From positions 1 through 64,000 of the forward strand of contig JABLTG010000011.1 of NCBI GenBank assembly GCA_016618085.1: 64,000 nt of DNA. Reading direction: 5' to 3'. This DNA is from Neovahlkampfia damariscottae. Taxonomy: Eukaryota; Heterolobosea; Selenaionea; Neovahlkampfiida; Neovahlkampfiidae. The notes beneath the pieces were generated by a model. The model was not told the DNA's origin and searched no databases. It worked only from the letters and a program-made list of their open reading frames with translations. A program made the translations under genes and the position numbers. Positions 1 to 64,000 of the stretch are shown piece after piece (the stretch's first letter is position 1; the number at the start of each line of letters is the position of its first letter).

Positions 1-28
1 CATACAAATCAACTCGAAAGAAAATAAC

Positions 29-436
29 ATGAAAACAAATTCTTCAATAAAAGCCAAGTTGCCTATTTCTGAAGAAAAGTTAAAAGAATTAAGGTTAAAA
101 CTGAAAAAACAAAGAGAGGAAAAACTTAATGAAGAATTCTATGAGCCTCCAATTTTAACAGAAGAATATATTAAAGAACACAAACTTACTGAGGATTTCG
201 TACAATCTCACGAATACTTACGTAAACATTATAAAGAACTTTCAAATAAATATGGAGATAAAACTTGGTTCATCATTGACAAATCTGGAATAGTTGATTA
301 TTCAGAAGATTTTGACGCAATTTATAATATATTTTATGACAAAGGATATGCAGGAAATGCCATACTATCTCAAGTTGGGAAAAGAGGATGTGAGTATAGA
401 CTTGTCAAAACATCTTCTATTAATTCTAAAAGCTAG
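29..436 (+). CDS. Unknown protein next to a retropepsin-like frame
   Basis: A 135-residue frame from an ATG at 29. The first 60 residues are Lys/Glu-rich and probably helical. The C-terminal 50 residues (around WFIID and KGYAGNA, then a Q-V-G-K-R-G turn) look like a small beta-rich domain. A domain of this kind precedes aspartyl protease-like domains in several bacterial and protist single-domain proteases; that is memory of the family, not a search result. The next frame, three bases on, is such a protease-like domain, so the two are probably functionally or historically related. No CCAAT box is visible because the window begins only 28 bp upstream. The role is unknown. Confidence 0.5.
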   Translation: MKTNSSIKAKLPISEEKLKELRLKLKKQREEKLNEEFYEPPILTEEYIKEHKLTEDFVQSHEYLRKHYKELSNKYGDKTWFIIDKSGIVDYSEDFDAIYNIFYDKGYAGNAILSQVGKRGCEYRLVKTSSINSKS

Positions 437-438
437 AT

Positions 439-765
439 TTGCCAATGTTCTTGTGTAATGAAAAAACATGTGATTGTGATCTCCAAGATTTTTTATTCGA
501 CACTGGATCAGAAACAACTACCATTCTCGAAGAAGATTTAAAAAAATTAAATTTGAAACAAGAAGGAGTCAGAAAATTTAGACTTGCAAATGGTGTGCAA
601 ATTGAAAATCCAATCACAACACTTAGTTTTTCTTTTGATGAATATCCAGACAAATCTTTTAGAAGGCAAGTTTGTGTTGACAAAGAAGTGAGACTTCTTG
701 GAATGGACATAATTTTGGAAAATAAATTTGTGATTGATGGGATAAATAAAGAATTTATATATTGA
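439..765 (+). CDS. Retropepsin-like (clan AA) aspartyl protease-like frame
   Basis: A frame of about 108 residues carrying the retropepsin hallmark: a hydrophobic strand, then D-T-G-S followed by a T-T-T-I flap-side strand near residues 19-26, and later a hydrophobic-hydrophobic-G motif (LLGMD) near residue 87. The length (about 100 residues) matches one retropepsin monomer. Such domains occur in LTR-type elements and also as cellular single-copy proteins. No reverse transcriptase, integrase or LTR was found nearby, so a domesticated or cellular origin is as likely as an element fossil. It is treated here only as a named family member; intactness is not assessed further. Confidence 0.55.
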   Translation: MPMFLCNEKTCDCDLQDFLFDTGSETTTILEEDLKKLNLKQEGVRKFRLANGVQIENPITTLSFSFDEYPDKSFRRQVCVDKEVRLLGMDIILENKFVIDGINKEFIY

Positions 766-1060
766 TATTTTATCAAAAAAAATCACATTGTCTTTTCTTC
801 TGGCTTCCTTTCTATATTCTTATAGAGTGTTAGTCAAATATTTGTATGATCCATCTGGACAACTTGTGTTTCATTTGAAAGCGTCACGTTTCAATTTGAA
901 GGGTCCCATTACACATAAAAACATGACTTTTCTTGTATAACAGGACTTAGTACAAGTAACGGGACTTAGTTGGTTGAAACCCCACTTAGTTGGAATAACG
1001 GGACTTAGTTAGAGTAACATGACTTAGTTGGAATAAAATCCTGTTATTCAGAAAAACAAT
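766..1060. repeat. Gene-free stretch with a partial transposon arm (R1)
   Basis: No gene is supported between 766 and about 1480. From about 870 to 1057 the sequence matches the inner part of the long terminal inverted repeats described below, in the minus orientation. It is built of roughly 19-bp units containing ACTTAGTTGGAATAAC. It lacks the terminal part that ends in GGAGTCTT. It lies back to back with repeat R2 and so forms an imperfect palindrome of about 300 bp around 950-1255. It is likely a truncated arm of an older related insertion. Confidence 0.6.
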
Positions 1061-1265
1061 AAGACTCCTACGTAATTAGTCACATTATTAGAATAAACCT
1101 TGGTTTTCAACTTGAAGTGTAGCATTCCAACTGACCAAATAGAGTTTTTCCCACTAACATGATTTTATTCCGACTAAGTCGCGTTACTCAAAATAGACGG
1201 TGTTATTCCTACCAAGTAGTGTTTCAAGCAACTAAGTGGTGTTACTTCTACTAAACTACCTTTAC
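1061..1265 (+). repeat. Left terminal inverted repeat of outer element (R2)
   Basis: Begins AAGACTCC, then a conserved block containing TAGAATAAACCTTGG and AACTTGAAGTGTAGC, then the array of about 19-bp units in reverse orientation (CTAAGT cores). Its inverted partner is 7010-7210. The terminal 100 bp are the best conserved part among all six copies in the window, as expected for transposase-recognised ends. Confidence 0.7.
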
Positions 1266-1481
1266 AAGAATAAGTTTCTTAGGTATTTTATTTTGCAGAG
1301 TGATTTTACTTTATTTTCACCATGAAACAAAGGGATATTTTTGATTTCAATTGGATTTTTGAGCTGAATTTATTTCCAATTGTCATATGGTATAGTGATT
1401 CCAAAATTTTTTTCAAAACTCCAACTTCAAATTGAAGTTATCGATGATTTAAGGAATTTTTATTAACGGTTTTTCGGACCA

Positions 1482-2633
1482 ATGAGCACAGACGATTTAC
1501 CCTTGTTTGATGATGGACCTAAAGAAGTTGCATTTTCAAAAATAAGAACCGACCTTTTAAACAAGAATACAAACTTAGAAAATATACTTCTTCCATATTT
1601 CGAGGAGTTTGAATACAAAGCAATGGAATTATCAAGTCTTCTTCATAATTACCAAAAAATTTCAAAAGAAAAAGTACAATTCCACAAACACCTTACAAAA
1701 ACTTCCGTTTTGAAGTGGATATTTTTTACAAACAAGTTAGAATTTGCTGGATTAGAAACAGAACAAGACACTGAAGAATGCTTATCCAAAAGTATAGAAG
1801 AGGTAGATGAAGCACCAAAAAAAGAAGTGATTCAAATGTACAGTGCTCTAAAAGAATCATACAAAAGCATTAAAGAACCCATGGAAATTAGTTCTCATCT
1901 TGTGGACATACCTACATTGAAAAAATACCATGGAATTATGCTCAAGGATATTTATGCTTTTAAAGGAAAAGAAGGAAATTTCAGAAAAAGTGGCGCAGAA
2001 TCTTATAATTTAGATAAAACAAAGCACAAATTTTTACATCATGAATTTATTGAATCTCTCATGGAAACTTTATTGGGTCTTGTTTACAAACTTTCCAAAA
2101 ATATTGAAAAAATTGATCAACAAGAGAAAAGAGATGAATTCATTTGCAAAACAGTTGGACTTGCCAGTTTTTTTCAATTTCATTTTGTGGATATTCATCC
2201 ATTTTCAGATGGAAATGGACGTATGTGCAGGCTTTTGAGTAAGATTATTCTTGACTCTATTTTTCCAATTCCAATTCCAATGTTTGAAAATAGAGGAGAC
2301 TATCTAATTTCTTTGATTGAAGGAAGAAAGTTGAATCATCTTCGTGCACCCACAAAACTTGCTTCATTGATATTTGATGTGTCAATTAACTATTATAAGG
2401 GCATATTAAAAAGCATTAAAACACCATTATATATGACACTTGTTTCTACTGATGAAAAAAAATTCGGAGAAAAGGTTGAAATGATTCAATTGGAACAAGA
2501 AATCAAAAAAGAAATCAAAGAAGTATTCAAGAAAATGAAACCAGAAAAAGAACAAATAATTAAAGTTCCATTTCAATTTTATGATGGTATCAATATAGTG
2601 AAATTGATGGAAATTGACTTTGACAGCTTGTAA
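1482..2633 (+). CDS. Fic domain protein (probable AMP-transferase)
   Basis: A 383-residue single-exon protein. The Fic core motif HPFSDGNGRMCR lies at residues 239-250 and fits H-x-F-x-D/E-G-N-G-R-x-x-R exactly, so the catalytic His239 and phosphate-binding Asp/Asn/Arg are present. A class II-type inhibitory helix is visible upstream as T-N-K-L-E-F (83-88): the autoinhibitory Glu87 is kept but the usual following Gly/Asn is Phe. Fic enzymes usually transfer AMP to Ser/Thr/Tyr of a target protein; the target here is unknown. The ATG is embedded in CCAATG at the start, the promoter style of host genes. The gene lies between inverted repeats R2 and R3 and appears to be cargo of the outer transposon. 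Residues 280-383 are a helical C-terminal extension with no recognised domain. Confidence 0.88.
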   Translation: MSTDDLPLFDDGPKEVAFSKIRTDLLNKNTNLENILLPYFEEFEYKAMELSSLLHNYQKISKEKVQFHKHLTKTSVLKWIFFTNKLEFAGLETEQDTEECLSKSIEEVDEAPKKEVIQMYSALKESYKSIKEPMEISSHLVDIPTLKKYHGIMLKDIYAFKGKEGNFRKSGAESYNLDKTKHKFLHHEFIESLMETLLGLVYKLSKNIEKIDQQEKRDEFICKTVGLASFFQFHFVDIHPFSDGNGRMCRLLSKIILDSIFPIPIPMFENRGDYLISLIEGRKLNHLRAPTKLASLIFDVSINYYKGILKSIKTPLYMTLVSTDEKKFGEKVEMIQLEQEIKKEIKEVFKKMKPEKEQIIKVPFQFYDGINIVKLMEIDFDSL

Positions 2634-2668
2634 TCACCAATAAACATTTTTCAAAAACAGCATTTTTT

Positions 2669-2945
2669 AAGACTCCAATGTAATTAGTCACGTTATTAGA
2701 ATAAACCTTGGTTTTTAACTTGAAGTGTGGCATTCCAACTGCCTAAATAGAGTTTTTCCTACCAATAGGACTATATTCCTACTAAGTCGCGTTATTCCGA
2801 CTGAGTTGTGTTATTCATACTAAATCATATTTCAACCAACTAAGTGGTGTTACTCTTACTAAGTCATGTTAAAAAAGAAAAGTCACATTTTTCTGAACAA
2901 CAGGACACTTCCAAATAAAGTATGATGTTTTCACTTGAAACACAA
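2669..2945 (+). repeat. Left terminal inverted repeat of inner element (R3)
   Basis: About 210 bp are shared with the right arm. A further 60 bp (to about 2945) resemble the inner part of R5 and R1, so the full family arm is about 270 bp. It contains the tandem units of about 19 bp with CTAAGT cores. It overlaps the 3' flank of the Fic gene and ends just before the transposase stop codon. Confidence 0.7.
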
Positions 2946-2964
2946 ATTCTCCAGAAATAAAAAT

Positions 2965-4140
2965 TTATTCTTCAGTTCTTTGCTTCTTTTGGTTATATTT
3001 TTTATTTCTTTCTTGTTGCTTTCTTTTCTTTTCCAATTGTTCGTCCGCATAATTCTTCAAGACCACTTTGTAGTAAATGCCATCTTCATTTCTGAGTGGG
3101 TACTTCATAATGTGATAATTTGTAAGTGCAGCACAGACTTTGAAGACAGTGGAATAAGATTCTTCGTCCCATTTGAATTTTCCTTCCATGATTTTAAATA
3201 ATTTCTTCATTCTCCCATAGAAATTTTCACAAATGATTCGGTTCTTGGCAATTTTCTTGTTTCTTGCATTTTCTTCTCTACTTAAGTCTTTTCCTTTGGA
3301 TGGAAGAATAGCTCTGATCTTTTCACTTGCTCCTTGGTATCCTTTGTCTACAAGTAAAGCCCAGTGTTTTGGATATTTGTCTTTGAGTTCGCCTTGGTCA
3401 TTGACATTCATGTCTAAACCTTTCTTTTCTAAGAATTTTTCGTAAATTTCCAAATTTTCCTTAAAAATACTAAAATCATGAACGGAACCAGCATGAACAT
3501 CACTAATGAAAATAGCAAGTCCATTAGGAAGATGTGCTACTTCTGTTTTGTAGCCATAACTGTGATGTTTTCCAGAGAAATAGTATTGGGCTTCTTTGAA
3601 GGACATCTTAGGTCTAGTTCTGGATTGAAACGTAACATCTACTACAAGTCCAACTTCAGGATAATCTTCTAGTTGAATATTCTTTTTTACTTGCTCATCT
3701 TTATAAACAATTTGAATGAGTTCATTAGACAATGGTTCAACTATTTTTTCCAAAGTATTATGGATGGACAACATGACTCCTGCTCTTTTTACTTTGTAAG
3801 TAACGGCAAATTTATCCCATGACTCATAATGTTTCAACATGACTAAAGTAAAGAAAAAAGAATCTAAAGGTCCAATTTCTGGTTTCTTTCCTCGTTTTCT
3901 CATCTTTAATTTCTTTTCTACAATTGAATAAAGTTCCATAGATTCACTGGTGGTAAAACCAGTCATCACCTTGATGGCTTCACTTCCTTCCTGAGCAAAT
4001 TTTTCATAGTGAATACTTTCTTCTTCTGGTTCCATGTCAGAATCTGAGGAGTATTCTTCTACACTCTTCTTAATTTTCTCTTCTTTGTCCTTTTCAGAGT
4101 TTTTATAGCCATCAAGTATACTCTTGGTAGAACCAGACAT
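2965..4140 (-). CDS. DDE transposase, PIF/Harbinger (DDE_4) type
   Basis: About 391 residues from the ATG at 4140 (the longer frame upstream has no ATG). An N-terminal acidic, Ser-rich region of 50 residues is followed by a helical DNA-binding part and an RNase H-fold catalytic core. Putative catalytic residues, counted from this ATG: Asp168 in VVDVTFQ, Asp265 in LLVDKGYQG and Glu305 in IICENFYGR. The D-x(n)-DKGYQG and E-N-F-x-G-R-M-K pattern is typical of DDE_4/HARBI1 transposases. The C-terminus is Lys/Arg-rich. A CCAAT box lies about 35 bp upstream. The frame is uninterrupted, so the protein may be functional. It sits between arms R3 and R4. PIF/Harbinger elements usually also need a Myb-like partner, which is not seen inside this one. 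Confidence 0.85.
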   Translation of the reverse strand: MSGSTKSILDGYKNSEKDKEEKIKKSVEEYSSDSDMEPEEESIHYEKFAQEGSEAIKVMTGFTTSESMELYSIVEKKLKMRKRGKKPEIGPLDSFFFTLVMLKHYESWDKFAVTYKVKRAGVMLSIHNTLEKIVEPLSNELIQIVYKDEQVKKNIQLEDYPEVGLVVDVTFQSRTRPKMSFKEAQYYFSGKHHSYGYKTEVAHLPNGLAIFISDVHAGSVHDFSIFKENLEIYEKFLEKKGLDMNVNDQGELKDKYPKHWALLVDKGYQGASEKIRAILPSKGKDLSREENARNKKIAKNRIICENFYGRMKKLFKIMEGKFKWDEESYSTVFKVCAALTNYHIMKYPLRNEDGIYYKVVLKNYADEQLEKKRKQQERNKKYNQKKQRTEE

Positions 4141-4399
4141 TGTTGCTAAAGTCAAGCATTTTGTGCCGTTTTTATTGGTTGAGATTCATTGAATAGATGT
4201 GATTCATGTATGTGAATATTTTCAAATAAGTCTGAACTCAATCACTGAAAATTATTGACCTCAAAAAACTTAAAAAAACCGATGACTAGTCGAAATGTAA
4301 ATATGACCTTAACGATGAGAAAGGAAAAATTAAGAATGTTAATGTGTATTTCAAGTTACTTGTCAAATTTGTTGATTTGTTTTGTGAATTTTGATAAAA

Positions 4400-5219
4400 T
4401 TATAATTTATTCATAAATTTCATTTTTTTGTTCGGATTTTCAGTTATATTTGAATTGCGTTTTTTTGTTTTTGTGAGCCTTAAATTGATCAATTCTGATT
4501 CTGTGATATGCATATCCACAAAAAACAAAAATAATTTTTCTTTGATTTTTTTCAAAAGAACCGAGTCAATCTTCTCTTCATACTTGTCTCTTTCAGATGC
4601 GAGATGGATTCCATTTATAAAAAATGAAATATACTCATAAAATTTTTGAAATTTTTTTTTGCTGTGGTAATAAGTAGAATATGCATAGATTTTGTATTTT
4701 TCTTTAGCAAAAAAATTATTGTAATTTTCTTGTGACACGTGTCCCGTCTTGAAATAAAAATTCAATATATTCAAATATTCTGATTCTGTTTGTTTTTTAT
4801 TGAGTATATCAAACAGAAAATCGATATTTCTATTATCTACAATATAATTCAGCTAAAGAAATATAAATAATATGATCATAATCAAATTCAATCGCTTTTT
4901 CTTTAATTTTTTCTATGCAATGCATCACGTCACCACATTTGTCCATAGAACACAAGATTTCCATATTTACCTTTTTAATTTCTTCCATTATATCTTTTTT
5001 TGTGGATGCAATAGTTTTTATTCTTTCCGGTTTATGTAATTCGCTGGATAAATAATTGATGATATCTACAGTTTTATAATATTTACGAAATAACGTCTTT
5101 GATGCAAAAGACTTGAATTTATGACACGTAGTTCTCATATCGCAAACACATTTGTCATCAAGAAAATCCATGATGTTCAAAAGCAAATCTTCTGGTACGT
5201 ACTTTCCGTTAATTTCCAT
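4400..5219 (-). pseudogene. F-box protein, frame-interrupted transposon cargo
   Basis: From an ATG at 5219, which has CCAAT (5224-5228) just upstream, an F-box of about 45 residues is clear: VPEDLLLNIMDFLDD near residues 8-22, then a C-x-M-R-T-T-C turn and an LFRKYY helix. F-boxes bind Skp1 in SCF ubiquitin ligases. This frame stops at 4833. An adjoining frame, open from about 4835 to 4400, continues with coding-like helical sequence (NILNFYFKTG and onward). The simplest reading is one gene of about 270 residues broken by a one-base frameshift near 4835; two overlapping genes are less likely. No substrate-binding repeats are recognised after the F-box. Confidence 0.55.
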
Positions 5220-5256
5220 GTTGTCCAATAAAAAACTTTGTTGTTTAAAATATTTA

Positions 5257-5750
5257 TTAAAATTCCAATGGCATGTATATATATGCAATGGCACTATCCA
5301 TGTATTCCACACATGGAACTCTCCACCAAAGGAATGATTTTTCATCACGAAACTTATAGTTTCCGCCTCTATAAATAATAGTGAGACTAGCTTTTTTGTT
5401 TTTGTGAATAGAAATTGGAAGATTTCCAGCAAATAAATCTTCATAATTTTTATCTTGTCTAAGAACGTTCCATTGCACAATATCACTTCTTTGGATTTCA
5501 TGAAAGATGTTAAAGATTGAATTTGTTCGAAACTTTCGTTCATCATGTACATCAAATTTGGACTTTCTAAATTTTTGTAATATCTGACTTTCAACATTTT
5601 CGCAGAAGCTGTGCTGTATATAATTTGTCTCACTTTTTCTAAATGTTCAAGTGCAGATTCAAAAATTGAATCCACATCACCTTCTTCAAAGCTTTGTGAA
5701 AGTTGTTGACTACTAGCTTCAAATTCTTGGTTGAGTTTGTCTTGTGACAT
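5257..5750 (-). pseudogene. Unknown transposon cargo gene with one frame shift
   Basis: From the ATG at 5750, preceded by CCAAT at 5764-5768, the first 80 residues are acidic and Gln-rich (QEFEASSQQLSQSFEEGD) and run to about 5500. A different minus frame then carries coding-like sequence to 5257, with a Trp/Tyr-rich stretch (SFLWWRVPCVEYMDSAIAY). The composition of both parts looks coding, so one gene of about 165 residues with a single frame change near 5500 is inferred; no GT-AG intron fits there. No family is recognised. It is divergent to the HNH-like gene and upstream of the F-box frames, inside the inner transposon. Confidence 0.4.
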
Positions 5751-5939
5751 AAAAATCAGGACGTCCAATGAAATTTTAAACAGAAGATTTTTATAAAAAA
5801 ACCAATCAACTTCTTTTTTTGGGGGATACAATTTGGTATCAAACATGAGGATTTTCAACTTTCTTCCTATTTTCCATTCCGCAGTGTTTAATTGGTCATT
5901 ATTTTAGAACTAGAAGGTTTACCAACCAATTATTTTAAA

Positions 5940-6401
5940 ATGAAAATAAACGTGAAGTTTTCAGACGTGAGTGAAAAAGAAATTATTAGTGTTGATGGAA
6001 CTGGAAAGTGCCACTGCTTCACCCAGACTTTTATCAAAATTTACAAAACAGCATTCAAAAAGAAATTTAACAAGGAATTTGATGGGATGTGTGTTGTAGA
6101 TGCAAGAAACAATAAAGATAAACATAGTAACGACGATAAAGCTGTTCATGGGGCTCATATTAAATTGTCCGGGCAAGGAAAAAACAGTGTTCTTGTGATA
6201 CCAACATGCCAAAACCATAATAAAAGGAAAATACAAAACCATACTTTAAAGAAAGCTGCACAAGGTCTTTGGATACAATGTTGTTGTTTCAATTCGAATG
6301 GTAGGGGGTGTGAGTGTGAAAATTGTGATTTTGATGATGAAGATTATTGTTGCAATTGTTTGAATAATAACTTAACTTGTAATTGCATTCAAATAGAATA
6401 A
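5940..6401 (+). CDS. Small HNH-like, Cys-rich protein (transposon cargo)
   Basis: 153 residues from the ATG at 5940, which has CCAAT at 5926-5930. The centre shows a spaced pattern resembling a degenerate HNH/treble-clef nuclease: CHCF near residue 21, GMCVVDAR near 54, HGAHIKL near 73, then VIPTCQNHN near 92. In related proteins the G-A-H and C-x-x-H-N elements form the active site and zinc knuckle; the assignment is by pattern only. The last 45 residues hold about 13 Cys in CC, CxC and CxxC groups and may bind further zinc. It lies head to head with the 5257-5750 gene within the inner element. Alternative: a cysteine-rich protein without nuclease function. Confidence 0.5.
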   Translation: MKINVKFSDVSEKEIISVDGTGKCHCFTQTFIKIYKTAFKKKFNKEFDGMCVVDARNNKDKHSNDDKAVHGAHIKLSGQGKNSVLVIPTCQNHNKRKIQNHTLKKAAQGLWIQCCCFNSNGRGCECENCDFDDEDYCCNCLNNNLTCNCIQIE

Positions 6402-6694
6402 ATTTTTCAAAATAAAGTTGTTTTAAATTCGGATAATTCACAGTCAATCCAGAATTGAGCAAGAATTGGTCTACAATAAGAAAAATAATGACAAACATTA
6501 CTTTGTATTTTCATTGTCGACAAATAAAATTAAATGCACTATTCAGAACTACTTGAATTTTTCTATATATATTTTTTCATTTACAGTCTGTTGAGAATTG
6601 CTTTGAGTATTTGCGGGTTTATATCTCAATTTGGGTCTTATGATATCACATATCTCACATTATGGACAATGTTGACCAGAGAACTTTTTGGTGC

Positions 6695-6897
6695 TAACAT
6701 GACTTGGTATGAGTAACATTATTTAGTTGGTTGAAACATGACTTAGTCAGAATAACAGGACTCATTTGAAACAACACGACTTAGTAGGAATATAATCCTA
6801 TTGGTAGGAAAAACACTATTTAGGCAGTTGGAATGCCACACTTCAAGTAAAAAACCAAGGTTTATTCTAATAACGTCACTAATTACATTGGAGTCTT
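6695..6897 (-). repeat. Right terminal inverted repeat of inner element (R4)
   Basis: Reverse complement of R3, ending GGAGTCTT at 6897. It shares the R3-specific variants (TGTGGCATTCC, CCTACCAATAGGA). The inner tandem-unit part has drifted more than the terminal 120 bp. Between the HNH-like stop (6401) and this repeat nothing else is recognised. Confidence 0.7.
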
Positions 6898-6929
6898 TTT
6901 AAAGTATCTGAATGTCTTATTATTCCTTC

Positions 6930-7210
6930 AGAACTCATGTTTCAAGTAAAAGCATCATGTTTCATTTTGAAATGTCCTGTTACATGTAAAAACGCAACTT
7001 TTTTCATTAACATGACTTGGTAGGAGTAACACGACTTATTTGGTTAAAACACCACTTAGTTGGAATAATATAACCTAGTAGGAGTAATGTTACTTAGTTA
7101 GAATAAAATCATGTTAGTAGGAAAAACTCCATTTGGTCAGTTGGAATGCTACACTTCAAGTTGAAAACCAAGGTTTATTCTAATAACGTGACTAATTATA
7201 CTGGAGTCTT
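6930..7210 (-). repeat. Right terminal inverted repeat of outer element (R5)
   Basis: Reverse complement partner of R2, ending GGAGTCTT at 7210. It contains TGCTACACTTCAAG, the R2-type variant. Its inner 80 bp (6930-7010, GTTTCATTTTGAAATGTCC region) match the inner part of R1 and R3. Confidence 0.65.
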
Positions 7211-7213
7211 AAT

Positions 7214-7293
7214 ACTTAGTTGGTTGAAACACCCTACTTCAAATTAAAAACTAAGGTTTATTCGTAGAACGTGACTAATTACATAGGAGTCTT
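7214..7293 (-). repeat. Internally deleted copy of the same terminal repeat (R6)
   Basis: A short copy that starts ACTTAGTTGGTTGAAACACC, skips most of the middle, and ends with the conserved terminal block GTGACTAATTACAT and GGAGTCTT at 7293. It abuts R5 directly. It is likely a relic of a further insertion at the same hot spot. Confidence 0.55.
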
Positions 7294-7318
7294 AATAATT
7301 AACAAAAAAAAAATTTAT

Positions 7319-7669
7319 TTATGAATAAAACTTTTTGAAGTTTAATAATCCACTAGCAATCATGACAACATAAATTAAGTGTTTTTCTGATATAAATTCT
7401 GCATGCTTTAAACGAATTTTGCCTCTGCCAACTCCAAAATTTGAATAACTTAATTTTTCTGAAGTTTTTGGCAAAGTGGATTGCTTTTCCTTTGCAATTG
7501 TAAAAAAAGAAGCAGAAGTAAAATTTTTCTTCTTCTTGTCTTCTGTTGTTTGTTGATAAATTGATTGGATATTAATCAATAATTTCAACACAGAATAAAT
7601 TAATTCATAATTATTGTAAGTAAAAAATTTGAGCTTTTTTTCACCGAATAAATATTTTTTACCTCTCAT
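7319..7669 (-). CDS. Unknown small protein of the 7.3-8.65 kb cluster
   Basis: 116 residues from the ATG at 7669. Lys/Tyr/Phe-rich, with a possible short hydrophobic helix near the C-terminus (LIYVVMIASGLL). No family is recognised. Upstream there is no CCAAT box; instead a copy of the AT-only spacer lies at about 7752-7790, and coding-like sequence continues some way upstream of this ATG. It is the last of three co-oriented minus-strand frames that share this spacer and differ in style from the host genes. The cluster may be of viral origin (conjecture), so interruptions are not detailed. Confidence 0.35.
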   Translation of the reverse strand: MRGKKYLFGEKKLKFFTYNNYELIYSVLKLLINIQSIYQQTTEDKKKKNFTSASFFTIAKEKQSTLPKTSEKLSYSNFGVGRGKIRLKHAEFISEKHLIYVVMIASGLLNFKKFYS

Positions 7670-7751
7670 ATGTTTATTTAATAACTCACTAATAATGTTT
7701 TGGTCAACATACTTATTTTTGACTTATAAAATGTATCTACCATATAATCTC

Positions 7752-7790
7752 TCATTATATAATCAATTTATATAATAATTTATTTAAACT
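7752..7790 (-). promoter_or_regulatory. AT-only spacer element, copy a
   Basis: TTATATAATCAATTTATATAA followed by a run ending TTTATTTAAAC. It is one of three near-identical spacers, each lying upstream (minus strand) of a small gene at 7.3-8.65 kb. Likely a shared promoter or terminator-promoter module. Confidence 0.4.
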
Positions 7791-7794
7791 TAAA

Positions 7795-7980
7795 TTAATA
7801 TTTTTGTTTTTGTTCCCATCTTTCAAAAAACCTTTGCATTTCTTCATATTTTGTTTGTTGTACAAAGCATTTTTTATGCATTGTTTTGTCTTCCCAATCG
7901 TCGTGATTTCTGCTGTTTTTTCTTGCATTTCCAATTGGTTTTCGGATCGGTTTGTCACATAATTCGCATGTTTTTGTCAT
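7795..7980 (-). CDS. 61-residue putative zinc-binding protein
   Basis: From the ATG at 7980, immediately after spacer copy b. The sequence has C-E-L-C near the start, an R-K-N-S/N-H region, then DWEDKTMHKKC, giving a CxxC...HKKC arrangement that could hold one zinc ion. Basic throughout. Small proteins of this general shape occur in large DNA viruses and in protists; this is a recollection of style, not a homology claim. There is no CCAAT box. The frame is open over its full length. Confidence 0.45.
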   Translation of the reverse strand: MTKTCELCDKPIRKPIGNARKNSRNHDDWEDKTMHKKCFVQQTKYEEMQRFFERWEQKQKY

Positions 7981-7982
7981 TG

Positions 7983-8018
7983 TTATATAATTAATTTATA
8001 TAATAATTTCTTTAAACC
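7983..8018 (-). promoter_or_regulatory. AT-only spacer element, copy b
   Basis: TTATATAATTAATTTATATA followed by ATAATTTCTTTAAACC, directly upstream of the minus-strand start codon at 7980. It matches copy a over about 35 bp with few differences. Confidence 0.45.
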
Positions 8019-8096
8019 TTTTTTATATTATTTTCTCTATTTCCAAAATTTTAACAAATTTATCAAATTCTTCCCTTTCATCAAATGAAAGTCTCA

Positions 8097-8288
8097 TTAT
8101 TTCTCCAAAAATGTACCTATAATCATGATAATCGCTCCAGTACAAATCATGAATACAAAAAATAAGTCATTTGAATATATGTTGCTTATTCGTTTTATAA
8201 AACATTCAAATGTGATTTGCATTAAACAATTGGCTATTTTTGAACATATAATACGTCTTTTTATGTTTATTTCTTCATTTTCAATCAC
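8097..8288 (-). CDS. Membrane-anchor frame downstream of BTB-like frame
   Basis: About 60 residues, basic at the N-terminus, with a hydrophobic segment near the C-terminus (FFVFMICTGAIIMIIGTF) that would span a membrane. It has no ATG of its own at the left border of the frame and follows the BTB-like frame directly, so it may be the tail of that protein. It could alternatively be chance coding. Belongs to the 7.3-8.65 kb cluster. Confidence 0.3.
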   Translation of the reverse strand: MIENEEINIKRRIICSKIANCLMQITFECFIKRISNIYSNDLFFVFMICTGAIIMIIGTFLEK

Positions 8289-8626
8289 TTTTCGTTTAAT
8301 TTCTTCATCTTGAAGGATTTTTTTTGTTTTTTTTCTTCTTCTTGATGGATTTTTTCTAAATTAATAAAATCAATATCAATACAAAGAAACTGAGACAAAC
8401 CCAAAAGTAGTTCATCAGTTGTACTCATTTTTTCACATAATAATAAATCTAACAGTTTGTTCATGGTGTCACCCGTGCAATTCAAGAAATATTCATCGTT
8501 CTTTGTTTCTAACATTTTATTCTGTTTTGCTTTTTCCCAGTAAGCAGATAACATTGGTGAAATACTTATAATATTTTTGTCTACTTGAATTTTTGTTCCT
8601 TTGCAGTTTAATGTTAATAATTCCAT
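8285..8626 (-). CDS. BTB/Skp1-fold-like small protein
   Basis: 113 residues from the ATG at 8626. The start (LTLNCKGTKIQVDKNIISIS followed by PMLSAYW) follows the BTB pattern: strand, turn, strand, then a helix after an S-x-x-L/M register. Later YFLNCTG, MNKLLDLLLCEK and LLLGLSQFLCID match the remaining BTB strand and helices. BTB domains dimerise or recruit Cullin-3. The tail is Lys/Glu-rich. Spacer copy c lies directly upstream. The family call is by fold pattern only. Giant viruses and amoebae both carry many short BTB proteins. Confidence 0.5.
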   Translation of the reverse strand: MELLTLNCKGTKIQVDKNIISISPMLSAYWEKAKQNKMLETKNDEYFLNCTGDTMNKLLDLLLCEKMSTTDELLLGLSQFLCIDIDFINLEKIHQEEEKKQKKSFKMKKLNEK

Positions 8627-8627
8627 T

Positions 8628-8662
8628 TATTATATAATTAATTTATATTATTTTTTAAAAAT
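8628..8662 (-). promoter_or_regulatory. AT-only spacer element, copy c
   Basis: TTATATAATTAATTTATATT followed by a T/A run, directly upstream of the BTB-like start codon at 8626. It is the third copy of the same element. Confidence 0.45.
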
Positions 8663-9056
8663 ATAATCAAACAAATTTTTTTTGTCCAAATTCAACAAAG
8701 ACTTGTCATTGGCCAAATTTCAACAGAAAAATTCTGGAGATTGGTCCACGTGCATTTTTTTCTAAAAATAAAAGCTCAATCATTGGTTAAAATTCAACTT
8801 TATTCATGTCCAAAGAGGACTGCATGGAGACTATCTACTCTTGGGTATTCGAAAGTTCTGAATGTTTATTAGTTATTTTAGTGCGCTTTTATAGCTCTTG
8901 TGCTTAGTTCCGATTGGTGTAAAGCTTCGAAGTAGAAGGTCGTATTTGAAATAGATGGTTTACTTTAGGACGTGTAATCGCTAAATATGGATATTTGAAT
9001 AGCCTAATTCGGATGTGCTTATCTCTGTTTAATACAACTTTGTTCCGCATGTAACA
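8663..9056. other. Gene-free stretch upstream of the LRAT pseudogene
   Basis: No coding frame is supported. Several ATTGG or CCAAT boxes occur (near 8708, 8739, 8785 and 8911), as in host promoters. From 8820 to 9050 the base composition is less AT-rich than the flanks. It may hold the former promoter of the LRAT-like gene. Confidence 0.4.
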
Positions 9057-9508
9057 ATGTCGACAATTGAAAGTTTTTTGAAAGACTACAACGCAAACCC
9101 AGTTAAATCTGATAAATTAGGAAAAGGAGACCACATATGTTTCTTTGTCAACGGAACCACCAATGTTTGGCATCATGGAATATACATGGGAGAAAATTCA
9201 GTTTGTCATAACTATCCTGAAATCGGAATCGAACTTGTTCCACTTAGTGATTTCATGGGAGATATTTCATTGAAAAAACTTCATCGTATTGATTATGAAA
9301 TATGTCTTGAAGCAGACAAGAGACTATTAAATTGGCTAAATATTTGTTAAAAACGAATAAAGAAGAATACGATTAGATATTCCACAATTGTGATTATTTT
9401 GCCGTTTATTGCAAAACTGGAGTCAAACAACCAAGCAATCAAACTGTGAAAGTGCTTGCTAAAGCGATAGAAATGGGTATTGGAGCAATAACCAAAAAAA
9501 AATTTTAA
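9057..9508 (+). pseudogene. LRAT-family (NlpC/P60-like) protein, decayed
   Basis: The first 97 residues from the ATG at 9057 contain the LRAT His-box: GKGDHICFF near residues 23-31 and WHHGIYMGENSVCH near 38-51. The catalytic Cys motif appears only in another frame, at about 9389-9420, as HNCDYFAVYCKTG, followed by plausible coding to a TAA at 9508. Connecting the two needs a frame change near 9330-9345 and crosses one in-frame TAG at about 9374; no GT-AG intron explains both. LRAT enzymes are thiol acyltransferases acting on lipids. As both catalytic motifs survive, the loss is recent, or one frame is used in some other way. Confidence 0.65.
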
Positions 9509-10217
9509 TAAAATATCTTAACCATAATGTGTATGTTCACAAGATAATCAGTTTGATGTCAATTTTAAAAGAAATTTAATCATCTCGCAGTGAATTCGCC
9601 AAATTCTTATTGGCACCAATTTTGATAGGAAAGTATTTTTTTGGTGAGTTTTATGTTTTTAAAATACTGGAAGGATCCCTGAGAGAAAAGAGAGAGTTAT
9701 CCGGTTAATATCTCATCAAAAAATCAATCATAGAGGCTTTAAAATTTTCTCATTTTTTTTTTTGTTTTTTATACCGATTTGAGAGCTCTAAGTGATGAAA
9801 AATAATTTTGTAATTGGTGTATCTCAGCGAAAAAGTAATTTTGAGGAAGGGGGAAAAGTAAGGTTTTTTTGGGAAACGGTAAATTTATGTCGCTGGAAGG
9901 TTTGCCGGTGTAAATTATGGGCTAGAGCTTGGGGCCTTCCCACCTACTTACTTAAAAACAATTCACCTCAAAAATAAAAAGGCAACTCCAGATGTTCAAA
10001 AGCCACCAGACAAAGATCAAAGATGATTGGAATCCACTCCTGAGAATAAAAGAAAAAAATCTCTTCCGAAAATTCTCAACGATTATTAGAATTATATTTA
10101 TTTTATGAACAAAGTTTTGATGATTTGTTTCAAGATTTAGATGTAAGGAAAATAATGAAAGATGAAAGTAAAAAAATTTTTTTTTAATTTTCAAACAAAT
10201 GTTATCTTTACTAAAAA
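9509..10217. other. Decayed, relatively GC-rich region, unassigned
   Basis: No intact gene. Around 9850-9960 the sequence is clearly less AT-rich than its surroundings. One plus frame reads YVAGRFAGVNYGLELGAFP and continues in coding-like style to about 10110, interrupted in several places. Another short coding-like run lies at 10087-10180 (FYEQSFDDLFQDLDV). I recognise no family. Best described as remains of one or two genes of unknown origin. No tRNA or snRNA box fits. Confidence 0.35.
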
Positions 10218-10469
10218 ATGAACAAGGAGCAAACAATGAGCAAAGGAAAAGAAAAAATTATTCATGAATCTTCAAGAAACATTAAAATTATATCCAAAAG
10301 TGATGAAAAATATCTATTTCCAGTCAGTCTCACAACTACAATACAAAATATTTTAAATATTATCAACACAGAAGAAAACTCAAAGTACACAAAAATTTAT
10401 AATTCTGAAGATTTTCTTGTGTTTACTGCAAGTCAATTGAATGAAAAAGACCAATATTTTTTGAAATAA
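10218..10469 (+). CDS. Unknown 83-residue frame, possibly a gene tail
   Basis: Starts with an ATG at 10218; Lys/Ser/Asn-rich N-terminus, then a more hydrophobic part (SLTTTIQNILNIINTEE). It may be the surviving 3' part of the decayed gene described just upstream rather than an independent gene. No CCAAT box lies close by. No domain is recognised. Confidence 0.3.
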   Translation: MNKEQTMSKGKEKIIHESSRNIKIISKSDEKYLFPVSLTTTIQNILNIINTEENSKYTKIYNSEDFLVFTASQLNEKDQYFLK

Positions 10470-10673
10470 AGAGTTTGAATTAAAGTTTTAAAGTTTTCTC
10501 AATTTTTTTGTCTTACTGAAAACTTGTGGTTTTTTATTTGTCAATTATTTGTCAATTTTTTTTGTCAACCGAGTTTTTGTCACACGGAAAAAGACCTATT
10601 TGTCTCTAACTTTCAGTTAAAAAAAGTTGACCCAAGATTATTCCTATTGGACAAAATTAGTTAAATTTGAACA

Positions 10674-11278
10674 ATGACATCAGAATCTAAAGGAGCGGAA
10701 GTGGTTAGTGAAGTGCTCATTCGTAAAAAAATAAAACTTCTAACATTATTTTTTTCATCACAGCTGGAGTTACACAAGAAGAATATTTTAATTTATTGTT
10801 GGATCATGAATTTTTACAACATGAAGCAGGTTATGTTGGATTAAAAGTTATGGAATTATTAGAAAAAGAAGAAAAAGGAGATTTCATTTATACAAAAATC
10901 AGAGAAATTCCAGACGCTGAAGTTCCATACGCAGCTCAATGGTATTTAGGTTCAGATCATCTTGAATATATTGTGAGAGAAAAGATTGATGTCAAAGATT
11001 GTTCTTTAACTTTAGTTGTTGAACCTCCATTTTTTAAAGACAGTGTTGAAGTTACAGGTGAAATTAGAATTGTAAAAGTGAACGACACTGATTGTAAACA
11101 AATTCTTAAAACCTGGTTAAAATTGAAGTAAGTTTTCTTCTAGTTTTTAAAGGTTTATTTTAGCTTTTTTGGTGGTTCTTTAGTTGAAGGTTTGTTGGTC
11201 AAACAATTAGGTGGTTCTTTGGAAAGAGTGCCTGAAGCTATTGCTGACTGGAGAAAAAAACAAGCAGAAAAAAAATAA
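10674..11278 (+). CDS. START/SRPBCC-like lipid-binding domain protein
   Basis: Three exons (10674-10722, 10764-11127, 11164-11278) joined across GT-AG introns of 41 and 36 nt give 175 residues in one frame. The start at 10674 follows ATTGG at 10646-10650. The pattern (YFNLLLDHEF at the start, a central antiparallel-sheet region, and an amphipathic C-terminal helix after FFGGSLVEGLL) resembles DUF2505/VASt members of the START superfamily, which bind hydrophobic ligands. There is no signal peptide or membrane segment. The family call is from overall pattern; ligand and pathway are unknown. Confidence 0.6.
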
Positions 11279-11651
11279 ACATGTTGTTTTTGAATTAATA
11301 CAAACTTGACTTTCAAAAAATAGCAATCCAACACAAAATAACCTTTGATCAAAGCAAATTCTTTTTCTGATTTCTCACAATGGTGTGGATTCATTCTCTG
11401 GATAATTGAGATTTTAAAAGTCGGAATGTAGAAATTCCAACTTATTAGAAAAAAATGCAAACATTTAAAAGTGGAATTCTTCTTTCGAATCTAACAAGAA
11501 ATTATTTCATGGAACCTTTTTCTCCGCTGACAACATCGTCACACTAATATTGTGTGCTTGTTTTCAAACTCCATTACTTCATAGACTGTTTCAAAACAAT
11601 CTTGTTCATAACATTTTGCTTCGAATTTGAGAATGAAAAAATAAACTCAAT
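11279..11651. other. Stretch without a confirmed gene
   Basis: Between two gene ends. On the minus strand about 11508-11620 reads like a short exon pair (KFEAKCYEQDCFETVYE, then CDDVVSGEKG after a 34-nt GT-AG gap), and 11340-11400 holds a short frame MNPHHCEKSEKEF. Neither has a convincing start. They may be the tail of an undetected small Cys-containing gene. Nothing else is recognised. Confidence 0.3.
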
Positions 11652-13473
11652 TTATTTTTTTTTGTATTGATTTTGTTTTGGTTGGTTCATAAAAAAATTA
11701 TCTGGTGGAGGTCCTTGAAAAAATTGTGGAGGTGGTCCCTGAAAAAACTGTGGAGGTGGTCCTCCCATGAATTGATTTGGGATAAAATTTGGTGGATTCA
11801 TTCCAAACATTGGTGGAGGGAATATTGGATTCATTTGAACATTTTCATCAATCATAAATGATTGTTTATATGATTCAATATTTGTTTTTGGAATTGACCA
11901 AGTTGTTGATTTATCTTTCAAAAACTCTTTTTTTGTTTTAAAATTACCAATCAAAATTTCATTGATTGATTGGTTGGAACCTTTTAAACTTTCAAATTTC
12001 TTTTGTTCATCCTTTTTTGATATTTTAGTATTTAAATCATGTTTTACTTTGATTGATTTATTTACTGTAGTCGGTTCAGTTGTTTTTTGAGCCAACGGTT
12101 GAACAGTTGTTGGCATTTGAAATGATTTTGGTTGAAATGCAGGTGTTGATGGATTAAAAACAAATGCTTTTGCATTTACATTTAAACTTGGTTTCTTATC
12201 TTTTTTTTCCGCTTCCGTTTTTGGAGATTCAATTTTGAACTCTTTTGAAAATTTCTTAATATCATTAATTACATCATCTTTAGGTTTTCTAGAACCTTCT
12301 TTTCTATTGATTTGTTCTTTTTGAGCGAATTTTCTATATTCATTATAAATCTCCGGAGTTATAGTTGGAGAACTTGCTGGATCTAAAGATAGAACTGGAG
12401 TCATTTTGGTTTTTAATTTTGGTGATATCAAAACAGACATTGAACGATTTCTTTCATTTTTGATTTTTCTAATTTCATCATCATCAAATGAGATTGCATC
12501 ATCTTCTACTGAATATGAATTACTTCTTGTTCTTTCTTTTGGGTTCGGTGTTGAAGTTAATTCAGTTTTATCTTCTGATTTATTTCTTCTTGAAGGAGGT
12601 ACATAAGATCCCTCTTTTGTGGCTCTAATTACTGAGCTGTATCTTTAAAAACGAAAATTTAAAAAAAAAAATTCATACAAATCTTCTTCTGTCATATTAA
12701 CATCTTTACCTCTATCAAGTGCTACTTGAACATTTCCAATCATACTGGTTGACTAGAAAAATTAAAGACTAAAAATAGATTTACGTTTTCTATTTCCTTT
12801 GCCATTTTAGAAGCATATTTTTCATTTTCTTTATAAAACATTGAAGATTTATCTAATTCAGTTGTGTAATAATTTTCATTATATGAACTTTTTACGCCAT
12901 ATTTTCTTTCATTTACTTCAAATTGATTCCAATTTTTATTTCCTTTCATTGATTCCAAACCACCTGTTGAAGAACTATCTGATTCAAGTGGCATATCATC
13001 ACCAGTTTCAGGTGTCCAAGGAACTAATTCTTTTTCTTTAATTTCTTTATTTTTTGTAATAACTCCATCAATAACAAATGCTTTAAAAAAAATAAAAAAA
13101 TTTTTCTTTTTTTTACAATCATCTTTTTGATATTGTTCTTTTTCATTAGCAAAAGTAATATCTTTTGCTGTTACATCAATTATATCTTTTGATTGAAAAA
13201 TAAACGTATCAAATACTTTAGAACTTTTTTGAGAGCTTTTTAACCTAACAAGTTTTAAAACAATTGAGAATTCTTTTTCAACATTTGCTGAGTGAAATAT
13301 TCCTTCATATGTTTCACCTGACTTTGTCAATACTTCTACTACTTGTCCTTTAAAATTCAACAACAAAAAAATAATTCTGTCTTTTTGAACCCTGTTTTTG
13401 GTCAAAAATGTTTTTTTATGAATTACTTTTTGGTGTCTTTTTTTTTGGTGAGGCTTTGTTTTTGTTGACTCAT
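11652..13473 (-). CDS. ATXN2: Ataxin-2 / Pbp1 homologue
   Basis: Five exons from the ATG at 13473, with short introns near 13400-13426, 13085-13121, 12755-12785 and 12645-12680. Domain order: an Sm-like domain (VVEVLTKSGETYEGIFHSA), then LsmAD with the signature W-N-Q-F-E-V-N-E and YTTELDKSS, an EGSYVPPSRR block, a PAM2-like motif (LNVNAKAFVFNP) that would bind the MLLE domain of poly(A)-binding protein, and a Pro/Gln/Gly-rich tail. Ataxin-2 is a cytoplasmic translation and stress-granule factor. The architecture is complete. The promoter is shared with the divergent splicing-factor gene; ATTGG lies at 13507-13511 between the two starts, which are 112 bp apart. Confidence 0.9.
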
Positions 13474-13585
13474 TTTTCTTTTTTTTTCAGTCAGGAAAAT
13501 GTTCTGATTGGCTAATCCTTCAACCACAACAACTTTTTACTTGTCGTTGAAGTTGCTGTTTTTTTTGAAAAGTAAAAACAATAAA
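13474..13585. promoter_or_regulatory. Divergent promoter, ataxin-2 / splicing factor
   Basis: 112 bp between opposite start codons at 13473 and 13586, with a single ATTGG at 13507-13511. This exemplifies the window-wide rule that a CCAAT/ATTGG box in either orientation precedes host start codons. Confidence 0.6.
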
Positions 13586-14696
13586 ATGAGTACAGTATCA
13601 CAAGATGAATTGAATAAATTGGAAGAAGAATATCAAAAAAATCATTCCACCTCAAAAGAAGAGCATGAATCAAAAAATTACAAAGATGAAGAATATAGGT
13701 CTTATAAGGACGATAGGTATTCAAAAAGAGATTATGATGACAGAAGATATCGAGGTGATGATAGAGAAAAACATTATAGAAGGTATAGAGACGAGGATGA
13801 CGACTCCAGAAAGTCAAGAAGATGTCGAGATGAAGATGATTATCGTAGCAGTAGAAGACATCGAAGTTCAAGAGATGATTATGATGATAGAAGGTATAAA
13901 GATCATAGAGAAAACAGAAGAGAAGAAGATTATGATGAAAGAAGGTCGTCAAGAAATTACAGAGACGAAAGAAGAGAAGAACTTTATGAAATATTTGGTA
14001 ACTTCATTTTCTATTCATTTATTTTTTTTTCTTGTAGTTGGTGGAATTCCTTTTGAAGCTAAAGAATCAGAAATTTATGATTTATTTTCTGAATTTGGAA
14101 AAATTAATAAATGCCATTTAGTGAGAAATAGAGAAACAGGAGAACACAAAGGATTTGGATTTATTAAGTTTTATGAAAAAAAAAACATGGAAGAAGCAAT
14201 AGAAAAAATGAATGGTTCACAATTTTTAGGAAAATTTTTAAAAGTGAATGAAGCAGCAAAGAAAGATGAAAAATACAACAAAATTGTAAAAAAATATTCA
14301 AAAACTAATTTTTTAAAGAAAATCAATAGAGAAGAGGATATAAAAATATCACATTCAAATCGTTATATTTTGATGCAAAAACTGGCAAGAACAACAGAAG
14401 AAAATCCATCAAAATGTATTGTTTTAAAAAATATGGTTGAGCCTGAGGCTATAGATAATGAATTACAAGAAGAAATTAAAGACGAATGTTCAAAATTTGG
14501 AAAGGTTGAACAATTGATTATCTATCAACAAGAGGTTAATTCTGAGATTGATGTTAAAGTATTTGTTCTTTTTAATACTGTTGAAGGTGCCACAAAAGCT
14601 CAAAGTAAATTGCATAATCGATTTTTTGATGCAAAAAGAGTACATTGTGAATTCTATGATGAAAAAGCGTTTTTGGAAAGAAATTTTGAAGAATAA
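13586..14696 (+). CDS. RS-RRM-UHM splicing factor (PUF60/RBM39/SPF45-like)
   Basis: Two exons with an intron at about 13996-14038 (GTAACTTC...TTGTAG). Residues 1-135 are Arg/Asp/Ser-rich with many SR, RD and RY dipeptides, a charged RS-like domain. Exon 2 starts an RRM: VGGIPF as RNP2 and KGFGFIKF as RNP1. The C-terminal domain is a U2AF homology motif: KCIVLKNMV, an acidic helix, SKFGKVEQL, and the Arg-x-Phe loop as HNRFF with following ACF-like VHCEFY strand. UHM proteins bind SF1 or SF3B1 ULM peptides in early 3' splice site recognition. The single RRM is fewer than in human PUF60 or RBM39, so exact orthology is open. Confidence 0.85.
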
Positions 14697-14837
14697 ATTT
14701 TGATTTACAAACTATTGAATGAACCTTTATTGTTAGGTTGTATCATTTTTAGGAGGATACTAATCAATATTTCAAGACCTATTCTATCATCAACATTCTT
14801 ACATTTATCTTTCAAGCGTTGATTAAAAATATGATAC

Positions 14838-15899
14838 TTAATATTCTTCGTAGTCATCTTCATCAGTTGATATTAATAAAATTGGAATTTTCAAGAATGT
14901 ATTCAAAAATACAATGGAATATAATATGATTGGAATTAACAATAATGCAGAAATTAAAAATAAAATACTAATGTATATATTACTAAAACCAAATGTGAGT
15001 ATCTTATAAATATAAGTTTCAGTATCAGGTTCACCAATGACTGTTGGAAATAAACAAAATTTATCTCCGCATATTAAATAAACTATCGGGCTTGAAAAAC
15101 CATAAATTGAATAGATCATCATTAAAGTAGGAACAAAAAAGATGAATATTGATATTGGTAATTTGATAATTGAATACAGAATACCCAATCTGTAGATGTT
15201 AAAATTTCAATTTTTATAAATCTTACCCAAATTGATGATTGAAGAAGAAATAAAAAATGGTTAGAAATAAGTTTTTTTTTCTTTCTCCTCTTTGTATTAG
15301 TCTTGTTTGTATTTCATGATTTGAATTTGCTTTCAAATAAGTTGTTTCTTTTTTTTCGACTATAATAATAGATTCATCTTCATCGTCTTCAAAATCATCA
15401 TTATTTTCATAGTCATAATAAATATATCCTAAATGTTAATTTTTTGTTTGTTTTTACTTAGTTTTATTTTCAAGAAAAATTTGGATAAAGAAATGTCAAA
15501 AGAAATCATTAATTTAACCAATAAGGAAGCAATCATAAATGTAAATAATCCAGTAAATGAAACAAATGTTGAAACTCCAAACAATAATGATGACTAATTT
15601 TTGTTAAATTAAGACTAACTTCAGCTTACCCAAATCAAAATAAAAAAAAGAATTCCAGAAAACAAATTCATAATTGAGAAGAAATAATATAAAATTGGAT
15701 TAATTGAGAATATAATTTTTGCCAATTCCAACATTTTTGATGTGAAATTTTTTTTTTGTTCTTCGTTTTCAACTTGTGCTTTGTATTCACGTAAAAAATT
15801 ACTTCCTCTTTCTCCAGTGAAAGATCTTGATGTATAAAGTGTTAACTCATCATCCTCAGTGAATTGGTCATAATCTGTTGAATCTTCTTCTTCATTCAT
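14838..15899 (-). CDS. Polytopic membrane protein, unknown family
   Basis: Four exons with GT-AG introns near 15598-15632, 15431-15459 and 15191-15227 keep one frame from the ATG at 15899 (ATTGG at 15912-15916) to 14838. About 320 residues: an acidic N-terminus with possible phosphosites, two or three transmembrane segments, an acidic soluble loop, then at least three more transmembrane helices (FFVPTLMMIYSIYGF, ISILFLISALLLIPIIL) and an acidic tail ending YEEY. A Cys pair lies in the loop ICGDKFC. No family is recognised. It is divergent to the coiled-coil gene at 15990. Confidence 0.7.
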
Positions 15900-15989
15900 G
15901 ATTTTCTTCTGATTGGTTGAAAAAAATCAACCAACAGTTTTGTGCAGTTCTAATTCGCCAACAGAGACGAAAAAAAAAACTTCAAACAA

Positions 15990-18112
15990 ATGAGCAACGT
16001 TAGGCATTCAAAGCCCTATGTGAGAGGAAATACTGCACCTGTAACATCAACAAAGAAATTAAATATCGAAAGACCAAAAAATTATTTCAAACATTACTCA
16101 GAACCAAATAATAGAAGTAATACAACTCCAACTTCAAGTGATTCTTTGAAATTATCCTTTGAAAATAATCTTCAAGCAATGAAACCAAAACAAATGGATG
16201 CGCCACCAAAATCTGTCAACGAAATTGAACTGGAAATGACCGTAGGAAAAAGAATATAAATTTATATTATTTAATAGATTAGTACTTTACAAGGTAAAAT
16301 ATTTAATTATGAAAGAAAATACGAAGAAGTAAAAAAAAAAAAAAAATTAATTTTCGTCATTAGAAAGACAAGAAAATAATAGAATTACTCGGAACTATAA
16401 CAAAATTAAAGACCGACCTAACAAGTAAAGAAAATGAAAATGAAAAAATTTCCAAACTTCAAAGTTTAATCAACGACAAAGATGCAGATTCAAATGAACA
16501 AAGAAGAAGAATAAAAGAATTAAAAAATAAAATAGAAAAACTGGAGAAAATGAAAATAAAAGAACAAGAAATAAAAAAAGAAGAAATGATTGAAGAAGAA
16601 GAAGATGATGAAGAAGATGATGATTCGTTAATTTATTTATATGAAGAAGAAATGACGAAAAAAAGAAAATTTGAAGAATCACAAAAACAACAAGAATCAC
16701 AAAAGCCTGAAACATCCGAATCTTTAATATTTGATGCTGCTCCAAATCATCAATCAACCAATAATACATCACCAAAAAAAAAAGAAAAAAAATTTAATTT
16801 AAAAATGAAAACTATTTCATTTAAGGTTTATAAAGAGAAATTGAATGATATTTTTTTAATGATTTCATCAAATGATAAAATATTATCGGAAGAATTTCAT
16901 AATATTTTGATGAATCAAGTAATGACTGAAAACAAATCACCTATTTTATTATTTCCAATATTAATGAAATTTATTGATTTTTCAAAGAAAAATGAAGATT
17001 TTAAAATGTTAGAAGCATCTCTTAATATTTTGTTATCATTATTTATTGAATCAAATGAATTTAGAAAATTGAATTTTAAAATACCTGAAAGTTTAAGAGA
17101 AGAAAAATCATTCATTGTTGAAAATGATATTAATGTAAGAAATATATTTTAAATTCAATTTTTTTTTGATTAGATTATTAATATTTCAAATCTTAATACT
17201 TTTGGTAAATTGGAGAATAATCGTATTTGTTCAAAATCAAATGTAAAAATAGAAATAAATAAACAAAATGATTTGAATATTTTAGATTCAAAATTTTTAA
17301 AAAAGAAATCAAAAGAAATGAAGAGAAATTTGAAATTTTTTGTTGAAGAAATTTTGATTTCAACTTTTAATTGGTTTTTAGAAAAAGTTATTTTTTTAAA
17401 AAGAAATGAAAATACAGTTGGTTTGATTGAATCAATTTCATTGAAATTGTTGAAAATAACAGAAATATTGACCAATGAAGTCTTAAAAAAAAATGAATTG
17501 TGTTCATCTGATTTATTGATTTTTTCGAAGTTTTTTGATGAAAATATCATAAAAACATTACTATTTACACCTTTAGTCTTTGATTTAAATGTTAGAATTC
17601 AAGCAATGACTCTATTTTCAAAAATATTTTCTTTAAATGAAGAAACGAACCAAGATGATTCAATTTATCTATTTTTTAGAATTTCAGAAATACTTACTTT
17701 AAAGAATCGATTACTATCACAAAATTCATTTCAAGATGTTTTTTGTTATTTCAATATCATCTTGGACTTTTATTCAAAAATATTATTGGATTTAAAAAAT
17801 GTTGAGTTTTTAAAAAGAAATGAAAAATTTGATGCATTGATTAAAAATATAGTTTCTTTTTTAGAGAATGAATTGAACTATTATGATTCTTCAGATGACG
17901 AAGAAAATGAAAAAAATGTAAAATTTGAATCAAGTGAAAAATCATATTGTTATTTTTTGATTCAAAAAACATTGAACATTTTATGTTTCTTTAGTAAATT
18001 GATTGATTTAAAAGAATGCACAAATAATGATTATGATTTGTTATCATTATATTCAACTTTAAAGTATCATCAAAAATATTTAAAAAATTTTGAATTTTTA
18101 TCAAAATATTAA
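15990..18112 (+). CDS. Coiled-coil, acidic, helical-repeat protein, unknown
   Basis: Exons from the ATG at 15990 are joined by GT-AG introns near 16240-16276, 16333-16364 and 17136-17174, giving about 635 residues. The N-terminal 80 residues are Ser/Thr/Asn-rich; then a coiled coil of about 90 residues (16365-16580), a strongly acidic patch (EEEEDDEEDDDS), and a long all-helical C-terminus, probably HEAT/ARM-like by rhythm. The coiled coil plus acidic patch plus helical layout recalls checkpoint adaptors such as ATRIP, but no diagnostic motif was seen, so no name is given. It shares a 90-bp divergent promoter with the membrane-protein gene. Confidence 0.65.
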
Positions 18113-18202
18113 GAATGTTCTTCATTGTAAAAAGAATACTTAAAGATGGAAGAGTTTTTAGTTTTGAATAAAATTTATTTAACTTTCATTGGTCATTTTA
18201 AA

Positions 18203-19030
18203 ATGTCTAAGTTTGGGAGACTAGTTAAAGTAAAAAAACAAACAAACTTAAATCCAGGATAATGTTGCATTCTTTGCATGTGATATTCAAAAAAACTTCA
18301 TGAAAATTATGCCACAAGCAGAAAGTGTAATTTTTGTGGGAAAACAATTGGTTTGTTTTTTTTAAAATTAACAAATTGAAGACAAAGGCAAGTAGAATAT
18401 TAAACACACCAATTTTCATCACTGAACAATATCCAAGTTTTTTTTTTTTTTTTTCTAATTTTCTAAATAAGAGTACTTTGGGAATACTGAACCTGAAATT
18501 ACTGATGAATTACAAAATCCAAAGATATATCATAAAATGAAATTTAGTATGCTCACTGAAGAATTAGAAAAGGATTTAATAACTTCAGGTCGAAAACAAA
18601 TTGTTTGAAAAAATTAATTTAAAAAAACAAAAGGTTCTCTTTGGAATTGAAGCTCACGTTTGTATTTTACAAACATCTTTAGAATTAATGGAAAAAGGTA
18701 TTTTATCACTATTAAAATCTTCAAAAAAGGATACGAAGTTCATTTGGCAGCAGGTTCTCAAAAAGGAAAAAATTAAATTTTTTAAATAACAGATGGAGTT
18801 GCAAGTCAAAGACAATTTGATAGAAGTGTAGCATTTGATGTAAAATAGAAACTCAAAATTAATTTTTCCAAAAGAGATTAAAACAAAGTGGTGCATTCAT
18901 TTCTACTTATGAAAGTATCTTATTTCAAATTGTAAGAGATGCTAAAAATGAAAATTTTAAAGAAATTTCAAAATTATGCAATTCTAAATTTACAGGAGAA
19001 AGACCAGATCCAGGACAATACATTATTTAA
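18203..19030 (+). CDS. ISOC2: Isochorismatase domain protein (ISOC1/2-like)
   Basis: Not visible as a single open frame. Eight exons separated by seven introns of 31-39 nt (18224-18257, 18351-18381, 18437-18471, 18603-18633, 18698-18729, 18754-18792, 18840-18874) join into one 196-residue frame. Conserved isochorismatase-family landmarks follow in order: FFACDIQKNF (catalytic Asp), FITEQYP, KMKFSML (catalytic Lys region) and FGIEAHVCILQTSLEL (nucleophile Cys), then the C-terminal family region from FISTYES. ISOC proteins are cytosolic or mitochondrial hydrolase-fold proteins of uncertain substrate. ATTGG lies at 18188-18192, 11 bp before the ATG. Four donors are non-GTA (GTTA, GTTT, GTTC). 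Confidence 0.9.
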
Positions 19031-19052
19031 AAAAAATAAAATCGACGACTTT

Positions 19053-19460
19053 CTACCATTTTATTTCTGGATTTTTTTTGAATGTTATATATTCTTCTAA
19101 ATTGAAACATGAAAGTTCGGTTTCGTTTTCAATTCCTTGTTCTTCTAAAGTTTTTCCTTTGAGTAGAAGTTTAGTTTCATCATCTTCGAAATTAATAACC
19201 AAATGTTGCGATTTCATTGAATGAGCTTGGGTATATAACTTTAAAGTATCATAATTTTTTTTTCTATGAGTCAAATATCTAGAATTGTTTTAAGTTTTGT
19301 ATTCAAGTTTAAGTTACTTTGATTCTTTTTGTATTTCTTTCATGATATATTCCATGAATTCTTCTGTAGTTTTTGAAGTATCATAATCATGAACGACCAT
19401 ATTCATGACATTACGATATTCAAATGAACGAATAAGACGAACTGTGATTGTTGCTTTCAT
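19053..19460 (-). CDS. UPF0538 family protein (C2orf76 homologue)
   Basis: Two exons. Exon 1 begins MKATITVRLIRSFEYRN at 19460, nearly identical to the start of vertebrate C2orf76. An intron of about 38 nt (about 19275-19312) leads to exon 2 with the family landmarks: LTHRKKNYDTLKL, an AHSMKSQHLV stretch and LEDDE-like NFEDDETKLLL, ending NPEIKW. Total about 122 residues, the usual family length. It probably has a ubiquitin-like fold, from strand pattern. The function of the family is unknown. It is divergent from BRF1. Confidence 0.88.
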
Positions 19461-19628
19461 GTTTTATTTTTCGGTTGACGTTGAACGTTTTGATTTGACA
19501 AGAAATATCAAATTAAAAAGTCATCAAAATTCTTGAAAATAATCGAAATAATATTTTTGATTTCAAACTTTCCAATTCATTTTTTCACCAATCATATTGC
19601 TTAACACATCAAACAAATTTTGAGCGTC

Positions 19629-21099
19629 ATGAGTGAAGAAGGAATTTGTTCAAGATGCCAAAAAGAATCAGTGTATTTTAATGTCGAAACTTCTTCATAT
19701 ATATGTGAGTCATGTGGAACTGTACAATCAGAATCTAATTTAAAAGAACATTTAGAGTTTAATTCAAATGGACAACTTGAAGGTACCAATATTGTTTATG
19801 GAATGGAATCAGCTGGTGGATTAACATCTGTTGGACATAGATTTGATTCTTTAAACTGCATAAATTATTCTATTCAATCAGAACAAAGAGCAGTTATAGC
19901 AAAAAAGAAAGCATTATCCAGAGTAGAGCAATATTGTAGTGCTCTTAGTATACCCGCTAGATTCTCATCTGAAATCTTTGGATATGTTAGTCAAGTTTGT
20001 GATGGAAAATTCACCAAAGAAAAATGGACTGATAAAGTCATTGGATGTTGTATTTATATAGTTGCTAGAAAGAATAATTTACCTTTGACCTTCTTGGATT
20101 TATCAGTAAGTCATTCAAAAAAAAATTAATTTTTTTTTTTTCTTAAAGGAAACACTTGGAATTTCAATTTATAAACTCGGAAGAAGATATCGTGAAATAT
20201 CAAAAGAATTAAATGTAAATGTATCTGCTGTTGATCCTTATGAATTATTGGATATTTTTGGAAATAAAATTTCTTTAGGAGATACAGAAGAAAAAAAGAA
20301 TGAAATTATTTCAAACGCAGCTAGAATTATAAGAGTAGCAAAAATAGATTGGATTAATCAAGGAAGAAGACCTGGTTCAATTGCTGGTGCAGCTATAAAA
20401 TTGTCATGTGATTCACTCAATTATTCCATCACATTTTCAACCATTGCCGACGGAATTGGAAGTGGACAAATTTCAATTAGAGAAAGATATAAAGAAATAC
20501 AACAAATATTTATCAAACTTTCTTCTAGTTTACCTTGGAATTCAATGATCAACTTAAAAAACTTATCAAAATATTTACCTTTCTTATTGAATTTTATTGA
20601 AACTTTACAAAAATTATGTAGAACATGTTTACCACCTTCAACATCTTCATCAGATCAAGATGAAGAATCAATATTTTTGAATAACAATGATGAACCACCA
20701 AGTTTTATAAAGTTAAAAAAAGAAAAAGAAAGAAGAAAAGAAAAAGTTAAAAATGCAAAAAATAGAATTGAAAATTCATTCAAAAAAAATCAAGAAATGC
20801 CAAGTGAAGAATTAGATTTTGAAGATTTGGAAATTGAAAAATTATTATTGGCAGGTGCAAAAGAATCTGATTTAGAAGAAGGCTACTTTCATGTGAAGGT
20901 GAAACCAAATCAAAATGAAAATGTGAATGAAGAAGAATTAAATGAAAAAGATTTATCTGAAAAAGAATTAGCTAATTTTATTAAAACACCTGCTGAAATT
21001 GAAATGATTGAAAAATTAAGAAAAATTGAAGATATTTCTCCAATCGGAATAAAGGAAGAAGAAAATCCGAAAAAAAAAAGAAAATTGGAATGTGAATAA
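19629..21099 (+). CDS. BRF1: TFIIIB subunit BRF1 (TFIIB-related factor)
   Basis: Two exons with an intron at 20106-20148 (43 nt). An N-terminal zinc ribbon (CSRCQKES ... CESCGTV) is followed by two cyclin-like repeats; the second contains INQGRRPGSIAGAAI, the TFIIB/Brf signature. The linker YKLGRRYREISKELN plus VDPYELL is closer to BRF1 than to TFIIB. The C-terminal third is Lys/Glu-rich with a Brf-type acidic/basic block (KTPAEIEMIEKLRK), absent from TFIIB. The protein recruits RNA polymerase III to tRNA and 5S genes together with TBP and BDP1. About 475 residues. CCAAT at 19588-19592 lies in the space shared with UPF0538. TFIIIC220 is also in this window. Confidence 0.85.
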
Positions 21100-21119
21100 T
21101 AAATGTTAAATTCTTTATT

Positions 21120-22987
21120 CTAAAAAAATGGATCATTTCCAAATCCATCATTATTATTTTGTGCAAAAGGATCATTGTCCATAAATGGATCATTATCAAA
21201 TCCTTGTTGTTGAGGTTGTTGATTGAAAGATTGATTATTTCCAAAAGAACCTTGTTGTTGGGTTTGTTGTTGTTGTTGTTGACTAAAAGATCCTTGTTGA
21301 TTTCCAAATGATCCTTGTTGTTGTGTTTGTTGTTGATTGAAAGATTGATTATTTCCAAAAGAACCTTGTTGATTTCCAAATGAACCCTGATTGTTTTGTT
21401 TTGGTGTATCTTTTGTAATATCTGTCAAAAAGTCAAAAGCATGAGTTTCTTCTTTTTTTTGTGGTGGAGGTTCATTAAAATTAAATGGTTGAGGAATTGT
21501 ATTTGTAGTTTGCATAACTCTTTGAGGTTGATTAAAAGGTTGATTAAATGGATTTGTATTATTATACTGAGGTTGATTATATTGTAGTTGTGGAGTATAA
21601 ACTGGTTTTGGTGTTGGAGTAAATTGTTGTGGAGTTGGTGAAAATGTAGGTTGTTGAGGTTGTGACATTCCAGAAGAACCAAATAAATCATCTAAATTTA
21701 TCTTTTTCTTATTACTTTCAATTTTTTGTTCTTGTGGTTTTGGTTCATTCTCACTAAATGGATCTGAACTGAATGGGTCATTATTGGTTCCAAATGGATC
21801 TGATTCAAAATCATTTGATGTTTCAAAATCATTTCCTGGATTTGATTTTGTATTTGCTGAATTTTCAGGACTTGATTGTTCTTCTTCTTTATTGGATTCA
21901 AAAATATCATCAAAATTTACTTCACCATTTTCTTTATCAAAACCTAAAAGTGATGATAAAGGTGCTGATTCATGCTTATTATGATTTTCTTCTTTGTCTT
22001 CTTCTTCAAATGATTCTGGATTCGATACATACGATTTCATTTGTTTTAAAAATGTATCTAGAAGAAATCAATTATTTTTCTTAATTCCTTACCTGGAGGT
22101 GGTTTTAAAGATGGTAATTTTGATCCTATTATTCCAGATAACTTTTTAGCTTCTTCATAAAATTCAATTAAACTATCTGTTTGTTTTAAATGTTTTTGAT
22201 AAATTTCTAAACCCTTGTTCGCTTGTTCAGAACCTAATTTAAAAAATGCATCTTTTTTTTAACTTTTTTTTTAACATACCAATAAGTTTAAGGACACCAT
22301 CTGATAGTAATTTATAACATAACATTGAATCTTTTAAAACCATTGAAACAGCATTCATTGTGCTTGAATTTGAAACTAAATCTTGTTTTAAAGTACAATT
22401 TAAAATTTCATCTAATAAAAGTTGAAGACTTTCAATCACTTCAAAAATATCCTTCATTTCGGTTGGATAAATATATTTTGGTGATAATGTTCTAATACCA
22501 GTATTTTTAAAAAGGAATAATCTTTGCTCTAAATAACCGGAATAATTACGAATAAAAGGTACTTGAATGAATACTTTTGGTGATGGATTTGGATCTTTAA
22601 AGTCTTTAATGTTCAAAACTTTGACTGGATTTTTTTGAACACAAGTTCTTGCAAAATTTTCATTTCCATCTTGAATTAATCTGTGAAATACTTGTAAACA
22701 TTTTAAAGCGACAATCCAGTCTTGTGTTCGATGAATTTTCCAAATTAAAAGATCAACAATTTCAGCTGGTTTTGCATTTGGAACTTGTAATAAATAAAGT
22801 AATTCTTTGATTTAATTTTTTTTTTATTTTTACTTTGAACATGTTTTTCTTTTGGTGGACGTACATCATGATTTACTGCTTTGATTACAGCTGTTTTTGT
22901 ATCATCTAACGTAGCTAATGCTGCTTTTGCTTTATCATTAACAAATTTCCATTGTTTTGATGACTTAAGATTTTGTATTTGATTCAT
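21120..22987 (-). CDS. ANTH-domain clathrin adaptor (AP180/CALM-like)
   Basis: Four exons from the ATG at 22987 with introns near 22800-22840, 22238-22280 and 22055-22092. Residues 1-270 are an ANTH domain: a basic, Lys-rich start (KQWKFVNDKAKAAL), TKTAVIKAVNHDVRPPKEKHV (PtdIns(4,5)P2-binding region), QDWIVALKCLQVFHRLI and YLEQRLFLF. The remainder is disordered and carries endocytic peptide motifs: at least six DPF (AP-2 ear), one NPF (EH domains), and a Gln-rich array of QQGSFGNQ units ending in GNDPFF. This matches AP180/CALM architecture. CCAAT lies at 23028-23032. Confidence 0.9.
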
Positions 22988-23171
22988 AACTGTAACTTGT
23001 CAAGGACAAAAACTTTTTTTTTATGAACCAATTAGACTGACCCGACTTTTTTATTGGTCTATCTAAAAATAGCAAGAAAGAAAAAAAATAATTTTTCGAC
23101 CTCAAAAAGCACTGAAACATGTGATGAAGAGAAAAAAAAAAGAAAAATTAAAAATATTTAAAGGAATTTTT

Positions 23172-24422
23172 TTACAATTCATCTTTTTTATCATCATCGC
23201 TTCCAGCTTCTTGTTTTAATTGTTCAGCTTTTTCTTTAGCGAGTTTAGTTAATTCATCTTCTGAAGATTTTTCTTTTTCAAAGTCTTTAGCTGCTTCTTT
23301 TGCTTTTTCTGCTTCTGCTGCTTTTTTAGCTTCTTCTGCTTTTTTTTCTTCTTCAGCAACTGCCTTGTCTTGTTTATTTTTTTCTAAAATTTCATCTCTT
23401 GCTTTTTTAGCTTCTTCAACTGAATCAGTAACCAAGATGTTGTTGAAAATTGTACCTGATTTAACTTGCCATACATCAATACCAGCAAAAGCTAATTTGT
23501 ATTTTCCAATGGAAGGATCTTCTTTAAAGTCAGGATTTGGAATTTGGTTTGGTTTCCATTCTCCTTTATAAGCAGGATTTGGAATCATTTTTGGTGAGTA
23601 TTCTCCTCTATATTCTGGATTTGTAACTTGAGGTGGTTCCCATTTTCCATCTTCTTCTTCATCCCAATCATCTGGTTTTTTAGCGTTTGGATCTGCAATA
23701 GTTTTTGGTACATCCCAATCTTCTGGTTTTTTATCATTTGGATCAACAATTTCTTTTTCATCAACCCAATCAGCTGGTTTTTTAGCACTTGGATCATCAA
23801 TAGTTTTTGGTGCTAATAAAGGCCAATCTTCTAAAAGAGTTCCACTTTCTTTTTTTTCTCCATCAATTAATACTTCATATGAACCATCAGATTTAATAAT
23901 AGCTGTATAAACATGTGCATTTGTATCTGAAAGAGCACCAACATTGTTTGTTTTTTTCCAATCAACATTTTTTCCATTATAGTTTAAAATTAAATGTACT
24001 TTTTTTGTTGAACCACAAACATCAGGTCCAAACATAATTCCGTATTCTGATGAACCGTCGAAATTTTCTTGGTTTAAACCTTCATAAAGGAATTTAATAT
24101 AACCACCACCACAATCAATATCTTGTTTATAGTTGAGGTTGAATTGTAAAACTAAGTCTTTTCCGTCTGTATTAAAAACTTTTCCAAATTTTGTTGAGAG
24201 ATCATAAAATTTAGCGTCTTGGGATGTTTTGATACCACCAGTTGATGCTTCTTCAAATACTCCAAGTCCTTCTTTTTTTGCTTGAACCCATCTGTCTTTC
24301 CATCCAGCTTTTTCGTAATTTAAATTAATGAAGAATTATTTACCTCCAAAATTTTCTGATAAATAAACTTCAGCAGTACATACTGAAAAAATTATTGCGA
24401 GAACCGCAAGGATAAATCTCAT
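23172..24422 (-). CDS. CALR: Calreticulin, ER chaperone with KDEL
   Basis: Two exons; the first encodes a signal peptide (MRFILAVLAIIFSVCTA) and the intron is about 36 nt near 24308-24343. The N-domain lectin signatures are present (DCGGGYIKFL, FGPDVCG with the conserved Cys pair, LILNYNGKN). The P-domain has three repeats of each type: PKTIDDP/KEIVDPN/PKTIADPN with KKPxDW, and GKWEPPQ/GEYSPKM/GEWKPNQ. The C-domain is acidic and Lys/Ala-rich and ends KDEL for ER retention. It binds Ca2+ and monoglucosylated glycoproteins. Upstream, five CCAAT/ATTGG boxes cluster within 100 bp, unlike the usual one or two. Confidence 0.95.
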
Positions 24423-24433
24423 CGTGAAAAAAA

Positions 24434-24521
24434 ATTGGTGAAGAAATTGTCCAATGAAACTTGTTTATAATTCACACATGTTCCAAAATGATTGGTGGAA
24501 ACTTGGACCAATTCCTATTGG
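24434..24521. promoter_or_regulatory. Cluster of five CCAAT/ATTGG boxes before calreticulin
   Basis: Boxes at 24434-24438 (ATTGG), 24451-24455 (CCAAT), 24491-24495 (ATTGG), 24508-24512 (CCAAT) and 24517-24521 (ATTGG), just upstream of the minus-strand start at 24422. Mammalian ER chaperone promoters use CCAAT-containing ER stress elements; whether that logic applies here is unproven, and the CCACG half-site is not seen. The rest of 24522-24777 holds no gene. Confidence 0.5.
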
Positions 24522-24777
24522 TTTTCGGAATTTTTTGTTATTCATTATTATTTTTTCTTTTTTGGAACTAAGCTTCAACTAAGTTTCAAAAAAAAAGAGT
24601 TTTATTTTTTTCATTTTTTTCGACAGCAAACAATTTCCATGGGGATGTCAGTTTGATACCTTCTTAACAAACCTGATCCAATGGTCTTCTCGAAGAAAAA
24701 CGGTTGAATTCAAAAAAAAATTAAATTAAAGATCTAATAACTTAATTCTTAAGCTTTATTGTATTATTATATTGAAG

Positions 24778-25281
24778 TTATTCAATATCTTCAGGTTCCA
24801 TTTGGTTTTTTCTGAAAAACTTTTGTGCGTGACTACGAACTTGTTGTCTTGTTCTTGTTGTTACAAATTCCTTTGCAATGATACTCCAGTTTCTTCCGTA
24901 TTTTTTGAAACCACGTAGAAACAAATTGTGTTCTTGGGTATTCCAAACACCCATGTTTTCTCCTATTGTCTTAGGGCGCTTATATTCAATTTCTTGAACT
25001 TCTCTTGAAGGTTCAGGTTCCTGCTCTGGCTCTGGAGGCACTTCATGTTTAACTTCCATACACCGAAGCTGAATGAATATGTCTTCATGCTTATATGGTT
25101 TGAATGTGACGTCATCAGGTTTGAGTCTCACAGTAGGTTCCATGACAGTCATTGCTCCAGAGTATTTCGTGTACATTTTAGCGTTTAAAAGTTTACAAAA
25201 AGTTGACCAATCATACACTTTTTTATTATTTGTTGTTCCAAAATTGACACCCCTCTTTTCTTTCTCTTTTTTTATTTTCAT
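24778..25281 (-). CDS. SHAQKYF-type single-repeat Myb protein
   Basis: 167 residues in one exon. A C-terminal Myb/SANT repeat (VWNTQEHNLFLRGFKKYG ... WSIIAKEFV) ends with the SHAQK(Y/F)F signature: RSHAQKFFRK. This class binds I-box or GATA-like sites in plants and is common in amoebae. The N-terminal 100 residues contain a Pro/Glu-rich linker (EPEQEPEPS) and an uncharacterised segment. The start at the ATG encoding MKIKKEKEKRG is the only ATG in frame with the block. Target genes unknown. Confidence 0.88.
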   Translation of the reverse strand: MKIKKEKEKRGVNFGTTNNKKVYDWSTFCKLLNAKMYTKYSGAMTVMEPTVRLKPDDVTFKPYKHEDIFIQLRCMEVKHEVPPEPEQEPEPSREVQEIEYKRPKTIGENMGVWNTQEHNLFLRGFKKYGRNWSIIAKEFVTTRTRQQVRSHAQKFFRKNQMEPEDIE

Positions 25282-25448
25282 CCAATGTGATTTTTTTCGA
25301 TTTCAACAAAGTGTTGGAAAGTTTGTTAGAAGAATTTTGGAACTTTCCAAATTTATAACGAAAAGTTAAATGAAAAAATTCGTTTCGTGTGGAAGTGACA
25401 GAAGAACGAATTTATTATTGAACTTATTTATATTTTTAGAAAAGGAAT

Positions 25449-27053
25449 TTAATCAAACAAACAAATTTTACCATCCCATCCACCAGTGATACATTTACTT
25501 GATTCAATTGGATGCCATTGACAAGTACTACAAAAACCTCCAACATGTGCATTTAATGTCTTCAATTTTTTTGATGTTTTCCAATCCCAAATCCAAAGTT
25601 TTCCTTCTGTATCACCTGACAGTACAAATCTTCCATCATTTGAAAAATTAACTTTTGATCCAGTTGTAGGAGTAATGTGACCTGTTAAGTTTTTTTTTGA
25701 ATGAAGTTTATATTTTTCTGTTGTATCAAAAACATAAATTTGGTTGTCCAATGATTGAGCAATAAAATATTCACCACCTGGATGAACAGCAACTGATTTA
25801 ATTTGGTCCATGTGATAATTTCTAATTTTTCTAACAACCATTGGTACCTGAACTTCCCAAATTCTAATTGTTTTGTCATTGGATGAAGAAATAAATTTTT
25901 GATTGTTGTCAAAAAATGTAATTGAAGTAACAGGACCTTGATGACCTCCATATGATTGAATCAAGTCACCAGAACGAACATCATAATGCTCAACTCTTTT
26001 TCCAACACCTATCAAAATTTCATGATTCTTTTCAGGATGAAATGAGACACAATGAGCTGGTTTTTTTAAATTAAAACTTTTGATAATGTTTCCACTTTCT
26101 ACATCCCAAAGTCTACATAATTTATCATGTGATCCAGATGCAAATACTTTTCCGTCCGATTGAAATCCAATACAACTTACAGGCTGTGTATGTCCAATAT
26201 AATCTCTTATCAAAGTTTTACGGTCCATCACATCAAAAATTTTGATGGTCTCATCCATTGAGCATGACAAAACCAAATGACCATATTTTGGAAAAAATTC
26301 TAAACCAGTGATGGGTTTCGAATGAGCGTCAAATGTATGCATCAATTTTTTTGGTAAAAAGTTCTTCACAGGTTCATCATCTTCATTGATTTTTAAATGT
26401 GTTGGATGTGCTATGAATGTTCTTCCTTGATAATCATATTGTGATTCTAAATAAAAATTTGATTTTGAAGGAGGTTCAACAAATTCACCTTCTTTTTCTT
26501 TTTCTCCTTCTTCCTCTGAATGATCTTCATCTTCTTGTTCTTTTTTTTCTTTTTTCTTTTTTGGTTCTTCCTTTTCTTCTTTTTCTTTTTCTTCTTCTTC
26601 GTCTTCATAAAATTCTTCATGGAACATTTCTGAATGATCTGTTGTGTCCATTTCAAAATTTGTCCAAGGTCCAAGAAAATTCTTTTTTGTAGGATCATTG
26701 AATCCTTTTTTTCTTTTTAATTTTTGGTTTTTTTTTTCTCCACTAGTAGCTCCACGACTTGTATTTTCAAACTCGGAATTAAAAACTGAAATGTTCATGT
26801 TGAAGTTTTGAACATTTCCAACTGAAAGATTACCACCCATATTTTTTGAGTATGGATTTACAGGACCTAAAACAGGAGCATGTAATTCTTCATAAGTTGG
26901 ATTGTGAGTAATCTCTCCAATGTATGGTTCAATGGCGCCAACTGAAGTTTCTTTTATCAAAACGTCAGGTGTTATATTAACTCTTGGTACAAGTTTATTG
27001 GTTTCAACTTCTTGATCAGAAGATTCACTTCCATAACCTGACAACAAATCCAT
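25449..27053 (-). CDS. CDC40: Pre-mRNA splicing factor PRP17/CDC40
   Basis: 534 residues, intronless. The N-terminal third carries conserved PRP17 blocks (NPTYEELHAPVLGPVNPY; FLGPWTNFE) and a highly acidic Lys/Glu region. The C-terminal 320 residues form a seven-bladed WD40 propeller (for example HTQPVSCIGFQSDGKVFASG, CRLWDVESG, IRIWEVQ). PRP17 acts at the second step of splicing, in the step 2 spliceosome. FAM32A, another step-2 factor, is encoded 1 kb away. ATTGG lies at 27079-27083. Confidence 0.93.
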   Translation of the reverse strand: MDLLSGYGSESSDQEVETNKLVPRVNITPDVLIKETSVGAIEPYIGEITHNPTYEELHAPVLGPVNPYSKNMGGNLSVGNVQNFNMNISVFNSEFENTSRGATSGEKKNQKLKRKKGFNDPTKKNFLGPWTNFEMDTTDHSEMFHEEFYEDEEEEKEKEEKEEPKKKKEKKEQEDEDHSEEEGEKEKEGEFVEPPSKSNFYLESQYDYQGRTFIAHPTHLKINEDDEPVKNFLPKKLMHTFDAHSKPITGLEFFPKYGHLVLSCSMDETIKIFDVMDRKTLIRDYIGHTQPVSCIGFQSDGKVFASGSHDKLCRLWDVESGNIIKSFNLKKPAHCVSFHPEKNHEILIGVGKRVEHYDVRSGDLIQSYGGHQGPVTSITFFDNNQKFISSSNDKTIRIWEVQVPMVVRKIRNYHMDQIKSVAVHPGGEYFIAQSLDNQIYVFDTTEKYKLHSKKNLTGHITPTTGSKVNFSNDGRFVLSGDTEGKLWIWDWKTSKKLKTLNAHVGGFCSTCQWHPIESSKCITGGWDGKICLFD

Positions 27054-27121
27054 TTTGTTTGAATGTTTAAGTAAAATGATTGGACAAAAAAAAAAACCGT
27101 TTTCAAAAAAAATAAAAATAT

Positions 27122-27858
27122 TTAATCAGAACCTCCTTTTAAGTTAGCAGGAACAGCAATATCAATTAATTTTGGATCAGCTAATTTTAATTCGTTCATG
27201 ATTTTTACAAAATCTTCTTCTGAGTTTTTAGTATTTAATCTAGGGTTATATTCTTTTTCTTCTCCAATTGTAGTAGCTGTTTGTCCTTTATAGTCATGAC
27301 CTGGGTATACCAAACAACTATCTGGAAGTAATTTGAACAGTTTTTGAACTGATTGATACAATGAATGTGAATTTCCCTTTAAATAGTCAAAAAAAAAATA
27401 AAGAAACTTACTTGTTGGAAATCTGTTCTTCCACATCCTCTAATAAAAAGTGCATCTCCTGTGAATGCCATTTCGTCTTTAAAAATTAAAGACATGCAGC
27501 CATTTGTATGTCCTGGTGTTTTAACAACAAGTAATTCATATTTTCCAAATTTAATTTTTTCACCATCTTCTACAAGTTTCAAACCGTCTTTAAATGTTAC
27601 TCCAGAATCTGAAGAAAGAACTTGTTTTAAGTCTGGGTAGATTTTTCTTAAAGCACTTCCTCCTGTAATATGATCAGCATGAACATGTGTTTCGATTTCA
27701 TAAATTGGGTTGAGTTTTAATTCTTTTAATAAAGTTGAATCTCTTTCTGCATTTTCTTTCACTGGATCTATGAGAAGAGCTTCTTTTGTTTCTTCACATC
27801 CAAGGATGTATGTATATGTTGATGAAGTTTGGTCAAAGCATTGTCTGAAGAATACCAT
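27122..27858 (-). CDS. ETHE1: Persulfide dioxygenase ETHE1 (metallo-beta-lactamase fold)
   Basis: Two exons with an intron near 27376-27413; about 232 residues. The MBL-fold iron site is clear: THVHADHITG (H-x-H-x-D-H), TPGHTNGC (His), FTGDALFIRGCGRTDFQQG (Asp; ETHE1 signature) and YPGHDY (His). ETHE1 oxidises glutathione persulfide during H2S breakdown, normally in mitochondria. Here translation starts almost directly at the catalytic domain (MVFFRQCFDQTSSTYTYIL), so no targeting peptide is visible and a cytosolic form is likely. ATTGG at 27904-27908. The 27859-28124 gap holds no recognised gene. Confidence 0.92.
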
Positions 27859-28124
27859 TTTGTATGTGTTTTGTTAGTTTTTAAAATGTGTTATCGATTT
27901 CCTATTGGTCTATTTATCCCTTCCAATCATACTGTATTTGGAGAAATCGGAAAATAAAAATTTGGACAAATACAGACATCCGCCGGAATCAAGAAATTTG
28001 GGAATATGAATTACTGATTTGGTGTTTCATCATTTTTATCCTTTCCTTTCAATGAACAACGATTCCGGGCCGGAAATGAATATAAAAAAAAGGAAATATT
28101 ATAAATGAACATTTATCTACAAAG

Positions 28125-28487
28125 TTATCCAGGACCTACTTTTGGAATATCATTACTTTTGAAAAGTTAGAATTAGAAATATTGGAAAAACTTACTGTTC
28201 TGTTTTTTTGTCCATTTTTTCGTTGAATTCTTCAACTTTTTCTTGATACGTTTTGGTTTTAAGTTTTCCTTCCTTCTTTTTTTTTAATCTTGCTTCTTCA
28301 AAAGCCAATTGACTTTCAGTTTTTTTTATGTTTTCTGTTATGACTTGAGTTTTCTTTTTTCTAATTTTAATGGGTTTTTTTATTTTTACTTTTCAATTTT
28401 CTTTACAGAACCAGCAGATCCTTTTAATTTCAATTTTCCACCTACCACGTTTGAATAACTTTCAGTTGAGTTTTTATTCGAGCTCAT
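28125..28487 (-). CDS. FAM32A: FAM32A homologue (splicing step-2 factor)
   Basis: Three exons from the ATG at 28487 with introns of 29 nt (about 28361-28389) and about 41 nt (about 28148-28190), 97 residues in total. Family landmarks: GGKLKLKGSAG near the start, a Lys-rich middle, QEKVEEFNEKMD, and the C-terminal TEHNDIPKVGPG, which matches the vertebrate TEHYDIPKV end. FAM32A inserts its C-terminus near the 5' exon in the post-step-1 spliceosome. The start codon overlaps CCAATG (28486-28490 on the plus strand reads ATTGG). Divergent to the kinase gene with 64 bp between starts. Confidence 0.88.
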
Positions 28488-28551
28488 TGGTTGTTAAGAT
28501 TTTAGCGAATCAAATCCTTTTACCAATTCCTCTCACCACACTGTGCGCACA

Positions 28552-30096
28552 ATGGTAAAAATCAAACAATATAAACTTGGTAAAACTTTGGGAATGGGTG
28601 TTTCAGGTAAAGTTAAAATAGCAACAGACACAAACACAGGAATTGTGTATGCTGTCAAAAGTAAAAAAAACAAAAAACGTTAAACACTCCAGTCCTCAAC
28701 AAGGAATTATTAAAAAAGAAAAAAATGGAAGATGATATCAAAAGAGAAATTGCTGTCATGAAACTTTTAAAACATCCAAATATTGTGAAACTCCACGAAG
28801 TTTTAGAAAGTCCTAATAATATTTATTTGATTATTGAATTGATTACAGGTATTTGTTGATTTTTTTTTAAATGTGAAAAAACTAAAGGAGGTGAATTATT
28901 CGATAAAATTGGTATTTTTTTTTTTTGTTTATTTTTTTAGTCAAGGTTGAACATTTTGATGAAGACGAATCAAGAAAATTCTTCCAGCAATTAATGTAAT
29001 TTTTATTTTTGAAATATTGAAATATTTAGCAATGGGATACAATATTGTCATCAAAATGGAGTCATGCATAGAGATTTAAAAGTAGAAATCACGAAAAAAA
29101 AAATTAAAATTTTTAAAGCCTGAAAATTTACTGGTTGATGGAAATAATGACTTAAAAATCACAGGTATTTCAAAGAATCATATTTTTAATTTTTTGACGA
29201 AAATTAGATTTTGGATTTTCTAAAGTTTGGAACGTTGAAACAGAAGGAAGAAAAGAATTAAGCAAAACAGCTTGTGGTACATTAGGATATTGCGCTCCTG
29301 AAGTCGTTTTAGACTCTGGTTATGATGGTTTTATTTCTGATATCTGGTCAGCAGGTGTTATTTTATACGCTATGCTTTCAGGAGAATTACCATTTGATCC
29401 ACAAGAAACATATACGATAGCAAAAACTGGAAAAGTAAAACTCAGTTATCCAATGACAATCCCAGTAAAAAAAAAATGGCGCAAAAAAAAAATTAAAATT
29501 TTTAATAGAAAGATGCAAGAAATTTACTTGATCAAATTATGGTAGCAAATCCAAAAAAGAGAATAACCATTGATGAAATATTAAAAGATCCTTGGTTTTC
29601 AAAAGGATATGAAAAAAAATCGTCAAACATTTTCGGAAAAGAAGATTTAGATGTAGATGATGTTATTGAAAAGATTGAAGTAACAGATCAAGAAAAAGTC
29701 AAAAAAAAACAATTGAAACCATTTAATGCTTTTGAAGTTATTCATTTAATGATTAGTCCTTCTGAAATTAAAAGTGACAATACATTCATGATGAAAGGTG
29801 ATTTTACATCTGCTACAAATCATATCTGTGAAATATTAAAAGAAATGAAAGCAAAAAAAGTCGACATTAAAGGAAATAATATTAAAGTCGCTTTTGGAAA
29901 AGATGATCAAAGTAAGAAATAATATATATGATTAATATGATTCATTTTAGTGATTATGATTCATGTTAATGTTATTCCATTCAAAGGTGATGTTTGTTAT
30001 GTTACAATAAAAAGAGCAAAAGGAAATTCTCTTTTGTTCGTTGAATTGACAAAAATATTCTTGAAGAAATTAAAAGATGTCAAAATTAATAAATAA
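28552..30096 (+). CDS. CIPK/SnRK3-like Ser/Thr kinase with NAF motif
   Basis: About nine exons; the eight short introns each restore the reading frame. Kinase landmarks: LGKTLGMGVSGKVKIA (Gly loop), YAVK (Lys), MHRDLKPENLL (catalytic loop, split by an intron), DFGFSK (split before DFG), a CGTLGYCAPEVV activation segment and W-S-A-G-V. After the catalytic domain, LKPFNAFEVIHLM contains the N-A-F motif that in plant CIPKs binds calcineurin B-like calcium sensors. A C-terminal KA1-like/PPI region follows (residues 330-430). Total about 430 residues. Suggests a CBL-CIPK type calcium pathway, known outside plants in some protists. Confidence 0.85.
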
Positions 30097-30181
30097 GTTT
30101 TTTGTTTTTAATACTTTTTTTTTTTTTTTTCAGGGTAAATTTTGAACCAATCAGCTCGTTTTGACGAATCTAAAATTATCA

Positions 30182-30845
30182 ATGTCGGAAGAAGAAAAAT
30201 CAAAGGAAGTGAAAATCATACAAAAAAATGAAGAAGAAACAATAGAGAAACAAGAAGGAGAATATGATTATCAACATGAATTAAATAATCAAATTAAAGC
30301 ACAAATTATCTATTTGAATGATTTGAATGCAGAAATGCAAACAGAAACTCAATGGACAAAAATGAGAATGGAAACACTAACTTCATTATATTCACAATTG
30401 AATAAACCACCAACTGAAGTTTTTAATATATGTGAAGGTAAATTTTCAATAAAAGCACAAGAAGGTAAATGGACTGACGTTGAAAAAGTTGTTGGAAAAT
30501 TAGATGTTGTGGCAAGTAGAAAATATCAGTATTCTCTTTATGTATCGGGTCATTCTGTTAAATCTGATAAACCTTTGAAAGTTTCTTTTCGTTTTGTTGT
30601 CAAAAACAAAAGTTTAGAAAATGTAACTTTATTTTATCCAAATGAACAAGGAACACGTAGATTAATTTCAAATCAACCATTTCATGAATTAGGTTTTCAA
30701 AAAAAAAAATTCATTCTTTTTTTTAGTTTTCACACACGTTGCTGATTTTTGTGAAGGAATTAATAATTTTCAATTGCAAGTGAAATTAGATGGTGAATTT
30801 GAATGGAATTCGGAATACGGAGAAATTTATTTGTATATGAAATAA
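30182..30845 (+). CDS. Unknown coiled-coil plus beta-domain protein
   Basis: Two exons with an intron of about 34 nt near 30692-30725, giving about 209 residues. Residues 1-40 are Lys/Glu-rich, 40-85 form a probable coiled coil (QIKAQIIYLNDLNAEM), and 90-209 look like a beta-sandwich (FSIKAQEGKWTDVEKVV, YQYSLYVSGHSV, FRFVVKN, then FQLQVKLDGEFEW). No family is recognised. CCAAT at 30147-30151. Confidence 0.6.
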
Positions 30846-30928
30846 AAATCACTTCAATATTTTTTTTTAACTCAAAATTTAACTTCTTTTTTTTTTTTTG
30901 ACCAACCAATAATAACATCAGACTGAAC

Positions 30929-31179
30929 ATGAGGTTCACATTACAAAGCTGCAAGAGACTTATTCGTCTTCATTCAACAAATACAAAAAATACAATAAAC
31001 TTAACTTCAATAATTAAAACAGATTCAACAACAAAGGATTCAACTTCAATCACAGAATACAAAGATAAGCTTCACACTTTCAAAATGAAAAGTTTGTCAG
31101 TGAGTTTGATAAATTTTCAAGATGATGGTAAAAATAAAAAAAAAAAAAAATTAAAAAAATTTAAAAAGATGATTGTTGA
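30929..31179 (+). CDS. Small putative mitochondrial protein
   Basis: From the ATG at 30929, with CCAAT at 30906-30910. An intron from about 31127 to 31168 (GTAAAAAT...AAAAAG) brings the frame to a TGA at 31179, giving about 69 residues. The N-terminus (MRFTLQSCKRLIRLHS) is Arg-rich, without acidic residues, and amphipathic, like a mitochondrial presequence. The rest is Thr/Ser-rich and ends with an acidic D-D-D-D-C. If the intron is not used the frame runs to 31198 with a Lys-rich tail, which looks less protein-like. No family is recognised. Confidence 0.5.
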
Positions 31180-31194
31180 ATGTGAAAATAAATT

Positions 31195-32621
31195 TTAATG
31201 ACCAGAAAGAGCACCTCTTCTTTGATTTAATTTATCATCACCAAAAGAAAATCCAGTTGAGCTACTACCACCTCCTGTACTTGAATCACCAAAAGAAAAC
31301 CCAGTTGATGAACTACTACCACCTCCTGTACTTGAACTACCAAAAGAAAAACTACTTGTGCCTGTATCTTTTTTTTTATCTGAAAAATCAAAACCAAATT
31401 GACTTTGAGTTTGTTTTGGTTGTGAATCAAAACTAAAACTTGTATTTGTACCTGAACCCTGTTGTTGTTGTTGTTGTTGTGGATTTGAATACTGCAAACC
31501 TGGTAATTTATAACTTGAAGTTGAGTTATGTGAAACCTCAGGTTGTTTTTGTGTATTAGTTTCTTGAAATGGGTCCTTTGTAAAATTGAATTTCTTTATA
31601 AAATCCTCTTTCAAATTCTCAGATAATTCATGTAAAACTGATAAGTTTGAAGCAATATTTAAGAACATCTCCTGTTGATATTTTACAGTCTCCAATAAAC
31701 AAGTATCTGAAGCATGTTGATTATAATCTTGAACTGAAGAAATTGAATTAGACACCTTAATGAAAAAGTTAAAAAAAATAAAACACAAACATCTTCAATT
31801 TGACCCCAAATATCTCTCATTCTCTCTTCTAATTGTTCTGTTTTTTGTAAGAAATATCTGTTGAAAAATTAATTTTTTTTTTTTGTTCTCAACGTTGAAG
31901 TATAATCTGGGTCATAATGACCATGATGATTTTGTAATTTTTGAAAATTAATTTGACCATTCTCTGCATTTTTTAACTCATCATAAACTTCTTTTTTCAT
32001 TTTTTCAATGATTTCTTTTTCTTTTTTTAAATTATGTTTCACACTTTTTTCGTTCTTTTTTTTTAATTTTATTTTTTTTCAAATTTACTCTTTTGCATGT
32101 TTCAGTTAGAGTTTCCACTTTTTTTAATTCTTCATCTATTTTCAATTTTTGAACATCTTTGACGACATTTCTGACTTTTTTTTTGTATTTTCTGCACGCA
32201 GTTTTTTTTTTTAATTTTTTTTTTTCTTTTACTCAAATTCAAGAACTTGATTTTGTAAACTTTCTGGAAATTTTGAAAATTCAGTATTTGGATATATTTG
32301 TTCAGATGAATTTTGTTGTTGATTCATTCCAAGAGCGAAGCCAGAACTAGATGAAGATTGAGGTGCTGTACTTCCACCAAGTGAAAAACCTGAAGATGAA
32401 GAAGATGGTTGTCCTCCAAATCCAAATCCACCACCACCACTAGTACTTCCTGAGCTACCCGTTGTCGTCGAAGAACTACCAAAATTAAATCCAGAAGATC
32501 CGGTAGTTGATGGTTGAGTGGTAGTAGTACTGCTACTTCCAAAACCAAAACCTTCAGTAGAACTGGAATTAAATCCTGAAGAACCACTTCCACCAGTCGA
32601 ACCAAACGAAAATCCACTCAT
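31195..32621 (-). CDS. FG nucleoporin, Nup58/Nup49-like
   Basis: From the ATG at 32621 (CCAAT at 32639-32643). Exon 1 (to about 32235) is a Ser/Gly/Thr-rich FG domain (SGFSFGSTGG, GFGFGSSS, FNFGSSS, FGFGGQ, FSLGG). The middle exons between 32210 and 31790 encode a coiled-coil core (LQKTEQLEERMRDIWGQIED), with introns near 32195, 32080, 31880 and 31770. The last exon returns to FG repeats (FSFDS, FGFDFS, SFSFGSS, GFSFGDS). FG at both ends with a central coiled coil is the layout of Nup58/Nup45 in the central-channel Nup62 complex. Orthology with Nup58 rather than Nup62 or Nup54 rests on this layout. Confidence 0.75.
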
Positions 32622-32669
32622 TCGCACAAATTGAACAACCAATCATAATCAATTTTTATTCAATGAATT

Positions 32670-34111
<1,442 letters not shown>

Positions 34112-34379
34112 TTTGTTCTTTTAGAAGTTAGTTTTGATAAAACGGAAATTGTTCAAATTGATTGGTTCACGGAAATTTGATGGAAAATTTTTAAAAAATT
34201 TATTTTCAAACAATACAATGATTTTTCAAACTTATACAAGTTTCATTGATCGATACATTCAAATTTACAAAAACGATTCCTAATTCCATTTTTATTTTTG
34301 AATTATCAAAAAAAGGTTTCAAATTGAATGATCTTTCATTAAATTTAATTTCCTGCTTTTTTGTGAAGAAATAACTCTG

Positions 34380-35609
34380 TCAGGGTTTAAACAAAGAATA
34401 AGAAATTCTTACCAATAATGATGATTTTGTAAAATGCTCTGGATTTACTGTCAATGATAATTCAGGTAATGTCAAAGATTGATTGCAACAAATGAATCTT
34501 CCATGAGAATCTGGTTTTAAAATGATCTTATTTACAACTTTACAAACATCTCTAACATCAATCCATCCAAAACCAACATTTGGTAATGAATTAATATCTT
34601 CATTCAAAATATATTTCAACAAGATCAATCCATAATTTTGATCAATGTCAGCTCTTGTCATTAATGGACCAATTAAATTTGAGTTGATGACAGAATTTAA
34701 ATCAAATTTAGTTTTGTTCTTTCTCATAAAATTCCATGCAAATTCTTCCAGATTTTTGTGAAAAAACTTGTGAGGATGATTTGAAAATGAACTTTCAAAA
34801 TTCCAATCATCTTCAGTATAAATATCTGAAAGAGTAAGTATTGATTTGATATTCTTACATTTTTCTTTTGGTGTGTCATAAATTGAATCTAAATTTGAAA
34901 TCAAAATGAATTTTTTTATGGTTGAGTTTTCTTTGTTACAAATCTTCAAAATTAAGTGTAATTTTTGAAGTGATAAATTTATATCTTCTTCCGGTTTAAA
35001 ATTAATATGACATGGATGATCACCATATATAATATATTCACATCCTTTTAGTGACTGTTCAATAGATATTGGTTCTTTCCAATCGATTGGAAAAATTTCT
35101 AATATTCCTTTTGTTTCTTGTTTTGATAATAAATGTGAAAATTGTTTTTTACAATTTGTTAAATTTTCACATGTTGATTTTACTTCATATCCAGAATCCA
35201 AAAAATGATTGATCAAATGTCCACTTAAAAATTTTGAGCAATCAAAAACGCATATCTTTTTTGTTTGGACTTGTTTTAAATTTTTTGGTGGTTTTATAAA
35301 TATTTTTGACTTTGAATACCATTCAAATATGGTGTCTTTATCTGATAATGATTCAGTTATATCATCAACTTGTTTGAAAATAGAAAATTCGTTTTGTAAA
35401 TATTTCAGAAATTCCATTGCTTCTTCACGTTTCAACTTATAGTTCTTATGAAACCATTCTACAGCTTCGTTTCCTGAAAACTGGTTTGGATTTGGTGTTG
35501 CATCTTTTTCGTATGGACTCACTCCAAAACTTGGGTCTGATAGTTCAGCTATTATTTTTTCAAGATCTTTTGTGAGGTTATTGAATGTGGATGATAAACG
35601 ATCACCCAT
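34380..35609 (-). CDS. DEP domain fused to a degenerate extended SDR
   Basis: 409 residues, one exon, start ATG at 35609 (CCAAT 35662-35666). Residues 30-100 are a DEP domain (NQFSGNEAVEWFHKNY ... DKDTIFEWYS), a membrane and GPCR/G-protein signalling module. Residues 118-400 have the rhythm of an extended SDR/dihydroflavonol reductase (KICVFDCSKFLSGHL ... LIGP ... GFGWIDVRDVCKVV). But the Rossmann glycine motif GxxGxxG reads D-C-S-K-F-L-S, and the catalytic Tyr of YxxxK appears replaced (HKFFHKNLEEFAW), so this is probably a pseudoenzyme or ligand sensor. The last 15 residues may extend into an unseen 3' exon: 34112-34379 has no recognised gene. Confidence 0.7.
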   Translation of the reverse strand: MGDRLSSTFNNLTKDLEKIIAELSDPSFGVSPYEKDATPNPNQFSGNEAVEWFHKNYKLKREEAMEFLKYLQNEFSIFKQVDDITESLSDKDTIFEWYSKSKIFIKPPKNLKQVQTKKICVFDCSKFLSGHLINHFLDSGYEVKSTCENLTNCKKQFSHLLSKQETKGILEIFPIDWKEPISIEQSLKGCEYIIYGDHPCHINFKPEEDINLSLQKLHLILKICNKENSTIKKFILISNLDSIYDTPKEKCKNIKSILTLSDIYTEDDWNFESSFSNHPHKFFHKNLEEFAWNFMRKNKTKFDLNSVINSNLIGPLMTRADIDQNYGLILLKYILNEDINSLPNVGFGWIDVRDVCKVVNKIILKPDSHGRFICCNQSLTLPELSLTVNPEHFTKSSLLVRISYSLFKP

Positions 35610-35980
35610 CTCCTGCTTTTTGTTGAGAGTTTACGATGTGTTTGTAATAGAAATTGATGGACCAATCGGAATTTATTTCTTTCAGCCAATAATATGATCA
35701 ATTTTCCTTCAAAATCGGGAGAAGAAAAAACAATGTAATTTTTTCAACTCAAAGTAACTTTAAGGGGTGTTATTTATCTTTCCAGTTTGGGTTCAGATTT
35801 GAAAATTTGACCAATCAGGAAACACCCAACTCTCCATTTCAAAAATCACTTTTTGTTGGCAACACAACATAATCAATCGATTTTCAAGGTTCTATTTGGA
35901 ATTGGTTCGTACAAACGATGTACTTCAATGAATTTATCACTTCAAATTCAACGATCAACATGAATAATTTATTAAAAAAG
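35610..35980. promoter_or_regulatory. Gene-free stretch with several CCAAT boxes
   Basis: CCAAT boxes at 35662, about 35694 and about 35815 (CCAATC). The first fits the DEP-SDR promoter at 35609. No plus-strand gene could be confirmed to use the others. No RNA gene is recognised. Confidence 0.4.
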
Positions 35981-38834
35981 TTAAATTTGCAATAATTCTT
36001 TGTGAGATACTAAAGAAAATTCGAATGGTTGTTTATCCATAACTGTGAATAATTTTATGACAGTTGATCTATTGAAATCATCCAATACTATTGAATCTTC
36101 ATCATAAAAGTCATTCAATTCAGAATCAAATATCAATTTAACAACTTCAGTTAATCGTTTTTTACTGCAAAAAAAATAAATTCATTTTTTTCTTACCAAA
36201 TCAACTCACAAAGAAAATATGAAATTTTTTCATTTTGGGTTAAATCGACACCAAGATCATTAATTTCTTTGATGAAAGCTTCAACACTTTTTAAATTTGA
36301 TAATATATCCCAAAAGTGATAATTTGAATCTTCTTTAATTTTATCGTTGAAAAAAAATGATATTGAAATTAGAAATTGATATTTTACATATTGTCCAAAA
36401 ACATAATTTTCTTTTTCATCTCCAATTGAATCAAAACTTTCACCAAACTTCAAATCATCACATTTTTGTTGGAAATAATTCAATATGTTCGTGATTGACT
36501 TTTTTAAAAATTCCATACAATTGATGTCTGTAATTTTGTCAATCGAAAAGCATTCAATTTCAATAGGTCTGATAATGATATCACTGCTTTTTTGTTTGTT
36601 CTCCTTTTTGATGATTTTTGTTTTTATTGGTTTATTTTTTACATATTTTTCTAGAAAAAATTAGAATTATTTCTTAAAAAAAAAACCATCAGTGAGTTGT
36701 TTCAAGTGATCCCAGGATTTTGGAGTTTCAACTGTTGGGCTCCTTTCTTTTGAATTTCGTTTTTCGATACTCGGCATATTCGTTAAATCAATACTTCTTA
36801 ATTTTGGAGCTGTATCAATGGATGTCTCAATAGAATTCGTTCCAATCATAAGTGTACTTGAAAATGAATCATTTACAACTTCAGCAGTTTCCTAAGATAA
36901 AAATTAATTCAATATCGAACTTACATTCATTTGTTTTATTTCACCAATATCCTTAAATGCTTTTTGAAAAGTTTGAAGACCTCTTAGGAATAAATTTGAA
37001 TTGACTTTAATTGGTTTCATTTCTTGATCTTCATTAATCCAAAATGTTGATGATAAATTTTGTAAAAATGATTGAGCAATTGGTATACTTTCTTCAATTA
37101 ATTCTTTAACATTCATCATAAATTTTTCTTTTTGATTTTCATTAACTTTGATACCATTTGCAACATTTTGAAGAATTTTAGTCAATAGGATATTTGTTCT
37201 TAATAAATTTGGTTTTGGAGCTGTTTCTACAATTCTATTATCAACTGGTGAAATTAAAGCAGGATTAAAAAATCTTAAGAAGAAAATTCCACCAACACAT
37301 GTTTCACCTGAACCTTCAAATTTCTTATTTGATGTTTCATAAGCATAATTTAAAATAGTCTTTAATTCACTTTTTGAACATTGATTAATTTAATAAATTT
37401 TACAGAGGAAATGCGTCGACAGTGTCTGTAAGTACATTCAAAATGGAGCGTGTAACCTTTTCAATTCCTTTAATATTCTCTTCTAATGACTCATCTTCTT
37501 TAACTTTGGTTGAATCAATCTTTCAAAAAGTTTAATTTTTTTTTCAATTTCAAACCTCTAATTTCAAATCTTCTTCCAGCATACTCTGAACAAGTCCACC
37601 TAAAACAAGCTGTAAATATTTTTGTCCTTTAATTTTAAAATAAACTGTAATCAATTTTGATGCCAAAGAATTTCTTCTGAATATAGTTTCACTTGAAACT
37701 AAAAAATAAGTTTTGTGTTAAAAAAAAGAATTTTTTTTTTTTTTTACTATTTGCTTCAACTTCTTTATCAATACCAAGTTTTATAAGTTTTACAATATCT
37801 TTATCAAGTTGATCAAATAAAACAACTAAAGATAAAACAAATTCATCATTAATTTTGTTAATGTTAACATAGTTAAAGTATTCAAGTATTTCTTCATGTG
37901 TATTGTGTTTAAATATTGTTAAAAAAGGTCTAAATTGATCCATAACTGAATAAACATGACTATCAATTTTGATATTTTTATTTGAAAGTAAACAACTTAA
38001 ATAATTCTCCCAAACACTTCTTTTTTCATCTGAATCTAAAGATATAGTATAATTCTTATCAAGTATATCCACATCATTCCTTTTTGAATGAGAAGCGTAA
38101 ATTGAAATTTTGAAACTTTTCATAAAAAGTGGATCTTTCTTTGGAGCTGAATCTATCACTTCATTTATACTAATTTTTTCAAAATTTGTTTTTAATTCTT
38201 TTTCTTCTGCTTCAAATTTTTCTTGTACAGCTTTTTTAAAAAGACCAAATCCACTTTTACTTCTGTCTTTTATACCGTCAAAAAATTTTTGTGAATTTCT
38301 TTTTTTTTTGTATTCTTCTAATTCAGAGTTTGATCTTGCTCTTGTTTGTTTTATTTCTAAATCTATTTCACCAAAAGGTTCTTCGTCTTGTTCATTTGTA
38401 AAGTAAAGTAATTTATTTTTTGTTAACCTTCCATAGTAGGGTATAAGTGATTTTTCTTCATCTGAAACATCTTCTTCAATTTTTAGTTTACCACATAAAA
38501 GATATTCTTTTTTTGTTTAATTTTTTTTAAAAGGTTTACTTGGTGGTTTGATTTTTGGTTGTGTTTGGTTGGACATGTCTGATAATGAATTTGAACTCAT
38601 GACAAAATCTGTTTCTTCTAAGTTTCCACTTGATAATTTTCTACGTGGTGTTAATGGATTTCTTGGTGTTTTTGGATCTTTTCTTCCAGGACTTTTTGTT
38701 GAAATTAATGAACCAGATCTTCGTGGACTTCTTGGACCTGATTCACCTAAATTTAAATTTAAATTTTTAACTGAAGATAATTTGTTTGGACTCTGTGGTT
38801 CTTCTTGTGAACCAAGACTAACCTCACTCGTCAT
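35981..38834 (-). CDS. PH-RasGAP protein
   Basis: About nine exons from the ATG at 38834 (CCAAT 38859-38863) to a TAA at 35981, about 840 residues. The N-terminus is a Ser/Pro/Arg-rich disordered region (SPRRSGSLI, TPRNPLTPRRK). A PH domain follows, apparently split by an insert of about 80 residues: first half KEYLLCGKLKI ... LLYFTNEQ ... FGEIDL, second half FKISIYASHSKRN ... SVWENYLSCL. The RasGAP domain has the arginine finger region (IFRRNSLASKLI) and the signature FLRFFNPALISP followed by NLLRTNILLTKILQNVANG. The C-terminal 250 residues are helical and unassigned. It accelerates GTP hydrolysis on Ras-family GTPases at the membrane. Confidence 0.85.
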
Positions 38835-38980
38835 GACAAAAAACGATAAAATATTAGACCAATCAAAATACCCCATATTTTAAAAAATTGTTTGAAATTT
38901 TTTTCAAAACAAAATAAAATTGATACAAAAATACTTTTAGAAGAATATCCAATCAAAAACGTCGAAAAAATTGAAAACTG

Positions 38981-39322
38981 ATGAACTGTCAAGCTACCAC
39001 AACTTGTTCAGAAATTAATTTCAAAAAAGCAACACCAAAACAAGTAGATCACACTTTCAAAGTACTCTTCAGTGGAGAAAAAACAATTACAATACAATAT
39101 CCTCATCCATTTTTAGATTCATTCGGATCACAAGATTTGTCTCTCAACAATGATTCAAATGATGGGGAAGATTATGTCTTCTACCCACCAAACAATAATA
39201 CCGGAAAAGTTGCTCGTTTCAAAATTAATCTCAAAGAGAACACTTACATATTTAGCCATGGAATAGGAAGCGGAATTTATCGAGGATCTAGTGAAGAAGG
39301 ATATTTCACACTTGAGAAATAA
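38981..39322 (+). CDS. Unknown 113-residue protein
   Basis: Single exon, ATG at 38981, CCAAT at 38950-38954. Probably all-beta: DHTFKVLFSGEKTITIQYP, then GKVARFKINLKENTYIF and GIYRGSSEEGYFTLEK. No signal peptide or transmembrane helix. I do not recognise a family. The overall size and strand rhythm would fit a small carbohydrate- or lipid-binding sandwich, but this is only a guess. Its stop lies 30 bp from the convergent calpain-7 stop. Confidence 0.6.
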   Translation: MNCQATTTCSEINFKKATPKQVDHTFKVLFSGEKTITIQYPHPFLDSFGSQDLSLNNDSNDGEDYVFYPPNNNTGKVARFKINLKENTYIFSHGIGSGIYRGSSEEGYFTLEK

Positions 39323-39351
39323 ACAACTTTTTTGAAACTAATTTCTTTATT

Positions 39352-41780
39352 TTACAATCTTAACAGTTGAATTGGATGTGATTTTGATTCAACTTTCAAA
39401 GTAAATGGACAATATTCACCTTGATAATAAGTTGAAACTACAACTGTTAATGTTATATTTTGAACTTGTTTCAATTCACAAAAACAATAAGAATTTCTAT
39501 AATCACCTGAAGTAGCAATAACAATATCAGTTGTTGCAAGATGAACTCTTTCCCCATTAAATTGACAAATAACAATATTCACTGAAATATTATCAATTGT
39601 TTCTAACGATAAAATAACATCAGTTGTTTTTTTAATAATTAATTCAAATTGTGGATTGATACAATAGGTTGATGTATTCATCACAGAACCACCTGAATTC
39701 AATTTATTCCATTCCGAAAAAATAATTGATTTATGAGGATATGGTTTCAATTCATTAAAATAAATAGGTACAGTTGAATAAACTTTCAATGAATATCGAA
39801 TTGGTTTCATTTCATCATATTGAGATAATAACAATGTATAAAAATGTGATTTATCTTCATTTGAATGTAGACTAATCAAATAATGTGGATTGTTTGAATA
39901 GACTCCTTCAATAAGTGGTATTCCTTTATACAATTTTCTTTCTTCTCCTTGATAAACATGAAATGTTATATAATCTTGATATTTAGTTGTTAAAGATTTA
40001 ACATGTTTTGTTAACATTATCCAGACTATTCCTTTTCCTTTTATCATTAATTGATATTGTGGATTGTATGACATGTTAAAAGTGTCTTTTTTTATGATTG
40101 GACATTCATTTAATTTCCATGAAATATGTCGGATTGATGAATGATTAAATAATTCAGGATTCCAACTTAAATGTAAAGTTGAAAAATATTGACATAATGA
40201 ATCAAAATCTAACCAAAAAATACCTTCATCATTTTCATATTCTTTTTTTAAATCATAATTCAATTCTTTCATTAAATCAAATGACCAACTTTTTTTGTCC
40301 CTTGATGAGAATTTTCCTTTCCAACCTAAGGTTTTCCATGGGTTTTTTAACTTGATTAATTTCAAATTTGAGATTTCTTTAACATCTAAAACAGCATAGG
40401 CATGATTTGAAAATAAACCAATATCATTGGATGTTTTTGAATCTATATCTCCTGTTGATGCAGTTATCAAACAATCACCAAATGAATAACCAGAAGTTAA
40501 TCTTTTCCATGTTATATTATGATTAAATTCCGTTGATTTTAATAAAATTTCTTCTGGAATCCATCCTGTCAAATGATGAATGTCAATTCCAGAATTTGAT
40601 CCTTGAAATGAATAACCACCATTTAATTTCATATATGCTTTCTCCAATAAACAAATCCACAATTCATTTTTTGAATATGAAGTTAATAAATTTCCAAATT
40701 TGTCAATTGGAAAATAATCATCAATAATGACTTTTCTCTGAATTCCATTGAAGAATAACTTGATGGCATATTTCCCTGAAGGATTAATAATTGGTTCACC
40801 TTGTTGATTTTGTGGGTAAATCAAATTAGAAATCAACTTTTTTTTATATTTTGATTCAAAAATTGCTGAAACAATTAAAGAAGCAACAAAACTACAATCA
40901 GAAACAACGTATTGTGTAACATTTTCAATATTCAAATCTGAAATTATTGTTGGTTTTTTTATGATTTCAGAAATTCTCTTCCAAGAATGAAAATGTATCT
41001 CTTGTTGTTCTGATAATTTTAAAACACCATCTGGATCAATGAACCCTTTTTTATCATTTAATTCTTCATTTTTATCAAATGCATCAATCCATGGTAAAAA
41101 TAATTTGTCGTTAATGATACTTGATTCTCTCAGGACTTCAATTTCTTTATCTGAAAGACAATTTTGTTTTATTGATTTTAGATCACTTGAAGCTCTTCTT
41201 ATTGTGTTTGTTAATCTTTTGAGTTTCTCAGCTCGATCTAAAATTTGTGTTATTTTTTTTTTTAATTCTGGTTGGTTTGAGTGTTTCAATAACTGAAAAT
41301 ATGAATAAAAAGTTGAAAAAGTATTACATCAATGTACTGCTGAGTTGATTCAGTGTACCAAATAAGAGCTTTTTCATATTCTTTTTTTGTGTCATAGTCC
41401 AAAGCCTATAGAAAAAAAAAGTTAAATTTGTCAAAAGTGACTTTTTACTTTTTCATAGCAATAAATAGCATTTGAGTGAATAAAAAATATTAAATTATTT
41501 GTATTTCCGTTTATTTGATGGTTTTTAATTGACTCTGCTCTTTCCAGTGCAAACTAAAGAATAAAAAAAACTTGATAAAAAATACTTGTGCTTGACTTTT
41601 TATAACTGTTTTACATCTTTCATTTTTTTCTGATTTTAAATAATCCAAGAGAGTGTCTATAGATTTTATATAACTCGTTTTCGAAGAAGAAAATTGTTGT
41701 TCTGATTCTTCTCTTGCTGCAATCATGAGTAGTTTTTGAATTCTCTGAAATTTATTTACTCTAGCCTGCTCGTCACTCAT
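39352..41780 (-). CDS. CAPN7: Calpain-7 (PalB-type) cysteine protease
   Basis: Four exons; the start at 41780 (MSDEQARVNKFQRIQ) follows ATTGG at 41850-41854. N-terminal helical MIT domains (residues 5-170) bind ESCRT-III tails, as in CAPN7/PalB. The CysPc domain is complete: SDCSFVASLIVSA with the catalytic Cys, SNHAYAVLDVKE with His, LKNPWKTLGWKG with Asn. Two C-terminal C2-like/CBSW beta domains follow. About 770 residues. In fungi PalB cleaves the pH-response factor; in animals CAPN7 works with ESCRT-III. Introns near 41295-41330, 41407-41449 and 41553-41586. Confidence 0.92.
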
Positions 41781-41858
41781 CTTCAAAATGACAACGGAAA
41801 ACCGGATGAGTAAAGAAAAAATTGACAAATGAAAAAAAAGAGTATTTTCATTGGTCAC

Positions 41859-44800
41859 TTAAGGAATGATTTTATTCAACACATTGTTTTCACATTCATA
41901 AGAAATTTGTGAAAAGTATTCATCATTTTCAATTACTTCTTTTGACGGAAATATTTCAATTTCATCACAAAATAATGATGATCTTTTTTGAACAATAATT
42001 TTCTTTTTAATGATTCCATCAAATTCTAATTGATCTAATAATAGATCTAAATCAGAAGGAGAGAGATAAATCATGTGTTCTAATAAATCTTCTCTTCTAA
42101 TACCAGGGTTGAAATAGATTTTTTCAATTAAAGAAATTCTTCTTTCTTCTATTAATTTGAGATTGAATTTTGCTGTTGAAATATTTCTAAATGGATTCAC
42201 AGGAACTGAGTTCTCTTCATCAAATTTAACAATTTTTTTAAATTTTTTTTCTTTTGGTACAGATTCAGAAATTGGTCTTATTTCTGTATTTTCTTGAACT
42301 GTTTCGTCAACTACTTCTTGTTTTTCAATTGAAGATGGTAAAATTTTAAAACATTTTCCAAATAAATTTGAGAAATAGATTTTATCATCAAATGAATTTG
42401 CTTCAAAAATTAAATCAAAATTACAAAGATGTGTCAGCACTTCTTGGATTTTTTCAAAATTTTCATATTTTTTTTTCAATTCTGCTTTTAAAATACCTCT
42501 CTTTTTTGATTCAAGAATTTGTTGATAGATTTCTTTGATTAATTTTAATTCTTCAATTAAATCAGGATTTGAAATTGAATCAAATAAATGTGAAATAAAA
42601 TGAAATAAAGTCAATAGTTCTTCATGATCTTTACAAAATGGCAACAATAATTCTCTTTAAAAGTTAATTCAATTTTTTTTCTCACTTTGTTTGTTCTGTG
42701 ATTTCATCAATTGATTCACCAGTGAAATCTCCTCTGAAATTAAGAACAGGATTTAATTTTGGAATTAAAGTTGGATCAATAACTGGATTAACAGAAATTA
42801 AAATATCTGGAAGTGCAAATCCTTCTTGGTCAGCTTTTCCAGATACAAAATCAACTCCTGTATGTTTGACAGCACCAATTTCTGTTAAATGATTGAGAAC
42901 TGAAACTGAAGAGTCTTGATCATTTGAAGTTGTACTTGTTGTTGGTATGTCATCTTCATTTGTAAAGAATGGTGTGAGTTTGATTTTGTCATTCGAAATC
43001 ATTGTAAGGAATGAAGCGACATTTCCTGAATCAAATTCATTACTTGCAGGGTCTATATCAAAACCATAAAATAATGAATCTGAAGGAGTTGTTGAGTGGA
43101 TGTTCACTTTTTCAACTTTTTCATTGAATGATTTTATTCCTGCTTGCATATTTTTGAGAAGATCAGGAACTGAATGAGAATAATTTTGTGATGTTTTAAC
43201 TTTAATCCCTTTTAATCGTTGTTCACCATGAAGTCTTGATTTCACTAATGGATCTTTTGATCTGTTTCTTGAAAGATATCCATGTTTCTTCAATTTTTCA
43301 ATAGTCTGTTGAATTTCAAGTGGGACAAACGCAGAAAAAGCTGTATGAGCAGCTTCTATTGAATATTCATCAGATGCTGAGAGATCAATTGATTTAATAA
43401 AATCATAAATCAAAGATTCTTTTGGATTTAATTTCAACTCTGTTTTTTGACCTTCTAAAGTATGAGTAATATATTTTTCATTGAATTCTTTTAAGGTTTT
43501 TGGCAACTGTATTTTAATGACATTGTCTTCATTTAGTATGTTTGATTCTGTTAATATTTTATGTATATCAATTTCAGATTCCACTTCTTTTTGCTCGAGA
43601 ACGAATTCAATGACTGGTCTGATGTATGAATATTTGATTAAATGTCTCCATCGAGAATAACAATTCTTTTTGGATTTTTCTGGGAAGTTTTCCGAAATTC
43701 TTGCCCAATCCACCATTGAATAATCAAAAACTCCTCTTTCATTCTTTTTGAGTTTTGAAGCTGTTAATTCCAATAATTTTATGTCTTCTTCTGGTTTCCA
43801 TGATTTTCTACGAATAATTTCTTCTTCATCTTCTTTTTCATCTTCTTCAATTTCCATTACATCATTGACATCAGTTGGAGGTACAGGTGTTGGAGATTCA
43901 GTCATATCTTTTGACTTTTCCTTCTGATCTGTTTTCTTTTTTTTTGTTGATGATTCAGAGAGTACTATTTTTCTTTTTGCTTCATGAATTGGGTAGTGTT
44001 CATGATATCTGAAGAAAAATAAAACAATTGTGTCAAATGGAACTCTTAATTTCTTTCTGAGTTCAAGACATTTTTCACAACTAGGAAGAGGATCTTTTTC
44101 ACGATATTCATGTAACATTTTGATTTGATTTTTACTGAGCTTTCGAATTTCAGACCAATGAATTGGATCTGAAAGATCAATATCTGGAAGAAGTTTATCT
44201 AAAACATCTTTTTTATAGGTTAGCGAGACATCTTGTTCATCCTCTTTTGGTTTCACCAAAAAATCAACACCAGTCTTTCCAATGCAATAATCTTTAAATT
44301 CATTCCAAAAAATTTCAACATCATCAACAGAAGAAAAGGAAAATGTTTTTTGAGAAACATCGTCTTTAAGTGTATATCCTTTTGATAATGTTAAAATCTC
44401 TTTGTTTTCAGATACTCTAAGGAGCTGCAGTTTTTCTAAAGTCAGAATAAAGTCATCAAATCTTGGCAATACAACATTGGTTCTAATTTGAGTTGAGAAC
44501 AAAATATTTCCAATCTCAGGATTCATATCATTAATTTTTGTGTGTAAATGATTTTTTAAATTAGGTACTTCATTTCCACATCCAATAATTCTAAGATAGG
44601 AGTCAATTGTCATGTTGGCAAAAATATCAGATCTATTAAAACTGAATACTTCATTGCTCATACATTGGGAAGATAATGCCCATAACATTTTGTGAAATTC
44701 TTTAACTCTAGACATTTTAGCAATTAAGTAACCATATCTCAAAGAGATATATTCAATTTTTCCACTTGGAGATACTGTGGTTCTAGTTCTACCAATCGGT

Positions 44801-46555
44801 TCAGTATCCAAATGATTGATTGTAAATCCTTTTGAAACTGGAAGTGTGTTGTTTGTTTTCTTTTTTAATTCCGAATTTCTTAATGAAGTTACAAATCCAG
44901 AAATTTCTTCACTTTCTGCAGAATTATCAACATCAGGAAGGATAATGCATCTGATTTCTTTTTCACCTACACGAAATGATGGATAAGACAGCAAAATATC
45001 TTTCAATTTGCCTTCCTCTTCAAGATATTTGACAACTCTGTCTCTAGTTTTTGAATCTTCAATTCCGACATCTCTCCTGATATCAGTGATGGATAAAATT
45101 TTTCTTTCAGTGAGAATTTCCATCATCTTATCGGCTCTTTCATAAAACTTCTCAGAATATTTAACTTTCTTTTCAAACTTTTTGTTGGCATCTGTTTGAG
45201 ATTTTCCAACTGAAAATATATTTACACGAGAAGAATCCGCTGATGAAGGAGAAGTTGAAACTTCACCAGAAAATGTTTTCTTTGGACTTTCATTAATTGT
45301 TAAATTCAATCCTCCAACTTCTTCTTCTTCTTCTTCTTCAGATGTTACGTATTCAATTTCTTCTTCTTCATCATTTTTTTGTTTTCTGACTTTTTTTTTT
45401 CCATGCTTTTGTGGAAAAGTCACAAAAATATGTTTTTCAGATGTATTAACTTTAAGTCCAAGTTTCTCTGCATCAGCACATAATTTTGAGCTTATTTTTT
45501 GTGAGATTCCAAATTTACCATAAATTTGTTTGTGAGTCAATCCATTTTCACTCTCAGCAACAGCATGATAGATTTGATAAACAATTGGAACTTCTTGGAC
45601 ATAACCAACTTCCTCCACTTCTTCATCTTCTTCTTCTTCACCCTCTTTTTGGATCCATTTCAATCCTCTTTTTGATTTATTCTTATCATCACTATCTTCA
45701 ATGACAATTTGTTCCACGTTTCCAGTTTTACATAATTCATTCTTAATTCCTTCCCATCTACTACGTCCTAATTTTGTTGCTGGAACTTGAAATTGAGATT
45801 TCAATTCTACTTCAAGTAAGACTTCTTTTGGATTTTTTTTAAACATTTCTAAAATTTTTTCAATTGTTTCTTCTTTGAATTGATGAACTTTTTCAACTTC
45901 AGTTTTTTCTGGATCTAAAGGCTGAAACTTCACCAACCAAGTGCTTTCAAGATGTTAATAAAATTGGATTTTTCTTACATTTTTGTTGTAACTTTATTGA
46001 TTAGAGCACTTCTTGTTGGAGTGATCAAATTTTTTCCGATTAATTTTTTTAAATGATAGTTCATATTTCTTGGATCAATAGAGAGAACTTTTCCAAGTAT
46101 ATTTTGATAAGAAGGTTCATATCTGTGTTTTCCAATTTCTAAATTTTAATTTTGAAAAAAAAGGTACCTTCTAAAAGTCCATATTGAATATCGGACAAAA
46201 GATTACGAACAGCCTCTGATATACCAAGTGAACTAAGTCTCATTTCGTAACTTGTAACCAGTATAATTTTTTCATTGAAGGAAAGTTCGTTTTTCTCTAA
46301 TTTAACTCTATTTGGAAATTTTAAAACTCCTTCTTTCGTGAATTTCAATTCACCTATTTCATTTTCTGGGTATGGTTCATACATAGTTACATCGTTTTCA
46401 TCTTTCAATAACGAAAATATTTTTTTTTTTAAGAAATCATCAAAAGAAAAATTTGAATATTTTCCAACGATAATATCATACATTTCAGAGAAAGTACATC
46501 CATTATATCCAAAAAGCGAAATTTCTTGAAGACAACTTTGAAAAATAACGTCCAT
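41859..46555 (-). CDS. GTF3C1: TFIIIC largest subunit (GTF3C1/tau138 homologue)
   Basis: Four to five exons from the ATG at 46555 to 41859, with introns near 46140-46166, 45945-45978 and 42656-42686; roughly 1,520 residues. The N-terminal winged helix (CLQEISLFGYNGCTFSEMYD) is characteristic of TFIIIC220. Further winged-helix/B-block modules follow, one at VYQIYHAVAESENGLTHKQI. A SANT/Myb-like domain (KSWKPEEDIKLLEL ... WARISENFPEKSK) is present, as in plant homologues. Long acidic and Lys-rich linkers separate the domains. TFIIIC binds the B-box of tRNA genes and recruits TFIIIB (BRF1 lies at 19.6 kb). The 42682-45936 exon alone codes for more than 1,000 residues. Confidence 0.85.
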
Positions 46556-46670
46556 TTCTTCAAATTTAACGTGATTGGAGAATTGAGTGAACCAATGAAA
46601 ATAAGAAAGATTTTAAATCAGGCTAAACAAGACAAATAAGAATAAAAAAAAAATTAAATTTGTATCATCC

Positions 46671-48566
46671 ATGAAATCTGTAGACAAAGTAAAAGTATAT
46701 TGTCGATTTAGACCACAACTTAAAAATGAAATCCAAAACAAAGGAACTACTTGCATAGAGTTAAAAAAAGTTGACAAAAATGATGTGGTCAAAATTTTAG
46801 TAAATCAACATTCTGAAATTTAATATGTAAAGGATGAAAATAGAAATTTGAAATTTACTTTTCCAAAAATTTTTGATACAAATTCTTCTCAAGAAGATGT
46901 CTTTAATGTTGTTGCAGCATCAAAAATAAAACAATTAGTAGCTGGCTATAATGTTTCCATTTTTGCTTATGGACAAACAGGTTCGGGAAAAACGCACACT
47001 ATGCTCAATATGGTTCAAAACAAATGATTAATTTTTTTTTTGAAAGGATGAAAATGATTTAGGTTTAACACCAAGAATGATTGATTTAATTTTTGAACAA
47101 TTAAATGAAAAAAGTCATAAAACTAGTATAATCTCTTCAGTAACAATGAAATTTTATGAAATCTATCTCGAAAAAGTTAATGATTTACTTGATTCGTCAA
47201 AAGAAAATTTGAATGTCAAAGAAAATTTAGAAGGAAATTTTTATGTTGAAAATTTAACAGAAATTGAAATTCATTCAACAAAAGATGTAATATTGATCAT
47301 CAAAATTAAACTTTCAAAGGTTCTTGAAATTGTAAAAAATGGATTGGTAAATAGAAAAGTTTCAAGCACAAGTAAGAAAATAAAAAAAAAAAAATGACTT
47401 TGAAAAAATAGAAATAAATGAATATAGTTCAAGAAGTCATTCCATTTTGTCATTGAAAATTTATCAATTGGATACCGAAAGTTCACAAAAAATGACATCA
47501 GAATTAGATGTTGTTGATTTAGCTGGTTCTGAAAGAATGAATAAATCTAAGTTGATTCAAAAACAAGAAGAAGAAGCAAAGAGTATCAATTTATCATTAA
47601 CTACACTTGGAAAAGTTATCTATGCTCTTTCATGTAATTATCAACATATCCCAATTCGTGAAAGTAAATTAACCAAATTACTTTCAAATTCATTGGGAAA
47701 TGGAAATGCATTCACTGTTGTAAGAATAAAATTATGATATATTAATGATTCTCAAATTAGTTATTGATTAATTGTTCTTCATCAAGTTTTAGTAAAGAAG
47801 AAACTATTTCTACTTTAAGATTTGGTCAAAGAGCTCAAGTGATTAAAATTAAACCAAAATTGAATATCACAAAAGATGAAGAATTACAACATCAATTGTT
47901 AAAATTAAAAAAAGAAAATCAAAATTTATTGAAAAGAACAACATCCTTGCAGCATGAATTGAGAAGTTTTAAAAGCAATAGAAACAGTTCAAATAAAATT
48001 ATTAATAATTCAGAATCTATTCAAAAATTAGTAAGAAAATGAATTGAAAAAATTGAAAAAAAAAATAGAGTATTGAAATCCAAAAAAAGGAGAAAGATTT
48101 CATAAAATCAAAAATTTTATTGAATGAAAAATTGAACATCATGATGAATTCTATTCATAATATGAGAAAAATTGAAGTTGATTTACGTCAAAAAACTGAT
48201 TTAATGAATAGAAATTTCAAGAGATATTCATCAAAAGTTTTAAGAATTTTAGATAAATCAAGTCAATATGATGAAAATACAATAGTTTTAAAATGTGGAA
48301 ATGTATCATTCAAAAGAAATGATGAATGGAACTCTGTTTGGGCAATCATTTCAAAAGAATTTCAATTTTTAAAGTGTTACAAATCGATTAAAGTAAACAA
48401 AGTTAAGATTTCTAATATTTCAAAGAGTATTGAATTTGAAAAATTCAAAATAATTGATAAACCTATCAAAATTGATGATTTTACATTTTCAATTTCTAAT
48501 ATTCAATTTCGTGTTGAAAAAGAAGAAGATTTGATGGATTGGATAAATAATATAAATTTAGTTTAA
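46671..48566 (+). CDS. Kinesin with C-terminal PH domain
   Basis: Seven exons with introns near 46801-46833, 47011-47045, 47371-47411, 47721-47759 and 48031-48067 (all restore the frame). Motor landmarks: VKVYCRFRP, AYGQTGSGKTHTM (P-loop), NEYSSRSHSIL (switch I), VDLAGSERMNKS (switch II), SLTTLGKVIYAL and IRESKLTKLLSNSLGNG. A short coiled coil (ITKDEELQHQLLKLKKENQ) is followed by a PH domain covering about the last 100 residues (VLKCGNVSFKRNDEWNSVWA ... EEDLMDWINNI). The motor sequence suits a plus-end kinesin. The PH domain suggests lipid cargo, as in kinesin-3, but the FHA domain is missing. ATTGG/CCAAT at 46574 and 46592 are shared with TFIIIC. Confidence 0.85.
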
Positions 48567-49244
48567 TCATCTTCAAAATCATCTTCACCAGAACTTGTGT
48601 CATCTTCACTGTCTGTGTCTTCAAGATCATCATCTTCTCTAATATATTCTGATACATTTTTTTTTACAAATTCGATGTTAACTTCAATCATTATATCACT
48701 ATTTGATGAATTTTCAATTGAATTCATTGCATTTTGAATTAAAAATTCTGCCACACCTTTAGTTAATTGTCCAATATAAAAATTAACAATTTTTTGTTTT
48801 TGTTTTCCAAATTTTTTTCCAGATTTGAATTGTATTATTTTTCCTTTATAAAAGAATTGGGTTATAGGTGTACCTAAAACTAACATTGATGAATCACAAA
48901 TATCTCTCTAAATTTTTTAATTCTATTTTTTTTTAAATACATATTCTTCTTGATTGACAAGAAAAACTTTTAATTTTTGTTGTTGAAATCTTTCATTAGA
49001 ATTTGATAAATGTTGTAAAACTTTTAGACTTGTAAAGCAAGGATAAATATATTGAACCTTTTGAAAATTTAGTTTTGAAAAATAAATCAGTTACCCCATA
49101 ACCAACTATAAACAAACTTGATGATGAAAAGTTGAATAAAAATTACGATTCGGAATCGGACTTTATTGTTTTTAAAACCTATGAGTTTAATGATGAATTA
49201 ATTCAACAAACCTCATCGAATGGTGTAAAGGAAATTTGTTCCAT
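48563..49244 (-). CDS. Possible thioredoxin-fold protein, unknown
   Basis: Five exons from the ATG at 49244 (ATTGG at 49249-49253) joined by introns of 30-45 nt give about 184 residues. A start (MEQISFTPFDEVLKTIK), then VQYIYPCFTSLKVLQHL, FLVNQEEYRDICDSS, and LVLGTPITQFFYKGKII. The last has the cis-Pro before a strand seen in thioredoxin-like folds, but only one Cys precedes it, so no CxxC redox site. The C-terminus is acidic (DDDLEDTDSEDD). The family is uncertain. Its stop codon overlaps, antisense, the stop codon of the kinesin gene. Confidence 0.5.
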
Positions 49245-49355
49245 TTTTATTGGTGGAGTTTTTTTATCCAGTAAGATCGATTTTATAAGTATCTCATTTT
49301 TTGGCCAATAAGACGCCTTTTTGAATAAATTTATTGCCACACCACAGAGTAAGAG

Positions 49356-49947
49356 ATGAGTGAAAGAGAACAAAAAAGAGCTGAAAAACAACAAGCTAAA
49401 AAAGAAAAATTGACTACTGAAAGAAAGCAAGGTTTAACATAAAAATAAATTTCTCATTTTTTTTTTAGCTCAAGAAAAAAAAGACAAAGCTACAAAAAAA
49501 GGAACTGGTCACATTAAAAATATTAAAGCTAAAGTTCAAAAAGCTCTTAAAGAAGAAAAAAATACAAACAAAGCAGCAAAAAAAGTATGGCATAACGTTG
49601 TCTTCAGAAGACCAAGAACTCAAAGACTTCCAAAAGCACCAAAATATCCAAGAAGAGGTGTTCAAAAAAGAAACAAAATGGATAAATTTGCAGTTTTAAA
49701 ATATCCTTTACAATCTGAAAATGTTATGAGATTAATTGAAGAACAAAATACTCTTGTTTTTATCGTTAACAAAAACTCAGGTAAAAAAGATATCAAATCA
49801 GCTTTCAAACAAATGTACGAAGCTAAAGTTGGAAAAGTTAGAACTTCAATCAGACCAACAGGAGAAAAAAAAGCTTTCATAAAACTTGCTGAAAAAGAAG
49901 GTGCACCAAAAGCTATCGACGTTGCAAGCAAAATCGGACTTGTTTAA
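49356..49947 (+). CDS. RPL23A: Large-subunit ribosomal protein uL23 (L23a)
   Basis: Two exons; an intron of 37 nt near 49432-49468 (GTTTAACA...TTTTAG) joins ERKQ to AQEKKDKATKKG. 184 residues. An Ala/Lys-rich eukaryotic N-terminal extension precedes the uL23 core: FRRPRTQRLPKAPKYPRR, then DKFAVLKYPLQSENVM, LVFIVNKNSGKKDIKSAF and VRTSIRPTGEKKAFIKL. The protein sits at the peptide exit tunnel and docks SRP. Codon use is noticeably less AT-extreme, as expected for a highly expressed gene. CCAAT near 49305. Confidence 0.95.
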
Positions 49948-50077
49948 ATAAATTTTATTCTTAGAAAATAAAAATTTTGAACTCAATTTTCTTTTCTTCT
50001 TTTTTTGAGTTCAAAAAAAAAATGGAGTCTCTTTTACCAAGCTGAAATAACTCAAACTTCATTTTTAAAACCTTTAT

Positions 50078-50384
50078 TTAAATAGTTGTAACTTTATGAG
50101 AAGAAGGACCATCACTTCCTGGAACCATCATTGTTATATGAGTACCATTCAATAAAATGGATTCAATTTTATTTTCTTTAACTTTTCCGTCAATTGTTTT
50201 TTCATATTCTGTTACATTTTCTAAAATCATATTCATAAAATCATCAAAACCTTTAAGAGTTCCTGAAAACTCTTTTTCTTGTTTCATCAATACATATATT
50301 TTTGATCCAATGCACTTATCAATAATTTCTTTAAAAGTTAATTATTTAAAATGAAAAACCTAATGGAAGAATTGTTGTGCTCAT
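50078..50384 (-). CDS. LSM5: U6 snRNA-associated LSM5
   Basis: Two exons. Exon 1 codes MSTTILPL from 50384; a 31-nt intron (about 50329-50359) leads to [21 protein letters not shown]. Sm1 motif with [19 protein letters not shown], Sm2 with [14 protein letters not shown]. The tail SDGPSSHKV is typical of LSM5. Part of the LSM2-8 and LSM1-7 rings for U6 maturation and mRNA decay. Its upstream region has GGTTGG at about 50409 rather than a perfect ATTGG. Confidence 0.92.
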
Positions 50385-50437
50385 TTCTACTTGTGATAAA
50401 AAACTTTTTGGTTGGTTGAAAAATAGAAAAGGTTTTA

Positions 50438-50704
50438 TTAAAAAATGTAAGGCATGAAAACTTGTGGTTTTTCTTTAATATCCATATTTGAAATCAAGTA
50501 ATTCAATTCTTCATTGTCATCTTCTACAATCATTTCATCTAATTCTTGTTGTTTTTCTTTTTCGTTTTTTTGTTCGTTTTTATTTTTGTTTTCTATTTTT
50601 TGAGCTTTGAATAGATTACATATTTCATTTACATCTGTATTTACAGTTCCTATTTTTCCGAAACTGTTTTTTTCATTTTTCTGTGGTCCGGAGGTGTTTT
50701 CCAT
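50438..50704 (-). CDS. Unknown 88-residue acidic protein
   Basis: The ATG at 50704 (MENTSGPQKNEKNSFGKIG) is chosen because ATTGG lies at 50732-50736; the frame is open further upstream but would overlap the carboxypeptidase stop. Asn/Lys/Glu-rich and probably disordered, with a short hydrophobic end (KPQVFMPYIF). No family is recognised. Confidence 0.5.
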   Translation of the reverse strand: MENTSGPQKNEKNSFGKIGTVNTDVNEICNLFKAQKIENKNKNEQKNEKEKQQELDEMIVEDDNEELNYLISNMDIKEKPQVFMPYIF

Positions 50705-50771
50705 TTGAAGTTGATTTTGGAAATTAGTTTGATTGGTGGGTTGATGGGAAAATTTAGAATCACTTAAAAAT

Positions 50772-52097
50772 TTATTGATTTCTAACATATTCAGCTAAAG
50801 ATAAAACTGCTTGATAGTTTTCTTGAGCACATGGTAAAATTTGTGATGGAGCTGGATTAAAACCACCTGACCATTGACTTGTTGGTCTCAATTCAATTGT
50901 GTATCCCATCATTTTATGATTTTCATAGAATTCATCACAAAGAATTCCTGAAGCTGGATATAATTGAGCTGATCTAATATTTCTATAAGAGAGATTATGA
51001 ACACTTTTAATAGCGTCACACATATCTTGACCAATTTTTTGAAGTTTAGATTCATCTGGTGATGCTGCTGTTACTTTACCCCAAGGACGTAAATTTAATT
51101 GTGAATAAGCGTGGAAATCAATAGCAGCTTTAATTTGTGGTTTTCCATATAAAAATTTTGAAATTGCAGAAGTTTCAGGTTCAGAAAGAGCACTTGGTCC
51201 TCTATAAGTTTCTGAACTTGGACTTCCTGATGAGCCTTGACCTCCAAATCCTGATTTCCAATTTCTATTTAAATCAACTCCATATGATGATCCTGAGTTA
51301 TGTCTTCTATTTTTACGCCACATTCTGCTTCTTGTATGTGTATATACATATCCATCTGGGTTTACAATTGGAACATAGTAAATATTGATTTTGTCAAGAA
51401 TATGTTTAACTTTAGAATCTGTTTTGTAAGTTGAAAGAATTTTGTAAATTGAGTATAATGAAGTTGGTGGTGAAATCCATTCTCTAGCATGTTGAAGTGA
51501 GTTAATAAAAAGAGCTGGTTTTTTTTCTTCAATCTTTCCTGGTTTATGAATTTTGAACATTAAAATTTCTCTTTTTTCAACAGATTCACCAATAACTTTT
51601 TTATCAACCATAGTTTTATATGTACTTCTTAAATGTTCTAAATAAGCATGAATTTGTTCTAAAGTTTGGTATTTTTTATAAAACTCTTCTTCGGAGAATA
51701 ATAAGTTTTCTTTGTCTTCTTTTGTTTTTAATAAACTTAATTTTTTTGATAATTCTTCATCAATTTTTTTTGTTTCAGCTTTTTCTGTGTCAATTGATGT
51801 TTGAATGTTTCTGGATAAAACTTCAAATTTATCAAAAATGATGTCTTTGTTGAAGTGATGTACAGCTAATTTTGCAACTTGTTTTGGTGTGAATAAGATA
51901 TCCATATCAAGGTTTTTAGCATATCCTCCATCATATGACCATACGTCTACTTTATCTGATGGGAAGTATTTTTGGAATTTTTGAAAGTTTTCTTCTGTAT
52001 TGAAGCGTACACGAATTAAGTGATAATTGTCATATCTTTCTTCTTGACTTGCAGCAAATGCAAAAATTGCAACGAGAACAATGAGTAACAACTTCAT
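50772..52097 (-). CDS. Secreted metallocarboxypeptidase A/B (M14A)
   Basis: 441 residues, intronless. Signal peptide MKLLLIVLVAIFAFAAS; pro-segment to about residue 130; the catalytic domain has all M14 landmarks: QHAREWISPP (zinc His and Glu), VNPDGYVYTHTRSRMWRKNRR (substrate Arg), GVDLNRNW (Asn-Arg), DFHAYSQL (zinc His) and YTIELRP (catalytic Glu). It cleaves C-terminal residues from peptides in digestive vacuoles or outside the cell. The complete propeptide suggests zymogen activation. CCAAT 52122-52126. Confidence 0.95.
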   Translation of the reverse strand: MKLLLIVLVAIFAFAASQEERYDNYHLIRVRFNTEENFQKFQKYFPSDKVDVWSYDGGYAKNLDMDILFTPKQVAKLAVHHFNKDIIFDKFEVLSRNIQTSIDTEKAETKKIDEELSKKLSLLKTKEDKENLLFSEEEFYKKYQTLEQIHAYLEHLRSTYKTMVDKKVIGESVEKREILMFKIHKPGKIEEKKPALFINSLQHAREWISPPTSLYSIYKILSTYKTDSKVKHILDKINIYYVPIVNPDGYVYTHTRSRMWRKNRRHNSGSSYGVDLNRNWKSGFGGQGSSGSPSSETYRGPSALSEPETSAISKFLYGKPQIKAAIDFHAYSQLNLRPWGKVTAASPDESKLQKIGQDMCDAIKSVHNLSYRNIRSAQLYPASGILCDEFYENHKMMGYTIELRPTSQWSGGFNPAPSQILPCAQENYQAVLSLAEYVRNQ

Positions 52098-52254
52098 ACT
52101 TTTCCGTTAACAAATGAGTATCCAATCAAAAGAATGGAGATGTTTTATTGGTCATTCCAGTTCTTTGGAAGACATGATTGGAAGCATGGAGTTTTGTCTT
52201 GATTAGCAAAAAAATTGATTTTGATCATTTCATTCAATTATTGTTGACAAGAAT

Positions 52255-52979
52255 TTATTTTTTATAAACAGTTTCAATTTGATTTTCAAAATGGGAAGAA
52301 TGTCTTGCACAAACAAATAAGAAATCTGATAAACGATTCAAAAATTTCATCACAATTGGATCCACTAAATCATCTCTGACTAAAGATACAACTTTTCTTT
52401 CTGCTCTTCTACAAATTGTTCTTGCAATATGTAAATGTGAAGCTGTTTCTCCGCCACTCGGTAAAATAAAATTAGTCAATTTTGGTAATTTTGAATCTAA
52501 TTCATCAATCCAGTTTTCTAATTGAATCAAATGTTCTTGAGAAAATGCCACTTTATCTTTTAAGAAATAAAATTAAAAAATTTTTAGTTACTGATTTTTT
52601 CAACTTTTGAAGAATCTAATGGAGTTGCAATACAACTACCTACATCTAACAATCGACTTTGTATCTATTCATTTCTTAAGTATTATTTAAAATTTACGAA
52701 TTTTAATTTCTCTTCTAAATTATTTTTTGATTTGATACAATGAAATGTAGACAATCCTAAGTTCGCATTTAATTCATCCACATCTCCTAAGGCTTCAAAA
52801 ATTTTATCATCTTTTGGTTTTCTTTGCAAATTATAAAGACTTGATTCTCCTTTGTCTCTATGATATATTTCAAAAAATAAATAAATTTACCCTGTTCTTG
52901 TATAAACACTTGATTTTTTCACGGACATTGAATAATAACGACTGACGATTTTTTTGTGTGAACAAATGATTTTGAACAT
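52255..52979 (-). CDS. MMAB: Cob(I)alamin adenosyltransferase, PduO/MMAB type
   Basis: Four exons from the ATG at 52979 (ATTGG 52984-52988), with introns near 52858-52892, 52660-52697 and 52555-52590. N-terminus MFKIICSHKKIVSRYYS is basic and amphipathic, a likely mitochondrial presequence. Core motifs: SSVYTRTGDKGES (ATP-binding), DVDELNANLG, IQSRLLDVGS, FILPSGGETASHLHIARTICRRAER (cobalamin/ATP site) and FLNRLSDFLFVCAR. It makes adenosylcobalamin, so the organism probably uses methylmalonyl-CoA mutase. About 190 residues, the usual size. Confidence 0.93.
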
Positions 52980-53147
52980 TTTAATTGGTGGGATGAAATT
53001 TAATAAAATAAAACCTTATCTTCATTTACAAACAATTAATTTCAAATTTTAATTTGTTTGAATCAGTTGCTCTTTTTTATTGGTCTAATTTTTTTTAAAT
53101 CCAATCCACACACTCACTAGGTAGTTGAAAAAAATAGTTCGTTTATA

Positions 53148-54599
53148 ATGTCCAATATAAAAAAACCAACTAATCTTACAACTGAAATTAAAGAATCTCA
53201 ATTCAAGAATTTCATGTACCAAATGATAATAAAGTAAAAAAATTCGATCCATTTAAAAAATTTAGTCAATTAGAATATGATGGATTTGAAAGTTCCGCAA
53301 ATGAGTTACAACGTAAATTAATGATTAGTAAAAAAAAAAAAAAAAAAAAATTGAAATTTAACAAGAAAAAAACGTTGTTGAGACAAAAGAAAGTCAAAAT
53401 CGATTGAGAGAATTAATAACTAAAGGACTTCAAAATGAAATTGAAAGTGAAAAAGATTTAGAAATTGGAGGACCAATGACAACAGAAACAACAAAAAAAT
53501 TAAGAAAATTAAATTATGTCACTAGATTTATAACTACTCATAAAGGTGCTTGTAGAGTTGCTAAATTTAGTCCTGATGGTAAATATGTCGCAACAGGTAG
53601 TTCTGATAACTCTATCAAATTATTAGAAGTTGAAAAAATGCATACACACCATTTAATGAAAAGTGAAGTTGAAGACTATGCATCAGCAAGACCTGTAGTT
53701 AGAACATTTTATGACCATACAAATGTAACTCAAAAAAATCAAAAATCTAAATTCCTTCATAGGAAATTAACGACATTTGTTTTCATCCAAAAAATCCTTG
53801 TGTTCTTTCTTGTTCAAAAGATCAAACAATTAAACTTTTTGATTTTACAAAAGCTTCAGCAAAAAGATCATATAAATATATTCAAGAATATGAAAATGTA
53901 AAAACAATTGATATACATCCTTCTGGTGATTATTTAGTGGCAGGAACAGATAATAATATTATACGTACTTATGATTTAAATAATTTACAATGTTTTACTT
54001 CAACTAATGATCAAGATCATCACTTTTCTGTAAGTTTTTTTTTTTTATGTTAATTTGTCTATGAAAGTCAATCAACCAAGTGAGATACTCAACGGATGGA
54101 AAATTATTCATTTCAGGAGGTCAAGATGGTGCCATTAAAATTTGGGATGTTGTTTCTGGAAAATGTGTCAACACACTTCCAAATGCACATAGTGGTGAAA
54201 TACATTCTGTTCAATTTACAAAAAATTCAAAATACTTTCTTTCAGGTGGACATGATAAAAAATCAAAGTAAAGAAAAGAAAAAAAATTAAAAATCTTCAA
54301 GATTATGGGAATTATCAACTGGTAGAGTTGTTATGACTTATGAACCAAAGAATTCATTAAAAACAAAGGATATTGTTCAAACAACTTTTAATTATAATGA
54401 AGATATTGTTGTATCTTCAGATTCAACAGATGTAACTCTTTTTAATACAAGAACAGGAGAGTTAATTACAAAGTTAGGAGGACATAATAAAGTAATAAGA
54501 TGGGTGACTTGTTCACCGACAGAACAAGCTATAGTTTCATGTTCAGATGATCAAAGAGCTAGATTTTGGGTTGAAAAATCATCAATTGCTTCTGAATAA
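53148..54599 (+). CDS. CSTF1: Cleavage stimulation factor CSTF1 (CstF-50)
   Basis: Six exons with short introns near 53236-53267, 53330-53366, 53734-53767, 54031-54076 and 54270-54301. The N-terminus is a dimerisation helix region (LEYDGFESSANELQRKL), followed by seven WD repeats: THKGACRVAKFSPDGKYVAT, HPKNPCVLSCSKDQTIKLFD, VRYSTDGKLFISGGQDGAIK, and the C-terminal SCSDDQRARFW. The order and the tell-tale VNQVRYS after a DHHFS step match CstF-50. It works in pre-mRNA 3'-end cleavage. CCAAT 53101-53105. Confidence 0.88.
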
Positions 54600-54616
54600 A
54601 ATGAAATTTACATTTT

Positions 54617-54925
54617 TTATTTTCCAAAATATTTTTTTGAAATTTCTTTTAATTTTTCTGCTCCTTTTTGGATATTTTTATCTGCTTTTTCAATAACTCT
54701 TTCTAAATATGTTTCTTCTTCAAGTGTATCCCAGTTACCTTTTTTTTTAATTTTTTTTTTTTTTTTTTTACGATCTTCAAAATTTGAATCCTCTTCAAAT
54801 ATGTAAATTTTTTTTGCAAATGCATCAATTTCTTTTTTACATTGAAATCTTGAACCTTTTTTTTCAAGACAAGTAATCATTTTATTCAACAATTCAACAT
54901 CTTCAATTCTTCTAGCTTGATCCAT
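54617..54925 (-). CDS. Small basic/acidic helical protein, unknown
   Basis: From the ATG at 54925 (ATTGG at 54930-54934, only 5 bp upstream). A GT-AG intron of about 32 nt at about 54739-54771 (A-rich on this strand) restores the frame, giving about 91 residues. One Cx9C pair (C-L-E-K-K-G-S-R-F-Q-C) lies within a helix, as in one half of a twin-Cx9C mitochondrial intermembrane protein, but the second pair is missing. The C-terminus is an amphipathic helix (RVIEKADKNIQKGAEKL). No family is assigned. Confidence 0.5.
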   Translation of the reverse strand: MDQARRIEDVELLNKMITCLEKKGSRFQCKKEIDAFAKKIYIFEEDSNFEDRKKKKKKIKKKGNWDTLEEETYLERVIEKADKNIQKGAEKLKEISKKYFGK

Positions 54926-55083
54926 TTTTATTGGTTGAATTTTTAACGATATTTTGGGTTTATTAGTTGATCTCAATTGAATAAATTGTAAAAATAAAAA
55001 GGAAATTGAAAAAGTTTGTTGATTTTTATGTGATGGGAGTTTTTGATTGGTCAAAAAAAACTTTGACAAAAAACTTTCACACG

Positions 55084-57495
55084 ATGTCTTTAAACACAAC
55101 ACGCGGAAAAAAGTTCGTCCTTGAATGGTGCCAAGAAATAGGAGGTTCTCATGGATTAGATGTACAAGATATTTTCGAAAGTATGAAAGATGGTCTTGTC
55201 TTTTGTGCTATTGTTCACAAATACGTTGAAAATTCAGGTATTGATTTTAGTGCTTTGTCAAAGGATAACGCAAAAGAAAATTTAGAATTAGCAGCTAAAG
55301 TAGCTACAGATGCTGGTGTTGAAGTAGCATTTGATTCTTCTGATTCAGAAGATGAACAAGCTGTTTTTCAATTTCTTTCAGCTCTTTTCAAAAAATATAA
55401 CCCTGATTCACCTGCTCTCAAAAAAAAAGGTAGAAAAGGAAGAAAAGGTGATAAAGAAGAAAAAGTCGAAGAACCAAAAGTTGAAGAAGTTAAACCTGAA
55501 GAAGAAACAAAACCAGAAGAAATTGTTCAATCAGAAGAACCAAAAGTTGAAGAAGAAGTTAAAGTTGAAGAAGAAGTTAAACCAGAAGAATCTGTCCAAT
55601 CAACAACTGAAGAAACAAAACCTGAAGAAGAAAGCAATGATTCACCAAAATCAACAAAATCTGATGATTCAACAGGTTCACAAGGTAAAAAAAGAAGAAG
55701 TAGAAGAGAAAAGAAAAAAAGAAGCAGTGGAGAATCAACACCAGAAGCAGAACCTGAACAAGAAACTCAACTTGAACCTGAACCTGAACCTGAAGTTATT
55801 GTAAAAGAAGATGCTCCTTTAGTAAATCCAGAACCTGTAAAAGAAGAAGAAACTCAACAATCTGAACCAGTTCAAGAAGAAGAAACCGCAAAACCACTCG
55901 AAACAGTTGAAGAATCAGAACCTGTTAAAGAAGAAGAAGTAGTACAACCTGAACCAGTTCAAGAAGAAGTTAAAGAACCAGAGCCACAACCAGAACCTGT
56001 TCAAGAACCTGAACCAGTGGTAGAACCAGAACCAGTTCAAGAACCTGAAACAGTTGAATCTCAACCAGAACCTGTTAAAGAACCAGAACCTGTAAAAGAA
56101 GAAGTTAAAAAAGAAGAACCAAAACCTGTTAAAAAAGAACCTGAACCATATGTATCAGCAGTTAAAGAAACAGTTCTTGAAGATAGACCAAGAAGAACAG
56201 AAGAAGAAATTGAAAAATACAGTAAACCATCACACATGCCAAAAGATGATGATTCTGATGATATTGATATTGATGACTTATTAGCATCAAATATTCAAAA
56301 AATTAGAAAAAAAAGAAAAAAACATATCTCAACAGGAGTCGAAGGTGAAGATGCAGAAACAGTTGAAGATGCGTTAAGAGATGCACTTTCAAGAATTGAT
56401 GCTTTAGAAGTTGAATTAGATTTAAAATCAGGAGAACTTTCAAAATCAAAAAAAAGAACAACAACTTTTCAAGCAGAAGTTAAAAAATTAATCTCCGAAA
56501 ATACTTCATTAACACAAGAAGTTAGAAATGCAACTTCAAGATTAGAATTAGAAGAAAGAGCAAGAAATGATTTACAAAATAGAAGTGATACTGAAATTCA
56601 AAAATTAGATTCTGAATTAGCTGGATTAAGAGAACAATATGAACAAGAAATGTCACAAAAAAAGACCAATGAAAAACAAGTAAAAAAATCATTAAGAGAA
56701 GCAAGAACAGCACAAGAAAAAGCTGATAGAGAAGAAAAAAGAGCAATTCAACTTGAACAAGAATTAAAAAAAGTACATTCAAACTTTGAAGAAATCAATC
56801 AAAAATATCATGAAGAAACAGCAAAATTAGAAGGAGCCAATAGAGAAATCTCCGATTTAGTTATTTCAATTGATGCTTATAAAAAGATTTTAGATAAAAC
56901 AAAAAAAGAATTAGATACAACACAACAAAAATATGAAGAATTAGAAATTTCATATGACCAATTATTATCTGAAATTGAAGATGAAAGATTGGATAGAGAA
57001 GCATCTGAAGAACAAGTTGAAAAATTAATTATTCAAGTTGATAAATTAAAAAAAGCAGCTCTTCAATTAAAAAAACAAAAAGAAGAAGCTGAATCAAATT
57101 GTATTGATTATAAACGTATCATTAATGATTTGAAATTCCAAGTTGAATCAGAAAAACAAAACTTCTTAAAAGAAGAAAGAGATAAGAGATTAACTGTTGA
57201 AAGAATGAAAGAAGAAATTAGAAAATTAGAATCCAATGACGAAGAATTTTTAGCACTTCAAAGAGTTTTAAAAAAAAGAGAAAGAGATGTTGAAAAATAT
57301 AAATCAAAATTAATTGAACAAGTTGATGCAAAGAAAAACTTAGAAAGACAAATTACAGAATTAAGAGATGATTTAAATCGAACAACAGAATCAAAAAATG
57401 TTTTGGATGATCAATTATATCAAGCACATCAAGAAAAAGATGAAGTCATGAAAAAATTAAAAGAAATGGAAATTTATCAACAAATTAATCAATAA
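55084..57495 (+). CDS. Calponin-homology domain, long coiled-coil protein
   Basis: 803 residues in one exon. The ATG at 55084 is preferred because ATTGG is at 55046-55050 and the CH domain begins directly after it: [15 protein letters not shown] ... [19 protein letters not shown] ... [21 protein letters not shown] single CH domain (residues 1-115), a Pro/Glu/Val-rich linker of about 260 residues built of [10 protein letters not shown]-like units, then about 370 residues of continuous heptad coiled coil (EELRxQYEQEM style) to the end. Likely an actin-bundling or cortical scaffold dimer, comparable in layout to cortexillin-like proteins (inference). Confidence 0.85.
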
Positions 57496-57569
57496 ATTAT
57501 TTCCTCTCATTTTTCGAATGTTTTTTATTTTTATTGGTTATTTTCAGTTTTCAATTTTATTGGTCAAAG

Positions 57570-58030
57570 ATGAAGAAGATTTTTTTGTTTGTACTTTTGG
57601 TACTTTTTCAAGTTTTTTCTTTTTCAGAAACCAAATGTATTGGCTTTAATACAGATACTCTAATGTGTCATACATGCGAAAAAATGAAAAATTTCATCAA
57701 ACAAACTAAGTTTTTAAACAATTGTAAAGAATGTTGTATCCAAGAAAAGTCAACTGTATCAAAATATTCATCTGCTAAAATTGAAATATGTTCATGAAAA
57801 ATGGGAGGTTTTCCTGAAATCAAAAACTTTATTGATCAAAATTCAAAAAATTTTAAAAATTTGAAAGTTAGTTTTTATCTTCTAATTTTGTTACATGATA
57901 GGTCAATTATGTTTCAGGTTCACCTCCAAAATTATTCATGAAAAATGGAAAACAAGAAGATTTTATTGATATTCAACAATGGAAAAATGAACAAATTTCT
58001 GAATTTTTAAAACAAAAATTGGATGATTAA
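57570..58030 (+). CDS. SELENOF: 15-kDa selenoprotein SELENOF (UGA = Sec76)
   Basis: 141 residues counting the UGA at 57795-57797 as selenocysteine. Signal peptide MKKIFLFVLLVLFQVFS. A Cys-rich domain (CIGF, LMCHTCEKM, NNCKECC) matches the UGGT-binding region of Sep15. The redox motif is I-C-S-U-K-M-G-G-F-P, aligning with C-G-U-K-L-G-R-F-P of vertebrate SELENOF. An intron of 35 nt at 57867-57901 (GTTAG...ATAG) leads to VNYVSGSPPKLF, QWKNEQISEFL and a stop at 58030. Coding quality is equal on both sides of the UGA, and the homologous domain spans it. A SECIS hairpin follows at 58065-58110. ATTGG 57559-57563. It acts in glycoprotein folding in the ER. Confidence 0.92.
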
Positions 58031-58064
58031 GTCACACCATCAAAAACTCATTTTTTTTCAGTGA

Positions 58065-58110
58065 ATGAATTTCTTTTGATAATTACAAAAAAGTAACCAA
58101 AATAAAATGA
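58065..58110 (+). promoter_or_regulatory. SECIS element (type II) of SELENOF
   Basis: In the 3' UTR, 35 nt after the stop. 5' quartet strand ATGA at 58065-58068, 12-nt helix strand, unpaired AA at 58081-58082, mini-stem TTAC (58083-58086) with loop AAAAAA and GTAA (58093-58096), CC, A-rich return strand, and TGA at 58108-58110. The helix pairs the T-rich 58070-58078 with the A-rich 58097-58107. ATGA-N12-AA spacing and the extra apical stem match form 2 eukaryotic SECIS elements. Confidence 0.8.
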
Positions 58111-58143
58111 AAATTGAAAAAAAAAAAGATTTTGAAAGAACTT

Positions 58144-58299
58144 TTATTTTTCTCCAGTAAATTCTTTACATAATTCTTCAAAAATTTGAACTTGATTTTT
58201 AAATTTTATACAAATCAAATATCTTTCTTTTTTCAATTGAGAGTCAATCTTCGAACTACAACTTGTTCTTTGTTGAGATAGTTCTGATTTTGAGCACAT
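58144..58299 (-). CDS. Small 51-residue Cys-containing frame
   Basis: ATG at 58299 to TAA at 58144: MCSKSELSQQRTSC, then a Lys-rich helix and FEELCKEFTGEK. The compact helical look and four Cys suggest a small mitochondrial or assembly-factor-like protein, but the Cys spacing fits no known twin-CxnC family. An upstream exon could exist (coding-like sequence precedes the ATG). Convergent with SELENOF, divergent to the SEC63-like gene. Confidence 0.4.
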   Translation of the reverse strand: MCSKSELSQQRTSCSSKIDSQLKKERYLICIKFKNQVQIFEELCKEFTGEK

Positions 58300-58454
58300 T
58301 CAAATATTTCTTCAATTCTGTGTCACAAAAATCGATGATGTTTAAACTAATTATTTTTACTATCATTTATTGTCCAAATAAGATTTCCTTTTCATTTTTT
58401 TGAAAATAAAACACATCAATTTGATTGGACAACGTCACCGATTTTTTTTTTACA

Positions 58455-59515
58455 ATGGGTTTGCAAGGAACAGTAGCAGTTTTAGGATTAAAATTATTTT
58501 CACTGTTTTATTCACCTTACAAAGTGATCAAAAGAAATGATACTTTAAAATATTCATCCATCGCAGGCTTGGTTGTATTATTCTTAGTTTTATTTCTTTT
58601 ACCAGGAGGCAGTGTTGATAACCTTTCACCATATGCAGTTTTAGATGTAACTAAAGAAAATACAAAAAAAGAAATTTCAAGAAAATACAGAAAACTTTCT
58701 TTGTTATATCATCCAGATAAAAATAAAAATGACGCTGAAGCAAATAAAAAATATATTCAAGTACAAAAAGCTTATGAAATGTAACCTTGAAAATATTTCT
58801 AAACCACTCATTTTATAAAAGTATTTCGGACCCAAAAAAACTTGAAAATTTGGAAAAGTATGGAAATCCTGAAGGTCCAGATAGTTCATTCTATGAGGAT
58901 AAATATCCAGAATTTATTTTAAAACCATCCAAAAAAGTAACTTTTTTTAACAAAATTTTAATATTTTTCATTGGCAGTTTGTTTATTTTTATTTATTTTT
59001 GATTTTTGGATTCATGTTACTTCCAATTGCTTTATTTGTTATTCCATGCCTTAAAAGTCCACCTTCTGTTAGTTTTTTTGATTTCTATTTATTTTTTTTT
59101 AAAGTGGGTTCGTCAAGACATTGATGAAGAAATTCAAGTTGGAATTGATCTTTTGGTAAAACATGATGAAAGAGCACTTTCACATTTTTCAAATGCAGAA
59201 CAAAAATGGTTAGATTTAGTAAAAGCATTTCCAAGATATGAAAAATCACCTTATTGTGCTATTTATATTTTCAAAATCGCATGTAGAAGCGCACAATTTC
59301 TTTTAGTTCATGATAAAGTAGATGAAGCAATTCAAAAAATTAAAGAATCAAGAAAACAATTTAGCAAAGATGTACTTAGATCAAGAGAAACACAAAATAT
59401 TATTGTTCCAATTATTGATGATGTTATTGAAACAATCAATTCATGTGGTTTGAAACAATCAAAAGCGATTGCAGCAAAAGAATCAGTTTTAGCATTCAAA
59501 ACAAAAGGAAAATAA
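58455..59515 (+). CDS. SEC63-like ER J-domain protein lacking Brl
   Basis: Four exons with introns near 58782-58822, 58938-58978 and 59070-59106. Residues 1-60 contain a hydrophobic helix ([19 protein letters not shown]); the J domain follows with YHPDKNKND (HPD) and EIISDPKKLENLEKYGNPEGP, the Asn-Pro-x-Gly-Pro step typical of SEC63. A further transmembrane segment (FVYFYLFLIFGFMLLPIALF) follows the J domain, as in SEC63. After that come only about 140 mostly helical residues (AEQKWLDLVKAFPRYEKSP) and no Brl/Sec63 domain. ATG at 58455, ATTGG at 58424-58428. About 315 residues. Could be a short SEC63 or an ERdj-type relative. Confidence 0.7.
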
Positions 59516-59519
59516 AATT

Positions 59520-61949
59520 TCATTTATTCATATTTAATCCTGGAATTCCTTTTTCTTCCGAATCTTCAAATTTTTTTTTCTTTTCTATTGGTGGATATTT
59601 ATAGAGGAATTTTTCACCTTCTTCTCTTCCATCAAATTCAACTGAAATATTCATTAATTTTCTTTTTATTCCAATATATTCATAAAAACTTAAATTTTGT
59701 TTCCAATTCAAATTTTTTAATTGTTTTGATATGTTCATTTTCTTCTCTTCAATTTTTAAATTTCTCTTTTCCTTTTCAGTTATTGATTCTTCTTCAATGG
59801 AGTCAATATCTTCTTCATTAAACTCATTTTTAGATTGTTTTTGATCATCTAAACTTTCATTCTTTTTTGGTAAATTCCAAGATTTTGGCTGATGAACTGC
59901 ATTTGGTCGATCACATTTTTCTGCATTTGGTAATTCAGATATTAATTTCATCACTGTTGGATTTGCAAGTCCAAAATATTCTGGACCTGAAACATTGGTG
60001 AATACCTTTTTACCAGATGCTTCACTTTTAATTTCATTGACTGTTTTTACTACACTTGTCCAAGCAGCTGTGGCAGATTTCTCTTCTATTGGTGAATCAA
60101 AATCTCGACAATTTAAAACAAATATTGGAGCAAATCCACCATCTTTAATCTCACATGTATAGACTATTCTTTCATCAACATTTTTCATACTTGTATAAAC
60201 TCTTGTTGCCTTGAAACCAACAGGCCAAATATCTGAAGAATTTAATCAAATTCAAAGAAAAACTTACATTTATCTGTGTGATAAGCAGGTCTATCATATA
60301 TTACTTTACCGACTGAATGTATGGTTAATGCACCCAAGTTAATTGGAAAAATAACATTTCCATATAAATCTCTTTGAACTTCTACCAATCGTTTGTTCTT
60401 TTTCACTTCAACATCAGGTTTTTTATCATAAAAGAAATGAGGCCATAGAGTATCCATTTTATCCCTTAAAATAAATTGTTTTTGAACTTCAACAAAATCA
60501 TGTAATTCACTCCAAACTTTGTTGTAAATATCAAATCTAGCAGTATGATTGGATGATAATTCAGGGATCAAAGAAATATCATTGTTTTCTGCAGCCGAGT
60601 ATAATTTAACAATGATTTCTTTTGCTTTTTCTTCATCTTCTTTGAACTTTGTGGTATCTTGAAAAATCAAATCAATCAATGGTGCTAAAAAATTCTTTAA
60701 AGTTACAGTTCCATTTGAGTTGAATAAAACAGACTCCTTATCACCACATAATGGAAATAATCTTGTTTTTCTTTCAATTAATCTTGGTGTATAGTAAATA
60801 TGATCTAAATGTTGCATTTTTGTTAAATTCTCTTTTGTATCAGTGACTCTGTCAAACATAGTTTCATCATCTCTTATTTTTTCGTCATAAATTAAGAAAT
60901 CTCTGTTCAAATCAGTGAATTCTTTAATTCTATATGTGACTTTTGGAATCAATGGAACTGTATTTGTCAACCATGGAAGAAATACTCTTGATAATATTAA
61001 TGAATGTAAATATATTTCATTTTGATGTTGAATTAACAAATGAGTGACTTTTAAATGATGTTTTTTCTTAAGAAAAGATTCAGTTCAAAAAAAAAAAGTT
61101 ATTACATTATAATCAGATTCAAAATAAAAGCATAATGGTGAATGAGTGGATAAGTAATTAAGAAACTCTTTTGATTTCAAAGAAACTCTGTGAAAGGATT
61201 TTGTACAGTAATAACTTTCAATATCCATTTTTAAATCATCCAATTGAACGAAATTCAATTCTAATTTTTGGTTTAACACATCTTGTGTTATTTCAATTTT
61301 AGTTGACTTTTGAATTTAAATATTTTTTTTTTCTTACTTGAACAAGTATGTTTTCTGTTTTATTTGATAGTGGTAAATGATTCAATTTTAGAGTAATCAA
61401 AGAAAAGTGCTCTTTTGATAATTCAACCATGTATTCTTTTAATTTTTCAACTTTTACATTTGTATTTTTTTCTTGGTTTGTTTTTGATGATGATAGTATT
61501 ACTTTGTTCATTTGAAAATTTAATTTAGAAAATTTTGAAGACAAAAGTTGGTTCAATGATTCAATATCTTTGTCATTGTAAGATATATATATAATCCTTA
61601 ACTCAGTTAAATGAGAGCAGTGTATATTGAATAGTTCTTCGAAATTTTCAAAATGTTCATTGGAATCATTTACAACAGAAAATTGTTTTAAAATGAATAA
61701 CAAAGATTGTTGTTGCCATGAATTAATGATTTTTGGGGTTTTATTTCCATAAATTATGGACAGTCGTTGATTTGCTTCCACCTCTTTGGCTATTTTAAAA
61801 TAATCCAAAATAGCTTCAACAACAGTGGAGTAATCGCTTTTTGATGAATTAATAATTTCTTGTATAGAATTTGTTTTATCAAATGGTGGTCTGTTTTCAT
61901 TTGATTTTTGAATTATTTCGTCGGAAATGATGAGAAGTGTTGAATCCAT
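59520..61949 (-). CDS. FYRN-FYRC domain protein
   Basis: Five exons from the ATG at 61949, with introns near 61299-61330, 61048-61087 and 60237-60267; about 740 residues. The C-terminal half carries FYRN (YGNVIFPINLGALTIHSVG, then IWPVGFKATRVYTS) and FYRC (YTCEIKDGGFAPIFVL, GPEYFGLANPTVMKLI). FYR pairs occur in MLL/SET1-type methyltransferases, JmjC proteins and TBRG1. No SET, PHD or JmjC domain is present here, so TBRG1-like or a free-standing chromatin reader is likely. The N-terminal 500 residues are helical and leucine-rich without a recognised family. The tail is Lys/Glu-rich. Confidence 0.75.
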
Positions 61950-61975
61950 TTTGATTGGTAATTAATTTTCCACCA
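61950..61975. promoter_or_regulatory. 26-bp divergent promoter between FYR gene and METTL4
   Basis: Only 26 bp separate the two opposite start codons. It contains ATTGG at 61954-61958 and a CCAAT whose last bases are the METTL4 start codon (61973-61977). Transcripts of one or both genes must start with almost no 5' UTR, or inside the other gene. Confidence 0.6.
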
Positions 61976-63053
61976 ATGAATATATTTTTAAACATCAATG
62001 AAGAATTGAACAAAAATTATGACAAGTATAAGTTAAAGGTTGATTTATTTCCTTCTCCTCTACAAGCTTATAATAAATTTGTTTCAAAAAATTCGGAAAG
62101 ACATGAGGAATTCAAAGATTGGTTTAATTTTCATGATAAAATAATTGAAAAATTAGAACCACCATTATTAGAATTTCAAAAAGAATTCAAAACTGAAATA
62201 AATTCAGTTGAAACTCAAGAAAACACCAAAAATGTTCAAAAAGTTGAAGAAATACCTTTTTCATTGTGTTTGGATTTTTACACTCAACAACAACAAACTT
62301 GGAATTATTTTCAACATTTGAACTCTTCACAAAAATTCTTTAATAATTTGATAAAAAATGAAAAAGAAACTGTTTTGAATATTTTGAATAGAGAATTTTT
62401 GATTCCAAAAAATTGTTCATTTTTCATATCAGATATTTCGAATTCACAAAATTTTTTAAATCAATTAGGACAACAAAGATTTGAATTTATCATCATGGAT
62501 CCTCCTTGGGAGAACAAAAGTGTCAATAGATCAAATCATTACAATCAATTCAATCATTTAGATTTATTTCAGATTCCTGTTACAAAAATAATTGATCAGG
62601 AAAAAGGAGGATATTTAGCGGTATAGAATATCATTTAAACTTATTTCTTAGATTTGGGTGACTAATCGATTGATTTTTCATGATTTTATTCTCAATCAAC
62701 TTTTTCCAAAATGGAACATCACCTTTTTAACCCACTGGTATTGGATGAAAATTGCAAAGAATAACGATCCTGTTGTTTCATTACACTCACGACAAAGAAA
62801 ACCTTACGAAATGTTGATTATTGGGTCATTTGGGAATCCAAAAAAAAAAATTCCAGCAAATGAAAGAATTATTTTTTGTTCACCAACAAAACATTCACAA
62901 AAACCACCATTGATAAATTTATTTCAAAAAGAAACTGGAATAGATCAAATTACTGCACTGGAGATTTTTTCAAGAAATTTGAATTCTAATTGTATTTCTT
63001 GGGGGAATGAAGTGTTAAAATTTCAGCATTTAGAATACTTCAATGAAAAATAA
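61976..63053 (+). CDS. METTL4: METTL4-like N6-adenine methyltransferase (MT-A70)
   Basis: Two exons with an intron near 62622-62652 (GTATAGAAT...CTTAG); about 348 residues. The MT-A70 domain holds the DPPW catalytic motif (FIIMDPPWENKSVNRS), IWVTNRLIFHDFI, LTHWYWMKIAKNNDPV, and RQRKPYEMLIIGSF. DPPW followed by EN-K-S and the KPYE strand suits METTL4 (snRNA m6Am or DNA 6mA) rather than METTL3/14. The N-terminal 160 residues form a family-typical helical part. The ATG is embedded in CCAATG. Confidence 0.88.
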
Positions 63054-63131
63054 TGGATTAAACTATGCTATGTTGTCCATCAAGTAAGCTTTTTGTTCAA
63101 AACATTCCAAACCCATTGATTGGTCAAATTC

Positions 63132-63644
63132 ATGAAGCTTCTATTTATTATTGTGCTTGTTGTCACTGCTCAAGCTTTTAAAATGAATTCCACTGTTAAA
63201 TATGGAAATAATGACCTCTCTTCATATCATCGTAGAACAGAAACAAGATTACTCTTTTTATATTGGGTCTGAAACTTTCTCTGGAATAGGATTTCCTTGC
63301 CCTCAGTATGTTCCAGATTTTTCTTTTGTTGCTGTATCTGCTGTTTTACTTCCAGAATCAACAATAAGTGACAATACACCAGTCACATCTCACTATTCTT
63401 CTTTGTGTTCAGGTTCAGGAAGCTATAATAGAAAAACCTATGACTTTGAAAGAAGGAATGATATCATAAAAGTAGTAGGTGGCCATGATATGATTTTAGG
63501 TCGTTCTCTTGCAAGTAAAGGATGTATAACTGCAGAAGAAAAAGATGGTAAAAAATACGTTTTTGTCGAGATTGTACTCCAAAATTTGAAGAATTTCAAG
63601 CAAGTTTTGAATTAAAAGGAAGAAGATTTGTTGGATGTGAATAA
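63132..63644 (+). CDS. Secreted protein of unknown family
   Basis: ATG at 63132 after ATTGG (63119-63123). Signal peptide MKLLFIIVLVVTAQAF. Joining across a 46-nt intron (GTTAAATA...AACAG, about 63195-63240) and a shorter one of about 23 nt near 63550-63572 gives about 147 residues with plausible disulfides: ETFSGIGFPCPQYVPDF, YSSLCSGSGSYN, KGCITAEE, DDCTPKFEEFQ, VGCE end. The second intron is unusually short and could instead be a frameshift. No family is recognised. It sits next to another secreted-protein gene. Confidence 0.55.
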
Positions 63645-63711
63645 ATTTTAATATCATGGTTTGTAGCTTCCATAATTTTTAATTGGTCAACTGGATTCTA
63701 AACTCGCCCTC

Positions 63712-64000
63712 ATGAATTCAACACTTTTTCTTTTTGTTTTCTTCATTGTGTTCTCCATGAACTATGCTTACAAATCAAAAATCATCAATCAAACTGAACA
63801 AGAACAAGCTATTAAATACTGGGAATCTGAAAAATCTTGTAATCATGAAAAACACAAGAAGAGAAAACAAATATAGCTCCAGAAATATTATCAACACGGA
63901 AATATAAAGATTTTCCATACAAAAAAATGGGATTGTTATCTTATACTCTTCATCTTAAAAAAAGTCATTGCACTGGGATTGCTGTTGGTAACAACGTGAT
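63712..64000 (+). CDS. Trypsin-like (S1) protease, N-terminal part, cut by window end
   Basis: ATG at 63712 (ATTGG 63682-63686). Signal peptide MNSTLFLFVFFIVFSMNYAY. An intron at about 63839-63874 (GTAATC...ATATAG) joins to SPEILSTRKYKDFPYKKMG, then LHLKKSHCTGIAVGNNV, the strand before the catalytic His loop of S1 peptidases (C-T-G then V-x-x-N-x-V). The window ends before the expected A-A-H-C. A secreted digestive or processing enzyme is inferred. Confidence 0.65.

Follow-up and report, generated by a model that had tools for sequence, protein, structure and literature searches.

A SELENOF (Sep15) homologue with an in-frame UGA codon and a type II SECIS-like element in an AT-rich microbial eukaryote

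Does the TGA codon that interrupts a two-exon reading frame at 57570-58030 terminate the protein, or is it read as selenocysteine (Sec)? We examined this question in a single stretch of DNA of 64 kb (the window; G + C content, 27.8%). The source is an AT-rich microbial eukaryote. The gene is very likely its SELENOF (Sep15) orthologue, with a UGA that would be read as Sec by means of a type II SECIS.

Gene structure and family identity

The frame starts with ATG at 57570 and closes with TAA at 58028-58030, giving a product of 141 residues in which the UGA would place Sec at position 76. Exon 1 (57570-57866, plus strand) encodes a hydrophobic N terminus that is probably a signal peptide (MKKIFLFVLLVLFQVFSFS, signal-peptide-like as judged by eye), a six-Cys domain, and the first half of a thioredoxin-like domain with the C-S-U motif. 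The sole in-frame stop in this exon is TGA at 57795-57797, in the residue context E-I-C-S-U-K-M-G-G-F-P, and the redox motif Cys74-Ser75-Sec76 (57789-57797, plus strand) is matched in alignments by CGU in human SELENOF and by CTC in fly Sep15. A phase-0 GT-AG intron of 35 nt (57867-57901, plus strand; GTTAGT...GATAG with an internal CTAAT) joins NFKNLK to the conserved VNYVSGSPPKLF and, as had been predicted, is in register, keeping the frame without extra stops through exon 2 (57902-58030, plus strand). Among the acceptors tried, only the one at 57901 was both in frame and free of an additional stop. The protein ends in KLDD, with no KDEL.

When Cys was substituted for Sec, the 141-residue protein matched PF08806 (Sep15_SelM) with an E-value of 1.9e-20 and a score of 73 bits (cut-off, 26), and the matched domain spans the UGA. 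The portion beyond the UGA (65 residues) is recognized as part of this family even when searched alone (E = 5.3e-17); the sequence 3' of the codon is therefore real coding sequence under family constraint, which agrees with the earlier claim that coding continues past it. The closest solved structure was fly Sep15 (2a4h, E = 2.9e-10), followed by mouse SelM (2a2p, E = 0.01). In the alignment to 2a4h, the UGA (U76) falls opposite a redox Cys, the second one in the fly motif CTC, and this places the UGA at the Sec position of Sep15 (C-S-U-K) as originally proposed. Human SELENOF is 31% identical in a pairwise alignment that covers nearly the full length, and each of the six cysteines in the N-terminal Cys-rich domain, which is of the UGGT-binding type, has an aligned counterpart in the human protein. 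The comparison used what we take to be the human SELENOF sequence; its length, C94, U96, and I140-A141 were cross-checked, and the residues agree with PMC9304195. Since Cys and Sec are separated by one residue (CXU, not the CXXU of SELENOM) and the six-Cys domain is present, we assigned the gene to SELENOF. SELENOM was considered and rejected on these two grounds and on the far weaker match to 2a2p. The family named in the original prediction therefore stands, on the PF08806 match, the top-ranked fly structure, and the CXU spacing. A search of viral and prokaryote contig collections with a two-sequence alignment found no relative for a conservation test.

The residue in the middle of the motif is Ser here, Gly in human SELENOF, and Thr in fly Sep15. 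Presenting CSU as a departure from the usual CGU was an overstatement, because the family motif is written CXU and CTC occurs in the fly homologue (PMC9304195). With Gly and Thr already on record at this position, CSU amounts to a minor variant of CXU. Non-Sec homologues in algae and plants carry CMR or DQW (PMC7539508), and a narrow search of the literature on motif variants returned no mention of CSU in SELENOF.

A SECIS-like element downstream of the stop codon

The 3' UTR contains a type II SECIS-like element at 58047-58128 (plus strand). Helix I consists of 12 bp (58051-58062 with 58113-58124), and the core is formed by ATGA at 58065-58068 and TGA at 58108-58110. ATGA is followed by N12 and an unpaired AA (58081-58082), and above these an apical mini-stem of 4 bp pairs TTAC (58083-58086) with GTAA (58093-58096) around a 6-nt loop. 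The candidate thus has the type II features of an ATGA/NGA core, 11-13 nt to an unpaired AA, an apical mini-stem, and helices I and II, and an energy model predicts both helices, with a 2x2 mismatch in helix II, as well as the mini-stem. The gap between the stop codon and the ATGA core is 34 nt, and in the mRNA the UGA precedes the core by 232 nt, a distance compatible with known Sec genes. A possible small gene on the minus strand (58144-58299), whose translation ends in FKNQVQIFEELCKEFTGEK before its stop, terminates about 16 nt beyond the SECIS, and the 3' UTRs of the two genes therefore probably overlap.

In searches with two pairing descriptors, 58047-58128 was the best-scoring site on both strands of the 64 kb, so that a type II SECIS downstream of the stop, with ATGA-N12-AA, the TTAC/GTAA stem, and TGA, was recovered as predicted. 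A narrower type II descriptor, which is post hoc in that it was set once the candidate was known, had this site as its sole match on both strands of the 64 kb. In shuffled versions of the window it matched 8 sites over 960 kb, and when the 150-nt UTR was shuffled by dinucleotides, 4 of 20,000 versions gave a hit. With looser generic descriptors, the candidate again ranked first in the window, and 5 to 124 out of 3,000 shuffled sequences of 200 nt gave a match (0.2-4%). Folding energy was not distinctive: the UTR had a z-score of -1.2 relative to shuffles, and a SECIS scan ranked by energy, which did not discriminate in this AT-rich sequence, placed the candidate 10th of 32. A covariance search, the check that the original prediction had put forward, gave no support, as no SECIS model of Rfam 15 matched at the gathering threshold or at loose E-values (up to 10 on 86 nt); this is a weak negative, given that the models derive from few sequences, that the element is very AT-rich, and that a model match is not a defining feature of a SECIS. 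Because Rfam does not recognize the element, its assignment rests on descriptor, fold, and position.

The meaning of the in-frame UGA

With a UGA at a known Sec position and a type II SECIS-like hairpin after the stop, the organism probably uses selenium in this ER protein, in common with animals, algae, and slime moulds. The original prediction went further and took the gene to show a working Sec system. Such a system is very likely from one gene with a SECIS, but "shows" was too strong a word. Neither tRNA-Sec nor a tRNA of any other kind was found in the 64-kb window. Sep15 has been described in its Sec-containing form in animals, algae, and Dictyostelium (PMC2375036; PMC7539508). Selenophosphate synthetases, whose presence marks Sec use, have a scattered distribution among protists, Naegleria being one of those that carry them (PMC4561486). 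We consider it rather unlikely that Sec use is unreported in the eukaryotic lineage of this organism and that the AT-rich SECIS, with the 2x2 mismatch in helix II, is divergent enough to escape standard models.

The TGA might instead reflect an error in sequencing or assembly, the true codon being TGT or TGC and the gene a Cys homologue with CSC. A single substitution would be enough, and Cys homologues of SELENOF do exist, as the fly CTC shows. However, the error would have had to strike the one codon known as Sec, and the SECIS-like element behind the stop would then be a coincidence, with a chance of about 2e-4 to 4e-2 by shuffles; we regard an error as very improbable. No more probable is a reading of the UGA as an ordinary amino acid such as Trp, by reassignment or readthrough and without selenium. 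UGA is reassigned in some protists, but Trp is encoded by TGG in the long frames of the window (89 codons), and at least one other long ORF (42682-45936, minus strand) closes with UGA and could not plausibly be continued past it. Wholesale recoding is therefore unlikely, and the organism most likely uses UGA as a normal stop. The UGA considered here coincides with the Sec position exactly and is followed by a SECIS-like element.

Two further readings take the codon as a stop or remove it from the message. Without Sec machinery, the UGA would halt translation, so that the gene would be decaying or yield only a truncated product of 75 residues; against this, the downstream part is well conserved and the frame, intron, and stop are intact, and we give this reading very little credence. 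Slightly less probable still is an additional in-frame GT-AG splice that removes the UGA. Six such cassettes, 18-171 nt long, are possible around the codon, but all six end at 57807 and would delete the conserved redox motif. At 18 nt, the shortest would be half as long as the intron of this gene, and each of the longer ones would also take out the conserved strand that precedes the motif, in most cases together with N-domain cysteines. Decoding of the UGA as Sec remains the reading that we prefer.

Proposed function and comparison with known systems

In eukaryotes, Sec insertion at UGA depends on SBP2, EFSec, and Sec-tRNA. For the present gene, we infer that splicing of the single 35-nt intron would yield an mRNA with the in-frame UGA about 230 nt upstream of the type II SECIS, that SBP2 would bind the SECIS core and recruit EFSec and Sec-tRNA, and that the UGA would be read as Sec to create the C-S-U redox site. 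The protein would probably enter the ER. Known SELENOF resides there, bound to UGGT via its Cys-rich domain, and has a redox-active CXU (PMC6266307; PMC9304195). The six-Cys domain would probably bind the folding sensor UGGT, and the protein would probably act on the disulphides of misfolded glycoproteins.

The window also encodes a calreticulin with a KDEL end (23172-24035, minus strand; PF00262, E = 1.2e-51), which belongs to the partner pathway of SELENOF-UGGT and is consistent with the calnexin/calreticulin cycle in which UGGT works. Directly downstream of SELENOF lies a gene for a DnaJ-domain membrane protein resembling Sec63 (58455-59515, plus strand; DnaJ, E = 1e-19), apparently with short introns. 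Elsewhere in the window are a Fic-domain protein (1482-2633, plus strand; PF02661, E = 1.8e-12) and a long open frame for a DDE_Tnp_4 (Harbinger-type) transposase (2965-4155, minus strand).

The locus contributes a well-formed selenoprotein gene from an AT-rich protist. A standard annotation would probably end SELENOF prematurely at the UGA, and its SECIS-like element is missed by the Rfam SECIS models. The gene implies tRNA-Sec and insertion factors elsewhere in the genome. Knowledge of SELENOF and of Sec decoding is unchanged, as the family is already known and only the gene is new to it.

With the known members of the family (human SELENOF, fly 2a4h, and Dictyostelium Sep15), the protein shares the Sep15_SelM domain, the CXU spacing, the six-Cys domain, and a hydrophobic N terminus. 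With SELENOM (mouse 2a2p), it has the thioredoxin-like domain family in common, whereas SELENOM carries CXXU and lacks the six-Cys domain (PMC9304195). The Sep15 gene of D. discoideum likewise encodes a Sec form and has a type II SECIS, the type to which all Dictyostelium SECIS elements belong, but the UGUA reported before the SECIS core in Dictyostelium is absent here (PMC2375036).
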